From assembly GCA_937920545.1 (NCBI GenBank), contig CAKZUG010000069.1:1-58955 (forward strand): a stretch of DNA of 58,955 nucleotides. Direction: 5' to 3'. The notes under the pieces are model-generated. The model saw only the letters and a program-made list of their open reading frames with translations, searched no databases and had not been told where the DNA came from. Below, one piece after another: positions 1-58,955 of this stretch. The stretch's first letter is position 1; every line of letters starts with the position of its first letter. The DNA comes from an uncultured Saccharophagus sp. (GTDB taxonomy: Bacteria; Pseudomonadota; Gammaproteobacteria; Pseudomonadales; Cellvibrionaceae). Both the position numbers and the translations under genes were made by a program.

Positions 1-450
1 TATATCGCAAAGCGACTCTGCAAGAGTAAACAGCTTAAGTTTAAGTTGGGTATTCATTCTATGGTCATCTCAATATATCGGGGTCGTATTCTTATAACAA
101 AACATGTTTTTTTATCTTGTCGTGTTATCACTGCACCGCAAAATACTTTGCAATTTATGTGAGTGCAGCTTTCTTTATGTCTTAAGATATAAAGAGATAT
201 TTGCAAGTATAACAATAAATATACAATCGAGATGCCCGCTCTAAGTGTAGCAACAAGCTCCTTCATATGCCTTATTCTAAAAGAATATTTATTGTATAAA
301 TGTGTTGCTTATATTTTATTCAATAAGGGGGCGTTATTATCTAAATGACGATATTTTTCTCTATTATACTTATTTTTGTATTTGCGGTGCGCTATTCAAA
401 TAAGAGGCTAAAATTCAATCAGTATAACAGTGAATAAAAAGAGAAGGTCT
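1..450. other. Gene-free left edge
   Basis: AT-rich stretch before the first convincing gene. A 70-codon open frame on the minus strand (266 to 54) is preceded by a weak AAGG, but its product has no recognisable domain and a biased composition, so I do not call it. No tRNA, terminator or clear promoter was seen. Confidence 0.4.
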
Positions 451-1056
451 ATGGCAAGCGGCTATATTTATACTGGTAATGTAGTAGACATCGAGGCGTC
501 GGGTATGGGGCGTTTTTCATACCCTATCGAGATAGCAATGGTGGCGTATAACGGTGTGTCTTACGAATCACTTATTTTGCCCGAGGTATCTTGGGATTCG
601 TGGTCTGATTCTGCAGAGAAAATACACGGCATTTCTCGTGATACGCTTTTGATAAAAGGGCGCAGCGCAAAACAAGTATGCGAAGAGCTAAACACTTTAT
701 TTGCTGGCGAAACATTTTACAGTGATTGCTGGCCATTAGACAGTAAGTGGCTGAGTACGCTGTATGAAGCCGCACGCATGACGCCTTCTTTTAATCTTTG
801 TTCAACCGATTATATTTTGAATGAGCACGATATTCAGTGCTGGGCGCAGTCTAAGATCGACTGTGCCGAGGCTCAAAATATCACGCCACACCGTGCCTTA
901 GCAGATGCTCGTATTATTAAACATCTGCTCGATACAAAAACAATGCAGCGGCAATCGTCCAAACCGTTTAATGATGCTTCTAATGATGCATTGGTATCAC
1001 CCGTTATGGCTACGCCATCTGCGTCACAGGAAAGTGTGAATACACGTATCGCTTAA
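451..1056 (+). CDS. DEDDh-type 3'-5' exonuclease (RNase T / DnaQ-like)
   Basis: Predicted metal-dependent 3'-5' exonuclease of the DnaQ/RNase T fold. With the start used here, the ExoI motif VVDIEASG (Asp and Glu near residues 13 and 15) is at the N terminus, an ExoII-like FYSDCWPLDSKWL lies mid-protein, and ExoIII reads PHRALADAR with the His and Asp of the DEDDh type. The C-terminal 40 residues look disordered. The frame can extend to a GTG at 430, but the ATG at 451 follows an AGAAGG ribosome site about five bases upstream, so I prefer it (201 aa). The gene is monocistronic and converges on srkA. Substrate unknown. Confidence 0.8.
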   Translation: MASGYIYTGNVVDIEASGMGRFSYPIEIAMVAYNGVSYESLILPEVSWDSWSDSAEKIHGISRDTLLIKGRSAKQVCEELNTLFAGETFYSDCWPLDSKWLSTLYEAARMTPSFNLCSTDYILNEHDIQCWAQSKIDCAEAQNITPHRALADARIIKHLLDTKTMQRQSSKPFNDASNDALVSPVMATPSASQESVNTRIA

Positions 1057-1194
1057 GTTGTAGTGTGGTTAATTGAGCATGGGTTGCCTTATGCGCTTTC
1101 GGGCTAGCTTAAGGCTGAGTTGCAACATACTTACAGCTAACTACAACCAAGATAAAACCAAGCTATAGTCAACTATAGTCAGACTACAGATAGG

Positions 1195-2193
1195 TTATAG
1201 CCGAATAAGAGCAGGCTCGTTTAACGCCGATGCTTGCTCTTTTAATTCTAAAATATGCTCTGCCCAGTATCTTTCGGTATTAAACCACGGGAACGCAAAC
1301 GGAAAGGCTGGGTCTTGCCAGCGTCTGGCTAGCCAAGCACTGTAATGCATTAAGCGCATGGTGCGCAGTGTTTCTATTAAATGCAGCTCGCGGTTATTAA
1401 ACGTGTGAAATTCTTCATAGCCATCTAAAAACTCACCCAGCTGAATTTGTTTTTGTGAGCGCTCACCGTTAAGTAGCATCCACATATCTTGTATGGCAGG
1501 GCCAGAGCGGCAGTCATCAAAATCGACAAAATACAATAACTCATCGCGTTCTAAAATATTACCGGGGTGGCAATCGCCATGTAGCCGTATAGGAGTAAAA
1601 GGCGTGCCTTCAAATATGGGCGTGAGGGTTGCAATGAGTTGATCGCTTATTGCTTGGTAAGCAGGGCGCAAAGTAGTGGGGAGAAAATCGTTTTCTAGTA
1701 AGTATTGCTGGCTATTCAGCACATACGATTGCATATCCATGGTGGGGCGGTGTGCAAATTCTTGTGTTGCCCCCACAGCGTGAATACGCCCAATTTGCTG
1801 GCCCATACGGTACGTGGTGTCTAAATCGTCTAGGTTGGGTGCGTGCCCGCCAAAGCGCGTAAATAAGGAAAACATATGATCGCCGTAAAAAAACAGTGTT
1901 TCACCGTCGCGCTCAATGGGCGATAAAATAGGAATTTCTAAATCAATGAGTGCCTTGCAGTAAGCATGCTCCTCTTTTATTTGGGCATGGCTCCAGCGGT
2001 TAGGGCGGTAAAATTTAGCAATCAAAGGCGCGCTATCTTCTATGCCCACCTGATACACGCGGTTTTCATAACTATTAAGCGGAAAAACCCGTAAATCACA
2101 TAAAAAGCCCAGGCTCTCTATTGCATCAATAACGGTATCTTGCGTTAACGTATGAAAAGGCGTTGGATTTTGCTTGGCTTCAGTCACGGGCAT
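1195..2193 (-). CDS. srkA: Stress response kinase A (YihE/RdoA family Ser/Thr kinase)
   Basis: Cytoplasmic protein kinase with the aminoglycoside-phosphotransferase-like fold; in Escherichia coli SrkA counters stress-induced death linked to the Cpx response. The 332-aa length fits the family. The catalytic loop LHGDCHPGN lies near residues 203-211 and the metal-binding FVDFDDCRSGPA near 221, with the DMWMLL stretch typical of YihE after it. The start ATG at 2193 has a GTGAG-like ribosome site. It is transcribed divergently from murJ across 145 bp and converges on the exonuclease gene. The common srkA-dsbA pairing is not present here. Confidence 0.9.
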   Translation of the reverse strand: MPVTEAKQNPTPFHTLTQDTVIDAIESLGFLCDLRVFPLNSYENRVYQVGIEDSAPLIAKFYRPNRWSHAQIKEEHAYCKALIDLEIPILSPIERDGETLFFYGDHMFSLFTRFGGHAPNLDDLDTTYRMGQQIGRIHAVGATQEFAHRPTMDMQSYVLNSQQYLLENDFLPTTLRPAYQAISDQLIATLTPIFEGTPFTPIRLHGDCHPGNILERDELLYFVDFDDCRSGPAIQDMWMLLNGERSQKQIQLGEFLDGYEEFHTFNNRELHLIETLRTMRLMHYSAWLARRWQDPAFPFAFPWFNTERYWAEHILELKEQASALNEPALIRL

Positions 2194-2338
2194 ATCTCAC
2201 TGTAAAGGAATCGCCAGTATAACGCGTTGATTGTTTAAAGGTAGCGCTAATCAGCGCGCTTCAAGCCGTCAAAGGTTTCTAATGGCTGTCAAACGCTTGC
2301 ACTAAACAACATGAAGTGGCTCAATACGTTTTTATTTT

Positions 2339-3970
2339 TTGCAGGTGCGCATTATCTTGAAGACCACTAACCCTACACCTAACAGCTCAGCTAATCAGGT
2401 AAAAGCGCCACGGCTTTTACGGTCGGGCTTGATTGTTTCAACCATGACAATGTTATCGCGCGTACTGGGTTTAGTGCGCGATATTATTTTTGCCCGCTTT
2501 ATTGGTGCGGGTGGCGATGCCGATGCGTTTTTTCTTGCGTTTAAGATTCCTAATTTTTTACGTAGGCTCTTTGCTGAGGGGGCATTTGCACAGGCATTTG
2601 TGCCTGTATTAAGCGAATACCGTACTCGTGGCAGCATGGCGGCGGTGCAGCAGCTGATTAACCATGTGGCAGGCTGCTTGGGTTTTTCGCTTATTGTTAT
2701 TACCGTGTTTGCCATGTTGGCGGCCCCGGCATTAACCGCCGTGTGGGGTGCGGGTTTATTATGGCAAGGCGATATGGATAAATTTTGGTTAACCAGTGAT
2801 TTATTGCGTATTACCTTTCCCTATTTATTACTCATTTCATTAACCGGTTTTGCGGGTGCTATTTTAAACAGTTTTGACCGTTTTGCCGTGCCTGCCTTTA
2901 CCCCAGTATTACTTAACGTGTGTTTAATTGTTGCGGCTATTTTTGCCGCGCCGTTTTTTGAGCAGCCCGTATTTGCCTTGGCGTGGGGGGTGTTAGCAGC
3001 AGGCATGTTACAGTTTGTTTTTCAATTGCCTTTTTTACTGCATTTGGGCTTATTGCCAAAGCCTAAAATGGCGTGGCACGACCCCGCCGTTAAAAAAGTA
3101 TTGCTGCTTATGGCGCCCGCCATGTTTGGCGTATCGGTTAGCCAAATTAATTTAATGCTCGATACCGTGATTGCCACGTTTATCCCAGGTGATGGCAATA
3201 TCGCATGGTTATATTATTCAGACAGGCTAACCGAATTACCATTGGGCGTATTTGGCGTGGGCATTGCCACCATTATTTTACCGAGTTTATCAAGGCAATT
3301 TTCAGCGCAATCAGATAAAGGCAATACCGATTACACCCGCACCCTTAACTGGGCGTTACAGTGCGTTTTATTAATTGGTGTACCAGCAGCGTTAGCGCTC
3401 ATTATTTTGGCCAAGCCACTGCTGTTTACACTTTTTCAATACGACAAAACCACGGCGTTTGATGTGCATATGGCATCGTTAAGTATGCAAGCCTATGCCT
3501 GCGGTTTGGTGGCGTTTATGTTAATTAAAGTGTTAGCCAGCGCTTATTTTTCGCGCCAAGATACAAAAACACCTGTACGCATAGGCATTATTGCCATGGT
3601 GGTTAATATGGGGCTTAACGTGTTATTTGTGTTGCCGTTATATTTTATCTGGCAGGTCGGCCATGTTGGCTTGGCATTGGCCACGGCATGTTCGGCCACA
3701 CTGAATGCGTGGTTGTTATTTAGTGGTTTACGCCGCCGTGGTATTTTTATAGCGCTGGCGGGTTGGGGTATATTTATTGCGCGCTTACTGGCAGGCTGTG
3801 TCGCACTAGTCGCCAGCCTGCTTATAATTATGCAGTATTTACCCTCTTTTGAAGGGTTAAATTGGAGCGAGCGCGTGAGCTTAATGAGCCTTACCGTTAC
3901 GGCAGGCTTAGCCAGTTTTACTTTGGCCATCATACTGGCAGGCATGCGCCCACGGCATCTACGGCATTAA
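2339..3970 (+). CDS. murJ: Lipid II flippase MurJ (MviN)
   Basis: Integral inner-membrane MOP-superfamily flippase that moves lipid-linked peptidoglycan precursor to the periplasm. The N-terminal MTMLSRVLGLVRDIIFARFIGAG region and the later FAEGAFAQAFVPVLSEYR are family hallmarks, and about fourteen hydrophobic segments follow. The family length is near 510 aa. The start is uncertain because there is no ATG: TTG 2339, GTG 2345 and TTG 2357 are all in frame, and TTG 2357 has an AGGTG about nine bases upstream, so the true protein may be 537 rather than 543 aa. In related genomes ribF usually follows directly; here about 10.8 kb intervenes. Confidence 0.93.
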   Translation: MQVRIILKTTNPTPNSSANQVKAPRLLRSGLIVSTMTMLSRVLGLVRDIIFARFIGAGGDADAFFLAFKIPNFLRRLFAEGAFAQAFVPVLSEYRTRGSMAAVQQLINHVAGCLGFSLIVITVFAMLAAPALTAVWGAGLLWQGDMDKFWLTSDLLRITFPYLLLISLTGFAGAILNSFDRFAVPAFTPVLLNVCLIVAAIFAAPFFEQPVFALAWGVLAAGMLQFVFQLPFLLHLGLLPKPKMAWHDPAVKKVLLLMAPAMFGVSVSQINLMLDTVIATFIPGDGNIAWLYYSDRLTELPLGVFGVGIATIILPSLSRQFSAQSDKGNTDYTRTLNWALQCVLLIGVPAALALIILAKPLLFTLFQYDKTTAFDVHMASLSMQAYACGLVAFMLIKVLASAYFSRQDTKTPVRIGIIAMVVNMGLNVLFVLPLYFIWQVGHVGLALATACSATLNAWLLFSGLRRRGIFIALAGWGIFIARLLAGCVALVASLLIIMQYLPSFEGLNWSERVSLMSLTVTAGLASFTLAIILAGMRPRHLRH

Positions 3971-4060
3971 TATCAAGCACGATAAAAATACACAGTACAA
4001 AATGAATAGTAAAAAACGAACAGTAAAAAATGAACAATAAAGATAATAAGAGGAATACAT

Positions 4061-5311
4061 ATGAATATTTTTTTTAAACACACGTTAAGTTTTTTATGGG
4101 TGTTGGGTTTTACTTACGCTATTAGCGCCAGTGCAAATGAGGAAGTATATGAGTCTGTAAATAAGGTGGTGCATGAGGGAGCGCATGAGGGAGTGCATGA
4201 GGTTACACATACACCGTATGCACATTCATACCAAGAGCAAAATGGTATGGTGGTCATAGAAGCCGAAAACTATGCCACACAAACCCAAGCCGATATACGC
4301 CGTTGGATTACTTTTAGCAAGGGCAATACACCTAGCGAGGCCAAGCAACTGGCCGACGCCGATGCCCCTCACACAAAAGGAGCCAGCGGCGGTAGTTATA
4401 TTGAAAGCCTGCCCGACACCCGCGTTAATCATAATGAAGCCCTTATTAAAGGCGAGAATTTTTCGAATGCCGCTGGCGCAATGGCCATACTGACCTACCC
4501 CGTTTATTTTTCACAGGCTGGCCGTTATTACATTTGGGGCAGGGGCTTTAGCACCGGGCCAGAAGACAACGGCTTTCACTTTGGCTTAAATGGCCAGTGG
4601 CCCGATACCTCACAGCGTATGCAATTTTGTAAGGGCAAGCATGCATGGACATGGTCATCACAGCAACGCCGCCCCAAAAGCCATTGCGGTACACCTAATA
4701 CCCTATGGGTAGATATTCCTAGCGCTGGGCAACATACCTTTATGTTATCCATGCGTGAAGATGGCGCCGAGTTAGATAAAATTATTTTAACAAAAGATAA
4801 AAAGTTTATTCCCAAAAAAATAGGCCCCGATCAAACCCTGTATACCCCCGCGCCACTACCGAAAAAAACAGGATATTTTAGTATTAATCACTACGTTTAT
4901 AAGCTGCATGCCACCAGTACTTTTTCTGACGTGGGTGATTTTAGTCACGATAAAAAGCATAACGTATTATTTATTGATAGCTCCAATAAAAAACATCAAA
5001 ACGTCTATATTACCGCCACCCAAAAAATGAAAACAAAAGGCCGAGCCAAAACCCTGGAGGCGAGCTTAGTTACCTTAAGCGATGTGGCGGGCGAATCTGA
5101 ATACCGCGTACTGCATAATGGTAAACTCATTGCCCAAGTAAAAAATAATCCGGCAACTCAAGATTACCAAGAGCAAGTATTACCACTGGGTGAAATTACC
5201 TTTAAAAAAGGCGATACGCTAGACGTGCAAGCCAAAGCTATGACCAACGGTAAAATACAAGGCCAGTATTCACGCGGCATGTGGCGCGGTGTGGTTTTAC
5301 AGCGTAAATAA
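4061..5311 (+). CDS. Secreted protein with carbohydrate-binding-like beta-sandwich module
   Basis: Signal peptide (about residues 1-25, ending near SASA/NEE), then a short His/Glu-rich linker made of repeated VHEGAHEGVHEV units. A module of about 200 residues begins VVIEAENY and contains GGSYIESLPD, YYIWGRGFSTG and a terminal AELDKIILTKD. This pattern matches galactose-binding-like sandwiches of the CBM6/35 type and those attached to GH115-like proteins. The C-terminal 130 residues look like a second beta-rich domain. No catalytic domain was recognised. A good AAGAGG ribosome site precedes the ATG. Probably binds polysaccharide at the cell surface or outside the cell; ligand unknown. It is the first gene of the accessory block after murJ. 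Confidence 0.6.
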   Translation: MNIFFKHTLSFLWVLGFTYAISASANEEVYESVNKVVHEGAHEGVHEVTHTPYAHSYQEQNGMVVIEAENYATQTQADIRRWITFSKGNTPSEAKQLADADAPHTKGASGGSYIESLPDTRVNHNEALIKGENFSNAAGAMAILTYPVYFSQAGRYYIWGRGFSTGPEDNGFHFGLNGQWPDTSQRMQFCKGKHAWTWSSQQRRPKSHCGTPNTLWVDIPSAGQHTFMLSMREDGAELDKIILTKDKKFIPKKIGPDQTLYTPAPLPKKTGYFSINHYVYKLHATSTFSDVGDFSHDKKHNVLFIDSSNKKHQNVYITATQKMKTKGRAKTLEASLVTLSDVAGESEYRVLHNGKLIAQVKNNPATQDYQEQVLPLGEITFKKGDTLDVQAKAMTNGKIQGQYSRGMWRGVVLQRK

Positions 5312-5342
5312 CTATAAGGTTAAATACTACCGAAACAGTTGA

Positions 5343-5441
5343 AAAGAATACCCTTGAGTATGATGCACGCTGTCAATATACCCCTATACGCTCTGCGTCG
5401 GCATCCTGCCTCTGATGGCTTCATACCCAAGGGTATTCTTT
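5343..5441 (+). repeat. Hairpin repeat unit, conserved core with 21-bp arms
   Basis: Arms 5343-5363 and 5421-5441 are complementary at 20 of 21 positions and enclose 57 nt. The core (CACGCTGT...GTCGGCATCCTGCCTC...GATGG) resembles the cores at 7220-7268 and 12683-12746 (the latter inverted), while the arm sequences are unrelated to theirs. It lies just downstream of the carbohydrate-binding-like gene and could act as a terminator, although no clean U-run follows. Confidence 0.65.
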
Positions 5442-5853
5442 CTTTGTGTCTTGTAAATAACTATATGGCTAAATAGCTATACGGTTGAATAAACCGATTT
5501 AATTTGAGAACTTAATTTGAGAACTTAATTCGAGCGTTTGATTTAAGATCTTAATTTAAAGGCTTGATTCACATTTTTACTATTACAGTTTGGTATGTTG
5601 TTTCAATGTTTTTTTTAATATAACAACACGGTAGATTATTACTGAGATGGTAAATTGAAAAGACTAAAGTCTTTAGCACTAATTAATTTAAATGCAAGCG
5701 TTAACCTTACGTTACTAAAATACGTATATAGCCAGTGAATTTATACCCGTGTAAAAATAGGCAAATAAAAAATGTTATACGGTATTTTCCTATATTTATA
5801 ATGCCCTGATTTTCCCGCATAAAAGGGTAATAACTACAGTGAGAGATTCGTAC

Positions 5854-5901
5854 GTAGAGAGGCCCGTAGAGAGACCTATAGAGAGACCCGTAAAAAAACC
5901 A
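5854..5901. repeat. 12-bp imperfect tandem repeat (4 units)
   Basis: Units GTAGAGAGGCCC, GTAGAGAGACCT, ATAGAGAGACCC and a degenerate GTAAAAAAACCA lie head to tail, ending 20 bp before the transglutaminase-like start. Function unknown; it may be simple slippage. Confidence 0.7.
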
Positions 5902-5921
5902 GTAATGAGGCTTAGCACTAA

Positions 5922-6776
5922 ATGAAAAAGCTTAAAATTATTCATCAAACCCAATATGATTTTACAAGCCAAGTTGAATTACTACCGCATACCTTAAGGC
6001 TGCGCCCGCGAGAAGGGCACGAGATGCGTATCGAATATTCAAAGCTCACCATAAGCCCTAATGCATCATTACGTTGGCAGCGAGACGTCGAGGGCAATTC
6101 TGTTGCAACAGCCCAGTTTAATGGTAAAACACAACAGCTCATTATTCATAGCGAGGTAGTGATACAGCAATACGCCTCATCACCTCATGATTTTTTAGTA
6201 GCCGATTACGCCGTGAATTACCCCTTCCAATACAGCGTAGAAGATCAGGTGCTTTTATCCCCTTACTTACAAGATTTAAGCACCACGCAATCACCGCAGG
6301 TTAATAGCTGGGTTAGTTCACTTCACAGCAATATGCAGGGGCAGCAAACGTTTTCACTTTTACTCAACCTCAATCAACGTATTTATCAAACAATAGGCTA
6401 TCAAGTAAGGGAAGAAGAGGGTGTTCAAACCGCCGAAAAAACACTTTCGTTAGGGACAGGTTCTTGCCGAGATAGCGCAAGCTTATTTATGGCAGCAGCA
6501 AAAAAACTCGGGTTTGCCGCAAGATTTGTAAGTGGGTATATTCATTCAAACGATGTTGTTGCGCAGTCTGGTTCTACCCATGCTTGGGCAGAAGTATTTA
6601 TCCCGGGAGCTGGCTGGAAAGGGTTCGATCCTACTATTGGTGATATGGTGGGTGAAAATCACATCGCAGTCGCAGTGGCGCGCCTGCCCGAGTCAGTCCC
6701 CCCCGTTTCTGGCGACTATTTAGGTGTGCCAGAGTCTAAAATGACCGTTAATGTATGGGTAACACAAATAAAATAA
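5922..6776 (+). CDS. Transglutaminase-like cysteine protease family protein
   Basis: Two parts: an N-terminal beta-rich region (residues 1-110, starting KKLKIIHQTQYDF...LLPHTLRLRPREG) matching the bacterial transglutaminase-like N-terminal domain, then the papain-like core. A full catalytic triad is visible: Cys182 in GTGSCRDSA, His220 in STHAWAEVF and Asp236 in GFDPTIGD. No signal peptide, so it is probably cytoplasmic. Length (284 aa) fits the family. Relatives often sit beside alpha-E and circularly permuted ATP-grasp genes; here it is alone. Whether it is a protease, amidase or cross-linker cannot be told from sequence. Confidence 0.85.
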   Translation: MKKLKIIHQTQYDFTSQVELLPHTLRLRPREGHEMRIEYSKLTISPNASLRWQRDVEGNSVATAQFNGKTQQLIIHSEVVIQQYASSPHDFLVADYAVNYPFQYSVEDQVLLSPYLQDLSTTQSPQVNSWVSSLHSNMQGQQTFSLLLNLNQRIYQTIGYQVREEEGVQTAEKTLSLGTGSCRDSASLFMAAAKKLGFAARFVSGYIHSNDVVAQSGSTHAWAEVFIPGAGWKGFDPTIGDMVGENHIAVAVARLPESVPPVSGDYLGVPESKMTVNVWVTQIK

Positions 6777-6899
6777 AGAAAAAAACGTAGCCATGTAAGA
6801 TAGGAAGATAAAAGATAAGAAAGGAAAAAGGACGGTCATAAAGTTTCTTACCTAAATTTAATAAATTTTCTGCCTCAAATTTACTCCTTTAGATATTTT

Positions 6900-6926
6900 C
6901 TCGTTCCCATGCTCTGCGTGGGAATG
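6900..6926. repeat. Short palindromic repeat (TTCCCATGC/GCGTGGGAA type)
   Basis: TCGTTCCCATGCTCTGCGTGGGAATGC folds into a stem with one G-U pair. The same kind of sequence (CGTTCCCACGCTCTGCGTGGGAATGC) is, from memory, a very common dispersed REP-like palindrome in many Proteobacteria. It marks the left side of the accessory cassette. Confidence 0.6.
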
Positions 6927-7203
6927 CATATTGATTGCCTTGCTTACATATACAGTAGGTTGGGATGCCTCAACACTTTAGCTTGCAACATGTTAAATAA
7001 CGTTAACTCCTTGTTCCTATTCTCTATGCGAAAATATTATCCAGTAAAGCAAAAAAAATATGGGTGTCCCCGATTTCTGCTGTCCCCGATTTTGTGCTCT
7101 CGGCTTTCTTCATGCGAAAATGTGACTCAATAAAGCGTAAAGAGTATGGGCGTTTCATATTTTTAAAATATAAGTATATTGCGGTCTGCGTCAGAACATA
7201 TCA

Positions 7204-7284
7204 CCTCGGCATCACGAACACGCTGTAAATACCTCCCTGTAAGCTCTTGTCGGCTCCTGCCTCCAAAGGTTCGTGCTGCCGAGG
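7204..7284 (+). repeat. Hairpin repeat unit A (left copy)
   Basis: Arms CCTCGGCATCACGAAC and GTTCGTGCTGCCGAGG pair with one mismatch around a 49-nt core containing ACGCTGTAAATACC, CTGTAAGCTC and CTGCCTCC. Same core family as 5343-5441. Confidence 0.8.
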
Positions 7285-7409
7285 AAATATCTTCTTTTGA
7301 ATTGATCATATTGAAGAGTGATATGTGGGCGTTTTTTTAAATGCATGTGACTATAAAATAAAGTGTTTTTGTTCTTCAAACCTGTAGAAAATGTATAAAA
7401 AACAGTGCG

Positions 7410-7491
7410 GATGCTTATAGCAAACCATCGGGGGCAGGACGCCGATGTGAGCTTACAGGAATATATTTACAGGATGTTTGATATGGTTATC
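7410..7491 (-). repeat. Hairpin repeat unit B (left copy, decayed)
   Basis: Core lies in reverse orientation to unit A (GGCAGGACGCCGATGTGAGC...). Left arm GATGCTTAT is intact, but the partner reads ATGGTTATC instead of ATAAGCATC, so pairing is weakened. Position matches unit B at 12663-12766. Confidence 0.7.
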
Positions 7492-8004
7492 GACGCTTGA
7501 TTAATGTGAGCAGCTATCGGTGATATCGTATATAAAAGGCCGTTTTTTAGATTAGCGAAGCTGGGGATAACCAAAGAAAAATATATGGGTGTTTTCGATT
7601 TTTCTCTGGGTGTTTGGCAATATTTGCAGCAATAAACGACTAGATAAGTTAACTCTTAGAGGCCAAAATAAAGTGACGGCATAGTGGCCGATACATGCTC
7701 CTGCTGTATCGGCATTCACAACATCCTTGGCACTTGCAGCTGTACTGTATGGTTCATAACATTGAGAAGTTATGAAAATTGCAGCTTAACAAGTAAATGG
7801 CTTAAAAGGGGCTAGAATACCTAATAAAAGCGATGTTCGGTATGAATAATATACGATTTTAGGATTTTGGTGATCAATATTTTGATTTACCATAACTTTC
7901 AAATTGTAATGAAATTTTTAAAAAATAGAAGACGAGGTAAGATATTAGTTTTTTTGGCTAATTTTCTACAGCCTCGTTAGTCAACATTACTAAAGGAGAT
8001 AGAA

Positions 8005-8607
8005 GTGTCAACAATAGATAAAAATGGAATGCTAATAGACACTAAAGTGAAGTTAAAACGCTATAAAAGTATCGAGCACGGTACTTTGCCAGCGATACGC
8101 GCAATACTGGTGCATCAAACTGATGCTCCAACAGCTCAACATACATTTAACGGTTACAATGCAGGTGGAAATGGAGCTCATTTTCTTATCTCTAAATCCG
8201 GTGAAATATATCAAACAGCGAGCTTGAATATGCGCTGTTACCACGTTGGGAGATTGATCAAATCGAAATGCTTATCGCTAAATAAGGCAAACTGTAAAAA
8301 TCCAGCGATGACTAAAATTCTTACCCTGTCGTGGGCAGCTCAAATCAAAGCCTTGGACACGCATGAGCGGAGCAAACAGTATCCAGATCGATTTCCGGTT
8401 AATAGTGATTCCATTGGGATAGAGCTTGTTGGTAAGCATGTAGACGATAAAACCTATCAGGCAGTAACGTCCCAACAGAATACATCGCTTCAGTGGCGAG
8501 TAGGTGAACTTAACAAACATTTCAGTACAACCAGCACCGATGTTTATCGGCATCCAACAGTGTCATATAAAAATCCAGGTGAAGCGAGTACTGCAAAATG
8601 GAAATAA
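8005..8607 (+). CDS. N-acetylmuramoyl-L-alanine amidase-like protein (Amidase_2/PGRP fold), possible toxin effector
   Basis: 200 aa, almost entirely an Amidase_2 (AmpD/PGRP-type) zinc amidase domain, predicted to cut the bond between N-acetylmuramic acid and L-Ala in peptidoglycan. Seen: His37 in ILVHQTDAP, GGNGAHFLISKSGEIYQ, YHVGR, then SIGIELVG and YRHPTVSYKNPGEAS with His183 and Lys189; this last motif departs from AmpD's KTDPG. There is no signal peptide. GTG start with a strong AAAGGAGAT. It overlaps the following lipoprotein gene by 10 nt, so the two are probably co-translated. Lack of export signal plus a lipoprotein partner suggests a secretion-system effector with immunity; a phage endolysin remnant or AmpD-like recycling enzyme is the alternative. 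Confidence 0.8.
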   Translation: MSTIDKNGMLIDTKVKLKRYKSIEHGTLPAIRAILVHQTDAPTAQHTFNGYNAGGNGAHFLISKSGEIYQTASLNMRCYHVGRLIKSKCLSLNKANCKNPAMTKILTLSWAAQIKALDTHERSKQYPDRFPVNSDSIGIELVGKHVDDKTYQAVTSQQNTSLQWRVGELNKHFSTTSTDVYRHPTVSYKNPGEASTAKWK

Positions 8608-8963
8608 TTCGCAAGGCTCCTCTTCTACTCGTATTTTTACTGTTAGTTTCTTGTGCTCAACACCAAAAATATTCAGACGTATACGTAGAATATTTTCAGT
8701 CGGAAGACATTGGTGTATGCGGGCCATCCGATGTCAACTTGAATAACGGTGAAGCTAGTCAATTCTTTTCAAGATCGAAAAAGGTTGAGTATAGAGTAAT
8801 ACATGACCACTACAATGTAGCGCCATGTTATATAGAAGGAATACTTACACTTAATGGTAAAGTTTGTGACTGGAAAATCCAAGCTTCTTCCATTGGAAGC
8901 ATAAAATGTAACGACGAAACAAACTATTATGTTTGTGACTCTTGTGAGGATCTATTTAATTAA
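8598..8963 (+). CDS. Small cysteine-rich lipoprotein, candidate immunity partner of the amidase
   Basis: 121 aa with a type II signal peptide: KAPLLLVFLLLVSC, lipidated Cys predicted at residue 19, next residues AQH. The mature part has several Cys residues (CGPSD, CYIEG, VCDWK, IKCND, VCDSCEDLF) that could form periplasmic disulfides. No family recognised. The ATG lies inside the end of the amidase gene (10-nt overlap), which implies translational coupling. A hairpin follows at 8973-9016. Function is inferred only from position: periplasmic inhibitor of the amidase. It is not proline-rich like Rz1 spanins. Confidence 0.7.
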   Translation: MEIIRKAPLLLVFLLLVSCAQHQKYSDVYVEYFQSEDIGVCGPSDVNLNNGEASQFFSRSKKVEYRVIHDHYNVAPCYIEGILTLNGKVCDWKIQASSIGSIKCNDETNYYVCDSCEDLFN

Positions 8964-9309
8964 AATGGCGCTCTAAATGGGCACAAAAAATCCTGCGGAT
9001 TTTTCGGTCCATTTAGCTTGGTGTTCAGGCTATAGAAAAATTAATAATTATCGGATTTTAGCCTTATTTTCATAGCAAGTATTCGGTGATAGCCATATTT
9101 TTCACTTATATTCAACATAATATTTCATTTGTCAAATTTATGGGTGTCCTATTTTTTTTTGTTCCAATTCCTCCAGTTAATCTCGTAATGTAAAAGTCGG
9201 CAGGTTTAATATTGCTGGCTGGTTAGATACAATGATTGCCTGAGGTTTACTCCAAAGATATGTTTATTTAAATTTTATAGATACTCAATGATTTTCAAAA
9301 GGAAGAGAA
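8964..9309. other. Spacer between the two cassette halves
   Basis: Holds the nested hairpin at 8973-9016, then AT-rich sequence with another ATGGGTGTCC motif near 9141. No open frame of note. AGGAAGAG just upstream of 9310 serves the next gene. Confidence 0.4.
8973..9016 (+). terminator. Probable terminator after amidase-lipoprotein pair
   Basis: Nested stems: CTAAATGG/CCATTTAG outside and AAAAATCC-TGC-GGATTTTT inside, with a U-rich 3' arm, placed 10 bp after the lipoprotein stop. Confidence 0.55.
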
Positions 9310-10800
9310 ATGAATCAAAACGATCCAAACAGTATGTTAACTATAATCATTCTTCTCGCAGTAGTAATGCCATTATTTCTTGCTTTTATATTATGTTGGA
9401 AATTAAATAAAGCAAAAAAAAGTTTAGATGAGTCTAAAGCCAATATTGCCGATTTGCTTGTGGATAAGGCAGCGTTGACCGAAAAATTAGCGCCTATAGC
9501 TGATGTTGAGCGCGAAGTGATACGCTTGAAATCGCTATCAGAGTCTGATATGCAAGAAGCTCGACAGGCTTTACAAAAAGTCAAAGAGGAATCTGAAGAG
9601 GTTACGAGTAAAGGGTTGTTAGAATCAAAAATAATAATAGATAAAGCTAATCAGCAGGCGCAGGAAATTGCAGGGGCAGCGCTTGAGGCAAAAGCGAAAG
9701 CTGAGCAATATAGCGCTGCAATTAAGGCAATGAAAAATACAATTGAAGGTTATAAAGACGACTATATTATTCCTAACCATTCTGTTTTAGATGATTTAGC
9801 AGACGAATATAGCCATAAAGAGGCAGGTGAAAACCTCAAGCGTCAACGTAAACAAGTTAAAGATATGGTTAAGAAAAATCGTGCAGGAGAATGCGATTAC
9901 TCAGAAGCTAAGCGTCGATCTTATGCTATCCATTTTGCAGTTGACGCCTTTAATGGCAAGGTGGATTCTGCCTTAGCAAAAGTCAAACATGATAATTTTG
10001 GTAAAATTAAACAAGAGATAATAGATGCGTTTGCGCTGGTTAATCATAATGGTGAGCCTTTTCGTAATGCTCGTATTACACAAGAGTATTTAGACGTAAG
10101 GCTAGAAGAGCTAAAGTGGGCAGTGACTACCCATGAGTTACGTCAACAAGAGTTAGCCGAACAAAAAGAAATTCGTGATCAAATCCGCGAAGAAGAAAAA
10201 GCACAGAGAGAAATGAACAAGGCGATTAAAGAGGCTGAAAAAGAAGAGCGTTTATTGCAAAAAGCTTTAGAGAAAGCACGCAAAGAGTTAGCTGATTCAT
10301 CAGAAGAGCAAAAGCAACAGTATGAAGCTCAGTTAATTGAGCTAGAAGCGAAGTTAAGTGAAGCAGAAGAGAAAGGGCAGCGTGCTCTTTCTATGGCTCA
10401 GCAAACAAAGCGTGGTCATGTTTATATTATTAGTAATATTGGAAGTTTTGGTGAAGAGGTTTTTAAGGTCGGTATGACTCGTCGATTAGAGCCTTTAGAC
10501 CGTGTAAAAGAGCTAGGTGATGCTTCTGTACCATTTAGTTTTGATGTGCATGCAATGATATATAGTGATGATGCTCCTGCGCTAGAAAAATCGCTTCATC
10601 GAATACTCCATGATAAATCTGTTAATAAAATTAATGCGAGAAAGGAGTTTTTTCGATTGCCGCTTAGCGATATAAAAAAAGCAGTGTTAAGTGAGAATAC
10701 ACAAGATATACATTGGACATTAAAAGCTGAAGCAGCTGAATATCGTGAGTCTATGGCAATGTCTCATACAAAAGATAAGACATCAGTTAATGTGTTATAA
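9310..10800 (+). CDS. Membrane-anchored coiled-coil DUF4041/T5orf172 (GIY-YIG-like) protein
   Basis: 496 aa. Residues 10-30 form one transmembrane helix (IIILLAVVMPLFLAFILCW). A long coiled coil follows (to about 150), then a region like DUF4041 (about 150-290, with NHNGEPFRNARITQEYLDVRLEELKWAV), a second Glu/Lys-rich coiled coil, and from about 368 a T5orf172/MUG113 domain. That domain shows HVYIISN, EEVFKVGMTRR, RVKELGDASVPFSFDVHA and a conserved Glu in ALEKSLHRIL, consistent with a GIY-YIG-type nuclease fold. Proteins of this kind occur in prophages and defence islands; their role is poorly defined. AGGAAGAG ribosome site before the ATG. Its neighbour 173 bp on is a KAP NTPase. Confidence 0.85.
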   Translation: MNQNDPNSMLTIIILLAVVMPLFLAFILCWKLNKAKKSLDESKANIADLLVDKAALTEKLAPIADVEREVIRLKSLSESDMQEARQALQKVKEESEEVTSKGLLESKIIIDKANQQAQEIAGAALEAKAKAEQYSAAIKAMKNTIEGYKDDYIIPNHSVLDDLADEYSHKEAGENLKRQRKQVKDMVKKNRAGECDYSEAKRRSYAIHFAVDAFNGKVDSALAKVKHDNFGKIKQEIIDAFALVNHNGEPFRNARITQEYLDVRLEELKWAVTTHELRQQELAEQKEIRDQIREEEKAQREMNKAIKEAEKEERLLQKALEKARKELADSSEEQKQQYEAQLIELEAKLSEAEEKGQRALSMAQQTKRGHVYIISNIGSFGEEVFKVGMTRRLEPLDRVKELGDASVPFSFDVHAMIYSDDAPALEKSLHRILHDKSVNKINARKEFFRLPLSDIKKAVLSENTQDIHWTLKAEAAEYRESMAMSHTKDKTSVNVL

Positions 10801-10994
10801 AATAAACTTTTTTGGTGGCTCAAAGAAAAAAGTAATGCTTGGGATTTTTTTAATGTCTAGATAATGCTTATGAGTGGGTCTTTTGTAATTAAGGTTTTTT
10901 TAATAATAGATGGATATCTTGGCTATTAATAGTGTAGTAATTGTCAACAATTAAGTGAATGGTTAATTTATGAGTGAAGAGGCTTTATAACAAC

Positions 10995-12338
10995 ATGGAT
11001 ACTATTAAATCAATATTTAACGATAGAGACGAGTTTAAGCGTAAAGATATTGCTGTCAAAGTGAAATCGCTCTTGGAATCCGATATAGATATATCACCTT
11101 TGGTAATTGATGGCGGCTGGGGTACAGGTAAAACTGAATTTTGTCATAAGCTTATTAACCTCATGCGTTGCGATGATGCACATCATTTAATTTATATTGA
11201 TGCATTCAAGGCAGATAATGCTAATAATCCATTAATGACAATATTATCTGAAGTTATTAAAATATTACATGATCAAGAAAGTAAAAGCAGTTTTATGAAA
11301 AAGGCCATACCAGTTGTTCGTTATAGTTTTAAAGCATCGGCAAAAGCTGTTGTATCACATGTTTTAAAACAAGATTTCGCTGATGCAGTTGATGACTTTG
11401 ATAAAGAGATTCAAAAAAGTGCAGATAAAGTTATTGATGCCGCGGTTGAGTCAGTATTAAAAGATCATATCAAAGCAGAAGAAAGCTTGAGGGCATTACA
11501 ATCTTCATTGGAAGAAAAGGCAAGTTCTAAACCTATTATGCTTTTTGTTGATGAGTTAGATCGTTGTAGGCCAAATTTTGCTATTGATATGCTTGAGCTA
11601 ATAAAGCATGTCTTTGATGTTAAAGGTGTTGTCTTTGTGCTGGTAACCAACACGCAACAGTTAAAAGCCTCTGTTAATCATTGTTATGGCCACGCGGTTG
11701 ATGCTCGTCGCTATTTAGATAAATTTATTAAGTTCAGGTTTGAGCTGTCTCCTTATTCTAATAAAATCTCTAATTCGCCTATTTTAGCGTCAAAAAAGCA
11801 TTTTGTGATGCTTGCAAAAGATAGGGGGTGTCTACCAGACAGCCTCTTAAGCGATTCGCAGTTCAAAGAGGCTATTGATCATTTGATTAAACATCGCTCT
11901 ATTTCACTTAGAGAGATAGAAACTCTTATTTTGCATATTCAGATTGCACAAACTCTTTCTCATTCAGAGTTTTTTATCGAAAGAGCGGGGCCAGAGTATG
12001 CGTTGTTAAAACTAATCGGTGTAATGTTGGTTTGTTTTGAGCCTGAGTTATTAACGGCCATTAAACAAAATAGTGTCGATGCTGATGTGTTGGGTAGGTT
12101 TTTAGGTGTAGAAAGTATACCAGTGCTCGGCGGGACGATTAAACCTGCAATTATTAATGTGATAATGATTTTTATTGCTAAAGATTGTCATAAAAATACT
12201 AATAAATATATACCACAACAAGAGCAGGAACAGTATTGGAATGAGTATATGCGTTTTAAAAGTGTAGTTGATGCTTTTGATCCAGGTGAGGCTTTAAATT
12301 TGGTTATCCAAGCAGTAGACATAATATCCTTTAAGTGA
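10995..12338 (+). CDS. KAP-family P-loop NTPase
   Basis: 447 aa from the ATG at 10995; a GTG at 10974 would add seven residues, and AAGAGG sits 12 bases before the ATG. Walker A GGWGTGKT is near residues 40-47 and an extended Walker B, IMLFVDELDRCRP, near 181-193; both are typical of KAP (Kidins220/ARMS/PifA) ATPases. Many KAP proteins carry transmembrane helices between the Walker motifs; here that insert (FMKKAIPVVRYSFKASAKAV...) is amphipathic rather than clearly membrane-spanning. PifA of plasmid F, which excludes phage T7, belongs to this family. Likely partner of the preceding membrane protein; AT-rich like the rest of the cassette. Confidence 0.85.
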   Translation: MDTIKSIFNDRDEFKRKDIAVKVKSLLESDIDISPLVIDGGWGTGKTEFCHKLINLMRCDDAHHLIYIDAFKADNANNPLMTILSEVIKILHDQESKSSFMKKAIPVVRYSFKASAKAVVSHVLKQDFADAVDDFDKEIQKSADKVIDAAVESVLKDHIKAEESLRALQSSLEEKASSKPIMLFVDELDRCRPNFAIDMLELIKHVFDVKGVVFVLVTNTQQLKASVNHCYGHAVDARRYLDKFIKFRFELSPYSNKISNSPILASKKHFVMLAKDRGCLPDSLLSDSQFKEAIDHLIKHRSISLREIETLILHIQIAQTLSHSEFFIERAGPEYALLKLIGVMLVCFEPELLTAIKQNSVDADVLGRFLGVESIPVLGGTIKPAIINVIMIFIAKDCHKNTNKYIPQQEQEQYWNEYMRFKSVVDAFDPGEALNLVIQAVDIISFK

Positions 12339-12467
12339 TGAATAATGTATGAGTATGCAGTTTTTTGGCTAGTTTTATCAACATTGAAAAGTTGAGGCAG
12401 AAATCAGCAGAAGAAATGAGATCAGGACATCCATATTTTATTTTGCGGTCTGCGTCAGAACATATCA

Positions 12468-12548
12468 CCTCGGCATCACGAACACGCTGTAAATACTTCC
12501 CTGTAAGCTCTTGTCGGCTCCTGCCTCCAAAGGTTCGTGCTACCGAGG
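12468..12548 (+). repeat. Hairpin repeat unit A (right copy)
   Basis: Arms CCTCGGCATCACGAAC and GTTCGTGCTACCGAGG around the conserved core; two mismatches in the stem. Equivalent to 7204-7284. Confidence 0.8.
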
Positions 12549-12662
12549 TAATATCTTCTTTTGGATTTACCATATTGAAGAGTGATATGTGGACGTTTTT
12601 TCAAATGTATGTGACTATAAAATAAAATATGTTTGTTCTTCAAACCCGCAGAAAATGTATAA

Positions 12663-12766
12663 AAAACAGTGACGATGCTTATAGCAAACCATCGGAGGCA
12701 GGACGCCGACGTGAGCTTACAGGGAGGTATTTACAGCGTGTTTGATATAAGCATCGGCACTGTTTT
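12663..12766 (-). repeat. Hairpin repeat unit B (right copy, intact)
   Basis: Arms 12663-12682 and 12747-12766 pair at 19 of 20 positions (AAAACAGTG-A-CGATGCTTAT type) around a 64-nt core. The core is the reverse complement of the unit A core: it contains CTTACAGGGAGGTATTTACA and GGCAGGACGCC. Confidence 0.8.
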
Positions 12767-13021
12767 AGTGTGAGCTAGCACCCGCTTGTCGTATATTAAA
12801 AGCCTTTTTTAAATAGGCTAGGTTGGGTATAACTAATGAAAAATATGGTTGTCTCTTATTTCTCGATTTTCCCCGATTTTTTCCCTCGTTTTTTTCTTCG
12901 ATTGTTTCTTTAAGTGAAAAATTAAGCAAGAATCGTGTTGATGAAAAAGGGGTTTAAAACGCAGGCGGTCAGAAGCAGGAAGAAACAGGTAAGAGGCAAC
13001 AAACAGGCGGATGTTTTCATT

Positions 13022-13077
13022 GCTCAGTGTTTCACGTTTTTTTATCATCACAATATAAACGGCGTGAAACACTGAGC
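13022..13077. repeat. 15-bp perfect inverted repeat beyond lldD
   Basis: GCTCAGTGTTTCACG (13022-13036) and CGTGAAACACTGAGC (13063-13077), loop 26 nt. It lies 41 bp beyond the lldD stop and may serve as its terminator, though there is no U-run on that strand. Confidence 0.6.
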
Positions 13078-13118
13078 GCAAAAACTAAACGTGTTATCTA
13101 AAATATTAACTAAATATG

Positions 13119-14261
13119 CTAACCAAAAGTATCAACCAGTGAATCACGGCTGATGTCTGAAATGCTTTTTGTGCTGGTTAATGTCATGGCGACGCGCATT
13201 TCTTTTTCATAGAGGTCGATGAGGTTTTCGACGCCTTTTTGGCCTTCTGCTGCTAGTGCATAGATAAACGATCGGCCTAGCATGGTGCAATCCGCGCCTA
13301 GTGCAAGCATGCGTATGACGTCTAAACCGTTACGAATACCAGAGTCGGCTAATATTTTAATGTCGCCTTTTACTTTGTCGGCAATGCGTGGCAGCGCTTT
13401 CGCGGATGACATGACACCATCAAGTTGGCGGCCTCCGTGGTTAGATATCACGATACCGTCGGCACCAAAGCTGACGGCATCTTTAGCGTCGTCGGCATCT
13501 AAAATACCTTTAATAATCATCGGGCCATCCCAAAAATCACGAATCCATTCTAAATCTTTCCATGAGATAGACGGGTCGAAGTTATTGCCTAACCAGCCAA
13601 TGTAATCTTCAAGTTTGGTGGGGGAGCCGCGGTAGGTCGAAATATTACCTAGGTCGTGTGGTTTGCCCAGTAGGCCCACATCAAATGCCCATTGTGGGTG
13701 GCGCATTGATTGAAAGATACGCCTGAAGGCGGCGTTGTTTCCGCTCATGCCTGAATGCATATCACGGTAGCGCGCCCCAGGAATGGGCATGTCAACGGTA
13801 AAGACAAGTGTTGTCACGCCAGCTTCTTTAGCGCGCTCTAAAACGTTTTGCATAAAGCCACGGTCTTTTAACACATAAAGCTGAAACCACATTGGGCGGT
13901 TAATGGCTGGGGTCACTTCTTCAATTGGGCAAACCGACACGGTCGACATGGTAAAAGGAATGCCTTTTTTATCGGCTGCTTTGGCTGCTTGTACTTCACC
14001 GCGTCTGGCATACATGCCTGTTAAGCCAACAGGGGCCAGCACCATGGGTAGGTCGAGTTTTTCGCCAAACAATTCGGTGCTTAAGTCGAGTGTCGACATA
14101 TCATTGAGTACACGTTGCTTAAGCGCGATGGACTCTAAATCTTCTACATTTTGTTTCAGTGTGCGCTCACTGTATGAGCCACCATCAATATAATGGAATA
14201 AAAAAGGAGGGAGCTTGGCTTTCGCCGCTTTACGATAATCGGTTGGAGAGGAAATAATCAT
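13119..14261 (-). CDS. lldD: FMN-dependent L-lactate dehydrogenase
   Basis: 380 aa, alpha-hydroxy-acid oxidase family; oxidises L-lactate to pyruvate at the inner membrane and passes electrons to quinone. Family features: an N-terminal [24 protein letters not shown]-site segments [14 protein letters not shown] and FQLYVLKDR, substrate-binding [13 protein letters not shown], and the active-site [10 protein letters not shown] with His and Arg, followed by LADSGIRNG and [10 protein letters not shown]. Slightly shorter than E. coli LldD (396 aa). The usual partners (permease, GntR regulator, D-lactate dehydrogenase) are not adjacent. Other alpha-hydroxy acids cannot be excluded, but the overall match to LldD is strong. 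Confidence 0.9.
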
Positions 14262-14871
14262 TATTAGTACCTAGATAAAAAGCTAGCGCATGGAAACAGC
14301 GATAAAAAAGAAGGGTAGTTTACTGAAAATTCGCTTTAATGAGAAACGATCATCGGCGTATTGAGTGAAATTAGCAGAAAAAACCCTATAAAATGCAGGT
14401 TTTTATTGGCCATTTGGTGCGCTGCGCATAAATTGAAATTGCTCACTGAGTATTGCGTTATCGCATTGCATTATTGTACCGCATTGTTGTGCTGCATTAT
14501 TGTATTGAATTATTGCACCGCGTTAAGGTGCCGCCAAGAGTATGCTTGGCCATGCCAATGATACGTTTATTTTTTGTGTCAATATGAGCGTTTCGTGCAT
14601 TTAAAACAGCCTTGTTTGTTGTGTTGATTTGGGTTATTAGCGCAATCTTACGTGTGAATTTATGCTTTTTTACGTGCGTAGGCGCTAATGTAAATCGATG
14701 ATTTTGTATTTCATGCGGGTGGGGTATACTTGGCGGCATTTTTTGTACGTATAAGGTTGCTTGTTATGCCTTATGCCGCTTATGTGATTGTTTAATCGAG
14801 ATAAAACCGCCTTTATGGTTAGTACGCGCACTGTAGATAATACGAAGCCAGTTAACATTACGCCTCTGTCG
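14262..14871. other. Spacer before ribF
   Basis: About 600 bp, divergent promoter region of lldD and ribF. The clearest structure is the 13-bp tandem array at 14466-14517. In-frame codons from 14788 to 14871 could extend ribF upstream, but they are not conserved-looking. Confidence 0.4.
14466..14517. repeat. 13-bp imperfect tandem repeat (4 units)
   Basis: Units TTGCATTATTGTA, CCGCATTGTTGTG, CTGCATTATTGTA, TTGAATTATTGCA; a partial fifth begins CCGCG. Lies in the lldD-ribF spacer. Role unknown. Confidence 0.7.
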
Positions 14872-15945
14872 ATGCGTCGCTTTGTGTCGCCTACAGCTAA
14901 GCCACATAAAGGTGAGTTAGCTCAAGGCTGTGTCGCCACAATAGGTGCTTTTGATGGTGTGCATCGCGGGCATCAGGCGCTGTTAAAGCAGGTTGTCTCG
15001 TTATCAGAAGAGCATGAATTACGCGCTGTTGCCGTGATTTTTGAGCCGCAGCCTTACGAGTACTTTAGCCCCGATAACGCACCACCACGTTTAATGCGCC
15101 TGCGCGAAAAAGTATTGGCCTTGTTTGCCTCGGGTATGCATGAGGTTGTTTGTTTGCGGTTTAACCATGCTTTATGTGTGTTGCCGCCCGAGCAATTTAT
15201 TACGCAGGTATTGCGCGATACATTGGCTGTAAAGCGCCTTGTGGTTGGCGACGATTTTCGTTTTGGGCAGGCGCGTAAAGGCGATTTTGCCTTACTAAAC
15301 CGTATGGCCAGCACCTGTGGTTATTCGGTGATAGACACCCATACCCAGCATGATGATGTTTATGACACTGCAAGCAACCATGCGCTTGATCAGCATCAGA
15401 CAAGCAAAACCGCTGATGCAGATAGCACGGTTGATACAGATAGCATGGTTAATATAGATAACAGTACAGATACAAACGCCACGCGGATCAGCAGCACGCT
15501 TATAAGGCAGCTACTAGAGCAAGGCGAGCTTCGCCATGCGACGGCTATTTTAGGCAAGCCCTACGCATTAATAGGGCGTGTAGGTTACGGTAAGCAGTTG
15601 GGCCGCACCATTGGTTTTCCCACTGCGAATGTGCATTTGGGGCGTGCTCGCCCGGCACTCAGCGGGGTGTTTGCTGTGACCGTTACCACGGTAAATGCAA
15701 CGTATAACGCAGTTGCCAATATTGGAATGCGCCCCACATTAGGCGATATAGCCAAGCCGTTATTAGAGGCGCATATACTCGATGCGCCCAGCACGCTTAA
15801 TTTATATGGTCAATGCGTGACCGTTGCCTTCAAAGAAAAAATACGCAATGAACAAAAGTTTGATTCGCTTGCACAATTGCAAGCACAGATACAGCGCGAT
15901 ACCCAACAGGCGATAGCTTTTTTTAACCCAACTTTTAAAAACTGA
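14872..15945 (+). CDS. ribF: Bifunctional riboflavin kinase / FAD synthetase
   Basis: Makes FMN then FAD from riboflavin. The N-terminal nucleotidyltransferase shows [20 protein letters not shown] and [14 protein letters not shown]; the C-terminal kinase shows [22 protein letters not shown] and NIGMRPT. I chose the ATG at 14872 because it puts the FDGVHRG motif at the same distance from the start as in E. coli; TTG 14788 or ATG 14815 would add 28 or 19 residues. No clear ribosome site. Odd: about 40 low-complexity Asp/Thr/Asn-rich residues (around 168-205, [16 protein letters not shown]) are inserted before RISST. ileS starts 7 bp downstream. Confidence 0.93.
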
Positions 15946-15952
15946 TACTTCT

Positions 15953-18763
15953 ATGACCGATTATAAAGCCACGTTAAACCTACCTAAAACGTCTTTTGCA
16001 ATGAAGGCCAACCTCGCCCAACGCGAGCCAGCGATGTTAAAAGCATGGCAAAAAAATGGGTTGTACGAGCAGATTCGTCAGGCGCGTGCAGGTGCCCCTA
16101 AATTTATGCTGCACGATGGCCCACCCTATGCCAATGGCGATATTCACATTGGTCATGCGGTCAATAAAGTCATAAAAGACATTATTATTAAATCAAAAAC
16201 CCTGAGTGGTTTTGATGCGCCTTACGTGCCGGGTTGGGATTGCCACGGTTTGCCTATCGAGCATAACGTCGAGAAAAAAGTAGGCAAAGCGGGCGTTAAA
16301 GTCGATCATAAAACGTTTCGTAATAAATGCCGTGAGTACGCTAAGCGCCAAGTAGAAGGCCAGAAAAAAGATTTTGTTCGCACGGGCGTATTGGGCCAGT
16401 GGGATAACCCTTATTTAACCATGGATTTTAAAACCGAAGCCGACACCGTGCGCGCATTGGGTAAAATTGCCAGCAACGGCCACTTAGTAAAAGGCTACAA
16501 GCCCGTTTACTGGAGCGTGGTTGGCGGGTCGGCGTTGGCCGAGGCCGAGGTGGAATACCAAGATAAAACGTCTTTTTCGATTGATGTGATGTTCCCCGTG
16601 GCAGACCAAGCCGATGTTGCCAGCCGCATAAGTGAGCTGAGCGGCGAGGGCGAGATAAGCGTGGTGATTTGGACAACCACGCCGTGGACATTGCCATCGA
16701 ACCAAGCGGTAAGCGTGAATGCCGATCTCGATTACGTTGTTTTACAAGTAGAAGATAAGCGCTTACTTGTGGCCGAGGCTCTGGTTGAGTCGGTTTGTAC
16801 GCGTGCCGAGCTAGAAAGCAGCGACCTAGAAAGCAACCATATTGTTGGCCGCGTGCAAGGCAGCAAGCTTGAGGGCTTAATGTTATCGCACCCGTTTTAC
16901 GATAAAACCGTGCCCGTGTTATTGGGCGACCACGTGACCACCGATGCCGGTACAGGTTGTGTGCACACAGCACCCGATCACGGCGTAGAAGATTTCGTGG
17001 TGTCTAATAAGTACAACATCGAAACCCTGAACTACGTTGACGAAGCCGGTATTTACCGAGATAACGTGCCTGTTTTTGCTGGTCAGCATGTGTATAAAGT
17101 CGATAAAAGCGTGATTGCACTGCTCGAAGAAAAGCAACGCTTGCTACACCAAGAAACCTTTGTACACAGCTTTCCGCATTGCTGGCGCACAAAAACTCCG
17201 CTTATTTACCGCGCGACGCCGCAGTGGTTTATTAGCATGACCAAAAAAGATTTAATCAGCAGCGTGAAAAACGCCGTTGAAGGCGTAGAGTGGATGCCCG
17301 ATTGGGGCCGCGCGCGCATAGATAGCATGTTAGATAACAGCCCCGATTGGTGTGTCTCGCGCCAACGTACTTGGGGGGTGCCCATCACGTTGTTTGTGCA
17401 TAAACAAACACAAGAGCTGCACCCCAATACCGCTGAATTAGTCGAGCAAGTGGCCCTTAAAATCGAGCAAGAAGGTATTGATGCTTGGTTTGACCTAGAC
17501 GCCAAAACGCTGTTGGGTGACGACGCCGAGCATTACCAAAAAGTCACCGATACCCTTGATGTGTGGTTTGATTCAGGCGTCACGCATTATTCTGTATTAG
17601 AAGCACGTGATAACCTGCACGCACCTGCCGATTTATACCTAGAAGGCTCAGATCAGCACCGTGGTTGGTTCCAGTCGTCGCTTAAAACGGCTTTGGCTAT
17701 TACGGGTGAAGCGCCTTACAAACAAGTGCTTACGCACGGTTTTGTGGTAGACGCGCAGGGCAAGAAAATGTCTAAGTCTATTGGCAATACCGTATCGCCA
17801 CAAAAAGTGATGAACGACTTGGGTGCCGATGTATTGCGTTTATGGGTAGCGGCAACCGATTTTAGCGGCGACATGAGCGTATCGGATGAAATTTTAAAAC
17901 GTACCGCCGATTCTTACCGTCGTATTCGTAATACCGCGCGTTTTTTATTGTCGAACTTATCGGGCTTTGACCCTAAAACCGACGTACTGCCTGCCGACGA
18001 GCTCATTGCTTTAGATAAATGGGCCATTGCCGCCACCGCTGATTTACAAGAAGAAATTATCGCGTGTTACGACAAATATCAGCTGCATCAAATTTATCAA
18101 AAAATCCATAATTTTTGTGTGGTGCAAATGGGCGGGTTTTACCTCGATATTATTAAAGATCGCCAGTACACCACCAAAAGCGACAGCCACGCAAGACGCT
18201 CGGCACAAACCGCATTGTTTTATATGGCCGAGGCATTGGTGCGTTGGATTGCGCCTATTTGCTCGTTTACCGCCGACGAGTTATGGCAGGCCATGCCGGG
18301 CGAGCGCAGTGAGCCAGTATTTACTTCTACATGGTTTGAGTTACCCAAAATACAAGCCGATGATCGCTTTGATAACGCCTTTTGGAACGACATAAACGCG
18401 GTGAAAAATGCGGTCAACAAAGCGATAGAAGCCAAACGTGCAGAAGGTGCAGTGGGCGGCTCATTAGCCGCCGAAGTGACGCTTTATTGCGATGAGAACC
18501 AGCTTGAAAAGCTGGGTTATTTAAACGATGAGTTACGTTTTGTGCTTATTTGCTCACGCGTATCATTAGCGCCTATGTCTGATGCTGGCGAGCCATGTGA
18601 TGTTGATGGTTTACGTATTTTGGTTGAAAAATCAGACCATGCTAAGTGCGCCCGTTGCTGGCACCACCGTGAAGATGTAGGCACGCATAGCGAGCACCCA
18701 GAAATTTGTGGCCGCTGTGTTGAAAACATAGAAGGTAACGGCGAGGTACGTGAGTTTGCTTAA
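15953..18763 (+). CDS. ileS: Isoleucyl-tRNA synthetase
   Basis: Class I synthetase charging tRNA-Ile, 936 aa as in other Gammaproteobacteria. HIGH motif at residues 65-68 ([14 protein letters not shown]), KMSKS at 605-609 ([10 protein letters not shown]), an editing domain with [12 protein letters not shown], and a C-terminal zinc module [10 protein letters not shown]...CGRC. Follows ribF by 7 bp and overlaps lspA by 14 nt, giving a tight ribF-ileS-lspA unit. Confidence 0.98.
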
Positions 18764-19271
18764 ATCATTGTGTGCAAAAGTACAAAAATGGCACCCGTGG
18801 GTGTGGTATAGCATTGCGTTTATATCCATTGTGCTGGATCAAATTACAAAAAAATGGGCCGATGCCAGCTTAACGTACAACACGCCCGTTGAGGTGTTCT
18901 CGTTTTTTAATATTACTCTTCGCTACAATACCGGCGCCGCTTTCAGTATGTTTGCTGATGCAGGCGGTTGGCAGCGTTATATGTTGGGCGGTATTGCGGC
19001 GGTTGTTAGCGTGGTGTTGGTGGTGTGGATTGCCAAGCTTAAGCCCGCAAAATGGGTTGAGGCGTTGGGTTTATCGCTTATTTTAGGTGGCGCGATTGGT
19101 AATTTGTATGACCGTGTTTTACTGGGGCATGTGATCGATTTTATCGAGTTCCATTGGTACGACACCTATTACTTTCCTGCGTTTAATATTGCCGATACGG
19201 TCATTACGTTGGGTGCAGGGTGCTTAATTATTGATGGTTTGTTTTTATCTAAAGACAAAAAAGACGCGTAG
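18750..19271 (+). CDS. lspA: Lipoprotein signal peptidase (signal peptidase II)
   Basis: Inner-membrane aspartyl peptidase that removes signal peptides from diacylated prolipoproteins, such as RlpA and the lyase and immunity-like lipoproteins in this window. 173 aa, four hydrophobic segments. The two catalytic Asp are in [18 protein letters not shown] and [11 protein letters not shown] start inside the end of ileS with GCGAGG upstream; the 14-nt overlap implies coupling. Confidence 0.97.
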
Positions 19272-19283
19272 AAAGCAGACACC

Positions 19284-19320
19284 GTTTAAGCTTTCAATGT
19301 TAAAAATTGAAGGCTTAAAC
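19284..19320 (+). terminator. Hairpin between lspA and fkpB
   Basis: GTTTAAGCTTTCAAT and ATTGAAGGCTTAAAC pair over 15 bp with one G-U, 7-nt loop. No long U-run follows, so it may attenuate or stabilise RNA rather than terminate. Confidence 0.45.
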
Positions 19321-19352
19321 GTTAAAAATCTAAAAGCTGAAAGAGAGCCCTC

Positions 19353-19793
19353 ATGACAATACAGCCCGGTACAACCGTAACATTGCATTTTTCGTTGGCG
19401 TTAAGCGCCGACGACATTATTGACTCCAATTTTGAAAAAGACCCGGCCACATTCACGATTGGTGACGGCAAGCTATTACCCGGTTTTGAAGAGGCGTTAA
19501 TAGGTTTAAGCGCTAACGATAAACAAACCATTGTAATAGCGCCAGAAAAAGGGTTTGGACAATCGAACCCAAACAACGTACAAGAAGTAAAGCGCGATCA
19601 ATTTTCTGCTGACATGGCGCTAGAAAAAGGCTTGGTGGTCTCGTTTGCCGATGCCGCAGGTGGCGAGATGCCAGGCGTGATTAGCGAGTTTGATGAAAAG
19701 ACCGTTTTTGTCGATTTTAACCACCCGCTTGCTGGGCGTGATATTACCTTTAGCGTACATATTATTGATGTGCAGCCATCTGTAACGCATTAA
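19353..19793 (+). CDS. fkpB: FKBP-type peptidyl-prolyl isomerase (SlpA)
   Basis: 146 aa FKBP/SlyD-type cis-trans prolyl isomerase, cytoplasmic, probably with chaperone activity. Shows VTLHFSLAL, FTIGDGKLLPGFEEALIGL and APEKGFGQSNPN, then an IF-domain-like insert and a returning strand DITFSVHIIDV. The place between lspA and ispH is the standard position of fkpB in Gammaproteobacteria. 81 bp after lspA. Confidence 0.95.
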   Translation: MTIQPGTTVTLHFSLALSADDIIDSNFEKDPATFTIGDGKLLPGFEEALIGLSANDKQTIVIAPEKGFGQSNPNNVQEVKRDQFSADMALEKGLVVSFADAAGGEMPGVISEFDEKTVFVDFNHPLAGRDITFSVHIIDVQPSVTH

Positions 19794-19995
19794 TTTAAAT
19801 ATACCTGCGTTTTGAATTAATCTGTAAGGTTAGGTTTTAGCTTTGTTTTAAGTGCTTTTTTTAAAGTTTTGTTTTTTGATTTTTTTATAAAAATCTTTAA
19901 AACTAAACGTATATTTTTTTACTTAAATGTAATTGGTTTTATTTTGCCCGTTTTATTTTTGTATTAGCCGCCTCATTATTGCCTGCGAGTTTACC

Positions 19996-20970
19996 ATGAC
20001 AGACACATTAACAGCGCCACCCGCTTTATCTAACCCGGTTATTAAATTGGCCAACCCGCGTGGCTTTTGCGCAGGCGTAGATCGCGCCATTGATATTGTA
20101 AACCGTGCCTTAGATGTATTTGGCGCGCCTATTTATGTGCGCCATGAAGTGGTACACAATAAATTTGTGGTCGAGACACTAAAAGAGCGCGGCGCTATTT
20201 TTGTCGATGAGTTAAGCGATGTGCCAGACGATGTTATTGTGATTTTTAGTGCGCACGGTGTGTCGCAAGCCGTTAGGTTAGAGGCCGATAAACGCAAACT
20301 TAAAGTGTTTGATGCAACCTGCCCGCTGGTCACCAAAGTGCATTTAGAAGTGGCTCATTTTAGTAATGACGGCAACGAATGTATTTTAATTGGCCACGAA
20401 GGCCACCCGGAAGTAGAAGGCACCATGGGGCAATACGATACCTCAACGGGCGGCGCGATTTATTTGGTCGAAAATGAAAATGATGTTGAAAAGCTGATTG
20501 TAAAAGACCCAAGCAAACTCAGTTATGTGACGCAAACCACGTTATCAATGGATGACACCGCCAAAGTCATTAACGCGTTACGCGAAAAATTCCCATTAAT
20601 TAACGGCCCCAAAAAAGACGATATTTGCTATGCCACCCAAAACCGCCAAGACGCCGTTAAACAACTAGCACTAGAGTGCGATTTAGTCTTGGTCGTCGGG
20701 TCACCTAACAGCTCAAACTCAAACCGCCTGCGTGAATTAGCTGAGCGCTGCGGTTCAAGCGCCTATTTAATTGATGGTCCAGAAGATATCAACCCCGCAT
20801 GGTTTACTGGTAGTAATAGTATTGGTATTACTGCAGGCGCATCGGCACCTGAAGTATTAGTAAAAGACGTGATTGACCACTTGGTTGAGCTGGGCGCACA
20901 AAAACCGCAAGAGCTAGACGGCATAGAAGAGAATATTCGGTTTAGTTTACCCAAAGAGCTAAAGCCTTAA
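19996..20970 (+). CDS. ispH: 4-hydroxy-3-methylbut-2-enyl diphosphate reductase
   Basis: Iron-sulfur enzyme for the last step of the MEP isoprenoid pathway. The three cluster Cys are in [23 protein letters not shown] and [26 protein letters not shown] and [13 protein letters not shown] are further hallmarks. The ATG at 19996 gives 324 aa; an upstream in-frame start at 19933 only adds a hydrophobic, non-family leader. Closes the ribF-ispH block; 202 bp after fkpB with a T-rich spacer that may contain its own promoter. Confidence 0.97.
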
Positions 20971-21461
20971 GGCACGTCCAAACGTACGGCGCACATAAAA
21001 CAACATGTTTTCACTACGCTAATAGTGTGCGCTATCCCTTCTTCTAATTAGTTAGTAATTGTCTATTTTTTATTCTGTTAAGTTAGTCTCGTTTACTCCC
21101 TGCGTATCGTTATATATTTGTATAAATCAAAATATTTAATACTGGGTACTTAGGGTACTTTTGATTCATGCTAAAGCATTTTTGCCTTGCAAGCGCAAAC
21201 AGGTTAGAGGTATCTCTTTAGGGTATGTCTATATATTGTAATAAAAGATATTGTAATAAAAGATATTGTAATAGAAGCCAGCGGGAATGTTGGGTTCTCC
21301 TGTAAGCACTGCAAGACGTCTTTAATGTTTGTTGATACTCTTTTGGGCCTTTCTATTTGAGAGCCTCTATGGGTGCGACATACGACGTTAAATAAACGTG
21401 GGTCTCACGCAGTAAACACGTAGCATTAGTCTGAAGCGCCCAAAATTTGTTGGGAATTTTT
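20971..21461. other. Spacer after ispH
   Basis: 490 bp without a gene. Contains three 15-bp tandem units at 21233-21277. No terminator with a strong stem was seen after ispH. Confidence 0.4.
21233..21277. repeat. 15-bp tandem repeat (3 units)
   Basis: ATATTGTAATAAAAG twice and ATATTGTAATAGAAG once, head to tail, 185 bp before the next start. Could vary in copy number; role unknown. Confidence 0.8.
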
Positions 21462-23039
21462 ATGAAGACTAATCAAAATAATATATTTTTATCGCGCGTA
21501 ATACCCTGTCTATTTATGTGGCTTTTATGCCTAGGTGCGAGCCATACGTATGCTGATCCACCTTATAGTGGAACTGTATTCGTGGTTCCGAACACCCTCA
21601 CGCCTGACGATCCTAGCGCATTACTGTTCACCGAATATGTCACTCAAAACGATAATGCTTGGGTCTTTAAATTAACATTCAGCGACTCTCTCACAATAGA
21701 GGTTCATGTGGATTCGGTTTTTGATTCGCAAGCGTCGGCAGAAAAAGAGGTGGATAAAATTGCCCATGCGGTAGGCCAGCTCCCTCTTGTTAACCGTCGA
21801 GAGCTATCTAGAATTTACATTTTTTTTGGCGAAGGTCGTGCATATGCAACGCTTGAAGAGAGGGCTTTTTTTCTTTACGCAGATAGCTTAGATGTCTCAA
21901 TCCAAGATGGCAGCTTAGAGGAACTTTTGCTTCATGAAAGTACACATGTTGCAATTGATCCTTATATTCGTGGGACAAAAGGCTGGTTAGAGGCTCAGCA
22001 AAAAGATAATGCTTTTATCTCGACATACGCGCGCGACAATTTTGTAACGGAAGATATGGCTGAAACATTCGGTTTGTATTTAACATACCGCTACAAAAAA
22101 AATCGATTAACTCGTACAGAAATCAAAAATATCGAGCGGACGATGTCGGCGCGTATGGCTTATATCGACAGTTTAAATCTTGATTTATATCCGTTTGTGC
22201 ATCTGGTTGATGGCGAGGGGTTTATTTTATCGCCCCCTCCGCGCAGTCTATTGACGCCTTTTGAAGAAATATTCACCGTTAACGCCACTGACGGTACACA
22301 GTTTTTTGATATGCTTGTGGGTACGCAAGGTGTGGGTTCTGACAATATTCGAGCCAGTGCAGCTCAGGCCAATAAGGTTTTCAATGTCCAGAACTTACCC
22401 GTCAACGGTGAAACTGTGTATGTGCGCTTATGGGTATACAAAGAGAAATGGCTGTATAAAGATTATGTGTATGAGGCTGATCGCCCAACTAAAAAAACGA
22501 CGTTAATATCACATAAAAACAGCGATACATTAAAAAGTACGTCAGCAGCTTTTGAGTGGGAACCTATTGAAGGTGTTAGCATCTATGATTTACTTGTTGG
22601 TACGGAGGGCTTTGGTTCGACCAACCTAGCTGCTACACGTGTGCAATCGAATACGTCGCGCGTGATTAATAATATTCCGTTAGATGGCGGGGCAGTGTAT
22701 GTAAGGTTATGGACGCATGATTTAGAGTGGTCATACGTTGATTACAGCTTTGATACGTTAAAGGCCCGCGTTCTCGAGCCTGTTACGCCTGAGGATTCTC
22801 CTGTTGATAGACCGATTCCAGAGCCGATTCCAGAGCCGATTCCAGAAGTTAGCCTCAACCCTGTTATTACATCCGTTGTTAAGCCTGTGGCGGATGTAAC
22901 GTTAAAGCCCAAAACACAGCCTAAGCCAGTCGTTATCGTTAAGCCCGCCGTTAAACCAAAGCCTGCGGTTAAAATATATAACAACGATACACTTATAAAA
23001 AAGCTGCATGCGTTCTTTAAAAGAAGAGGCTGGTTCTAA
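21462..23039 (+). CDS. Secreted HExxH-type putative metalloprotease with two repeat domains and Pro/Lys-rich tail
   Basis: 525 aa. Signal peptide ends near SHTYA/DPP. A zinc-binding HESTH (158-162) sits in LLLHESTHVAID, and Glu201 in TEDMAETFG is a possible third ligand, as in gluzincins; the family is not one I recognise. Two similar modules of about 90 residues follow, each with FDMLVGTQGVGS or YDLLVGTEGFGS, then NIPL.G..VYVRLW and W.Y.DY. A proline-rich stretch (PIPEPIPEPIPE) and a Lys/Pro tail end the protein. The ATG at 21462 is preceded by TGGGAA; a TTG at 21447 is unlikely. Probably a surface or secreted enzyme; substrate unknown. Confidence 0.6.
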   Translation: MKTNQNNIFLSRVIPCLFMWLLCLGASHTYADPPYSGTVFVVPNTLTPDDPSALLFTEYVTQNDNAWVFKLTFSDSLTIEVHVDSVFDSQASAEKEVDKIAHAVGQLPLVNRRELSRIYIFFGEGRAYATLEERAFFLYADSLDVSIQDGSLEELLLHESTHVAIDPYIRGTKGWLEAQQKDNAFISTYARDNFVTEDMAETFGLYLTYRYKKNRLTRTEIKNIERTMSARMAYIDSLNLDLYPFVHLVDGEGFILSPPPRSLLTPFEEIFTVNATDGTQFFDMLVGTQGVGSDNIRASAAQANKVFNVQNLPVNGETVYVRLWVYKEKWLYKDYVYEADRPTKKTTLISHKNSDTLKSTSAAFEWEPIEGVSIYDLLVGTEGFGSTNLAATRVQSNTSRVINNIPLDGGAVYVRLWTHDLEWSYVDYSFDTLKARVLEPVTPEDSPVDRPIPEPIPEPIPEVSLNPVITSVVKPVADVTLKPKTQPKPVVIVKPAVKPKPAVKIYNNDTLIKKLHAFFKRRGWF

Positions 23040-23040
23040 G

Positions 23041-23133
23041 ATGAGGTGGCTCATTATTGTGTATGGAGCCGCTCTGATTTATGCGGCTGCGTTATCCACT
23101 TTTTTATTTGCGGGCCAAGCACGATTTTTTTGA
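23041..23133 (+). CDS. Possible 30-aa single-span membrane peptide
   Basis: ATG one base after the preceding stop; product MRWLIIVYGAALIYAAALST plus ten more residues, one hydrophobic helix. Its end falls in the hairpin at 23112-23159. No good ribosome site, so expression would depend on coupling. Could be chance. Confidence 0.25.
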   Translation: MRWLIIVYGAALIYAAALSTFLFAGQARFF

Positions 23134-23159
23134 TCGTGTACTTCATGTTGACTTGGCCC
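23112..23159 (+). terminator. Hairpin downstream of the HExxH protein
   Basis: Outer arms GGGCCAAG (23112-23119) and CTTGGCCC (23152-23159) enclose an inner CACGAT-TTTTTTG-ATCGTG. Likely ends transcription of the preceding gene(s). Confidence 0.5.
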
Positions 23160-23301
23160 AGAGTAACGAGACTACCACGCAGGAATCATGCGTAATTAAT
23201 CAGCGTTGTCATAATCTTTTTACCCCTAATAGGGTATACTGCCCCATTTTGTATTTTTGCTTTTGTGGCTGATGCCAGAATAGGTGGTAAAAGGTAAGCT
23301 T

Positions 23302-24573
23302 ATGACTGATGTAAAAGAGTATATGAAGCAGGTGGGCGAGCAAGCACGCAGTGCGTCTCGTTTAATTGCGAAAGCGGATACGGGCCTTAAAAATAAGGCG
23401 TTGTTTGCCATTGCTGACGCCATTAATGCTGCGCGTGATGCGATTGGCCAAGCCAATAAGCTCGACATGGATAACGGCGAGAAAAAAGGCCTAGAAGCTG
23501 CTTTACTCGACAGATTAGCGCTTACTCCCGACCGCATCGACGGCATGATAGAAGGCTTACAGCAAGTGGCCGCCTTACCCGATCCTTGTGGTGAAACCAC
23601 CGATTTTAAATATATGCCATCGGGTATTCAGCTAGGCAAAATGCGCACGCCATTAGGTGTGATTGGTATCATTTACGAATCTCGCCCTAACGTTACGGTT
23701 GATGCAGCCAGCTTGTGCTTAAAATCAGGTAATGCCGCTATTTTACGTGGTGGCAGCGAAGCGATTCATTCCAATACCGCCATTGCTACATGTATTGCGC
23801 AAGGCTTAAAAGACGTTGGCTTACCTGCCGATTGCGTGCAGGTGGTATCCACTACCGACAGGGCCGCCGTTGGCGAACTGATTACCATGACAGAATACGT
23901 CGACGTGGTTGTACCGCGCGGCGGTAAAAACCTTATTGAGCGCATATCGCGCGATGCAAAAGTCACCGTTATTAAGCATTTAGATGGTATTTGCCATGTG
24001 TATGTTGACCAAACGGCCTGCCTAGATAAAGCCTTAAACGTCGCACTTAATAGCAAGACGCACCGTTACGGTGTGTGTAACGCAATGGAAACCTTATTGG
24101 TTAACACGGATATTGCCAATAAATTTTTGCCCAATATAACCAAAGCCTTATTAGATAAGGGTGTTGAGGTTCGTGGCTGTGCCGCAACCCAAAACGTGTT
24201 AACTAAAGAGAATTTAACGTGTATTGCTGCCACAGATGAAGATTGGAGCACCGAATACTTAGCCCCTATTTTATCTATAAAAGTGGTCGCTGATATTAAC
24301 GAAGCCATTAGCCATATTAATCATTTTGGCTCGCACCATACCGACGTACTTATTAGTGAAAACTATACGTTAGCGCGTCAGTTTTTAACCGAGGTGGATT
24401 CAAGCTCGGTCATGATAAACGCTTCTAGCCGCTTTGCCGACGGGTTCGAATACGGTTTAGGTGCTGAAATAGGCATCTCTACAGACAAAATACATGCACG
24501 TGGCCCCGTTGGTTTAGAAGGGTTAACGTCGCAAAAATGGATTGTATTTGGTGATGGACATGTGCGCACGTAG
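23302..24573 (+). CDS. proA: Gamma-glutamyl phosphate reductase
   Basis: Second step of proline synthesis, NADPH reduction of glutamyl-5-phosphate. 423 aa from the ATG at 23302, which follows AAAGG; the frame opens 18 bp earlier. Aldehyde-dehydrogenase-like fold: [41 protein letters not shown], the nucleophile Cys in [12 protein letters not shown], and [20 protein letters not shown]. In relatives nadD usually lies between proA and rsfS; here only 54 bp separate them. Confidence 0.97.
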
Positions 24574-24627
24574 CTCGCATACATTCAATGCTACACTTTA
24601 TAAAACAATTAATAGGTAACAAGTTAT

Positions 24628-24978
24628 ATGTCACTTTCTGACGTAATTTCAAAAGCAGTAGAAGATTTAAAAGGTCTAGATGTTAAAGAGCTAGACGTTA
24701 CAACACTTAGCAATGTAATGGATAAACTCATTATTGTAACGGGCACATCAAGCCGTCATGTAAAATCTATGGCTAACAATGTGGTTGTCGATACAAAAAA
24801 AGCGGGCCATCAGCCCATTGGTGTTGAAGGCATGGAAGGCGGCGAATGGGTGCTTGTCGATTACGGCGATACTGTTGTGCATATTATGCAGGCACAAGCA
24901 CGTGATTTTTACGCACTAGAAAAGCTATGGTCAACTGTGCCTGGGCACCGTAATAGTGAACTAAAAGACGGTAAATAG
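24628..24978 (+). CDS. rsfS: Ribosomal silencing factor RsfS
   Basis: 116 aa. Binds ribosomal protein L14 and blocks subunit joining in starvation. Family motifs: KGLDVKELDV, IIVTGTSSRHVKSMANNV, GVEGMEGGEWVLVDYGDTVVHI and FYALEKLW. Next gene starts one base after the stop. Confidence 0.97.
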   Translation: MSLSDVISKAVEDLKGLDVKELDVTTLSNVMDKLIIVTGTSSRHVKSMANNVVVDTKKAGHQPIGVEGMEGGEWVLVDYGDTVVHIMQAQARDFYALEKLWSTVPGHRNSELKDGK

Positions 24979-24979
24979 T

Positions 24980-25447
24980 GTGAAAATATCGCTCGTTACT
25001 GTGGGTTCGCGCATGCCTAATTGGGTGCAAGAAGGCTACGAAGAATACGCTAAACGCTTGCCGCGTGAGCTGAAACCTTCGCTGATTACATTGCCTTTAG
25101 CGAACCGCTCTAAAAACACCAATACGGCAAAGGTAATTACCCAAGAAGGCGATGCCATGCTAAAGCAAATGCAGCCGCAATCAAGGGTGATTGCATTGGA
25201 TGTGTTGGGTAAAGGTATCAGTACCGAGCAATTATCTAAAAAGCTAGCGAGCTGGCAGCTTGATGGTCAAAACATCGAAATACTGGTGGGTGGCCCCGAC
25301 GGTTTAGATAAGCGTTGCTTGGATCGTGCCCATGAAAAATGGTCATTATCGGCTATGACATTACCGCATCCGCTGGTGCGGGTTGTGCTTATAGAGCAAT
25401 TATATCGAGCATGGACGTTATTAAATAATCATCCTTATCATAAATAA
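24980..25447 (+). CDS. rlmH: 23S rRNA pseudouridine-1915 N3-methyltransferase
   Basis: 155-aa SPOUT methyltransferase. KISLVTVGSRMPNWVQEGYEEYAKRL at the start, SAM-knot LVGGPDGLD and the C-terminal LPHPLVRVVLIEQLYRAW are diagnostic. GTG start one base after rsfS, which is the usual arrangement. Confidence 0.97.
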   Translation: MKISLVTVGSRMPNWVQEGYEEYAKRLPRELKPSLITLPLANRSKNTNTAKVITQEGDAMLKQMQPQSRVIALDVLGKGISTEQLSKKLASWQLDGQNIEILVGGPDGLDKRCLDRAHEKWSLSAMTLPHPLVRVVLIEQLYRAWTLLNNHPYHK

Positions 25448-25569
25448 GAAGTTATAAAGACGCCGTCATATTTAAAATATCATGCCTAAAAAGGGCGTGA
25501 ATAGAGTATGTTAAACATGATGTACGATAAGGTAAAACTGCGACACTCAAACTATAATAATCGGTTGCA

Positions 25570-27534
25570 ATGAACTGGCAAAAATCTGATTTACACACGT
25601 TTACCGATGCTCGTAAGCAAACGCGCTCGTTTGTTTCGCGGGTTATATTTGCCATTCTTATTGTGTTTATTTTAATGGGTGTCATTATTGGTCGTTTTTA
25701 CACGCTGCAAATTGAGCAGTTTGACGATTTTATTACCCAATCAGATGAAAACCGCATTCAGGTTCGCCCTGTTGCCCCCAACCGTGGTTTAATTTTTGAT
25801 GCCGATAACACTATTCTGGCTTTAAACGCGCCCAGTTTTACCTTATCGATTATCCCTGAACGTGTTAAAGATAACGATGCGTTAATTGCCCAATTACAGC
25901 AGTATATTGAGTTAAAACCTCACCACATCGAGCGCTTTAAGCGTAACCTTAAACTCCCCCGTAAGCCCTATCAGTCTACACCGTTAAAGTTACATTTATC
26001 CGAACAAGAAATTGCTATTCTAGCCGTCAATGAATACCGCTTTACGGGTGTGGAAGTAGAAGCCACATTAAAGCGAGAATACCCTGACGGTAAATATTTT
26101 GTGCATGCACTAGGGTATGTCGGGCGTATTAACTTACGTGAATTAAACGGTTTTACCCAAGAGCAAGTCGAGCAATATGGCGGGACTAACAGCATTGGTA
26201 AAACGGGACTAGAGCGATCTTACGAGGCGCAGTTACTGGGTGAGCCAGGTTCAGAGCATATCGAAACCAATGCCCGTGGGCGAGTATTAAAAGTGCTAAC
26301 ACGCGTTGCTCCCGCGCCCGGAAAAGATTTACGTTTATTTTTAGATAGCCATTTACAGCGTGTCGCGCAGGATGCATTAAAAGGTCGCCGTGGGGCCGTT
26401 GTTGCTATCGATATTGAGACAGGCGGCGTGCAGGCCATTGTTAGTAACCCGTCGTATGACCCCAATTTATTTGTCACAGGTATCAGTTATAAAAACTATA
26501 ACGCGTTACGTGATTCATGGGAAAAGCCCCTATTTAATCGCACAATACAAGCACAGTACCCCGCCGGGTCAACACTCAAACCCATGCTGGGCTTAGTGGG
26601 TTTAAGTGAAGGTATTGTCACTAAAAAAACCACCGTATATGACCCAGGCTTCTTTCAGGTGCCCGGTGATGAGCGCTTATATCGAGAATGGAAAAAAGGC
26701 GGCCACGGCAGCGGTGTGAATTTACGTAAAGCCATTGTGGAATCCTGCGACATTTATTTTTATGATTTAGCCTTTAAGGCGGGCGCTAAAAAAATGCACG
26801 ATGTAGGCGAGTTTTTTGGCTTAGGTTTAAAAACCGGGCTGGATATCCCCAGTGAACGCAGTGGTATTTGGCCGTCGCCTGCATGGAAAAAACAGCGTAA
26901 AGGTCGGCCTTGGTTTACAGGCGATAGTATTAATATGAGTATTGGTCAGGGCTATGTTTTGGTCACGCCATTACAACTCGCTGTTATGACAGCCACTATG
27001 GCCAATAAAGGCGAGCTAATTCAGCCACGTTTGGTGTCTCATATTGGTGATGTCCCTACCGTTAAAAAAATTCTTAACACCATCGAGCTACCCGATAAAT
27101 ACTGGGAGCATGTGCATGAAGCAATGGAAGGTGTATTGCATGATGCTTATTCGGGTACCGCATGGTCCGTGGGCCGTAAAGCAAAATACCGTATTGCCGG
27201 TAAAACGGGTACGGCGCAAGTGGTAGGTATTGCGCAAGATGGCGAATACGAAAGTGAAAAGTTATCAGAGCGTAATCGTGATCACGCATTATTTGTAGGC
27301 TTTGCGCCTGCCGACGACCCTAAAATTGCCGTGGCGGTGATCCTTGAGAATGGTGAGTCATCGGGCAAAGCTGCAGCCGTGGCTAAAACGGTGATGGATG
27401 CACGCTTACTGCCCAGTGTAGATGCTTCAACTGACCGCAATAGCAATTCAAATATCAATAATGCATCAGCGATAACCGCTAATAGCTCATCAGAAAAAGT
27501 GTTAAATACGCCTCACAGGCATGCTCACCTATGA
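25570..27534 (+). CDS. mrdA: Penicillin-binding protein 2 (cell elongation transpeptidase)
   Basis: Class B PBP of the elongasome, anchored by one N-terminal helix (VIFAILIVFILMGVIIGRF). 654 aa. Catalytic Ser334 in GSTLKPML, second motif Ser392 in ESCDIYFYDLA and Lys545 in the KTGTAQVV triad; the pedestal NRGLIFDADN is also present. The Asn/Ser-rich tail is variable. Its stop overlaps the rodA start by ATGA, so PBP2 and its glycosyltransferase partner are coupled. Confidence 0.97.
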   Translation: MNWQKSDLHTFTDARKQTRSFVSRVIFAILIVFILMGVIIGRFYTLQIEQFDDFITQSDENRIQVRPVAPNRGLIFDADNTILALNAPSFTLSIIPERVKDNDALIAQLQQYIELKPHHIERFKRNLKLPRKPYQSTPLKLHLSEQEIAILAVNEYRFTGVEVEATLKREYPDGKYFVHALGYVGRINLRELNGFTQEQVEQYGGTNSIGKTGLERSYEAQLLGEPGSEHIETNARGRVLKVLTRVAPAPGKDLRLFLDSHLQRVAQDALKGRRGAVVAIDIETGGVQAIVSNPSYDPNLFVTGISYKNYNALRDSWEKPLFNRTIQAQYPAGSTLKPMLGLVGLSEGIVTKKTTVYDPGFFQVPGDERLYREWKKGGHGSGVNLRKAIVESCDIYFYDLAFKAGAKKMHDVGEFFGLGLKTGLDIPSERSGIWPSPAWKKQRKGRPWFTGDSINMSIGQGYVLVTPLQLAVMTATMANKGELIQPRLVSHIGDVPTVKKILNTIELPDKYWEHVHEAMEGVLHDAYSGTAWSVGRKAKYRIAGKTGTAQVVGIAQDGEYESEKLSERNRDHALFVGFAPADDPKIAVAVILENGESSGKAAAVAKTVMDARLLPSVDASTDRNSNSNINNASAITANSSSEKVLNTPHRHAHL

Positions 27535-28676
27535 AAACAAACGAAGATTTTGTGCGCAGTATGCCCGATTCGGCGCATCATTTTGGCAAAGCGCGCGGTA
27601 TGTGGCAGCGTATTCATATCGATCCTATTTTGCTTTTAATGCTCTTTGCTCTCTGTGCTGTAGGACTGTACATTTTATACAGTGCAGGTGGCGAGAGCCA
27701 GCGCCTTATTAAGCGCCAAGGGTTAGTCATGGTAGTGGGGTTTACTGCTATGTTTACCATTGCGCAATGTAGTTTACATGTGATTAAACGTTGGGCGCCG
27801 TGGTTTTATTTGGGCGGTGTGATATTGCTCGTGTTAGTGATGTTTTTTGGTGTTGGAGCCAAAGGGGCCCAGCGCTGGCTAAGTTTAGGGTTTATGCGTT
27901 TTCAGCCGTCTGAAATTTTAAAAGTGGGGGTGCCTATTACCGTAGCCGCTTTTTTTGCAGGCCGCGCTTTACCGCCAAAATTTAAAGATATTGTTATCGC
28001 GTTAACCATTGTGGCAGTACCGTTTGTGCTTATTTTACGCCAGCCTGATTTAGGCACATCTATCTTGGTGGCAGCATCAGGCTTGTTTGTCTTGTTTTTG
28101 GCGGGTGTCAGTTGGCGCTATATTATTGGCGCGGTGGGCATTTTATTGGCTAGCCTCTGGCCAATTTGGCAGTACGTACTACAAGATTACCAAAAAACCC
28201 GTATTTTAACACTGTTTAACCCCGAGGCCGATAAGTGGGGTGCAGGCTGGAATACCATTCAGGCAAAAATTGCGATCGGATCAGGCGGCCTTGACGGTAA
28301 AGGTTGGCTTGAAGGCACACAATCACAACTGGATTTTTTACCCGAAAGCCATACTGATTTTATTATTGCGGTTCTTGCTGAAGAACTCGGTTTTATTGGC
28401 GTTGTCCTGTTATGTTTATTATATATAGGCATTATTTTACGCGGGATGCTCATTGCCGTACGCTCCCAAAATACGTTTGGGCGTTTAATGGCAGGGAGTA
28501 TTACGCTCACATTTTTTGTCTACTTATTTGTTAACATGGGTATGGTATCGGGTATGTTGCCCGTTGTCGGTGTACCGCTACCTCTTGTGAGTTATGGCGG
28601 GACATCGATGGTCACACTAATGATGGGGTTTGGTTTGTTGATGGCCGTCGCCACCGAGAAAAAGAAAACCATGTAA
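27531..28676 (+). CDS. rodA: Rod-shape SEDS peptidoglycan glycosyltransferase RodA
   Basis: 381 aa, about ten transmembrane helices. SEDS motifs: FLPESHTDFIIAVLAEELGF, FQPSEILKVG, and GVPLPLVSYGGTSM near the C terminus. Polymerises lipid II together with PBP2. The 4-nt overlap with mrdA is the classic arrangement. The N-terminal 25 residues are hydrophilic and longer than in E. coli. Confidence 0.97.
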   Translation: MKTNEDFVRSMPDSAHHFGKARGMWQRIHIDPILLLMLFALCAVGLYILYSAGGESQRLIKRQGLVMVVGFTAMFTIAQCSLHVIKRWAPWFYLGGVILLVLVMFFGVGAKGAQRWLSLGFMRFQPSEILKVGVPITVAAFFAGRALPPKFKDIVIALTIVAVPFVLILRQPDLGTSILVAASGLFVLFLAGVSWRYIIGAVGILLASLWPIWQYVLQDYQKTRILTLFNPEADKWGAGWNTIQAKIAIGSGGLDGKGWLEGTQSQLDFLPESHTDFIIAVLAEELGFIGVVLLCLLYIGIILRGMLIAVRSQNTFGRLMAGSITLTFFVYLFVNMGMVSGMLPVVGVPLPLVSYGGTSMVTLMMGFGLLMAVATEKKKTM

Positions 28677-28844
28677 TATGCATGGTAATATTTTGATACA
28701 AGCTCGACACGTAAGTAGCCTAAAACGGCTTGTTTGAAAAGTATGTGTAAATTATGCATGTTAAAGCCGTGTTCAATAAAACCACTTTAAGCCTTTATTC
28801 AGGCTATTTATTTATAGTACGTTTCACGTTTAAAAGGATAACAC

Positions 28845-29888
28845 ATGAAGCAATCTCGCTTATTCGCGGTAGGGTCATACGCGGCAAAAGTACTGGGTGC
28901 AGGGGCTATTTTTCTTGCGATGCAAGCGCAAGCTGATTACAGCGAGCACCCAGCGGGTATTAAGTTAATAAATAAAATGGTTGATACCTACGGCGCCGAT
29001 AAAGACCGCATCACCCATTTGTTAGCCAATGCAAAAAAGCAGCAGTCTATCTTGGACCTTATTTCGCGACCGGCCGAAAAAACCAAGCCGTGGTTCGAAT
29101 ACCGCAAAATATTTTTAGGGCAAAAGCGTATAGATAAAGGCGTTAATTTTTGGAAGAAACACCAACAGGCGTTAAATACCGCGAGCGAGAAATACGGCGT
29201 GCCGCAAGAAATCATTGTGGCCATTATTGGTGTCGAGACGCGTTATGGTGGATACATGGGAAGCCATCGGGTGATTGATGCATTAGCCACACTCGGTTTT
29301 GATTACCCTAAGCGCGCGCCTTTTTTTGTTAAAGAGCTTGAGCATTTTTTACTGCTCACTCAAGAGCAAAAGCAAGATCCACTCGCACTAAAAGGCTCAT
29401 ATGCGGGCGCAATGGGTTTTGGGCAGTTTATGCCAAGCAGTTACCGCGCTTATGCCGTTGACTTTGACGACGATGGCAAAGCCGATATTTGGGAAAACCC
29501 TACCGATGCCATTGGCAGCGTGGCGAATTATTTCCGTGCGCACCGCTGGCAAACGGGTGAGCCTGTGATGGCAAAAGCTATTGCGTCAGATAAAGCCGAT
29601 AGCAAGGTGCTCGATTCACGCAAACGCCCCTCATTACTGTTAGAAAAAGCCATATCAAAGGGCTACACATTAGAAAATACCAGTATTAACGGCAAAGCCG
29701 TTGCGCTCGATACCAAGGTATTGCCGTTGGCATACGATATAGAATCGGGTAAAGAGTACTGGCTTGGCTTTGATAACTTTTATGTAATCACCCGCTATAA
29801 CCGTAGCCATATGTACGCACGCGCGGTATGGGAGCTTAGCCAAGAAATTAAAAGCGCCTACCTTAAAAACACACAGGTCAAAAAATAA
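28845..29888 (+). CDS. mltB: Membrane-bound lytic transglycosylase B
   Basis: 347 aa. Cuts glycan strands, leaving 1,6-anhydro-muramic acid. Catalytic Glu131 in IIGVETRYGGYMG; other hallmarks are RVIDALATLGFDYPKRAPFF, AMGFGQFMPSSYRAYAVDFD and the YNRSHMYARAVWEL end. The N terminus (VLGAGAIFLAMQAQADY) looks like a Sec signal without a lipobox Cys, so the enzyme may be soluble in the periplasm, unlike E. coli MltB. Confidence 0.95.
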   Translation: MKQSRLFAVGSYAAKVLGAGAIFLAMQAQADYSEHPAGIKLINKMVDTYGADKDRITHLLANAKKQQSILDLISRPAEKTKPWFEYRKIFLGQKRIDKGVNFWKKHQQALNTASEKYGVPQEIIVAIIGVETRYGGYMGSHRVIDALATLGFDYPKRAPFFVKELEHFLLLTQEQKQDPLALKGSYAGAMGFGQFMPSSYRAYAVDFDDDGKADIWENPTDAIGSVANYFRAHRWQTGEPVMAKAIASDKADSKVLDSRKRPSLLLEKAISKGYTLENTSINGKAVALDTKVLPLAYDIESGKEYWLGFDNFYVITRYNRSHMYARAVWELSQEIKSAYLKNTQVKK

Positions 29889-29890
29889 GC

Positions 29891-30895
29891 ATGAAGGCTA
29901 TGTTACTGCGCAAGTTAAATACATGTTTTTATTACACCGCTTGTGCGGGCATAGCGTTGATGTTACTTACCGCATGTGAGACACCTAGGTATACGCCGCC
30001 TACGTCACAACCCAACGGCGTTAATATTCCCACGGCAGCCCCCGATTATGGCCCACGTGCAGCGCTGGATGTGAGCCATATCCCGATCCCTGTTCCCCGT
30101 GTTGAGCCGCGAGCACGCACAAGCAATGTCACGCCCTACAAAGTAAAGGGTAAGACGTATCGCGTGTTAAATAACCCTGTGGGCTTTCGTCAAAAGGGGA
30201 TTGCCTCTTGGTATGGGTATAAATTTCACGGTAAAACCACGGCCAATGGCGAGCTGTATAATATGTACGCTGTGACGGCTGCACATAAAACCTTGCCGAT
30301 CCCCAGTTTTGTGCGTGTGACCAACTTAAACAATAACCGCTCGATTATTGTACGTGTGAATGATCGCGGGCCATTTCATGACAACCGTATTATTGATCTC
30401 AGTTACACGGCGGCTAAAAAGCTCGACTATATTGATAAAGGTACAGCCCCTGTGGCGGTTGAATATATTGACCCTGCAACCTTTACCGCGCCCCATCCAG
30501 ATACATTAGATAACACGGCAAGTTTACGCACCAAAAAGGGTAAATCTAAAAAAGCGGCACCCATGCCGTTTCACTCGGGTGGATATGAGTTACCCAAAGG
30601 CACCTATCTGCAGATGGGTGCCTTCTCAAAAACGCAGGGGGCAAACGCGTTTAAAAAATCGTTAACGCGTAAAATGATCTCGCATTTGGCGCGTATCAAT
30701 AAGCAGCCACCCAGACGCCAAAAGCAGATTGCTATTTCTATTGTTAAGCCTCGCCAGCTACGTATTTATAACGATAGCCTTTATCGCATTCAAATTGGCC
30801 CTATTGCTAACGCTTTTGACATGGAAGCGGTAAGAAAAGCCCTTGCTCAAGTCGGGATTGCCGATCCGCACAGTATTAACCGCCAAGGATTATAA
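29891..30895 (+). CDS. rlpA: Septal ring lytic transglycosylase / rare lipoprotein A
   Basis: 334-aa lipoprotein with lipobox LLTAC (Cys29). Double-psi beta-barrel region: GIASWYGYKFHGKTTANGE, AAHKTLPIPSFVRVTNL and VRVNDRGPFHDNRIIDLS. The C-terminal SPOR domain starts about 235 (GTYLQMGAFSKTQGANAFKK) and binds denuded septal glycan. Two bases after mltB, so co-transcribed. Confidence 0.95.
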   Translation: MKAMLLRKLNTCFYYTACAGIALMLLTACETPRYTPPTSQPNGVNIPTAAPDYGPRAALDVSHIPIPVPRVEPRARTSNVTPYKVKGKTYRVLNNPVGFRQKGIASWYGYKFHGKTTANGELYNMYAVTAAHKTLPIPSFVRVTNLNNNRSIIVRVNDRGPFHDNRIIDLSYTAAKKLDYIDKGTAPVAVEYIDPATFTAPHPDTLDNTASLRTKKGKSKKAAPMPFHSGGYELPKGTYLQMGAFSKTQGANAFKKSLTRKMISHLARINKQPPRRQKQIAISIVKPRQLRIYNDSLYRIQIGPIANAFDMEAVRKALAQVGIADPHSINRQGL

Positions 30896-31089
30896 TCGTT
30901 AAATAGTGGAGCTGGCTTACAAATAGGCTAAGTCGGCTGCACATGGTTTCACCTGTTCAGGTTGCGCCGTCAAGCTGTTACAATACACCGCACTTATTTT
31001 ATCTTTTTATTTAATTACTCTTTAACGTTCAATATGCGTGAATATCACGCCGTTGACATGCACTTCATTAAAAAGGCTTTCTTTTACTT

Positions 31090-32262
31090 ATGATCAATTT
31101 TTTGCGTCTTTGTTTTATTGCCTCATTGCTTATGGTTGTGAATGCTTGGGCTGCGCCCATTATTATGCCTGCGCCCCCTAAGTTATCGGCAAAAGCCTAT
31201 ATTATGATGGATGCCGACACAGGCAATGTCATTGTTGAGCACAATGCTGACGAGCAAATGGAGCCCGCCAGCTTAACTAAAATGATGACAGCGTATATTG
31301 TCTCAGAAGAGATTATTGCTGGGCGCTTAACAGAAGATTCGCTGGTTAAAATTAGTGATAATGCATGGCGCAAAGGCGGGACCAAAAGCGGTAGCTCGAC
31401 CATGTTTTTAAAACCGCGTAGCGAAGTCAAGGTGATTGATTTATTACGCGGTGTGATTATTCAATCGGGTAACGATGCCAGTATTGCGCTGGCCGAGCAC
31501 ATTGCCGGTGGCGAAGACGCTTTCTCTGATGTGATGAACCAACAAGCCGCATTACTCGGCATGACAAATTCTCATTTTTTAAATGCGACAGGGTGGCCAG
31601 CAGATGGCCACTTAAGTACCGCGCGGGACATGGCTATCTTGGCGCGTGCCGCCATTATTGATCACCCAATGCATTACCCTATTCATGCCGAAAAATACTT
31701 TAAGTACAACGGCATTAATCAGGGCAACCGTAACAAATTGTTATTTGAAGACCCAACCGTAGACGGTTTGAAAACAGGCCATACCAATGCGGCAGGTTAT
31801 TGTTTAGTGGCGTCGGCTAAGCGCAAAGGTATGCGTTTAATTACGGTTGTACTGGGCACTCGCTCAGATAAAGCACGTACACAAGATTCTCAAAAACTAC
31901 TGGCGTATGGTTTTAGAAACTTCAATACACAAACGCTCTATGCCAAAGGCGCACAAGTCACTCAGGCGCGCGTATGGAAAGGCCAAGCCGATACTGTACC
32001 ACTCACCGTTGCCGACAATATCCAAGTCACTATTCCGGTTGGCAGCGAGAAAAACATCAAAGCGGTATCCAAGATGCAGTACCCTATAACTGCACCCATT
32101 CAAAAAGGGCAGGTGCTGGGTAATATAGTCTTGACCTTAGACGGTAAACCACTGGGTGAGTTCGGATTGATTTCTGCGCAAACCGTAGAGGAAGGCGGCT
32201 TTTTCTCCCGCATGATAGACGCCGTGTTATTAATGTTTGATGATAACCCTGCTAGCGAGTAA
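31090..32262 (+). CDS. dacA: D-alanyl-D-alanine carboxypeptidase (PBP5/6 family)
   Basis: 390 aa. Trims the terminal D-Ala of pentapeptides in the periplasm. Signal peptide ends at NAWA/AP. Ser61 in SLTKM, Ser126 in SGNDAS and Lys228 in KTGHTN form the three penicillin-binding motifs. A C-terminal beta domain and amphipathic helix (FFSRMIDAVLLMF) attach it to the outer face of the inner membrane. dacA versus dacC naming is arbitrary here. Confidence 0.95.
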   Translation: MINFLRLCFIASLLMVVNAWAAPIIMPAPPKLSAKAYIMMDADTGNVIVEHNADEQMEPASLTKMMTAYIVSEEIIAGRLTEDSLVKISDNAWRKGGTKSGSSTMFLKPRSEVKVIDLLRGVIIQSGNDASIALAEHIAGGEDAFSDVMNQQAALLGMTNSHFLNATGWPADGHLSTARDMAILARAAIIDHPMHYPIHAEKYFKYNGINQGNRNKLLFEDPTVDGLKTGHTNAAGYCLVASAKRKGMRLITVVLGTRSDKARTQDSQKLLAYGFRNFNTQTLYAKGAQVTQARVWKGQADTVPLTVADNIQVTIPVGSEKNIKAVSKMQYPITAPIQKGQVLGNIVLTLDGKPLGEFGLISAQTVEEGGFFSRMIDAVLLMFDDNPASE

Positions 32263-32326
32263 TACTTAACAACCCATACTAAAACGCTTAACGACTAAAT
32301 TTAGCACCCGATAAAACAGGTTTACC

Positions 32327-32599
32327 ATGACAGATCAGGCACCCCCTAAAATAGAGTTTCCCTGCGAAAATTACCCCATTAAAACAATGGGTGTGGCGAG
32401 CGAGTCATTTATTAATGGCGTGCTGGCAGTTATGCAAAAGCATGCGCCGGGCTTTGATTTAAACCGCGTTAAAGTCAAAGACAGCGCCAAAGGCACATTT
32501 CAGTCGTGTACTGTTTATATTACCGCAACCGGCGAGCCACAATTAAAGGCCATTTTTGAAGATTTAAAAGCCGTTGACGGCACAAAAATGGTGTTGTAA
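32327..32599 (+). CDS. ybeD: YbeD/DUF493 family protein
   Basis: 90 aa small alpha/beta protein with IEFPCENYPIKTMGVASESF at the start. Conserved between dacA and lipB in many Gammaproteobacteria; role in lipoate metabolism suspected from position only. Its stop directly abuts the possible TTG start of lipB. Confidence 0.93.
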   Translation: MTDQAPPKIEFPCENYPIKTMGVASESFINGVLAVMQKHAPGFDLNRVKVKDSAKGTFQSCTVYITATGEPQLKAIFEDLKAVDGTKMVL

Positions 32600-33244
32600 T
32601 TGCCTCATACACAGATGCTACCCTTACATTTACACGCTCTAGGTCTACAGCCCTACGAGCAGGTTTGGCAAAAAATGCAAGCCTTTACCCAAACCCGCGA
32701 TGCCGATACGCCCGACGAGCTATGGCTGGTTGAACACCCGCCTGTTTTTACACAAGGGCAAGCAGGTAAGCCCGAGCATATCTTAATAAACAGTGATATT
32801 CCGCTGGTTGAAACAGATAGGGGCGGGCAGGTCACCTACCACGGCCCAGGCCAATTGGTGGCCTACCCATTGCTAAACCTTAAACGGTTAAAAGTCGGCG
32901 TGCGTGAATTAGTCACGTTAATCGAGCAGTCGGTTGTGGCGTTTTTACAGCATTACACTATTGACGCCTACCCTAAAAAAGACGCGCCCGGTGTGTATGT
33001 TAACGAACAAAAAATAGCGTCTCTTGGTTTACGTGTGCGCCGTGGCTGTAGTTTTCATGGCGTGGCCATTAACATCAACCCCGATCTTAGCCCTTTTCTA
33101 CAGATTAACCCCTGTGGTTATGCGGGTTTAAGCATGACGCGGCTCAGTGATTTAACGCAAACACCCGTCGATGTCAGTCATACCCAGCTTATTTACGCGC
33201 GTATATTAGCCCAAACACTCAATATGACGCTTAAAGAAACATAA
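32600..33244 (+). CDS. lipB: Octanoyl-ACP:protein octanoyltransferase
   Basis: Transfers octanoyl groups to lipoyl domains for LipA to convert. Motifs [40 protein letters not shown] and [12 protein letters not shown], with catalytic Cys172 in INPCGYAG and the Lys in [12 protein letters not shown]. Start uncertain: TTG 32600, abutting ybeD, or ATG 32615; E. coli LipB suggests the N terminus is short either way. Confidence 0.96.
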
Positions 33245-33365
33245 CATTTCCCTGCTATTTTGGTTCAAATAGCATTAACGGCAGGCATTAAAATGCCTTG
33301 CCCCGTGGTAATGTTACTCTTACGCGGTTAAAATGCGCGCATTATTTACCCTACCGAGAAAACGT

Positions 33366-34397
33366 ATGAGCAATACAACAACGCCTAACGACCCTCCAAC
33401 TGTAGAGCCGCAAAATAACGCGGTACAAACGATTGAGCCTGTAAAGCGCACCCGTCGTATCGCCCAAGGTGAAAAACTGCGTGACGCCGATAAGGTTGAG
33501 CGTATCCCCGTCAAGGTTATCGCGTCCGACGCCATGCTACGTAAGCCCGATTGGATTCGTATTCGCGTGGGCAACGACCCTGAAGTCGACCGTATTAAAA
33601 AGCTACTGCGCAAAAACAAACTCGCCACAGTTTGCGAAGAAGCCAACTGCCCAAACTTAACCGAATGTTTTGGCGGTGGTACGGCTACGTTTATGATCAT
33701 GGGCGAAATTTGTACGCGTCGTTGTCCATTTTGCGATGTGGGCCACGGCAAACCCAACCCATTAGATGAAAACGAACCGCTGCAACTGTCTGAAGCCATA
33801 GCAGAAATGGGCTTAAAGTATGTTGTGATTACCTCGGTTGATCGCGATGATTTACGCGATGGCGGTGCACAGCATTTTGCCGAGTGTATATCGCATTCGC
33901 GTCGTCTGTCCCCTAACTTAGAAATCGAGATCCTTACCCCCGATTTTAGGGGCCGTATGGATGTCGCGCTAGATATTCTTGCGCAAACCCCGCCAGATGT
34001 ATTTAACCACAACCTAGAGACCGTCCCGCGTTTATACCGTCAGGCGCGCCCGGGTGCCAACTATAAATGGTCGCTTGAATTGCTTAAAAAGTATAAAGCC
34101 ATGCGCCCAAATGTGTTGACTAAATCGGGCTTAATGGTGGGTTTGGGCGAGACTAAAGAAGAAATCTTCGAGGTCTTAAAAGATATGCGCGAGCACGATA
34201 TTGATATGCTTACCATTGGCCAGTATTTGCAACCGTCGCGCGATCATTTACCCGTTGAGCGCTATGTAGAGCCTGCCGAGTTTGACGAATATACACGCGT
34301 TGCCAAAGAGCTTGGTTTTAAACGTGCAGCATGCGGCCCCTTAGTGCGATCGTCTTACCATGCCGATAAACAAGCCCACGGCGAAGACGTTACTTAA
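33366..34397 (+). CDS. lipA: Lipoyl synthase
   Basis: Radical-SAM enzyme inserting two sulfurs into octanoyl chains. 343 aa from the ATG at 33366; an in-frame ATG at 33333 is less likely. SAM cluster CTRRCPFC (Cys116, 120, 123) and auxiliary cluster Cys in [13 protein letters not shown]; the C-terminal RSSYHAD carries the conserved Ser ligand. Follows lipB by 121 bp. Confidence 0.96.
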
Positions 34398-34417
34398 CAC
34401 CGTTATATTCACTTAAA

Positions 34418-34460
34418 GAATCCTACAAAAAAGCGCGAAATACCGTTTTTTGTAGGATTC
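34418..34460. terminator. 15-bp perfect inverted repeat after lipA
   Basis: GAATCCTACAAAAAA and TTTTTTGTAGGATTC, 13-nt loop, 20 bp after the lipA stop. The U-run is inside the stem, so it is a possible rather than a textbook terminator. Confidence 0.55.
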
Positions 34461-34562
34461 GTATCAAATACGCATAAAAATCACCCGTGCAGGCCGCAAT
34501 AACTTGCGTTATACGCAGTCAACACAGAGAATACGCCTCTGTTTTCTTCTATCCTATAATCT

Positions 34563-35837
34563 ATGAATTTAATTGCATTAGGTATTAACCATACAACCGC
34601 AAGTTTGGACGTACGAGAAAAAGTCGCATTTGCATCATCGCATTTAAGCGATGCGCTCTCGCACGCCAAACAGTTTGGTGATATTGACGATATTGCAATT
34701 TTATCGACCTGCAACCGTACCGAAATATACAGCTCGGGCAACGCCACACCCAAGCAGCTATTAACGTGGCTGGCGCAATATAAACATGTCGATATCGAGC
34801 AGCTCTTACCCGTCCATTACGCTTACGAGCAATCTGATGCGGCAAACCATATGATGCGTGTTGCCTGTGGTTTAGATTCACAAGTTTTGGGCGAGCCACA
34901 AATATTGGGCCAAATGAAAACGGCGTACAATAACGCCAGCGACGCGAACATGCTAAATGGCAAGCTATATAGTGTGTTTCAGTTTGTGTTTAACATGGCC
35001 AAAAAAGTACGTACCCAAACCAAAATAGGGGAAAACCCCGTATCGGTTGCGTACGCCGCTGTGAGCTTGGCGCAACAAATTTTTGCCGATTTAAACCAAG
35101 GTACAGCCTTACTCATTGGCGCAGGCGAAACCATCGATTTAGCCGCTAAACATATTGTGGCGCAAGGTATTGGCCACTTAATAGTGGCAAACCGTACACT
35201 CAAAAACGCCGAGGCGCTTGCCGATCATTACGGCGGTGAGGCCATTGTCCTATCAGATATCCCTAAATATTTGTCAAAAGTGGATATCGTTATCTCATCT
35301 ACGGCAAGTCAGCTGCCTGTTTTAGGTAAGGGCGCGGTTGAGCAAGCCTTAAAAGCACGCAAGCACAAACCCATGTTTATGGTCGATATTGCCGTGCCGC
35401 GCGATATCGAGCCGCAGGTAGATGAATTAGACGATGTCTACTTATATACCGTCGACGATTTAAAAGGCGTGATCGACGAAAACATGAAGTCGCGTGAACA
35501 AGCGGCTAAAATTGCACAAGAAATTATCAACGAAGGGCTCAAGCAGCTTGAGCGCGAAATGCGAGCGCAGCAATCAGTAGGCACCATTAAAAACCTACGT
35601 GAGCACGTCGAGCTGCTAAAGCAAAGCGAGTTAGCCAAAGCCAAAAAAATGCTAGCAAGCGGAGCTGACCCCGAGCAAACACTTGAGCTGCTCGCCCGTA
35701 ATCTATCCAATAAATTACTCCATACGCCCAGCACCCAGCTTAAAGCCGCTGCGCAAGATGGCCATACACACGTTATCCAGAGCGCGCAAATTTTGTTTGA
35801 TTTGCCGCCCTCAGACACAATAAAAAGCGAGAAGTAA
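34563..35837 (+). CDS. hemA: Glutamyl-tRNA reductase
   Basis: First committed step of C5-pathway haem synthesis. 424 aa. [17 protein letters not shown] at the N terminus, catalytic Cys50 in [10 protein letters not shown] (same number as E. coli), [20 protein letters not shown]-binding [14 protein letters not shown], and a C-terminal dimerisation helix region. The stop shares one base with the prfA start. Confidence 0.97.
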
Positions 35838-36919
35838 TGAAAGCGTCGATAAAGGCAAAGCTTGAGCATTTAGCCGAGCGATACGAGGAAGTGGGTGCCC
35901 TAATGGGCGACCCTGATGTGATTACCAATCAAGATAAATTCAGAAGTTTAGGCCGCGAATACGCCGAGCTAGAGCCTATTGTACAGTGTTTTGAAAAGTA
36001 CAATACCGTGCTTGAGGATATCGAAGAAGCCAAGCTCATGCAGCAAGACAGCGACCCCGACATGCGCGCCATGGCGCAAGACGAGCTAAAAGCCAACGAG
36101 GCACGCCGCGAGCCATTAGAGTTAGAACTGCAAAAATTGCTGCTGCCCAAAGACCCTAACGACACTAAAAACGTGTTTTTAGAAGTGCGTGCTGGCACGG
36201 GTGGCGATGAAGCGGCCATTTTTTCTGGCGACCTATTTCGCATGTATCTACGCTACGCCGAGTCTAACGGCTGGAAAGTGGAAATCGTCAGCGAAAATAC
36301 TGGCGATCACGGTGGCTACAAAGAGATTATTACTCGTATTGTGGGTAATGGCGTGTATTCAAAATTAAAATTTGAATCTGGCGCGCACCGTGTTCAACGT
36401 GTGCCCGATACCGAATCGCAGGGGCGTATTCACACGTCGGCCTGTACTGTAGCGGTTATGGCCGAAGCCGATAGCCTCGAAGAAATCAATATCAATAAAG
36501 GCGATCTACGTGTTGATACCTTCCGTGCAAGTGGCGCGGGTGGGCAGCACGTGAACAAAACCGATTCGGCTATACGCCTAACGCATCTTCCAACAGGTGT
36601 GGTAGTGGAATGCCAAGATGAGCGCTCGCAGCATAAAAACCGAGCTAAAGCGATGTCACTCTTGGCAGCACGTTTAAGCACCGCACAAGAAGAAAAGGCC
36701 GCTGCCGAGCAAGCGTCAGCGCGTAAAAGCCTAGTCGGTAGCGGTGATCGCTCAGAGCGTATCCGCACTTATAATTATCCACAGGGCCGCATTACGGACC
36801 ACCGCATTAACTTAACGTTATACAAGCTAGACGAGATCATGCAGGGTGCATTGGATGATGTTGTTCAGCCCCTTGTGAACGAATACCAAGCCGATCAGCT
36901 TGCCTCTTTAGCCGACTAG
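35837..36919 (+). CDS. prfA: Peptide chain release factor 1
   Basis: 360 aa, standard length. Releases peptides at UAA and UAG. GGQ motif near residue 235 in [16 protein letters not shown], and the preceding [20 protein letters not shown] is typical. Coupled to hemA by a TAATG junction; PrmC, which methylates the GGQ glutamine, is encoded just after. Confidence 0.98.
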
Positions 36920-36930
36920 CTTATTGTTTT

Positions 36931-36978
36931 GCTTGCTGGTTCGCTGGCTGGTTTGCTGGCTAGTTTGCTGGTTTATTC
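36931..36978. repeat. Degenerate GCTGGTTTGCTGGCT tandem tract
   Basis: GCTTGCTGGTTCGCTGGCT followed by GGTTTGCTGGCTAGTTTGCT and GGTT: repeats of GCTGG(T/C)T between prfA and prmC. It also blurs the prmC start region. Confidence 0.5.
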
Positions 36979-36992
36979 GTTAGCTAATAAGC

Positions 36993-37979
36993 GTGTGTGT
37001 AAGCGAGTTAAACACATTAATAGACTTACTGTATTTTAAAAGGCCGAGTACTATCAGCAGCTCTCAACCAACATATACCGTAGCGGCCGCATTAACGCGC
37101 GCCGCCGATTTAACCCAATCAGATACCGCCCGCCTAGATACCGAATTACTCCTTGCGCATGCCTTAGAAAAACCCCGTGTGTGGTTATACACGTGGCCAG
37201 ATAAAACACTGACCCACGAGCAATATGCGATTTTTACGTCTTTAATGCATAAACGCCAAAAAGGTGAGCCCATTGCTTATTTACTCGGTGAACAAGAGTT
37301 TTGGTCGCTACCTTTAAAAGTTAGCCCTTCTACGTTAATCCCTCGCTGTGATACCGAGCGCCTAGTTGAAGCGGTGCTTGATTACATTCATGCGCAGGGT
37401 ATACATGCGCCCAAAATACTCGATTTAGGCTGTGGAACAGGCGCGATATCTTTGGCGCTAGCATCAGAGTTACCCGACGCTTTTATTTTAGGCGTAGATA
37501 AAATCCCCGACGCCGTGAGCCTAGCCAGACAAAATGCCCATCATTTAAACATGGCCCATACCCACTTTGAGCAAAGTGACTGGTTTAGCTATTTAGACAC
37601 ACCTAAATGCCACGCTAATATGAGCCGAGCCGATACAAAAGTAACAAATATAGTCAGCGCCGAATCATCAACACAGTTTGATATTATTGTGAGTAATCCG
37701 CCGTATATCGACAAGCACGACGTGCATCTTCAGCAAGGCGATGTTGTGTTTGAGCCGCTCACCGCCTTAGTAGCCGATAACAACGGCCTTGCCGATATCG
37801 AGCATATTATTCAGCACAGCCCAGCATACTTAGCACCCCAAGGTGCATTATTTTTTGAGCATGGCTGGCAGCAAGCACACAGCGTACAAGTATTACTGAG
37901 CCAACATAATTTTACGCAATGTGAAACCCTCCAAGACATGGCCGGCAACGACCGTGTAACCTTGGGGGTGTATCAGTAA
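36993..37979 (+). CDS. prmC: Release factor glutamine methyltransferase
   Basis: N5-methylates the Gln of the GGQ motif in RF1/RF2. FWSLPLKVSPSTLIPRCDTE, SAM motif ILDLGCGTGAISLALA and catalytic IIVSNPPYI. The start is unclear: GTG 36993 gives 328 aa, but homology begins only around TYTVAAALTRAADL and no in-frame ATG lies near it; AAAAGG at 37037-37042 precedes an ATC. About 25 extra residues (HANMSRADTKVTNIVSAE) are inserted just before NPPY. Confidence 0.93.
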   Translation: MCVSELNTLIDLLYFKRPSTISSSQPTYTVAAALTRAADLTQSDTARLDTELLLAHALEKPRVWLYTWPDKTLTHEQYAIFTSLMHKRQKGEPIAYLLGEQEFWSLPLKVSPSTLIPRCDTERLVEAVLDYIHAQGIHAPKILDLGCGTGAISLALASELPDAFILGVDKIPDAVSLARQNAHHLNMAHTHFEQSDWFSYLDTPKCHANMSRADTKVTNIVSAESSTQFDIIVSNPPYIDKHDVHLQQGDVVFEPLTALVADNNGLADIEHIIQHSPAYLAPQGALFFEHGWQQAHSVQVLLSQHNFTQCETLQDMAGNDRVTLGVYQ

Positions 37980-38092
37980 AGGGCTCTTGCAACACAAAAT
38001 AGCCTGTAACGTTTAAGCTATAATAGGGTCAAAGCGTACATAGTTTGATACACAATTATAACGTCGCGCGGTTTAATCTTAAGGTGATCATC

Positions 38093-38536
38093 ATGATATT
38101 ACGTAGCCATTCTGTTTGTTCTTATATTTACACTCAATTGAGTGCCGTATCGGTCTGTATATTGTTGAGCTTGTCGGTGCAATGCGTGAGTGCAACCGAG
38201 ATTGTTAAATGGACGGATGAAAACGGAAAAATTCATTTTGGTGATCGAGCGCCTATTGGCAATCAAGAGACCGCTGAAAAAATAAAAATTCAGCATGCGC
38301 CCGTCAATACACCAGAAAAAGATGTCATCAAAAAACAAACAGATTATTGGTATAGACAAAAAATTGAGAAACAAAAACAACAAGAAAAAAAGATAGCCGC
38401 TAAAAAATCGGCTCAGGATGCCCAAGAGAAAGATAGCACCAAACTGGATTCTCCAGAAGATAAACGCAGGTTTTGCCGCGATACATTTTCACATAATGTC
38501 AAAATGCGAACCGAATGTTTTAACAGTATTAAGTGA
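38093..38536 (+). CDS. DUF4124-domain protein
   Basis: 147 aa. Hydrophobic leader (LSAVSVCILLSLSVQCVSA), then the DUF4124 pattern EIVKWTDENGKIHFGDRAP, a Lys/Gln-rich helical stretch and a C-terminal RRFCRDTFSHNVKMRTEC. Periplasmic; function unknown. ATG 38093 follows AAGGTGA and is preferred over an upstream TTG at 38045. First gene of the segment inserted after prmC. Confidence 0.75.
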   Translation: MILRSHSVCSYIYTQLSAVSVCILLSLSVQCVSATEIVKWTDENGKIHFGDRAPIGNQETAEKIKIQHAPVNTPEKDVIKKQTDYWYRQKIEKQKQQEKKIAAKKSAQDAQEKDSTKLDSPEDKRRFCRDTFSHNVKMRTECFNSIK

Positions 38537-38917
38537 TTTTTTAACAGTTTTTTGGTTTTTTATTCTCATTATATTTGTTTTTTTTGTTTAGTTATAGCTA
38601 AAGGGAATTTTAAGCCTCTGGCTATAAATATTAATTTTGGTGCCAATTAAATATAAATACATTATTTTTTTGAAAGTGTTTTTTTTCTGCCATAAAATTT
38701 AACTTTGTTATATATTTTATTTTATTTCCTGTCTGATAAAGTAACAATCTTTTAATGTATACCTCACGTTCCTCCATTTCTTGACAAGCTATATCCTGTG
38801 TTTAAACTAGGTGGGTCTTAATTCATTTATCTCTCAGGATGACGCGCTGTAATAACAATAATAAAAACGTTGCAGTGACACAAAAAACATAAGTCAATAA
38901 AAAATAGGAATGGCCAT
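38537..38917. other. AT-rich spacer upstream of first TonB receptor
   Basis: 381 bp, very T-rich, with a sigma70-like promoter at 38781-38808 and about 110 bp of leader before the ATG. The part from AAAGTAAC to TTGACA resembles the region upstream of the second receptor. Confidence 0.5.
38781..38808 (+). promoter_or_regulatory. Sigma70-type promoter of first TonB receptor
   Basis: TTGACA, 16-bp spacer, TAAACT. The same CATTTCTTGACA context and spacing occur at 42623-42650 before the paralogue. Confidence 0.6.
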
Positions 38918-41900
38918 ATGAAGAACAGATATCTACCCAAAAAACGTGTAAACCGCATTGCGACGTATAGCAGTGCCGTTGCACTGTTATACGCATTTTC
39001 CCCATCCCTACTGGCACAAGAAGTTGCTAACACAACACAAGCAAACAACCCTGTGGCTGAAGAGGTGCTTGTTACCGGCGTGAGACGCTCACTAGAAAAT
39101 GCGCTAGATGTAAAGCGTAATGCATCGTCTATTGTTGATCATATTTCTGCCGACGATATTGGTAGCTTACCAGCATTGGATTTAGGCGAAGCATTACAGT
39201 CTATTCCTGGTATTCAGTTAAACGCTGAAGGCGGCGACCGAGCCAATGAAATTAATTTACGTGGTTTACCCGGCGGTTTTGTTTTTGATACAACAAATGG
39301 TCTTAACTTTGCGTCTGTGGGTTTGTCGACGCGAGCACAAGGTGTATCGAATCCTTTTGGTGCATTTGAGGCAAGTATTTTTAGGGGGGCAACAGTTGTC
39401 AAGTCTCCTACGGCTGACTTACCAGCAGGCGGCATTGCAGGTTATATTGATAAAAAATTACCAAAAGCGTTATCGAGTAAGCGTGATACGCTGTCAGTTA
39501 ATGTTGGTACACGTTACGAACAATTAGCCGATAATTTTGATCCAGAAATTGCCGTGCGAGGACAGAAAATGTTGATCGAAGATGTACTGGCTGTGTCAGG
39601 TACATTGGCCACATCTAAACAGCGCTTTAGACGCGATATCATCAATATAACCCGTTACGAGCAGCTTACCGATTTTCACCTCGACAGAGAGCCTAACTCT
39701 AACGCTGTCGAAAATTATAAAACGGCCAATAATATACCGTTAGAAGCCAACGTGCTTTTCCCCAGCGAAGTTCGCCAATTTTCAGAGACAGCGAGTGGTG
39801 ACAGAACATCGGTAGCATTAAATATTGAATGGCAAGCTTTGGAAAGCTTAAAGCTTGGTTTAGATTATATTGGTACTAAGCGTGAATTAGATGAAAACGC
39901 ACAAGACGTCTTTATTGTAGGTGCAAGGCAGGCCGCAGGTGGTGGCGCGTCCAGGCAGCAAATAGCCAACGTTACACCATTATCAGATCCATTTTTTGCA
40001 TTTGGTGATCCTGCGGTCATTGAAGATGGAGTGGAAACTTCGCCGGCAACAGAAAATTATGTGTTTAGTGATTACTCCTTTACCAACGCTCAGTACTTTC
40101 CAGGTACACGTGACCGAGATAGCCGAGAGCAAACAGATGGTTTTACTTTAAGTGCTGACTGGGAATACGACGATTGGTCGATTGCAGCGAAGGCTTTATC
40201 CTCAGAGTCTGAATCTTTTCGGTTTAATACTCAGTTCGATGCGCGTTATCAGCCTGCCGATAACAGGATTCTGGTCAATAACGACCAAACATTAAACCGA
40301 AGCCGAGAGGGGAGAGATAACGGTATTGGCGCGACCATCAGAACCGGTCTTGGTAACCTAGATAATTACTCTGTTGAGTTAACCGGCTTTGAAAATCTAA
40401 CACTAGATATTCCCTTTAGTTACGATGTGCGTGGTCGAGATGACCAGCCTTGGGAAGTGTTAGAAAGACAATTTACGCGTTCATCCGTTAATTCCACAGG
40501 CATTAATGATGACGGCTCTCGCTTTAATACTCGTTTATTGATTGGTGGCGGTGAAACATTTCATGATAGGGCCGTTGATACATTTCGAATTGATGTCGAG
40601 CGAGAGTTAGACTTTTCGGGTTTAGACTCGGTTAGGTTTGGTGTGTACCAATCTAGCGAAGAATTCTCTCGTGAAACAAATAATAATACAGCAGCTTTCG
40701 TCAACTTAGAAAACATCAACAACTCATTATTGGTAGGCCCATTGTCTGCGAGTGGGAGTGAGTTTTTTAATGGCAACGCGCCAGGATACGCAACGGGTGA
40801 TGGTGGTTGGCGCGGTATTGATGTGCAAGCAGCAACGGAAGCGTTGACTCCAGGTATTCAGGATCGATTTGATGCCGCTCTTCTTGATCTAGAGAACTCA
40901 GTTACCATTGAACAGGGTAGTGAGGCCCCTGATGCCCTGACTGAAGATCAGAAAGCGCAGGCGTTAGAGTATTTTAGAAATAACGTCGAATTCACCAAAG
41001 CGGGTTTTTTAGAACGTAGGCGTGCATCAGATTTTACAACTGATTTTTCAACAGAAGTGGATATCATAGAAGCTTATTTAATGACTGAGTTTTCAGGCGA
41101 GCTAGGCGCAATAGAGGTATCGGGTAATGTTGGCGTGCGCTATACGGAAACAAAAAATACAGCAAAAGGGATTGAAATAGCAGGTACTGGCGAGCAAGTT
41201 CAAAATACTAACGTTATTTTTAACGATACATTTGCAGAAGTCGAAACAGAAACAACCTATAGAAACTTACTTCCCTCTCTTAACTTGGCGTTTGAACTGT
41301 CACCAGATCTTGTGATGCGTACCGCATATTACGAAGGTATAGTGAGGCCCAATGCTGCTGCTTTTTCGCCTATTGGTGATTTTTCTGAAAGCGATCAGAG
41401 AGTGAATATAGAAATACCTCAGACTGAGCTAGGGCCATTTACGTCTGATTCATTTGACTTGAACCTGTCGTGGTATAACAGAGCAGGCAGCGTCGTGAGT
41501 ATTGGGTATTTTTACAAAGATCTGCTTCAGTTTAGTGCTCTTGAAGAGATTTGCCCTTCAGACGCCAGTGAGTTTGGGCTAGGAGAATTGTTTGTCAATG
41601 AGAGTGATGAGCGGTGTCTAGAGCGTGAATTAACAGAAAGAACGGTTCCGGCTGCAGATGGCACTGGTGAGATGATAGAAGAAATCAATCGTGAGGTCAC
41701 CATCGAAGTACCTGTAATCTCGAGCCAAAAATCAAAGCTACAAGGTTTAGAAGCTTCGATACAGCAGAACTTAGATTTCTTACCTGCACCATGGGGTAAT
41801 TTTGGTGGCCAGCTTAATATCGCCAAAGTGGATATTGACGGTGATCCAATACCCAATGTATCTGAGTTGTCATATAACTTAATTACTTATTATGAAGACG

Positions 41901-42178
41901 GTGCTTTCTCAGCCCGCTTAGCTTATAACTTTAGGGATGACTACTTATTAGCAACGGTAAATACTTCTAATGGCACAGAAGATAGACAAGTGCAGTCACG
42001 TGAGCGCCTTGACCTCTCTTTGGCCTACAAAGTGAATAAGAATCTTAAAGTGACATTAAGAGGGTTTAACTTGTTAGATGATATTTTCCAAGAATTTCAA
42101 TCAAATAACGAAGCGCTACCGCGTCGAACAAACTATGACGGACGCATTTATTCTTTGAGTGCAAATTATCGTTTCTAG
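38918..42178 (+). CDS. TonB-dependent receptor (Xanthomonas/Caulobacter type), copy 1
   Basis: 1086 aa outer-membrane transporter. Signal peptide LLYAFSPSLLAQ/EVANTT, then EEVLVTGVRRSLENALDVKR, a plug domain (ISADDIGSLPALDLGEALQSIPGIQLN, ANEINLRGLPG) and a large barrel ending in SLSANYRF with terminal Phe. This build matches the long receptors used by marine and plant-associated bacteria for oligosaccharide uptake; a lyase-type lipoprotein is encoded downstream. It is paralogous to the next receptor gene with very similar N-terminal and plug protein sequences. Own promoter and terminator. Substrate inferred only from neighbours. Confidence 0.93.
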   Translation: MKNRYLPKKRVNRIATYSSAVALLYAFSPSLLAQEVANTTQANNPVAEEVLVTGVRRSLENALDVKRNASSIVDHISADDIGSLPALDLGEALQSIPGIQLNAEGGDRANEINLRGLPGGFVFDTTNGLNFASVGLSTRAQGVSNPFGAFEASIFRGATVVKSPTADLPAGGIAGYIDKKLPKALSSKRDTLSVNVGTRYEQLADNFDPEIAVRGQKMLIEDVLAVSGTLATSKQRFRRDIINITRYEQLTDFHLDREPNSNAVENYKTANNIPLEANVLFPSEVRQFSETASGDRTSVALNIEWQALESLKLGLDYIGTKRELDENAQDVFIVGARQAAGGGASRQQIANVTPLSDPFFAFGDPAVIEDGVETSPATENYVFSDYSFTNAQYFPGTRDRDSREQTDGFTLSADWEYDDWSIAAKALSSESESFRFNTQFDARYQPADNRILVNNDQTLNRSREGRDNGIGATIRTGLGNLDNYSVELTGFENLTLDIPFSYDVRGRDDQPWEVLERQFTRSSVNSTGINDDGSRFNTRLLIGGGETFHDRAVDTFRIDVERELDFSGLDSVRFGVYQSSEEFSRETNNNTAAFVNLENINNSLLVGPLSASGSEFFNGNAPGYATGDGGWRGIDVQAATEALTPGIQDRFDAALLDLENSVTIEQGSEAPDALTEDQKAQALEYFRNNVEFTKAGFLERRRASDFTTDFSTEVDIIEAYLMTEFSGELGAIEVSGNVGVRYTETKNTAKGIEIAGTGEQVQNTNVIFNDTFAEVETETTYRNLLPSLNLAFELSPDLVMRTAYYEGIVRPNAAAFSPIGDFSESDQRVNIEIPQTELGPFTSDSFDLNLSWYNRAGSVVSIGYFYKDLLQFSALEEICPSDASEFGLGELFVNESDERCLERELTERTVPAADGTGEMIEEINREVTIEVPVISSQKSKLQGLEASIQQNLDFLPAPWGNFGGQLNIAKVDIDGDPIPNVSELSYNLITYYEDGAFSARLAYNFRDDYLLATVNTSNGTEDRQVQSRERLDLSLAYKVNKNLKVTLRGFNLLDDIFQEFQSNNEALPRRTNYDGRIYSLSANYRF

Positions 42179-42205
42179 TTAATCTGGTTTCTTAATTAAT
42201 TTGTT

Positions 42206-42230
42206 AGCCCGCTTATGCGGGCTTTTTTTT
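42206..42230 (+). terminator. Rho-independent terminator of first TonB receptor
   Basis: AGCCCGC-TTAT-GCGGGCT followed by a run of eight T, 27 bp after the stop. Confidence 0.9.
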
Positions 42231-42277
42231 GGGTGTATTAAAATATTAACGTGTTATATGCAATGTACGTGATGGAT

Positions 42278-42484
42278 CTAGAGGACCTCTGATTAACCTC
42301 GTGGCATCTCTGGCTTTCAGAACGTTTTCCTGTTTAGGCGGCTGAGAACGGGAGGCTAGTTCCCCTTTGAGCGAAGTCGACGCAGGCAGGTTCACTCATG
42401 CTTGAGAACTTTATGAAAGCCGTGAAGGGCGAGGTCTAGAGCAGTCACTCAGAGTCGCTACGAGGTTAATCAGAGGCTCCCTAG
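42278..42484 (+). mobile_element. MITE copy 1 (shorter form)
   Basis: 199-bp body (42282-42480) with terminal inverted repeats around CCTCTGATTAACCTCGT and ACGAGGTTAATCAGAGG, flanked on both sides by CTAG. The interior (GGCATCTCTGGCTTTCAGAA..., TTTCCTGTTTAGGCGGCTGAGA, CCCTTTGAGCGAAGTC) matches the reverse complement of the copy at 49921-50183 but is internally shortened. No coding capacity. The outer bases of the left end are mutated (AGGACC instead of GGAACC), so this copy is probably older. Confidence 0.85.
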
Positions 42485-42622
42485 CCATATTTAGGGCTTT
42501 TCTTATGTACGTGTTTTGTGATATGGGTATATTCATATTGGTAATTAACCGCGCGCGCTTCCTTACTTTTTGTCCATAAAAGTAACGTTTCTTTACTATC
42601 CTGTTCACTTCCTGTTCATTTC

Positions 42623-42650
42623 TTGACAACGTATTTCTCATGTTTACAAT
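42623..42650 (+). promoter_or_regulatory. Sigma70-type promoter of second TonB receptor
   Basis: TTGACA, 16-bp spacer, TACAAT (five of six consensus bases). Shares CATTTCTTGACA and an upstream AAAGTAAC block with the promoter at 38781. Confidence 0.7.
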
Positions 42651-42762
42651 TGCAATGCATTGACCATTTTATGATCCTGGATGATCATAAATGATTGAAA
42701 ATAACAATCGGTGGCTCAAAACATAATAAAAAGATCCTTACCTAACACTTAGGAATACCAAC

Positions 42763-45700
42763 ATGACCAAAAGACATTCGAAGTCTCGCACTAAGCATCT
42801 TATTGGCTACAGTAGTGCAGTAGCTTTACTCTATGCTTTCTCTCCTTCTTTACTTGCACAAGAAGTCGCTAACACAACACAAGAAAGCAGCGCTGTGGTT
42901 GAGGAAGTTCTTGTCACCGGTGTCAGACGCTCATTAGAAAACGCGCTTGAAGTTAAACGTAATGCTAGCAGTATTGTTGATGCGATTTCTGCTGAAGATA
43001 TCGACAGTTTACCAGCACTTGATTTAGGTGAAGCGCTTCAAGCCATTCCTGGTATACAGTTAAATACCGATGCAGAAGGCCGCACGTCTGAAATTAGCTT
43101 ACGTGGTTTGCCTGGTAACTTTGTTAAGACAACAGCTTTTGGTCAAAGTTTTGCCAACCCTACGCGAAGTGCAAATGCAGCGGGTGCCTCTAACCCGTTT
43201 TCGGCATTTGAAGCGGGCGTTTTTGATGGCGTAACCGTTATTAAAGCGCCTACTGCTGAATATCAAGCAGGTGGTATTACAGGTATTGTTGATAAAAAAT
43301 TACAGCAAGCCTTATCTAAGCCTGATGGCCGTTTTGCGATTAATTTAGGGACGCGCTTTGAGCAACTTAACGATAATTTTGATAGAACTATCAGTATGCA
43401 AGGGTCAAAGCATTTAATTGAAGACCGTCTTGCTGTCGCGTTTAAGTTTGCCGCATCAGATCAAAATTTTAGACGAGACACGTTAAACACAACTACCTAT
43501 GTCCCGCTTGATGATACAACGTTTGCGGAAAAGTTAGATAATCCAAGCCAGCAAGCAAGTGCGCAAGCACAGCTGGATAGGCATTTCCCAACTGTAGGTG
43601 AGTATCGTGCCGAGTGGAACTTGCCAGAAAATGCACAGTTACGTGCAATTGGTGACTTACGTAATAACAGCGAGACCGGTGCCGGTGATCGTATGTCTTT
43701 GACTGCTAATATTGAATTTCAAGTTAACGATGAGCTTAAAATTGGTTCTCACTTGTTAATGACAAAGCGTGATCTTGACGAAGGCACAAAAGAAGATACA
43801 TTATTTTCTGCGGGTTTTAACACACGACGCACAGCACGTAACCAATTTAATGCGCAGATTATCCCTGATATCACCTCTGCTCCCTTCTTATACGATACTG
43901 AAGTTAATCAGGAAACGGGTGAGGTTGTTAATATTTATGGTGTAAGTAGTGCAGAGATACGAAATGGTGCTTATAACGTTACTAACCGTAAAACCACTTT
44001 TTTAGAAGAGTCTAAGGGTTTATTCCTTTATGCCGATTACGAGACGGATGCATGGGCTATTGATGCAAAAGCATCCTACTCTGAAGCCGAAAACCTGTTT
44101 ACCAACGTTGGTTTAAGTTTTAGACATACTCAAGATTTCCGTGATCCCGATCCCGAGACTGGAGATGCACATCCAGCCGCAACAGCCGCAACAAATATTA
44201 ATGGTTTTATTAATACAGGCCAAGGTAATTTGGATGACATTGTAGGTTCGTTTACTGGCTGGGAAGATTACGTTTACGATAACCTTAATTGGGGAACACC
44301 TAATTTAAATTCTGCTAGTGTAACCGCACGAGAATTTACAGACGGTAATCGTGCTAACGACGGTAGACGTATTCAGTTTTTTGTTGACGGGCGTGTTGAT
44401 AACCCAACCCGTGATTTTTCAGCTATTGAAACGAATTTACAGCGTGAATTTGATTTAGACTTTGATGTTTTCTCACTGGATTCTGTTAAATTTGGTGCTC
44501 GTATCAGTCAAGAAGAGCTCAATAACCGTGATCAGCGAGTGGGTGCTCCAGGTATTAACACCGCAAATATCAGTGGTGCTTTTTTAAGCGATAATCTTTT
44601 GTCGGTTCAGGGTGATGAGTTTTTCGGCGGTCAAATCCCCGGAACATTCGGTGTAAACACCGGCTGGCAGACATTAGATAGTGAGTTTGTTAATGCACAG
44701 TTACAAGACGGCTTATTGGATTTAAGTGAGGGTGACCCTGCAGTGCAGGTTGTGCAGCCTGTTGGTTTTAACGAGCGTGTGGTCAACACCTCTAATACTC
44801 CTTTCCAGCAATTTTTTGCTAATAACTTCTCAACAGAACAAACGATTAGTGCCGCTTATTTAATGAGTAGTTTTTCGGGCGATTTAGGTGCGGTTTCTTA
44901 TAGCGGTAATGTAGGTGTGCGCTATGAAAAAACCGAAAATGATTTTGTTGGGGTGAGCACTTTTGTTGACTCAGATAATAATGCAAGATTAACCAATGTG
45001 CCAAGTCAGAATGAGTATGACAACCTTTTACCTAGTTTTAACTTAGCGGTAAATTTAACCGAAGACGTTGTTGTGCGAACTGCTTACTATGAGGCATTAG
45101 TCAGACCTAATATCCGCGCTACAAATCCATCGCTGGCAGTGCGTCAAAATAATAATGCATTTAATATCACGTTGCCAACGTCAGATTTAAACCCTTACTC
45201 TGCCGAAAATTTTGATTTATCGATAGAGTGGTATAATCGTAGTGGTAGTGCGATATCAATAGGGTATTTCCAGAAGGAAATAACAGATTTATTTAGTCCC
45301 GTTGATAGAAATGTATGCCCACCACAATCAGAGATAGACCCTGATATTTTGCAGGATGTCCTTGATATCACCGGGCCATTCACGCGAAGTGTTGATGCAT
45401 TTGGTAGTGAAACCTGCGTGACGGACACGTTATTCCCTGATGAGAATTTTACAGTGGTTAATCCAGGGGATACTGATCCAGGTGATACTAGAGAGGTTAA
45501 TTTTAGCATTAGTGATAATGATGACTCTGAATTAACTGTACGTGGTGTTGAGTTTGCTGTACAACAAAACTTAGATTTCTTACCTGCTCCATGGGATGGG
45601 TTTGGTGGTGTTTTTAACTATACCAAGCTTGATCAGGAATCTAGCGACCCGTCGCAAACAGATCAGCTTCTTCGTGCTTCGCCTGAGTCATATAACATCA

Positions 45701-45996
45701 TAACTTATTGGGAAAAGAATGACATAAGCTTACGTTTTTCTTATAACTGGAGAGATGATGCCGTACTCAGAGGGACAAACTCATTTCTTGGTGTTGTTGA
45801 TCGAGTTCAAAAAGCACAAGGTCGTTTAGATTTTTCTGGCTCGTATAAGCTTTCTAGAAAGTTGAAATTATCGGTTCGTGCATTTAACTTGCTAGATGAG
45901 ACACGTGTAGAGCATTTTGGTTTTAACGACCAGGCTACGTCACGTTACACACACGACGGCCGCATTTATCAAGTAGGTTTAAACTATACGTTCTAA
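42763..45996 (+). CDS. TonB-dependent receptor (Xanthomonas/Caulobacter type), copy 2
   Basis: 1077 aa, paralogue of the preceding receptor. Same signal region (YSSAVALLYAFSPSLLAQEV), TGVRRSLENALEVKRNASSI, plug GEALQAIPGIQLN and ISLRGLPGNFV, barrel with LDFLPAPWDGFGG and terminal Phe (VGLNYTF). The mid-barrel loops differ from copy 1, so the two probably take different ligands. The paralogues keep protein identity in the N terminus while codons differ, indicating an old duplication. Located directly before the PF05426-type lyase. Confidence 0.93.
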   Translation: MTKRHSKSRTKHLIGYSSAVALLYAFSPSLLAQEVANTTQESSAVVEEVLVTGVRRSLENALEVKRNASSIVDAISAEDIDSLPALDLGEALQAIPGIQLNTDAEGRTSEISLRGLPGNFVKTTAFGQSFANPTRSANAAGASNPFSAFEAGVFDGVTVIKAPTAEYQAGGITGIVDKKLQQALSKPDGRFAINLGTRFEQLNDNFDRTISMQGSKHLIEDRLAVAFKFAASDQNFRRDTLNTTTYVPLDDTTFAEKLDNPSQQASAQAQLDRHFPTVGEYRAEWNLPENAQLRAIGDLRNNSETGAGDRMSLTANIEFQVNDELKIGSHLLMTKRDLDEGTKEDTLFSAGFNTRRTARNQFNAQIIPDITSAPFLYDTEVNQETGEVVNIYGVSSAEIRNGAYNVTNRKTTFLEESKGLFLYADYETDAWAIDAKASYSEAENLFTNVGLSFRHTQDFRDPDPETGDAHPAATAATNINGFINTGQGNLDDIVGSFTGWEDYVYDNLNWGTPNLNSASVTAREFTDGNRANDGRRIQFFVDGRVDNPTRDFSAIETNLQREFDLDFDVFSLDSVKFGARISQEELNNRDQRVGAPGINTANISGAFLSDNLLSVQGDEFFGGQIPGTFGVNTGWQTLDSEFVNAQLQDGLLDLSEGDPAVQVVQPVGFNERVVNTSNTPFQQFFANNFSTEQTISAAYLMSSFSGDLGAVSYSGNVGVRYEKTENDFVGVSTFVDSDNNARLTNVPSQNEYDNLLPSFNLAVNLTEDVVVRTAYYEALVRPNIRATNPSLAVRQNNNAFNITLPTSDLNPYSAENFDLSIEWYNRSGSAISIGYFQKEITDLFSPVDRNVCPPQSEIDPDILQDVLDITGPFTRSVDAFGSETCVTDTLFPDENFTVVNPGDTDPGDTREVNFSISDNDDSELTVRGVEFAVQQNLDFLPAPWDGFGGVFNYTKLDQESSDPSQTDQLLRASPESYNIITYWEKNDISLRFSYNWRDDAVLRGTNSFLGVVDRVQKAQGRLDFSGSYKLSRKLKLSVRAFNLLDETRVEHFGFNDQATSRYTHDGRIYQVGLNYTF

Positions 45997-46028
45997 CCAC
46001 TTTGCATCTTGTTCTGTATAAGTACACT

Positions 46029-46056
46029 CAAAGGGCGCCTAAGGGCGCCTTTTTTA
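46029..46056 (+). terminator. Terminator of second TonB receptor
   Basis: AAAGGGCGCC and GGCGCCTTTTTT pair with one bulged G, followed by T-rich sequence, about 35 bp after the stop. Confidence 0.75.
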
Positions 46057-46133
46057 CGTTTGAAACATACCTATTTTATAGGCCTAGGCGTATACTAAGC
46101 GCATAAGAATATATAAATTTATAGAGGTTTTTT

Positions 46134-47462
46134 GTGTCGTTTATCCGTTTACTTGTCTTTTGTTGTGCGTGCCTTTTTCTTTTGGGTTGTAACCCTAAAA
46201 GCGAGCCAGATCAGCGTTTACCATCACTTATTATTATGCAAAATACGTGGCTCGATAATAGTGTAATGCTGTATAAAAACGGTGACCGAGTTACCCAAGA
46301 ATCTGCTTCTTTATTAATCAAAAAAGCCAATTCCATTGTGTCTCGTGGGCCTTATTCAGTCACCAGTAAAGATATTACTCCGCCAAGTGGCGATAAACAC
46401 GATTACATGAGTGTTGGCCCCTATTGGTGGCCAAACCCAGATACCCCAGACGGTTTGCCTTGGGTTAAGCGCGATGGTGAGACCAACCCCAGCAGCGAAA
46501 AAGGCGGCACGGATAAGCCTGTATTAAATAATATGTTAACCGATGTCACCACAATGGCGTTGGCCTATACCTATACAAGAAATGAAAAGTACGCTCTGCA
46601 AGGTGCTGCATTACTTAATGCTTGGTTTGTAGCCTCTAAAACACGTATGAACCCACATTTAAATTTTGGGCAAGCGGTGCCGGGTGTGAGTGCCGGTAGA
46701 GTATACGGCGTAATTGAAACACGCTGGCTTGCAAGGCTAACAGATGACATTACGTTGCTATCGTCTTCTGATGCTTTAACACACGATACCGTAAAAAATA
46801 TTAAAGCATGGTTTAGTGATTACTTAGCGTGGTTAACGCAAAGTGACATAGGAAAAGGCGCATGCGACGCATACAATAACCACGGCAGTTATTGTGAGGC
46901 ACAAACCGCAGCGATTGCTTATTTTGTGGGTAATAAAAAGCTTGCTAAAAAATATGTAAAACGTTTATTTGAAACCAGGATGGCCAAACAGTTTGAGCCA
47001 AACGGTGCCCAACCCGACGAGCTAAAACGTACACGCCCACTGCATTACTCGGTGTTTAATCTTGAGGCGTATTTTATAGGTGCCCGTGTTGGCGATGCCT
47101 TAGGGTTAAATTATTGGGATTACACCGCCAAAAATGGCGCAAGCATTAAACAGGCCATCGATTTTATTTTACCGGCTATTTATAACAACGATTATTGGGC
47201 CGATAACGCTTACAGCCCTAAAATGCGTGTTGCCCGTTTATATTATTTTTTACAGTATGGCCACGAAAAATACGGCCGTAAAAACGATGATAAAAAGTAT
47301 CAAAAAGCGATGCAAGATTTGTATCCATTTGCCGCCAAAGAAAACCGTAATGAAATGTTTCAGTGTTTTTTACAGATGCCCCAACCCGAGGGTTATAGTT
47401 TGGCGACGTTAAACCAAATTGACCCCGATCGTGTTAAATCACATTACCGTTGTTACTACTGA
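46134..47462 (+). CDS. Lipoprotein of the PF05426 alginate/glucuronan lyase family
   Basis: 442 aa, lipobox FLLGC (Cys19). Alpha-toroid lyase family: HDYMSVGPYWWPNPDTPDGLPWV, NNMLTDVTTMALAYTYT, MNPHLNFGQAVPG, the likely active-site NNHGSYCEAQTAAIAYF, and RPLHYSVFNLEAYF. Family members cleave uronic-acid polymers (alginate, glucuronan; CAZy PL5 and PL38 share this Pfam) by beta-elimination; I lean to PL38-like but cannot prove it. GTG start after AGAGG. Being surface- or periplasm-tethered and next to two TonB receptors, it probably degrades oligosaccharides that they import. Confidence 0.8.
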   Translation: MSFIRLLVFCCACLFLLGCNPKSEPDQRLPSLIIMQNTWLDNSVMLYKNGDRVTQESASLLIKKANSIVSRGPYSVTSKDITPPSGDKHDYMSVGPYWWPNPDTPDGLPWVKRDGETNPSSEKGGTDKPVLNNMLTDVTTMALAYTYTRNEKYALQGAALLNAWFVASKTRMNPHLNFGQAVPGVSAGRVYGVIETRWLARLTDDITLLSSSDALTHDTVKNIKAWFSDYLAWLTQSDIGKGACDAYNNHGSYCEAQTAAIAYFVGNKKLAKKYVKRLFETRMAKQFEPNGAQPDELKRTRPLHYSVFNLEAYFIGARVGDALGLNYWDYTAKNGASIKQAIDFILPAIYNNDYWADNAYSPKMRVARLYYFLQYGHEKYGRKNDDKKYQKAMQDLYPFAAKENRNEMFQCFLQMPQPEGYSLATLNQIDPDRVKSHYRCYY

Positions 47463-47511
47463 TTAGTTATGGCCAGTAGCTGAGTGTTTCAAATGTCAGC
47501 GTATATGATGC

Positions 47512-47550
47512 AAAAGCCCCGTTATGAGATAAAACATAACAGGGCTTTTT
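47512..47550 (+). terminator. Terminator after lyase gene
   Basis: AAAAGCCCCGTTATG and CATAACAGGGCTTTTT, 15-bp stem with one mismatch, 8-nt loop, T-run at the end. Confidence 0.88.
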
Positions 47551-47593
47551 GCGTTAAGGTCTCGCATTTGGGGTGATTTCCTTTTATGCTTGT

Positions 47594-47653
47594 CGCGCTT
47601 TGCAGCCAGTATCCGCGCTTTGCAGCCAGTACCCGCGCTTTGCGGTGAGTACA
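47594..47653. repeat. 20-bp tandem repeat (3 units) before moeB
   Basis: CGCGCTTTGCAGCCAGTATC, CGCGCTTTGCAGCCAGTACC, CGCGCTTTGCGGTGAGTACA, ending 22 bp before the moeB ATG. The array covers the probable promoter/leader region. Confidence 0.85.
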
Positions 47654-47675
47654 ATCGCTTTTTTAGAGAGTTGTT

Positions 47676-48428
47676 ATGAACGATGATGCGCTTTTGCGCT
47701 ATAGCAGGCAGATTTTTTTACCGCAGGTGGATATTGCTGGCCAAGAGGCGCTGATTGCCGCGCGTGTATTAATTATTGGTGTGGGTGGGCTTGGCTCACC
47801 TGTTGCGCAGTATTTATCTGCCGCAGGGATTGGGCATATTACCTTAGTGGATGACGATGCCGTTGAGCTAAGTAACCTACAGCGCCAAGTGATACACACA
47901 GAGCAAAGCATGGGTGTTAATAAAGCGCTTAGCGCACAGCAAGCCATACACGCTTTAAACAGCACGGTGATTGTTGAGGCGATCACGCATAGGCTAGATG
48001 CCAACCAACTAGCACAAGCCGTAAAATCTGTGGATGCAGTAATAGATTGCAGCGATAATTTTGCCACCCGTAGCGGCATAAATAAAGCCTGCTTTAATGC
48101 AGGTGTTCCGCTCATTTCAGGTGCGGCCATTCGGTTTGAAGGGCAATTAAGCGTCTTCGATTTTAGGCAGCAAGGCGGTGCGTGTTATGCCTGTATTTAT
48201 CAGGTCGAGCACGACAACGCCCTTAATTGCGCACAAAATGGTGTGCTATCGCCCGTTGTGGGTGTGGTGGGCACGCATCAAGCGCTTGAGGCTATTAAAG
48301 TTTTATGCGGTATCCCATCGCGATTAACGCAAACACTAGGGCTTTTTGATGGTCTTGCGGGTACATGGCGCTACCTCAATTTAAAGCCCGACCCTAACTG
48401 CGCGTTGTGTCAATCTAAGGTAGTCTAG
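47676..48428 (+). CDS. moeB: Molybdopterin-synthase adenylyltransferase MoeB / ThiF-like
   Basis: 250 aa E1-like enzyme that adenylates the C terminus of a ThiS/MoaD-type sulfur carrier. ATP site VLIIGVGGLGSPVAQYLSAAGIG, LVDDDAVELSNLQRQ, DCSDNFATR, and two zinc CxxC pairs (CYAC, CALC). No rhodanese domain. MoeB versus ThiF/HesA cannot be decided from this alone; in related genomes this gene follows prmC, which here lies 9.7 kb upstream. Confidence 0.9.
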   Translation: MNDDALLRYSRQIFLPQVDIAGQEALIAARVLIIGVGGLGSPVAQYLSAAGIGHITLVDDDAVELSNLQRQVIHTEQSMGVNKALSAQQAIHALNSTVIVEAITHRLDANQLAQAVKSVDAVIDCSDNFATRSGINKACFNAGVPLISGAAIRFEGQLSVFDFRQQGGACYACIYQVEHDNALNCAQNGVLSPVVGVVGTHQALEAIKVLCGIPSRLTQTLGLFDGLAGTWRYLNLKPDPNCALCQSKVV

Positions 48429-48477
48429 CTACACTATTTTTTATTTCATTTTTATTCTATTTTTTTAAGGCAATATT

Positions 48478-49680
48478 ATGTCGAATACTGTATCTCACCC
48501 ATCTTTAATTTTAAATAAAAACGCCGAAAAGCGTATTCGACAAGGCCATTTGTGGGTCTTTTCTAATGAAGTCGATACAAAAAAAACACCGCTGAATAAT
48601 TTTGAAATGGGTCAGCAAGTGAATGTTGTTAGCGCAAAAGGCCAACAACTTGGTGCGGCTACCATAAACCCGCAGGCTCTTATTTGTGCGCGTATATTTA
48701 GCCGTACGGCTGATCAAGGCTTAACAAAGCGCTTTTTTGCTAAACGTATCGAGCGCGCTTTATCGCTACGTGAAGCCTATTTTGATCAACCTTTTTACCG
48801 TTTGGTGTATGGCGATTCTGATTTTTTACCCGGAGTGATTGCCGATCGTTACGGCGATTATTTGGTGGTACAAATTGCCACGGCGGGTATGGAAGCCTGT
48901 AAAGATGAAATTCTGCATGCCTTTAATAAGGTGCTAGAGCCAAAAGGTATTGTGCTTGCCAATGACCACAGCGCACGGACTTTAGAATATTTACCCAGTT
49001 ACACCGAGGTAATTGGCGAGGTGCCCGAGTACTTACAGCTAGAAGAAAACAACACGCATTTTACCATTCCATCGCAAGGCGGCCAAAAAACAGGCTGGTT
49101 TTATGACCACCGTATAAACCGCGCCGAGATGGCAAAATGGGTAAAGGGCAAGTCGGTATTAGATGTGTTTTCTTACGCAGGCGGCTGGGGCGTAACAGCG
49201 GCAGTAAAGGGCGCACAAAGCGTCACATGTGTTGATGTATCGGCAAAAGCGCTTGATCTCGTCGAAAAAGCCGCCGAGTTAAATAAAGTTGATGACCGCA
49301 TTTTAGCCATCGAAGGCAAAGCCGTTCATGTGCTTAAAATGTTGATAGACGAAGAGCAAAAGTACGATGTGGTTGTCCTAGACCCGCCTGCATTTATTAA
49401 ACGCAAAAAAGATCAAAAAGCCGGTGAAGCGGCGTATCGCCATTTAAATGAGCTAGCCATTCGCTTGTTAAAACGCGACGGCTTATTGGTGTCGGCATCG
49501 TGCTCTATGCACTTAGCCGCAGATACATTAACTGATATTGTACGCGGCGCCGCCATGCATTTAGACCGCGATGCACAACTTGTGTATAGCGGTTCGCAAG
49601 GCCCAGATCACCCACGCCACCCAGCTATCGAGCAGACAAACTATATTAAGGCGCAGTTTTACCGTATTAGTCATCGCTAG
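48478..49680 (+). CDS. rlmI: 23S rRNA m5C1962 methyltransferase
   Basis: 400 aa. N-terminal PUA domain (ILNKNAEKRIRQGHLWVFSNEV), central EEHD-like region and C-terminal Rossmann methyltransferase: QGGQKTGWFYDHRINR, VLDVFSYAGGWGVTAA, VVLDPPAFIKRKKD and SASCSMHLA with the catalytic Cys. 49 bp after moeB; possibly co-transcribed. Confidence 0.93.
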   Translation: MSNTVSHPSLILNKNAEKRIRQGHLWVFSNEVDTKKTPLNNFEMGQQVNVVSAKGQQLGAATINPQALICARIFSRTADQGLTKRFFAKRIERALSLREAYFDQPFYRLVYGDSDFLPGVIADRYGDYLVVQIATAGMEACKDEILHAFNKVLEPKGIVLANDHSARTLEYLPSYTEVIGEVPEYLQLEENNTHFTIPSQGGQKTGWFYDHRINRAEMAKWVKGKSVLDVFSYAGGWGVTAAVKGAQSVTCVDVSAKALDLVEKAAELNKVDDRILAIEGKAVHVLKMLIDEEQKYDVVVLDPPAFIKRKKDQKAGEAAYRHLNELAIRLLKRDGLLVSASCSMHLAADTLTDIVRGAAMHLDRDAQLVYSGSQGPDHPRHPAIEQTNYIKAQFYRISHR

Positions 49681-49916
49681 GGTTTTGGTTTCGCGGTTGA
49701 AGGAGTAGGGCTGAGAATTTAAAACTGTAAATTTAAACCTGAGAATTTAACGCTGTAAATTTAAAGCTTAGCTATTTTTTATATGCTGATCTTGCGTGAT
49801 TTTTACAGGGTTAAGCTTTGTTACTGACTTTAAATATCAGCTTTTAGGCTAGGTGACGTTACTTAAAAAAACGTCATTATTAGGATTATTTTTAGGCTTG
49901 GTTTTATTGCTAGCTT

Positions 49917-50187
49917 CTAGGGAACCTCTGATTAACCTCGTAGCGTCTCTGCGTGACCTAGAGCAGTTAATTGCTAGGCGTCTTTTGCAGCTAATGGCCG
50001 TTGCCCTTAGCAAAAATGACAACAACGCAAGTGACTGCTCTAGGTTACGCCCTTCGGGGCTTTCAGAAAGTTACCCTGTCTGCGTTGACTTCGCTCAAAG
50101 GGCAATCAGCCCGCCTCTCTCAGCCGCCTAAACAGGAAAACTTTCTGAAAGCCAGAGATGCCGCGAGGTTAATCAGAGGTTCCCTAG
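49917..50187 (-). mobile_element. MITE copy 2 (full-length form)
   Basis: 263-bp body (49921-50183). Ends GGAACCTCTGATTAACCTCG and CGAGGTTAATCAGAGGTTCC are perfect 20-bp inverted repeats, flanked by CTAG on both sides, consistent with a 4-bp CTAG or 2-bp TA target duplication. Opposite orientation to the copy at 42.3 kb. No transposase; the element would need one in trans, and its ends and target resemble IS5-type or IS630-type elements. Confidence 0.92.
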
Positions 50188-50294
50188 GTTTTAAGTTCTA
50201 GCTTCTAGATAACGTATGACGTGCTCACCTTATTGTCAACCAGCCTTGTCTAATGGTTATGGTCTATATATAAAGCTTTATGGGTGTTGGTTTA

Positions 50295-50331
50295 AGCGGG
50301 CTAGTTATGAAAATAGCCCGTTATATTTATT
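50295..50331 (+). terminator. Plus-strand terminator downstream of MITE
   Basis: CGGGCTA (50297-50303) and TAGCCCG (50314-50320) followed by TTATATTTATTTTTTT. Probably the original rlmI-side terminator, now separated from rlmI by the MITE. Confidence 0.65.
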
Positions 50332-50394
50332 TTTTTACTGCGCTTCCTATTACATTATTTATTTCTTAAATTAATTTTTAAAATCTATGTGTTT

Positions 50395-51255
50395 TTAAAG
50401 CTGCGTGATTTTAAATCCAGATTTTTTTAATAATTCAATAACGCTATCTTCCCCTGCTAAATGCAGTGCGCCCACCATAAAAATAGCGGTGCCTGTTTGT
50501 TGATGTATAGATTGTATTTTAGGTAGCCAGTTATTGTTTCTATCCACAACAAGTGATTGGTATATCTCGGGGAAGTCTGCGCGCATTTCTTGGCTAGCTG
50601 CATCGTCGAGTTTGTCAAAATCACCCGCGCGCCAGTGTGTTTTTAAATCCATTAATTGTGTTTTAAGTGTGGCCATGTCTGCAATGGTTTTTAAAATAAT
50701 GGTGTCTTCTTGGCCTTTGCCCAGGTTAGCAATAAAAGCAATTTGCTCTTCGGGTGTTTCGAGCGCTTTCACCACTTTACCATTTAGCTTTTGCATATAG
50801 GTTTGTTCTACACCCAGCGCAGGGCTGTTACCTAGTTTAGACATTTCTATCACGCTTAGCATTAGCGATAAACCCGATGCGCTCAGCTGTTTAAATTGCA
50901 CAATAGATAAACCATTGTTACCCATAAAATCGAGTAGTGTTTTATAGGTTTCGGGTTTGAGTGTGTTTTCTATCGTTGTAGGCGGCGTAAGCGATATGGC
51001 CTGCATCAGCTTTTGCTGAAAAGCGGGGGTTTGTGTGGCGGGGATGTCGGTTTCAAATACTACCACGTCGGCGGCATCAAACGCTGCATTCATGGCTTTA
51101 GGTAAGGGGTGATCTTGTGCTGTTAACAGATGCACGGTGCCTGCAAGGTAGCTTAAGTGGTTGTCTTTTTCTATTTTAAAAACAGGCGATGCCGCAAGTG
51201 TAAATATGCTTATTAATAATAAGCATAGGGTTGTTATTAATTTAATTGTTAACAT
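50395..51255 (-). CDS. TraB/GumN family protein
   Basis: 286 aa with signal peptide (LITTLCLLLISIFTLAASP). TraB/GumN hallmarks: YLAGTVHLL near the start (GxxH), VFETDIP with the conserved Glu, and MVGALHLAGEDSVIELLKK near the end (second GxxH). Related proteins are proposed metal-dependent proteases (Tiki-like); the bacterial role is not settled. The ATG at 51255 follows AAGGA; the frame could open two codons earlier at TTG. Confidence 0.88.
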   Translation of the reverse strand: MLTIKLITTLCLLLISIFTLAASPVFKIEKDNHLSYLAGTVHLLTAQDHPLPKAMNAAFDAADVVVFETDIPATQTPAFQQKLMQAISLTPPTTIENTLKPETYKTLLDFMGNNGLSIVQFKQLSASGLSLMLSVIEMSKLGNSPALGVEQTYMQKLNGKVVKALETPEEQIAFIANLGKGQEDTIILKTIADMATLKTQLMDLKTHWRAGDFDKLDDAASQEMRADFPEIYQSLVVDRNNNWLPKIQSIHQQTGTAIFMVGALHLAGEDSVIELLKKSGFKITQL

Positions 51256-51343
51256 GGTCAATCCTTTTTTGGTGTTAATCAGTATTTGCTTTACGTAACC
51301 GAGTAAGTGCTTGGTTTATTCAAACGGGTCAGTGCTTAGTTAG

Positions 51344-51363
51344 TTAATCAGAGGTTCCCTAGA
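51344..51363 (-). mobile_element. Solo MITE terminal repeat
   Basis: TTAATCAGAGGTTCCCTAG matches one end of the MITEs at 42.3 and 49.9 kb including the adjacent CTAG, but no partner end or interior is nearby. It lies only 12 bp beyond the stop of the third TonB receptor. Confidence 0.7.
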
Positions 51364-51374
51364 TTCTTGGTTGA

Positions 51375-53822
51375 TTAAAAATGATAGGTGCCTTCAAGCG
51401 CAATTGTGCGCGGCCGTTTAATAAAGCTGTAATGCGAGTTGGTCGAGAAGTTGGCATCCGATAACGGCATGTTAGCCGAGTACGTAATAATCTCTTCGTT
51501 AAGCAGATTTTTACCCAGCAGTGCAATGCTCCAGTGTGTTGCATCAATGCCTGCGCGGGCAGACACAACATTGTACGCGCTAATGCGGCCCCGTGGGTCG
51601 AGGTTAACATGCACTTGGTGTCGACCAACATGTTGGAAGTCGACAAAGCCGGTAAAATTGAAATGCTCGTTAATGGGATAAAATATATCAAACGAGGTGT
51701 TAAAGCTTATTTTAGGGGTCGCCACACCGCGCTCGCCAGTGTAGTCACAAAAGCCAAAAGCTTGGCTGCCAATATCGCCGGGTACGTCGGGGTTAGGGGC
51801 TACGGCTGCAACTAAAACGGTATCGGGTGCGCGGCCAGCAAAGCAATTTCCGTTGGTAAAATCGGTGTATTCAAAGTCTAAATACGATGCGCCATAACTA
51901 AGAGTAACGGTTTCGTTTACTTTATAGCGGCCGTCTATTTCTACGCCTTTTACAACGGTTTCTTTAATGTTGCCGACGTTAAACCCAACCGCGCCATCAA
52001 ACTGGCTAAATTGCAAATCGTCGTAGCGGGTATGATAAAACGCTACGTTTATTTCGCCTCGGCCGTTGGCCACGGTTGATTTAAGGCCCAGCTCAAACGA
52101 GGTGGCCGATTCGTCTTCAAAGCCAAACGATGACGATTGATTTGATCGTGGATCGTAACCGCCGGCTTTGGTGCCTTTGGAGTAAGATGCATAGCCAAGT
52201 ACATCATCGTTAAAGTGGTATTCACCAATAATTAAGGGGGTAAAGAGTGTGTCTGATCGCTCTTCGCTTAAATTATGCCCGCCGCCAACAAATTGCTCTG
52301 TCTCAAGCCTAAATGCGGCGTTGTAAATAGCGGCGGCCGTGGCAGTCTCTAACGAGTTAGGCAATACGGTTAAACCATCTATTTCCGTTAGGTTAATGCT
52401 TTTCTTGCCGTCTTTATTTTCATCTGAAAAACGGCCCCCCACTATTAGCGAAAAGTCGGTGCTTATTTGCCATTTAATGCGGCCAAATAACGCCCACACT
52501 TCAGAGTTTTGTTCAAATAGCCTGCGGTTTGCTGTATTTAAGACAGGGGTAAGGGCCGGGTTTAATAAGGGCAAATCATTGGTGTTACGAATAAAAATTT
52601 GATCTTCGAAGGTTTGTTCGTAGTTTTGGTAAAACGCGCCCGCTAGCCATTCAATGGCATCGCCTTGTGGGGAAGCGATACGTATTTCTTGGCTAACTTG
52701 TGCGTAGTCTTCTTGTAGGTGCAGCTCTAAAATTTCGGCGGGGGTGAAATCGCAGTCGCATACCTCACTGTATGTATAGTCTAATGCGCTGGTGGACGCG
52801 ATAATGTCGTAGTCACCCCATGCATACTGCGCAATAACCGTTTGGTTGTTGATGGTGTTATCGCTAGTTTCGCGTACATCCGTTTGGCGAGTAAAATCGA
52901 GGTTAGGCTCAAAACCCGGTAACGAATTAACATTTAATAGGGTGCTGTAGTTGGCATCGCCAAAAAAACGGAACCCTGGCAATACGTCGTTAGGTGAGCT
53001 GAAAATAGCGGTGTCGAGTGTGGTTTCTATCGAGCGGCCACGGGTATCAAAATTGTTGCGCTCGACCTTGACGTAAATGTCCAAGTTATCGGTGGCTTGC
53101 CACTCGGCACTTGCGCGTATGGCGCTTTCATCCGATTGCGGTTCTTGCGTATTGAGGTGGCTGTTAAAGACATAACCGTCATCTTGATAGCCGCGCACAG
53201 CCAAGCGCGCTTTGAGTGTATCGGTAATGAGGCCAGAAATAACGGCGTTGAGTTCTTGGGTGTTAAATTCAAACTCATGAGAGGCGCTGACGCTAGCTTC
53301 AAAGCTGTCTGTTGGGCGCTTAGTGGTTAGGTTTAGCGCGCCGGCAATACTGTTTTTACCAAATAGTGTACTTTGTGGGCCGCGCAGTACTTCTATGCGC
53401 TGCATATCCATCATGGGGGCGCGAAAGAGCTGGGCACGACCATAATAGGTGCCGTCGACATACATGCCTACCGATTGCTCAAAGCCTTGACTGTTATCCG
53501 ACCCAACACCGCGTACGCGTACCTGCGTACTAAAACCTGATTCGGTAAAGTGAATGTTAGGCAGTAATGCGGTGAGATCTTCAATATTCTCTACACCTGC
53601 TTGGGCGATTTTTACATCGTTGACAGCTGCAACGGAGATAGGTACCTCTTGAATAGCTTCTGTGCGTCGTTGAGCCGTTACCAGAACTTCTTCGAGCATC
53701 ATTTTGCTGTTACCGTTATTGTTATCATTTGGCGTGCTGGTTTGCGAAAAAGCGTTTGAGGCAATAACCGCATGAATAGCAATAGCCAAAGCGTGTGATG
53801 AGCAATAAGGTAATCGGAGCAT
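51375..53822 (-). CDS. TonB-dependent receptor (third, smaller type)
   Basis: 815 aa outer-membrane receptor. Signal peptide (AIHAVIASNAFSQ), then MMLEEVLVTAQRRTEAIQEVPISV, plug features LPNIHFTESGF, VRVRGVGSDN, GMYVDGTYYGRAQL, RIEVLRGPQSTLFGKNSIAG and NLTTKRPT, and a barrel ending ALEGTYHF. Belongs to the sphingomonad-like receptor group often found with aromatic, siderophore or carotenoid-like ligands, and is distinct from the two receptors at 39-46 kb. Substrate unknown. Divergent from the helicase gene. Confidence 0.93.
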   Translation of the reverse strand: MLRLPYCSSHALAIAIHAVIASNAFSQTSTPNDNNNGNSKMMLEEVLVTAQRRTEAIQEVPISVAAVNDVKIAQAGVENIEDLTALLPNIHFTESGFSTQVRVRGVGSDNSQGFEQSVGMYVDGTYYGRAQLFRAPMMDMQRIEVLRGPQSTLFGKNSIAGALNLTTKRPTDSFEASVSASHEFEFNTQELNAVISGLITDTLKARLAVRGYQDDGYVFNSHLNTQEPQSDESAIRASAEWQATDNLDIYVKVERNNFDTRGRSIETTLDTAIFSSPNDVLPGFRFFGDANYSTLLNVNSLPGFEPNLDFTRQTDVRETSDNTINNQTVIAQYAWGDYDIIASTSALDYTYSEVCDCDFTPAEILELHLQEDYAQVSQEIRIASPQGDAIEWLAGAFYQNYEQTFEDQIFIRNTNDLPLLNPALTPVLNTANRRLFEQNSEVWALFGRIKWQISTDFSLIVGGRFSDENKDGKKSINLTEIDGLTVLPNSLETATAAAIYNAAFRLETEQFVGGGHNLSEERSDTLFTPLIIGEYHFNDDVLGYASYSKGTKAGGYDPRSNQSSSFGFEDESATSFELGLKSTVANGRGEINVAFYHTRYDDLQFSQFDGAVGFNVGNIKETVVKGVEIDGRYKVNETVTLSYGASYLDFEYTDFTNGNCFAGRAPDTVLVAAVAPNPDVPGDIGSQAFGFCDYTGERGVATPKISFNTSFDIFYPINEHFNFTGFVDFQHVGRHQVHVNLDPRGRISAYNVVSARAGIDATHWSIALLGKNLLNEEIITYSANMPLSDANFSTNSHYSFIKRPRTIALEGTYHF

Positions 53823-54127
53823 AAAATTCTCGTGTCAAAATGTATGTTTTGGAGTAACTGGTTGTGGGTGAAAATAACGCTGTCGCCAAAATCGACATTA
53901 AATAAAGCACTCATTATTTTGGTTGCATAATAGCTTTAACGTTTAAGTAAATAAAGGTTGTAAGGTAAATCAATTACTTAGGTGCTTACCGCGTGTTTTG
54001 CATACCTTGCTTACCTGTCTGATCACCGTTGTTGTGCCTGCTGCTGAGGATGTTTTCATCGTCTTAGCACGGTAGCTTAAATCCATGTACAATGTGTGTA
54101 CAACTTCCTATAAATAAGCGTAAATTT
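53823..54127. other. Divergent spacer between TonB receptor and helicase
   Basis: 305 bp; no gene, no strong palindrome. Must contain promoters for both directions. The helicase frame extends into it as far as 54092, but family alignment starts at 54128. Confidence 0.4.
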
Positions 54128-55306
54128 ATGCACGACGAAAATCTAGCTTTCAGCGACTTAAACCTTAGCCAACCTGTAATGCAGGCTTTAAACGATTTAG
54201 GCTTTACTCACTGCTCGCCTATCCAGGGTAAATCATTACCGTTTACATTACGTGGCCACGATGTTTTGGGCAAGGGCCAAACGGGTACGGGTAAAACCGC
54301 GGCTTTTTTGATTGCCGCCATAGAAGATTTACTTAAAAACCCCGCTTCTGATGAACGCTACAGTGGTGAAGCGCGCGTGCTTATTATTGCCCCTACGCGC
54401 GAGCTTGTTATGCAAATAGCCAAAGATGCTGTTGCATTAACCAAGCACACCGCACTTAATGTGCATGCGTTGGTAGGCGGTATGGACTTTGCCAAACAGC
54501 AAAAGAAAATCGATTCTAATTATGTCGATATTTTGGTTGCTACACCGGGCCGCTTACTCGATTTTTGCGAGCGTAAATCGGTGTTTCTTGATCAAGTAGA
54601 AATGCTAGTGATTGATGAAGCCGATCGTATGTTAGATATGGGTTTTATTCCTCAGGTTAAACGTATTGTGCGCATGCTACCGCAAAACAGTTACCGCCAA
54701 ACATTGTTATTTTCGGCTACTTTTTCTGAAGACGTTATCCGTTTAAGTGACCAGTGGATGCATGAGCCTGTGCGCGTATCTATCGAGCCTAAAAGCGTGG
54801 CAACCGATACCGTCGAGCAAAAAGTGTATATGGTCTCTGGCGATGAAAAATTCACGCTATTAGGTAATTTGCTGCAAGCCGATAACGTCGAAAATATTAT
54901 TATTTTTGCGAACCGCCGTGACCAATGCCGAGACTTACAATTAAAATTGAAAAAGTGGGGTTATAAAGTGGGCTTGCTTTCGGGCGAGGTGCCACAAAAT
55001 AAACGCGTGCGTACTCTAGAAGATTTCCGAGCGGGTAAGTTAATGGCCTTGGTAGCGACCGACGTGGCAGGGCGCGGTATTCATATTGATGATGTTTCCC
55101 ACGTGGTTAACTACACATTGCCCGATGAGCCAGAAGATTACGTACACCGCATTGGCCGCACAGGTCGCGCAGGCAGCAAAGGTATTTCTATTAGCTTTGC
55201 TTGTGAAGACGATTCATTACTTATCGAGCCTATTCAAAAATTATTGGGTGGAACACTGCAATGTGAATTGCCGCCCGAAGAGCTGTTAGTGCCACTTAAT
55301 AAGTAG
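54128..55306 (+). CDS. rhlB: DEAD-box RNA helicase, RhlB-like
   Basis: 392 aa. All core motifs present: Q motif with FTHCSPIQ, Walker A GQTGTGKT (50-57), [22 protein letters not shown] in [16 protein letters not shown] in LLFSATFSE, and C-terminal [18 protein letters not shown] and [10 protein letters not shown]. The N terminus [19 protein letters not shown] and the lack of a long C-terminal tail favour RhlB, the degradosome-associated helicase, over RhlE or DbpA. Start at ATG 54128 rather than 54092 because homology begins there. Confidence 0.88.
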
Positions 55307-55646
55307 TATTTTTCTATAGATTGGGGCGGTATAAAATATATTTTATATGCGCCTCCTTTTATTTGGTTGGTTTTTTACTTGATTTTGAATGCGTTTCTCT
55401 CTGAACTTCTTGTCTTTTTCTTCGCTTTTTTTCACACTCCCCCCACTGTTTTTATTTTTTTTACTTAACGTTTTTCTTCTTGCCGGTGCTCTTTCTTTGT
55501 GTCTTGTTAATATATATCCTAATATAGGACTCTAATCGTTTTATTTTCCCGCACTTAAACCGCCTTTCATTTTAATAAATCCCTCGCTATGCGTTTATCG
55601 TTGTCTATGCTTATACAAAGCCTTTTTAGCGGTGACCGTAATCTTT
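55307..55646. other. Spacer after helicase
   Basis: 340 bp, very T-rich. Contains an imperfect palindrome GGCGGTATAAAATA/TATTTTATATGCGCC at 55325-55352 followed by CTCCTTTTATTT, probably the helicase terminator. Confidence 0.45.
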
Positions 55647-56894
55647 ATGTATAACATTTTGGTGGTAGAAGACAGCCCTATAGTACGAAAAATTATTAAG
55701 CACGTGATGATCCCTTATGCTCAGTTTAAGCCTACATTTACGCAAAGTTTGGCGCAGGCAAAAAAGGTATTAAGTGAATCGTCGGAACCGTTTTTTGCTG
55801 CTATTTTAGACTTAACATTGCCCGATGCAGCTAATGGTGAGATTGTTGATATGATGTTAGCGGCGAAGGTACCCAGTGTTGTTTTAACGGGTACATTTGA
55901 TTTAGAAAAACGCCAAGCATTGTTGGATAAAGGCGTGGTCGATTATGTGACAAAAGAGGGGCGATTTTCGTATGAGTATGCCTTGAATGCTGTTGCACGT
56001 TTGACCAAAAATCAGCATACCAAAGTGTTGGTGGTCGATGATTCGGCAACTTCACGCCGCGCTGTTTCCAATAATTTAAAGTTACATTTATTTGAAGTAT
56101 TTGAAGCCAAAAATGGTATCGAAGCGATTAAGGTTTTTTTGGATCACCCTGATATTACAATGATTGTTACCGATTACCATATGCCCGGTATGAATGGCTG
56201 CGAATTGGTTAAGCATTTTAGGCAAAAATACGATAAGTCCGATCTGGTGCTTATTGGTATTTCGGGCGATAACAGCGGTGCGCTAAGCGCGCAATTTATT
56301 AAAAGCGGTGCAAATGATTTTTTGCGTAAACCGTTTAACCATGAAGAGTTTTTTTGCCGCATTAATCATAATATCGAGTTTGTTGAGATACTTGAACAGT
56401 TAAAAGATTCTTCTGTGCGCGATGATCAAACAGGGGCATTTAAGTTATCGTATTTCAAGCATAAGGCGCAAGATATGATTGATCATGCGCAGGTTAATTC
56501 AGTAACAGTCGCTTTCGCAGCGATTGATATTCATGACCTCGCAGCGGTTTTTGACGAGTATGGGCCCGAAGCCGGAGATCTTGTGATGGCAAAGGTAGCG
56601 GGTTTGCTTGTATCCTCTTTCGAGAAGTTTTTATTCGCCCGCGCAGGGGGGGAGACATTTTATTTGATGATGCAGGGATTAACCAATCAGCAAGCCTACG
56701 CTTATATTGAAAAAGTACGTCAAATGCTGGGCGCAAAATTGATTGATGTTGGTCATACTGATGTGACCCTAAGCTTTAGTGCTGGTGTAACTAATATGCC
56801 TGCTGACACCCTTCAAGAGCGGTTAGAGCTGGCGACTGAGGCATTACAAAGGGCGAAGGATGCAGGCGGCGATATTGTGATTGGCGATGATTAA
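55647..56894 (+). CDS. Double receiver-domain regulator with degenerate GGDEF domain
   Basis: 415 aa. REC1 (residues 1-120, VVEDSPIVRK, phospho-Asp55 in ILDLTLPD), REC2 (about 125-245, VLVVDDSATSRRAV, Asp176 in VTDYHMPGMNG, KPF) and a C-terminal GGDEF-like domain (from about 255). The signature reads GGETF (334-338) instead of GG(D/E)EF, and the I-site is not evident, so cyclase activity is doubtful; it may bind nucleotide or act through protein contacts. Likely a signalling hub taking phosphate from separate kinases. ATG at 55647 chosen; GTG 55632 is possible. Confidence 0.88.
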   Translation: MYNILVVEDSPIVRKIIKHVMIPYAQFKPTFTQSLAQAKKVLSESSEPFFAAILDLTLPDAANGEIVDMMLAAKVPSVVLTGTFDLEKRQALLDKGVVDYVTKEGRFSYEYALNAVARLTKNQHTKVLVVDDSATSRRAVSNNLKLHLFEVFEAKNGIEAIKVFLDHPDITMIVTDYHMPGMNGCELVKHFRQKYDKSDLVLIGISGDNSGALSAQFIKSGANDFLRKPFNHEEFFCRINHNIEFVEILEQLKDSSVRDDQTGAFKLSYFKHKAQDMIDHAQVNSVTVAFAAIDIHDLAAVFDEYGPEAGDLVMAKVAGLLVSSFEKFLFARAGGETFYLMMQGLTNQQAYAYIEKVRQMLGAKLIDVGHTDVTLSFSAGVTNMPADTLQERLELATEALQRAKDAGGDIVIGDD

Positions 56895-56982
56895 AAGGTT
56901 GGCCGATACTGCGACAGTCGTTAATTTACCCGCAGATATACGCCGGTATTATGCTTGGTGAAAATACGTTAATGTTAGGCAC

Positions 56983-57023
56983 AAAAAAGCCCCCAAGCAG
57001 TAAGACTGTTTGAGGGCTTTTTT
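56983..57023. terminator. Bidirectional terminator between regulator and gnd
   Basis: AAAAAAGCCCCCAAGCAG and CTGTTTGAGGGCTTTTTT, 18-bp stem with one mismatch and one G-U, 5-nt loop, A-run and T-run on the two sides. Serves the convergent genes. Confidence 0.92.
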
Positions 57024-57076
57024 GTGTGCGCACTGATAAAAACTAACGTGCGCAATAACTAACGTTTAAAAATGCG

Positions 57077-58531
57077 TTAGGCGTTGTAGGTTGATGATGC
57101 AGTATCACCGCCACGGCCAGTCCAGTTTGTGTGGAAGAACTCGCCACGCTCACGGTCAGTACGCTCGTACGTGTGCGCGCCAAAGTAATCGCGTTGTGCT
57201 TGCAATAAGTTTGCAGGTAAACGTGCGCTGCGGTAGCCGTCAAAGTAGCTAAGTGCTGCTGTTAACGTTGGTGCAGGTACGCCGTTTGTTACAGCGGCTG
57301 CAATCACTTTACGCCAGCCACCTTGCGCTTCTTCTAATTTCTCTTTGAAGTAAGGTGTTGTCATCAGGTTGTCGAGTGCTGGGTTTTCTTCGAATGCATC
57401 TTTGATGTTGTCTAAAAATGCAGAGCGAATGATACAACCACCACGCCACATCATTGCGATGCCGCCGTAGTTGAGGTTCCAGTTATGCTCTTTGGCCGCT
57501 TCTTTCATTAATACGTAGCCTTGTGCGTAAGACACAATTTTAGACGCTAATAATGCGCTGCGGATATCGTTAATCATTTCGGCTTTGTCGCCAGTAAAGT
57601 TAGCGGTTGGGCCAGAAATAATTTTAGAAGCTGCAACACGCTCGTCTTTTTGCGCCGATAAACAACGTGCAAATACGGCTTCGCCGATAAGTGTTAATGG
57701 TACGCCTAGGTCAAGTGCAATAATGCCTGTCCATTTACCTGTGCCTTTTTGGCCAGCTGTATCTAAGATTTTTTCAACCAGTGGCTCGCCGTCTTCGTCT
57801 TTATACGCCAAGATGTCACGTGTAATTTCAGTGAGGTAGCTGTCTAGCTCGCCTTCGTTCCACTCTTTAAATACTTCGTGCATTTCGTCTGCACTCATAC
57901 CTAAAAGCTCTTTCATGATTTGGTAGGCTTCACATATAAGTTGCATGTCGCCGTATTCGATACCGTTGTGTACCATTTTAACAAAGTGGCCTGCGCCGTC
58001 TTCGCCAACATAGTCACAGCAAGGCTCGCCGTTGGCGACTTTGGCTGAGATGCTTTGGAAGATAGGCTTAACGGCTGCCCATGCTTCTAGGCTACCGCCA
58101 GGCATGATAGACGGACCTTTTAATGCGCCTTCTTCACCACCAGAAACGCCGCTACCTACAAAGTGTAGGTTTTTGGTTTCTAGGTATTTTGCACGACGGA
58201 TCGTGTCTGGGAAGTGGGTGTTACCGCCATCAATAATGATGTCGCCTTCTTCTAGGTGCGGTACAAGTTGCTCAATCATGTCATCAACAGGTTGGCCCGC
58301 TTTTACCATTAGCATCACTTTACGTGGCTTGGCTAATGAGGCTACAAGTTCTTCAACGCTGCTTGCGCCGCGAATGTTTTTACCGGCCGCGCGGCCTGTA
58401 ATAAACTTTTCAACTTTCGCCGCCGAGCGGTTAAATGCTGTTACGGTAAAGCCTTTGCTTTCCATATTTAAGATGAGGTTTTCGCCCATTACGGCGAGAC
58501 CAACTAGGCCTATATCTGATAATTCTTTCAT
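57077..58531 (-). CDS. gnd: 6-phosphogluconate dehydrogenase, decarboxylating
   Basis: Oxidative pentose-phosphate pathway: 6-phosphogluconate to ribulose-5-phosphate, CO2 and NAD(P)H. 484 aa, the long homodimeric form (E. coli 468). NADP site [21 protein letters not shown] with NRSAAK, substrate region [17 protein letters not shown], catalytic Lys in [17 protein letters not shown], and GTGKWT. The C-terminal tail [20 protein letters not shown] closes over the partner subunit. No zwf or pgl nearby in the window. Confidence 0.97.
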
Positions 58532-58955
58532 AATTGAGATCTACAATTTGAAGTTAAAAAATGACTCATCCGACCCTTTATTGGGTATTTATTCTTTTTA
58601 TTGTTGTGTGTATTTAAATGTAGAGCAGGCCACATTAGCAAACCACTTTAAATAAGGTGGCTTTGTTTAACGTAGGCCAATACATTTATTTACGGTTAAA
58701 AAGAAAGACAAGTACGGCGTCTAAAAATAGCCGTCAACAATATCACCTTTATGTGGGTTTTGGAATAATTTGCGCGAGGTTTGGCATGAAATAACTGCAA
58801 AACCGCGCGTTTTTTAACCTTTTTAGGGCTTTGTTGGGCGTCTTTGGCGCGAATTTGCTCAAATACGATCATTTTCGTGCATTGGTTTGATCATGTTCGA
58901 GCATTTTTTTGTGGGTCTTGATGAGCTGGTGACTGCTTTTGTGTGTGGTAATAGG
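58532..58955. other. Right edge upstream of gnd
   Basis: 424 bp without a supportable gene; plus-strand open frames here continue the antisense of gnd. Presumably contains the gnd promoter. TTGATCATGTTCGAGCATTTTTTTG near 58887 is AT-rich without a strong stem. Confidence 0.4.

What the first reader, a model, noticed from the sequence alone, without database searches (positions are those of the whole stretch)
9310..12338. T5orf172/DUF4041 membrane protein plus KAP NTPase: candidate undescribed defence pair
A membrane-anchored coiled-coil protein ending in a GIY-YIG-like T5orf172 domain is followed, same strand, by a KAP ATPase. PifA, a KAP protein, excludes phage T7, and T5orf172 proteins are frequent in phage/defence regions. 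A membrane sensor or nuclease driven by an ATPase switch would fit an abortive-infection logic. I do not know a named system with exactly these two parts.
Basis: partly seen in the sequence, partly recalled or inferred. Interest (0 to 1): 0.7.

Follow-up and report, generated by a model that had tools for sequence, protein, structure and literature searches.

The report
SNIPE nuclease beside unrelated KAP ATPase
Two genes side by side are a relative of a known membrane-bound enzyme that cuts phage DNA as it enters the cell, and a separate ATPase of a candidate anti-phage family; they look like independent cargo that landed in one small genomic island rather than an undescribed two-part immune system.

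Summary
ORF 9310-10800 encodes a 496-aa protein with one N-terminal membrane helix, a coiled coil, DUF4041 and a C-terminal T5orf172/GIY-YIG domain. ORF 10974-12338, same strand, encodes an intact KAP P-loop NTPase.

The first protein is not undescribed: it matches PD-lambda-1 over nearly its whole length (E 3.4e-124). PD-lambda-1 was renamed SNIPE in 2026: a single-gene, non-abortive membrane nuclease that cuts phage DNA during injection (PMC13190303). The catalytic Glu is kept (E414 = E426 here). The KAP protein is PADLOC candidate PDC-S20 (E 1.2e-164).

No co-occurrence beyond chance was seen. SNIPE is in 0 of 38 other KAP-bearing genomes and near 0 of 80 viral KAP loci; a KAP gene is near 3 of 80 viral SNIPE loci, one adjacent. 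Each separately occupies the published repressor-integrase cargo slot of K139/P2-like phages (26 of 80 and 34 of 80).

Best reading: two independent single-gene defence modules in an island between murJ and ribF. Interest is low.

The parts
9310..10800 (+). SNIPE (PD-lambda-1) homologue, 496 aa, predicted membrane-anchored GIY-YIG nuclease
   Evidence: PADLOC PDLC03976 E 3.4e-124 over residues 13-491; PHROG 1847 E 1.2e-135; 40% identical to the PD-lambda-1 protein of Escherichia phage PhiR26_1 in the alignment, much more alike in the nuclease domain
9334..9399 (+). N-terminal membrane helix of SNIPE (about residues 9-30)
   Evidence: hydropathy maximum 3.05 at residues 10-28; helix in the model
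9934..10101 (+). DUF4041 (promotes DNA binding and probably binds tape measure proteins in E. coli SNIPE)
   Evidence: Pfam PF13250 1.7e-15; role from PMC13190303
10414..10686 (+). T5orf172 / GIY-YIG nuclease domain
   Evidence: Pfam PF10544 3.4e-16
10585..10587 (+). codon of Glu426, equivalent to catalytic E414 of E. coli SNIPE
   Evidence: invariant in the 24-row alignment, window included
10974..12338 (+). KAP P-loop NTPase, PDC-S20 family (likely start ATG 10995)
   Evidence: Pfam KAP_NTPase 5e-51; PADLOC PDLC04956 1.2e-164
11112..11135 (+). Walker A GGWGTGKT of the KAP NTPase
   Evidence: W-G-T-G-K invariant in 12 of 12 rows
11535..11555 (+). Walker B IMLFVDE of the KAP NTPase
   Evidence: D186-E187 invariant in 12 of 12 rows
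7175..7474 (+). left 300-nt direct repeat bounding the low-G+C segment
   Evidence: the genome holds 44 matches, these two included, the others much shorter
12439..12738 (+). right 300-nt direct repeat, 92-93% identical to the left one
8005..8963 (+). Amidase_2 gene (8005-8607) and overlapping lipoprotein-like gene (8598-8963), other passengers of the same segment
   Evidence: the pair recurs without SNIPE or KAP nearby in another genome of the family

Best explanation
The locus is a small acquired island holding two independent single-gene phage-defence modules. The first is a SNIPE homologue. By homology it sits in the inner membrane with its DUF4041 and GIY-YIG domains in the cytoplasm and cuts phage DNA as it is injected, probably guided by the phage tape measure protein; the host genome held here shows no ManZ. 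The second is a KAP-family ATPase of the PDC-S20 family. It most likely acts alone as a nucleotide-driven phage-exclusion or sensor ATPase of the PifA kind (a weak inference, about 0.35 on its own). The two are neighbours because both are recurrent cargo of the same kinds of mobile elements, above all the repressor-integrase slot of K139/P2-like phages, not because they form one machine. Shown here: the identities, the intact catalytic motifs, no co-occurrence above chance, the shared cargo slot in viral contigs, and the island at the murJ-ribF site. Inferred: all activities, and how this copy arrived.
For: SNIPE identity: PADLOC E 3.4e-124, E426 = E414, domain order as in PMC13190303. SNIPE is described there as one gene and direct defence; the held main text has 'KAP' 0 times. 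KAP identity: PDC-S20 1.2e-164, PifA profile 1.1e-18. No coupling: among 390 genomes of the order, KAP in 10 and SNIPE in 15, overlap only the window's own genome; 0 of 38 other KAP genomes carry SNIPE; 0 of 80 viral KAP loci have SNIPE and 3 of 80 viral SNIPE loci have a KAP gene; 0 of 80 integrase-anchored loci have both (5 SNIPE, 1 KAP). Shared slot: the same integrase family lies within 2.5 kb downstream, same strand, in 26 of 80 viral KAP and 34 of 80 viral SNIPE loci; the slot is published as a defence hotspot (PMC9122126 section 12). KAP without SNIPE elsewhere: a Salmonella integrase/primase island, between hsdS and hsdR in L022, L023 and L125. Island: G+C 0.36 against 0.44 for the rest of the window; murJ and ribF lie 10.8 kb apart here, but their matches lie within 325 nt in 13 of 20 family relatives.
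Against: One independent phage locus (L255) has SNIPE followed 192 nt downstream on the same strand by a KAP gene, the same layout as the window, though that KAP is divergent (31% identical to the best-matching of 12 KAP queries). The samples are small: 0 of 38 is not a depletion either (Fisher p = 0.62 against 14 of 389), so the data show no enrichment rather than avoidance. Only the best 80 of 314 KAP and 80 of 135 SNIPE viral relatives were kept, many loci end shortly after the integrase, and they hold redundant phages. No integrase or repressor match was found in the window, so a phage origin of this copy is inferred; the amidase upstream does match phage endolysin families (best E 8.3e-10). 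No activity was tested, and the solo function of the KAP protein is unproven.
Confidence: 0.8

Rival explanations
1. A two-gene system in which the KAP ATPase regulates or powers the SNIPE nuclease at the membrane.
For: Same strand, 173-194 nt apart; a second, independent SNIPE-KAP tandem in a phage contig, L255, gap 192 nt; the KAP family also sits between hsdS and hsdR, i.e. next to another DNA-cutting system.
Against: No coupling seen in 390 order genomes, 38 KAP genomes, 80 viral KAP loci or 80 viral SNIPE loci beyond 3 of 80. The KAP gene of the L255 tandem is divergent (31% identity to the best-matching KAP query). Phages with closely related SNIPE genes carry other cargo, or none, in that place (L254, L257, L262). 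E. coli SNIPE is described as acting alone (PMC13190303).
Confidence: 0.07
2. Relic of a decayed K139/P2-like prophage cargo region: repressor, integrase and structural genes lost, SNIPE and KAP kept for the host. (This is a version of the best explanation that fixes the route, not a competing function.)
For: Several of the nearest viral SNIPE relatives (61-70% best-segment identity: L253-L255, L257-L259, L261, L262) lie upstream of such an integrase; a KAP homologue is in the same slot in L115.
Against: None of the four integrase or six repressor queries matches the window; the best match to the L255 integrase in the genome is 32% identical on another contig. The closest KAP relatives by identity (53-55%) are in type I RM operons, not in this slot, so the two genes may have different sources.
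Confidence: 0.35
3. The KAP gene is a stray piece of a type I restriction-modification operon, functional only with its Hsd partners.
For: The two relatives found in the genome-contig scan lie between hsdS and hsdR; a distant third does too (L125).
Against: Most KAP relatives examined lie in no such operon: 3 of 30 distinct genomic loci had Hsd neighbours with the queries used, a lower bound, and 0 of 80 viral loci did.
Confidence: 0.1

Closest known systems
SNIPE / PD-lambda-1 (PMC13190303, which credits an earlier screen; that this is the screen of PMC9519451 is recalled, its held text gave 0 matches for the name)
   Same: Nearly full-length profile match, N-terminal membrane helix, coiled coil, DUF4041, C-terminal GIY-YIG with the catalytic Glu.
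   Different: Divergent N-terminal half, as is usual among SNIPE homologues in the paper; host genome without a detectable ManZ (EIID) gene at 84.3% completeness; a KAP gene downstream.
PDC-S20 (PADLOC candidate family)
   Same: Full-length match 1.2e-164.
   Different: Nothing tested separates it; no paper with the name was found in the library searched (0 papers).
PifA (F-plasmid T7 exclusion; role recalled, not read)
   Same: KAP P-loop core; PifA profile E 1.1e-18 over residues 36-259 of the 454-aa reading.
   Different: Only about positions 35-254 of a 720-position profile match.
Tmn (KAP-family NTPase defence; passages of PMC11846954 seen)
   Same: KAP family, phage defence.
   Different: Tmn has two transmembrane domains; the window KAP shows no strong membrane helix by hydropathy (best 19-residue mean 1.95). 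No direct comparison was made.
RdrA of RADAR
   Same: Closest solved fold to the KAP model: Z 18.3, rmsd 4.3, 286 aligned; the next non-RdrA row is Z 12.7.
   Different: 13% identity, RdrA is about twice as long, Foldseek TM-scores are low (0.42 at best for RdrA rows), and no adenosine-deaminase partner was looked for.
Repressor-integrase defence hotspot of K139-like P2 phages (PMC9122126)
   Same: Both gene families occupy this kind of slot in viral contigs.
   Different: In the window no integrase or repressor match is present.

Membership tests
SNIPE (PD-lambda-1) | N-terminal membrane anchor with the rest cytoplasmic | tested here: met
   One strong hydrophobic helix at residues about 9-30, helix in model; orientation not testable. 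The paper reports no predicted TM in 34% of homologues, so this is typical, not strict
SNIPE (PD-lambda-1) | Central DUF4041 | tested here: met
   PF13250 at 209-264, 57.1 bits against cut-off 27
SNIPE (PD-lambda-1) | C-terminal GIY-YIG nuclease with catalytic E414 | tested here: met
   T5orf172 369-459; E426 aligns with E414
SNIPE (PD-lambda-1) | Full-length similarity to the family | tested here: met
   PDLC03976 residues 13-491, E 3.4e-124
SNIPE (PD-lambda-1) | Cuts phage DNA during injection, direct defence | not testable with these tools
   needs plaque and injection assays
SNIPE (PD-lambda-1) | Association with ManYZ (E. coli SNIPE; not required against all phages in the paper) | tested here: inconclusive
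   No EIID (PF03613) in the host genome, control rings in 3 of 14 genomes, E. coli among them, but the genome is 84.3% complete and association itself is not testable
KAP P-loop NTPase / PDC-S20 | KAP domain with Walker A and B | tested here: met
   PF07693 174.1 bits against cut-off 20; W-G-T-G-K and DE invariant in 12 of 12 rows
KAP P-loop NTPase / PDC-S20 | Full-length match to PDC-S20 | tested here: met
   PDLC04956 residues 8-452, positions 1-447 of 450, E 1.2e-164
KAP P-loop NTPase / PDC-S20 | Anti-phage activity | not testable with these tools
   candidate family only
PifA | Full-length similarity beyond the NTPase core | tested here: not met
   by the PADLOC profile the match covers positions 35-254 of 720
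Two-gene SNIPE-KAP system | Recurrent adjacency of orthologues across genomes | tested here: not met
   in the samples searched: 0 of 38 other KAP genomes, 0 of 80 viral KAP loci, 3 of 80 viral SNIPE loci with one adjacent

The most novel reading that the evidence does not exclude
PDC-S20-type KAP ATPases are plug-in partners of DNA-cutting defences: they slot between hsdS and hsdR of type I restriction operons and, twice independently (this window and, with a divergent KAP, phage contig L255), directly behind SNIPE, where they would license or power cleavage of incoming DNA at the membrane.
Probability: 0.07. Interest if true: 0.6.

Novelty: new member of a known kind. Interest (0 to 1): 0.22.

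Why it matters
As found, it adds a SNIPE homologue in a draft genome with no detectable ManZ gene, and shows that a SNIPE gene and a KAP gene reached the same small island. If the KAP protein did act with SNIPE, it would reveal a regulated form of a defence that recognises phage DNA by its place of entry; the co-occurrence data give no support for that. The side observation that the same KAP family sits inside type I restriction operons is a testable lead on an uncharacterised defence candidate.

Tried and rejected
Two-gene system: rejected on co-occurrence. Of 45 KAP genomes other than the window's own (union), 38 were given. The other 7 were in the order draw and are not among the matches, which by its tallies searched the same draw for SNIPE. 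The threshold for SNIPE was 1e-30 and 1e-20.

Operon evidence: the promoter and terminator scan gave nothing above shuffles.

Solved relatives by sequence: none for either protein at E 0.01. The fold search with the SNIPE model gave no match at E 0.001; GIY-YIG rows (Slx1) appear only at E 1.0 and above. Its long helices make that model hard to search.

One search was a first check of SNIPE and Hsd genes in the viral KAP loci; it printed nothing and held no positive control, so it was replaced, which does (window, L131 and L022 ring).

Literature: 'PDC-S20' 0 papers; 'DUF4041' with 'KAP' 0 papers; 'PD-lambda-1' with 'P2-like' 0 papers; 'KAP NTPase' with 'type I restriction' 3 papers, listing only, none on this by title. 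Statements on what is in print rest on these searches of an open-licence library only.

An empty insertion site within the genus could not be looked for: no other genome of that genus was shown in the lists.
Full report
What is there. ORF1 (9310-10800) carries DUF4041 and a T5orf172/MUG113 domain, and ORF2 (10974-12338) a KAP NTPase domain. ORF1 has one strong membrane helix near its N terminus, and its AlphaFold2 model shows that helix, very long helices, the DUF4041 region and a C-terminal mixed alpha/beta domain. ORF2 has no comparably hydrophobic stretch (best 19-residue mean 1.95 against 3.05).

ORF1 is SNIPE. PADLOC names it PD-Lambda-1 over residues 13-491 with E 3.4e-124. PMC13190303 (abstract, the first three of thirteen parts of the text, sections 9, 10 and 29, and passages read) reports that PD-lambda-1 was renamed SNIPE. 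[quoted passage not shown] In the alignment with the PD-lambda-1 gene of Escherichia phage PhiR26_1, whose residue 414 is the Glu of that motif, the window residue is E426. It is invariant in a 24-row alignment, window included. The held main text of the paper does not contain the word KAP. The host genome held here, 84.3% complete, has no EIID/ManZ match, while the control search finds it in 3 of 14 named genomes, E. coli among them. If it works, this SNIPE may therefore rely on tape measure proteins or another entry protein; that is inference.

ORF2 is a PDC-S20 KAP NTPase (E 1.2e-164) with partial similarity to PifA (E 1.1e-18, NTPase core only). Its model (mean pLDDT 79.6, pTM 0.62) resembles RdrA of RADAR best: Z 18.3, rmsd 4.3, 286 aligned residues, against 12.7 for the first non-RdrA row; Foldseek TM-scores for RdrA are low, 0.42 at best. 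This is a shared ATPase fold, not a shared function. My reading of it as a stand-alone, PifA-like exclusion ATPase is an inference; I put it at about 0.35.

Do they belong together? In 390 genomes of the same order, KAP relatives at E 1e-30 are in 10 and SNIPE relatives in 15; the only genome with both is the window's own. Leaving that one out, 0.32 genomes with both would be expected by chance; with it, one or more has probability 0.33. In 369 class genomes and 398 phylum genomes the PDC-S20 profile at E 1e-40 finds 10 and 29 genomes, own included in each. SNIPE is in 0 of 38 of the other KAP genomes (38 of 45 were given, see Tried and rejected). The same query matched 15 of 390, so it works; 0 of 38 is not a significant depletion (Fisher p = 0.62). 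None of 30 distinct KAP loci with flanks has a SNIPE match nearby (L022, L023, L050-L058, L112-L130; L111 repeats the contig of L023), nor have L070, L071 and L072 within the stretch fetched. None of 11 fetched of 15 non-own genomic SNIPE loci has KAP within about 7 kb. In the viral collection, the best 80 of 314 KAP relatives and the best 80 of 135 SNIPE relatives were kept, with up to 8 kb on each side. SNIPE is near 0 of 80 KAP loci, and a KAP gene is near 3 of 80 SNIPE loci: L255 adjacent, L275 and L296 about 6 kb or more away. As a yardstick, 80 loci chosen by the integrase alone (best 80 of at least 592) hold SNIPE in 5, KAP in 1 and both in none; 3 of 80 against 1 of 80 gives Fisher p = 0.62. 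These samples are picked by similarity, not at random, and hold redundant phages.

Why they are neighbours. The same integrase family lies within 2.5 kb downstream on the same strand in 26 of 80 viral KAP loci and 34 of 80 viral SNIPE loci. In phage contigs with closely related SNIPE genes, the space between SNIPE and integrase holds nothing (L254), a KAP gene (L255), or quite other genes (L253, L257, L262). PMC9122126 (search listing, passages and section 12 read) describes such a slot, between cI repressor and integrase of K139-like P2 phages, as a defence hotspot; that these contigs are of that phage type is my inference from the gene order. The KAP gene also occurs without SNIPE in a Salmonella integrase island, on an Enterobacter plasmid that carries a SNIPE gene about 26 kb away, and between hsdS and hsdR of type I restriction operons (L022, L023, L125; the Hsd names of L022 and L023 are my reading of the translations).

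The island. murJ and ribF are 10.8 kb apart in the window. In 20 family relatives their matches are at most 325 nt apart in 13, 1.5-5.0 kb apart in 5, and murJ is not within the roughly 6 kb fetched upstream in 2; none of the nine other window proteins tested matches there. The stretch between the two 300-nt repeats has G+C 0.36 against 0.44 for the rest of the window. The repeats belong to a dispersed family with 44 matches in the genome, these two included, but only this pair shares the full 300 nt; the next longest match is 142 nt. None of the four integrase queries matches the window; the best match of the L255 integrase in the genome is 32% identical and on another contig. The upstream amidase matches phage endolysin families (best E 8.3e-10), so some phage input to the segment is possible.

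Verdict. A real and correctly read gene pair, ordinary in kind: a SNIPE homologue and an independent KAP-family defence candidate. The mechanism of the first is known from its E. coli relative; that of the second is open. Caveats: the host genome is a draft of 154 contigs, all functions are inferred, and a rare lineage-specific partnership cannot be excluded. PMC9519451 and PMC11846954 were seen as passages only.

Noticed in passing
8005-8963: An Amidase_2 gene and a lipoprotein-like gene that overlap by 10 nt, inside the same repeat-flanked segment. The pair recurs in one other genome of the family (L415 7886-8877; 49% and 31% identity) without SNIPE or KAP in the stretch fetched, and a partial amidase match lies on another contig of the own genome (L416). 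It could be an effector-immunity or a lysis pair; which is not known.
   Followed up: partly
L022 1940-10110; L023 5271-13491; L125 4936-12382: KAP NTPase genes of the PDC-S20 type sit between hsdS and hsdR of type I restriction operons, in two closely related operons and one distant one, suggesting an accessory part of some type I systems.
   Followed up: partly
7175-7474 and 12439-12738: Two 300-nt direct repeats, 92-93% identical, bound a 5.3-kb low-G+C segment; shorter pieces of the same repeat occur at many other places in the genome (44 matches in all).
   Followed up: partly
3970-14788: The murJ-ribF junction appears to be a tolerated insertion site in this family: 10.8 kb here, 1.5-5.0 kb in 5 of 20 relatives, at most 325 nt in 13.
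   Followed up: yes
L069 7083-9511: Two SNIPE genes in tandem in one genome of the order (G309).
   Followed up: no
L255 7896-11120: A phage contig with SNIPE followed 192 nt downstream by a divergent KAP gene, the only adjacent SNIPE-KAP tandem seen outside the window.
   Followed up: yes
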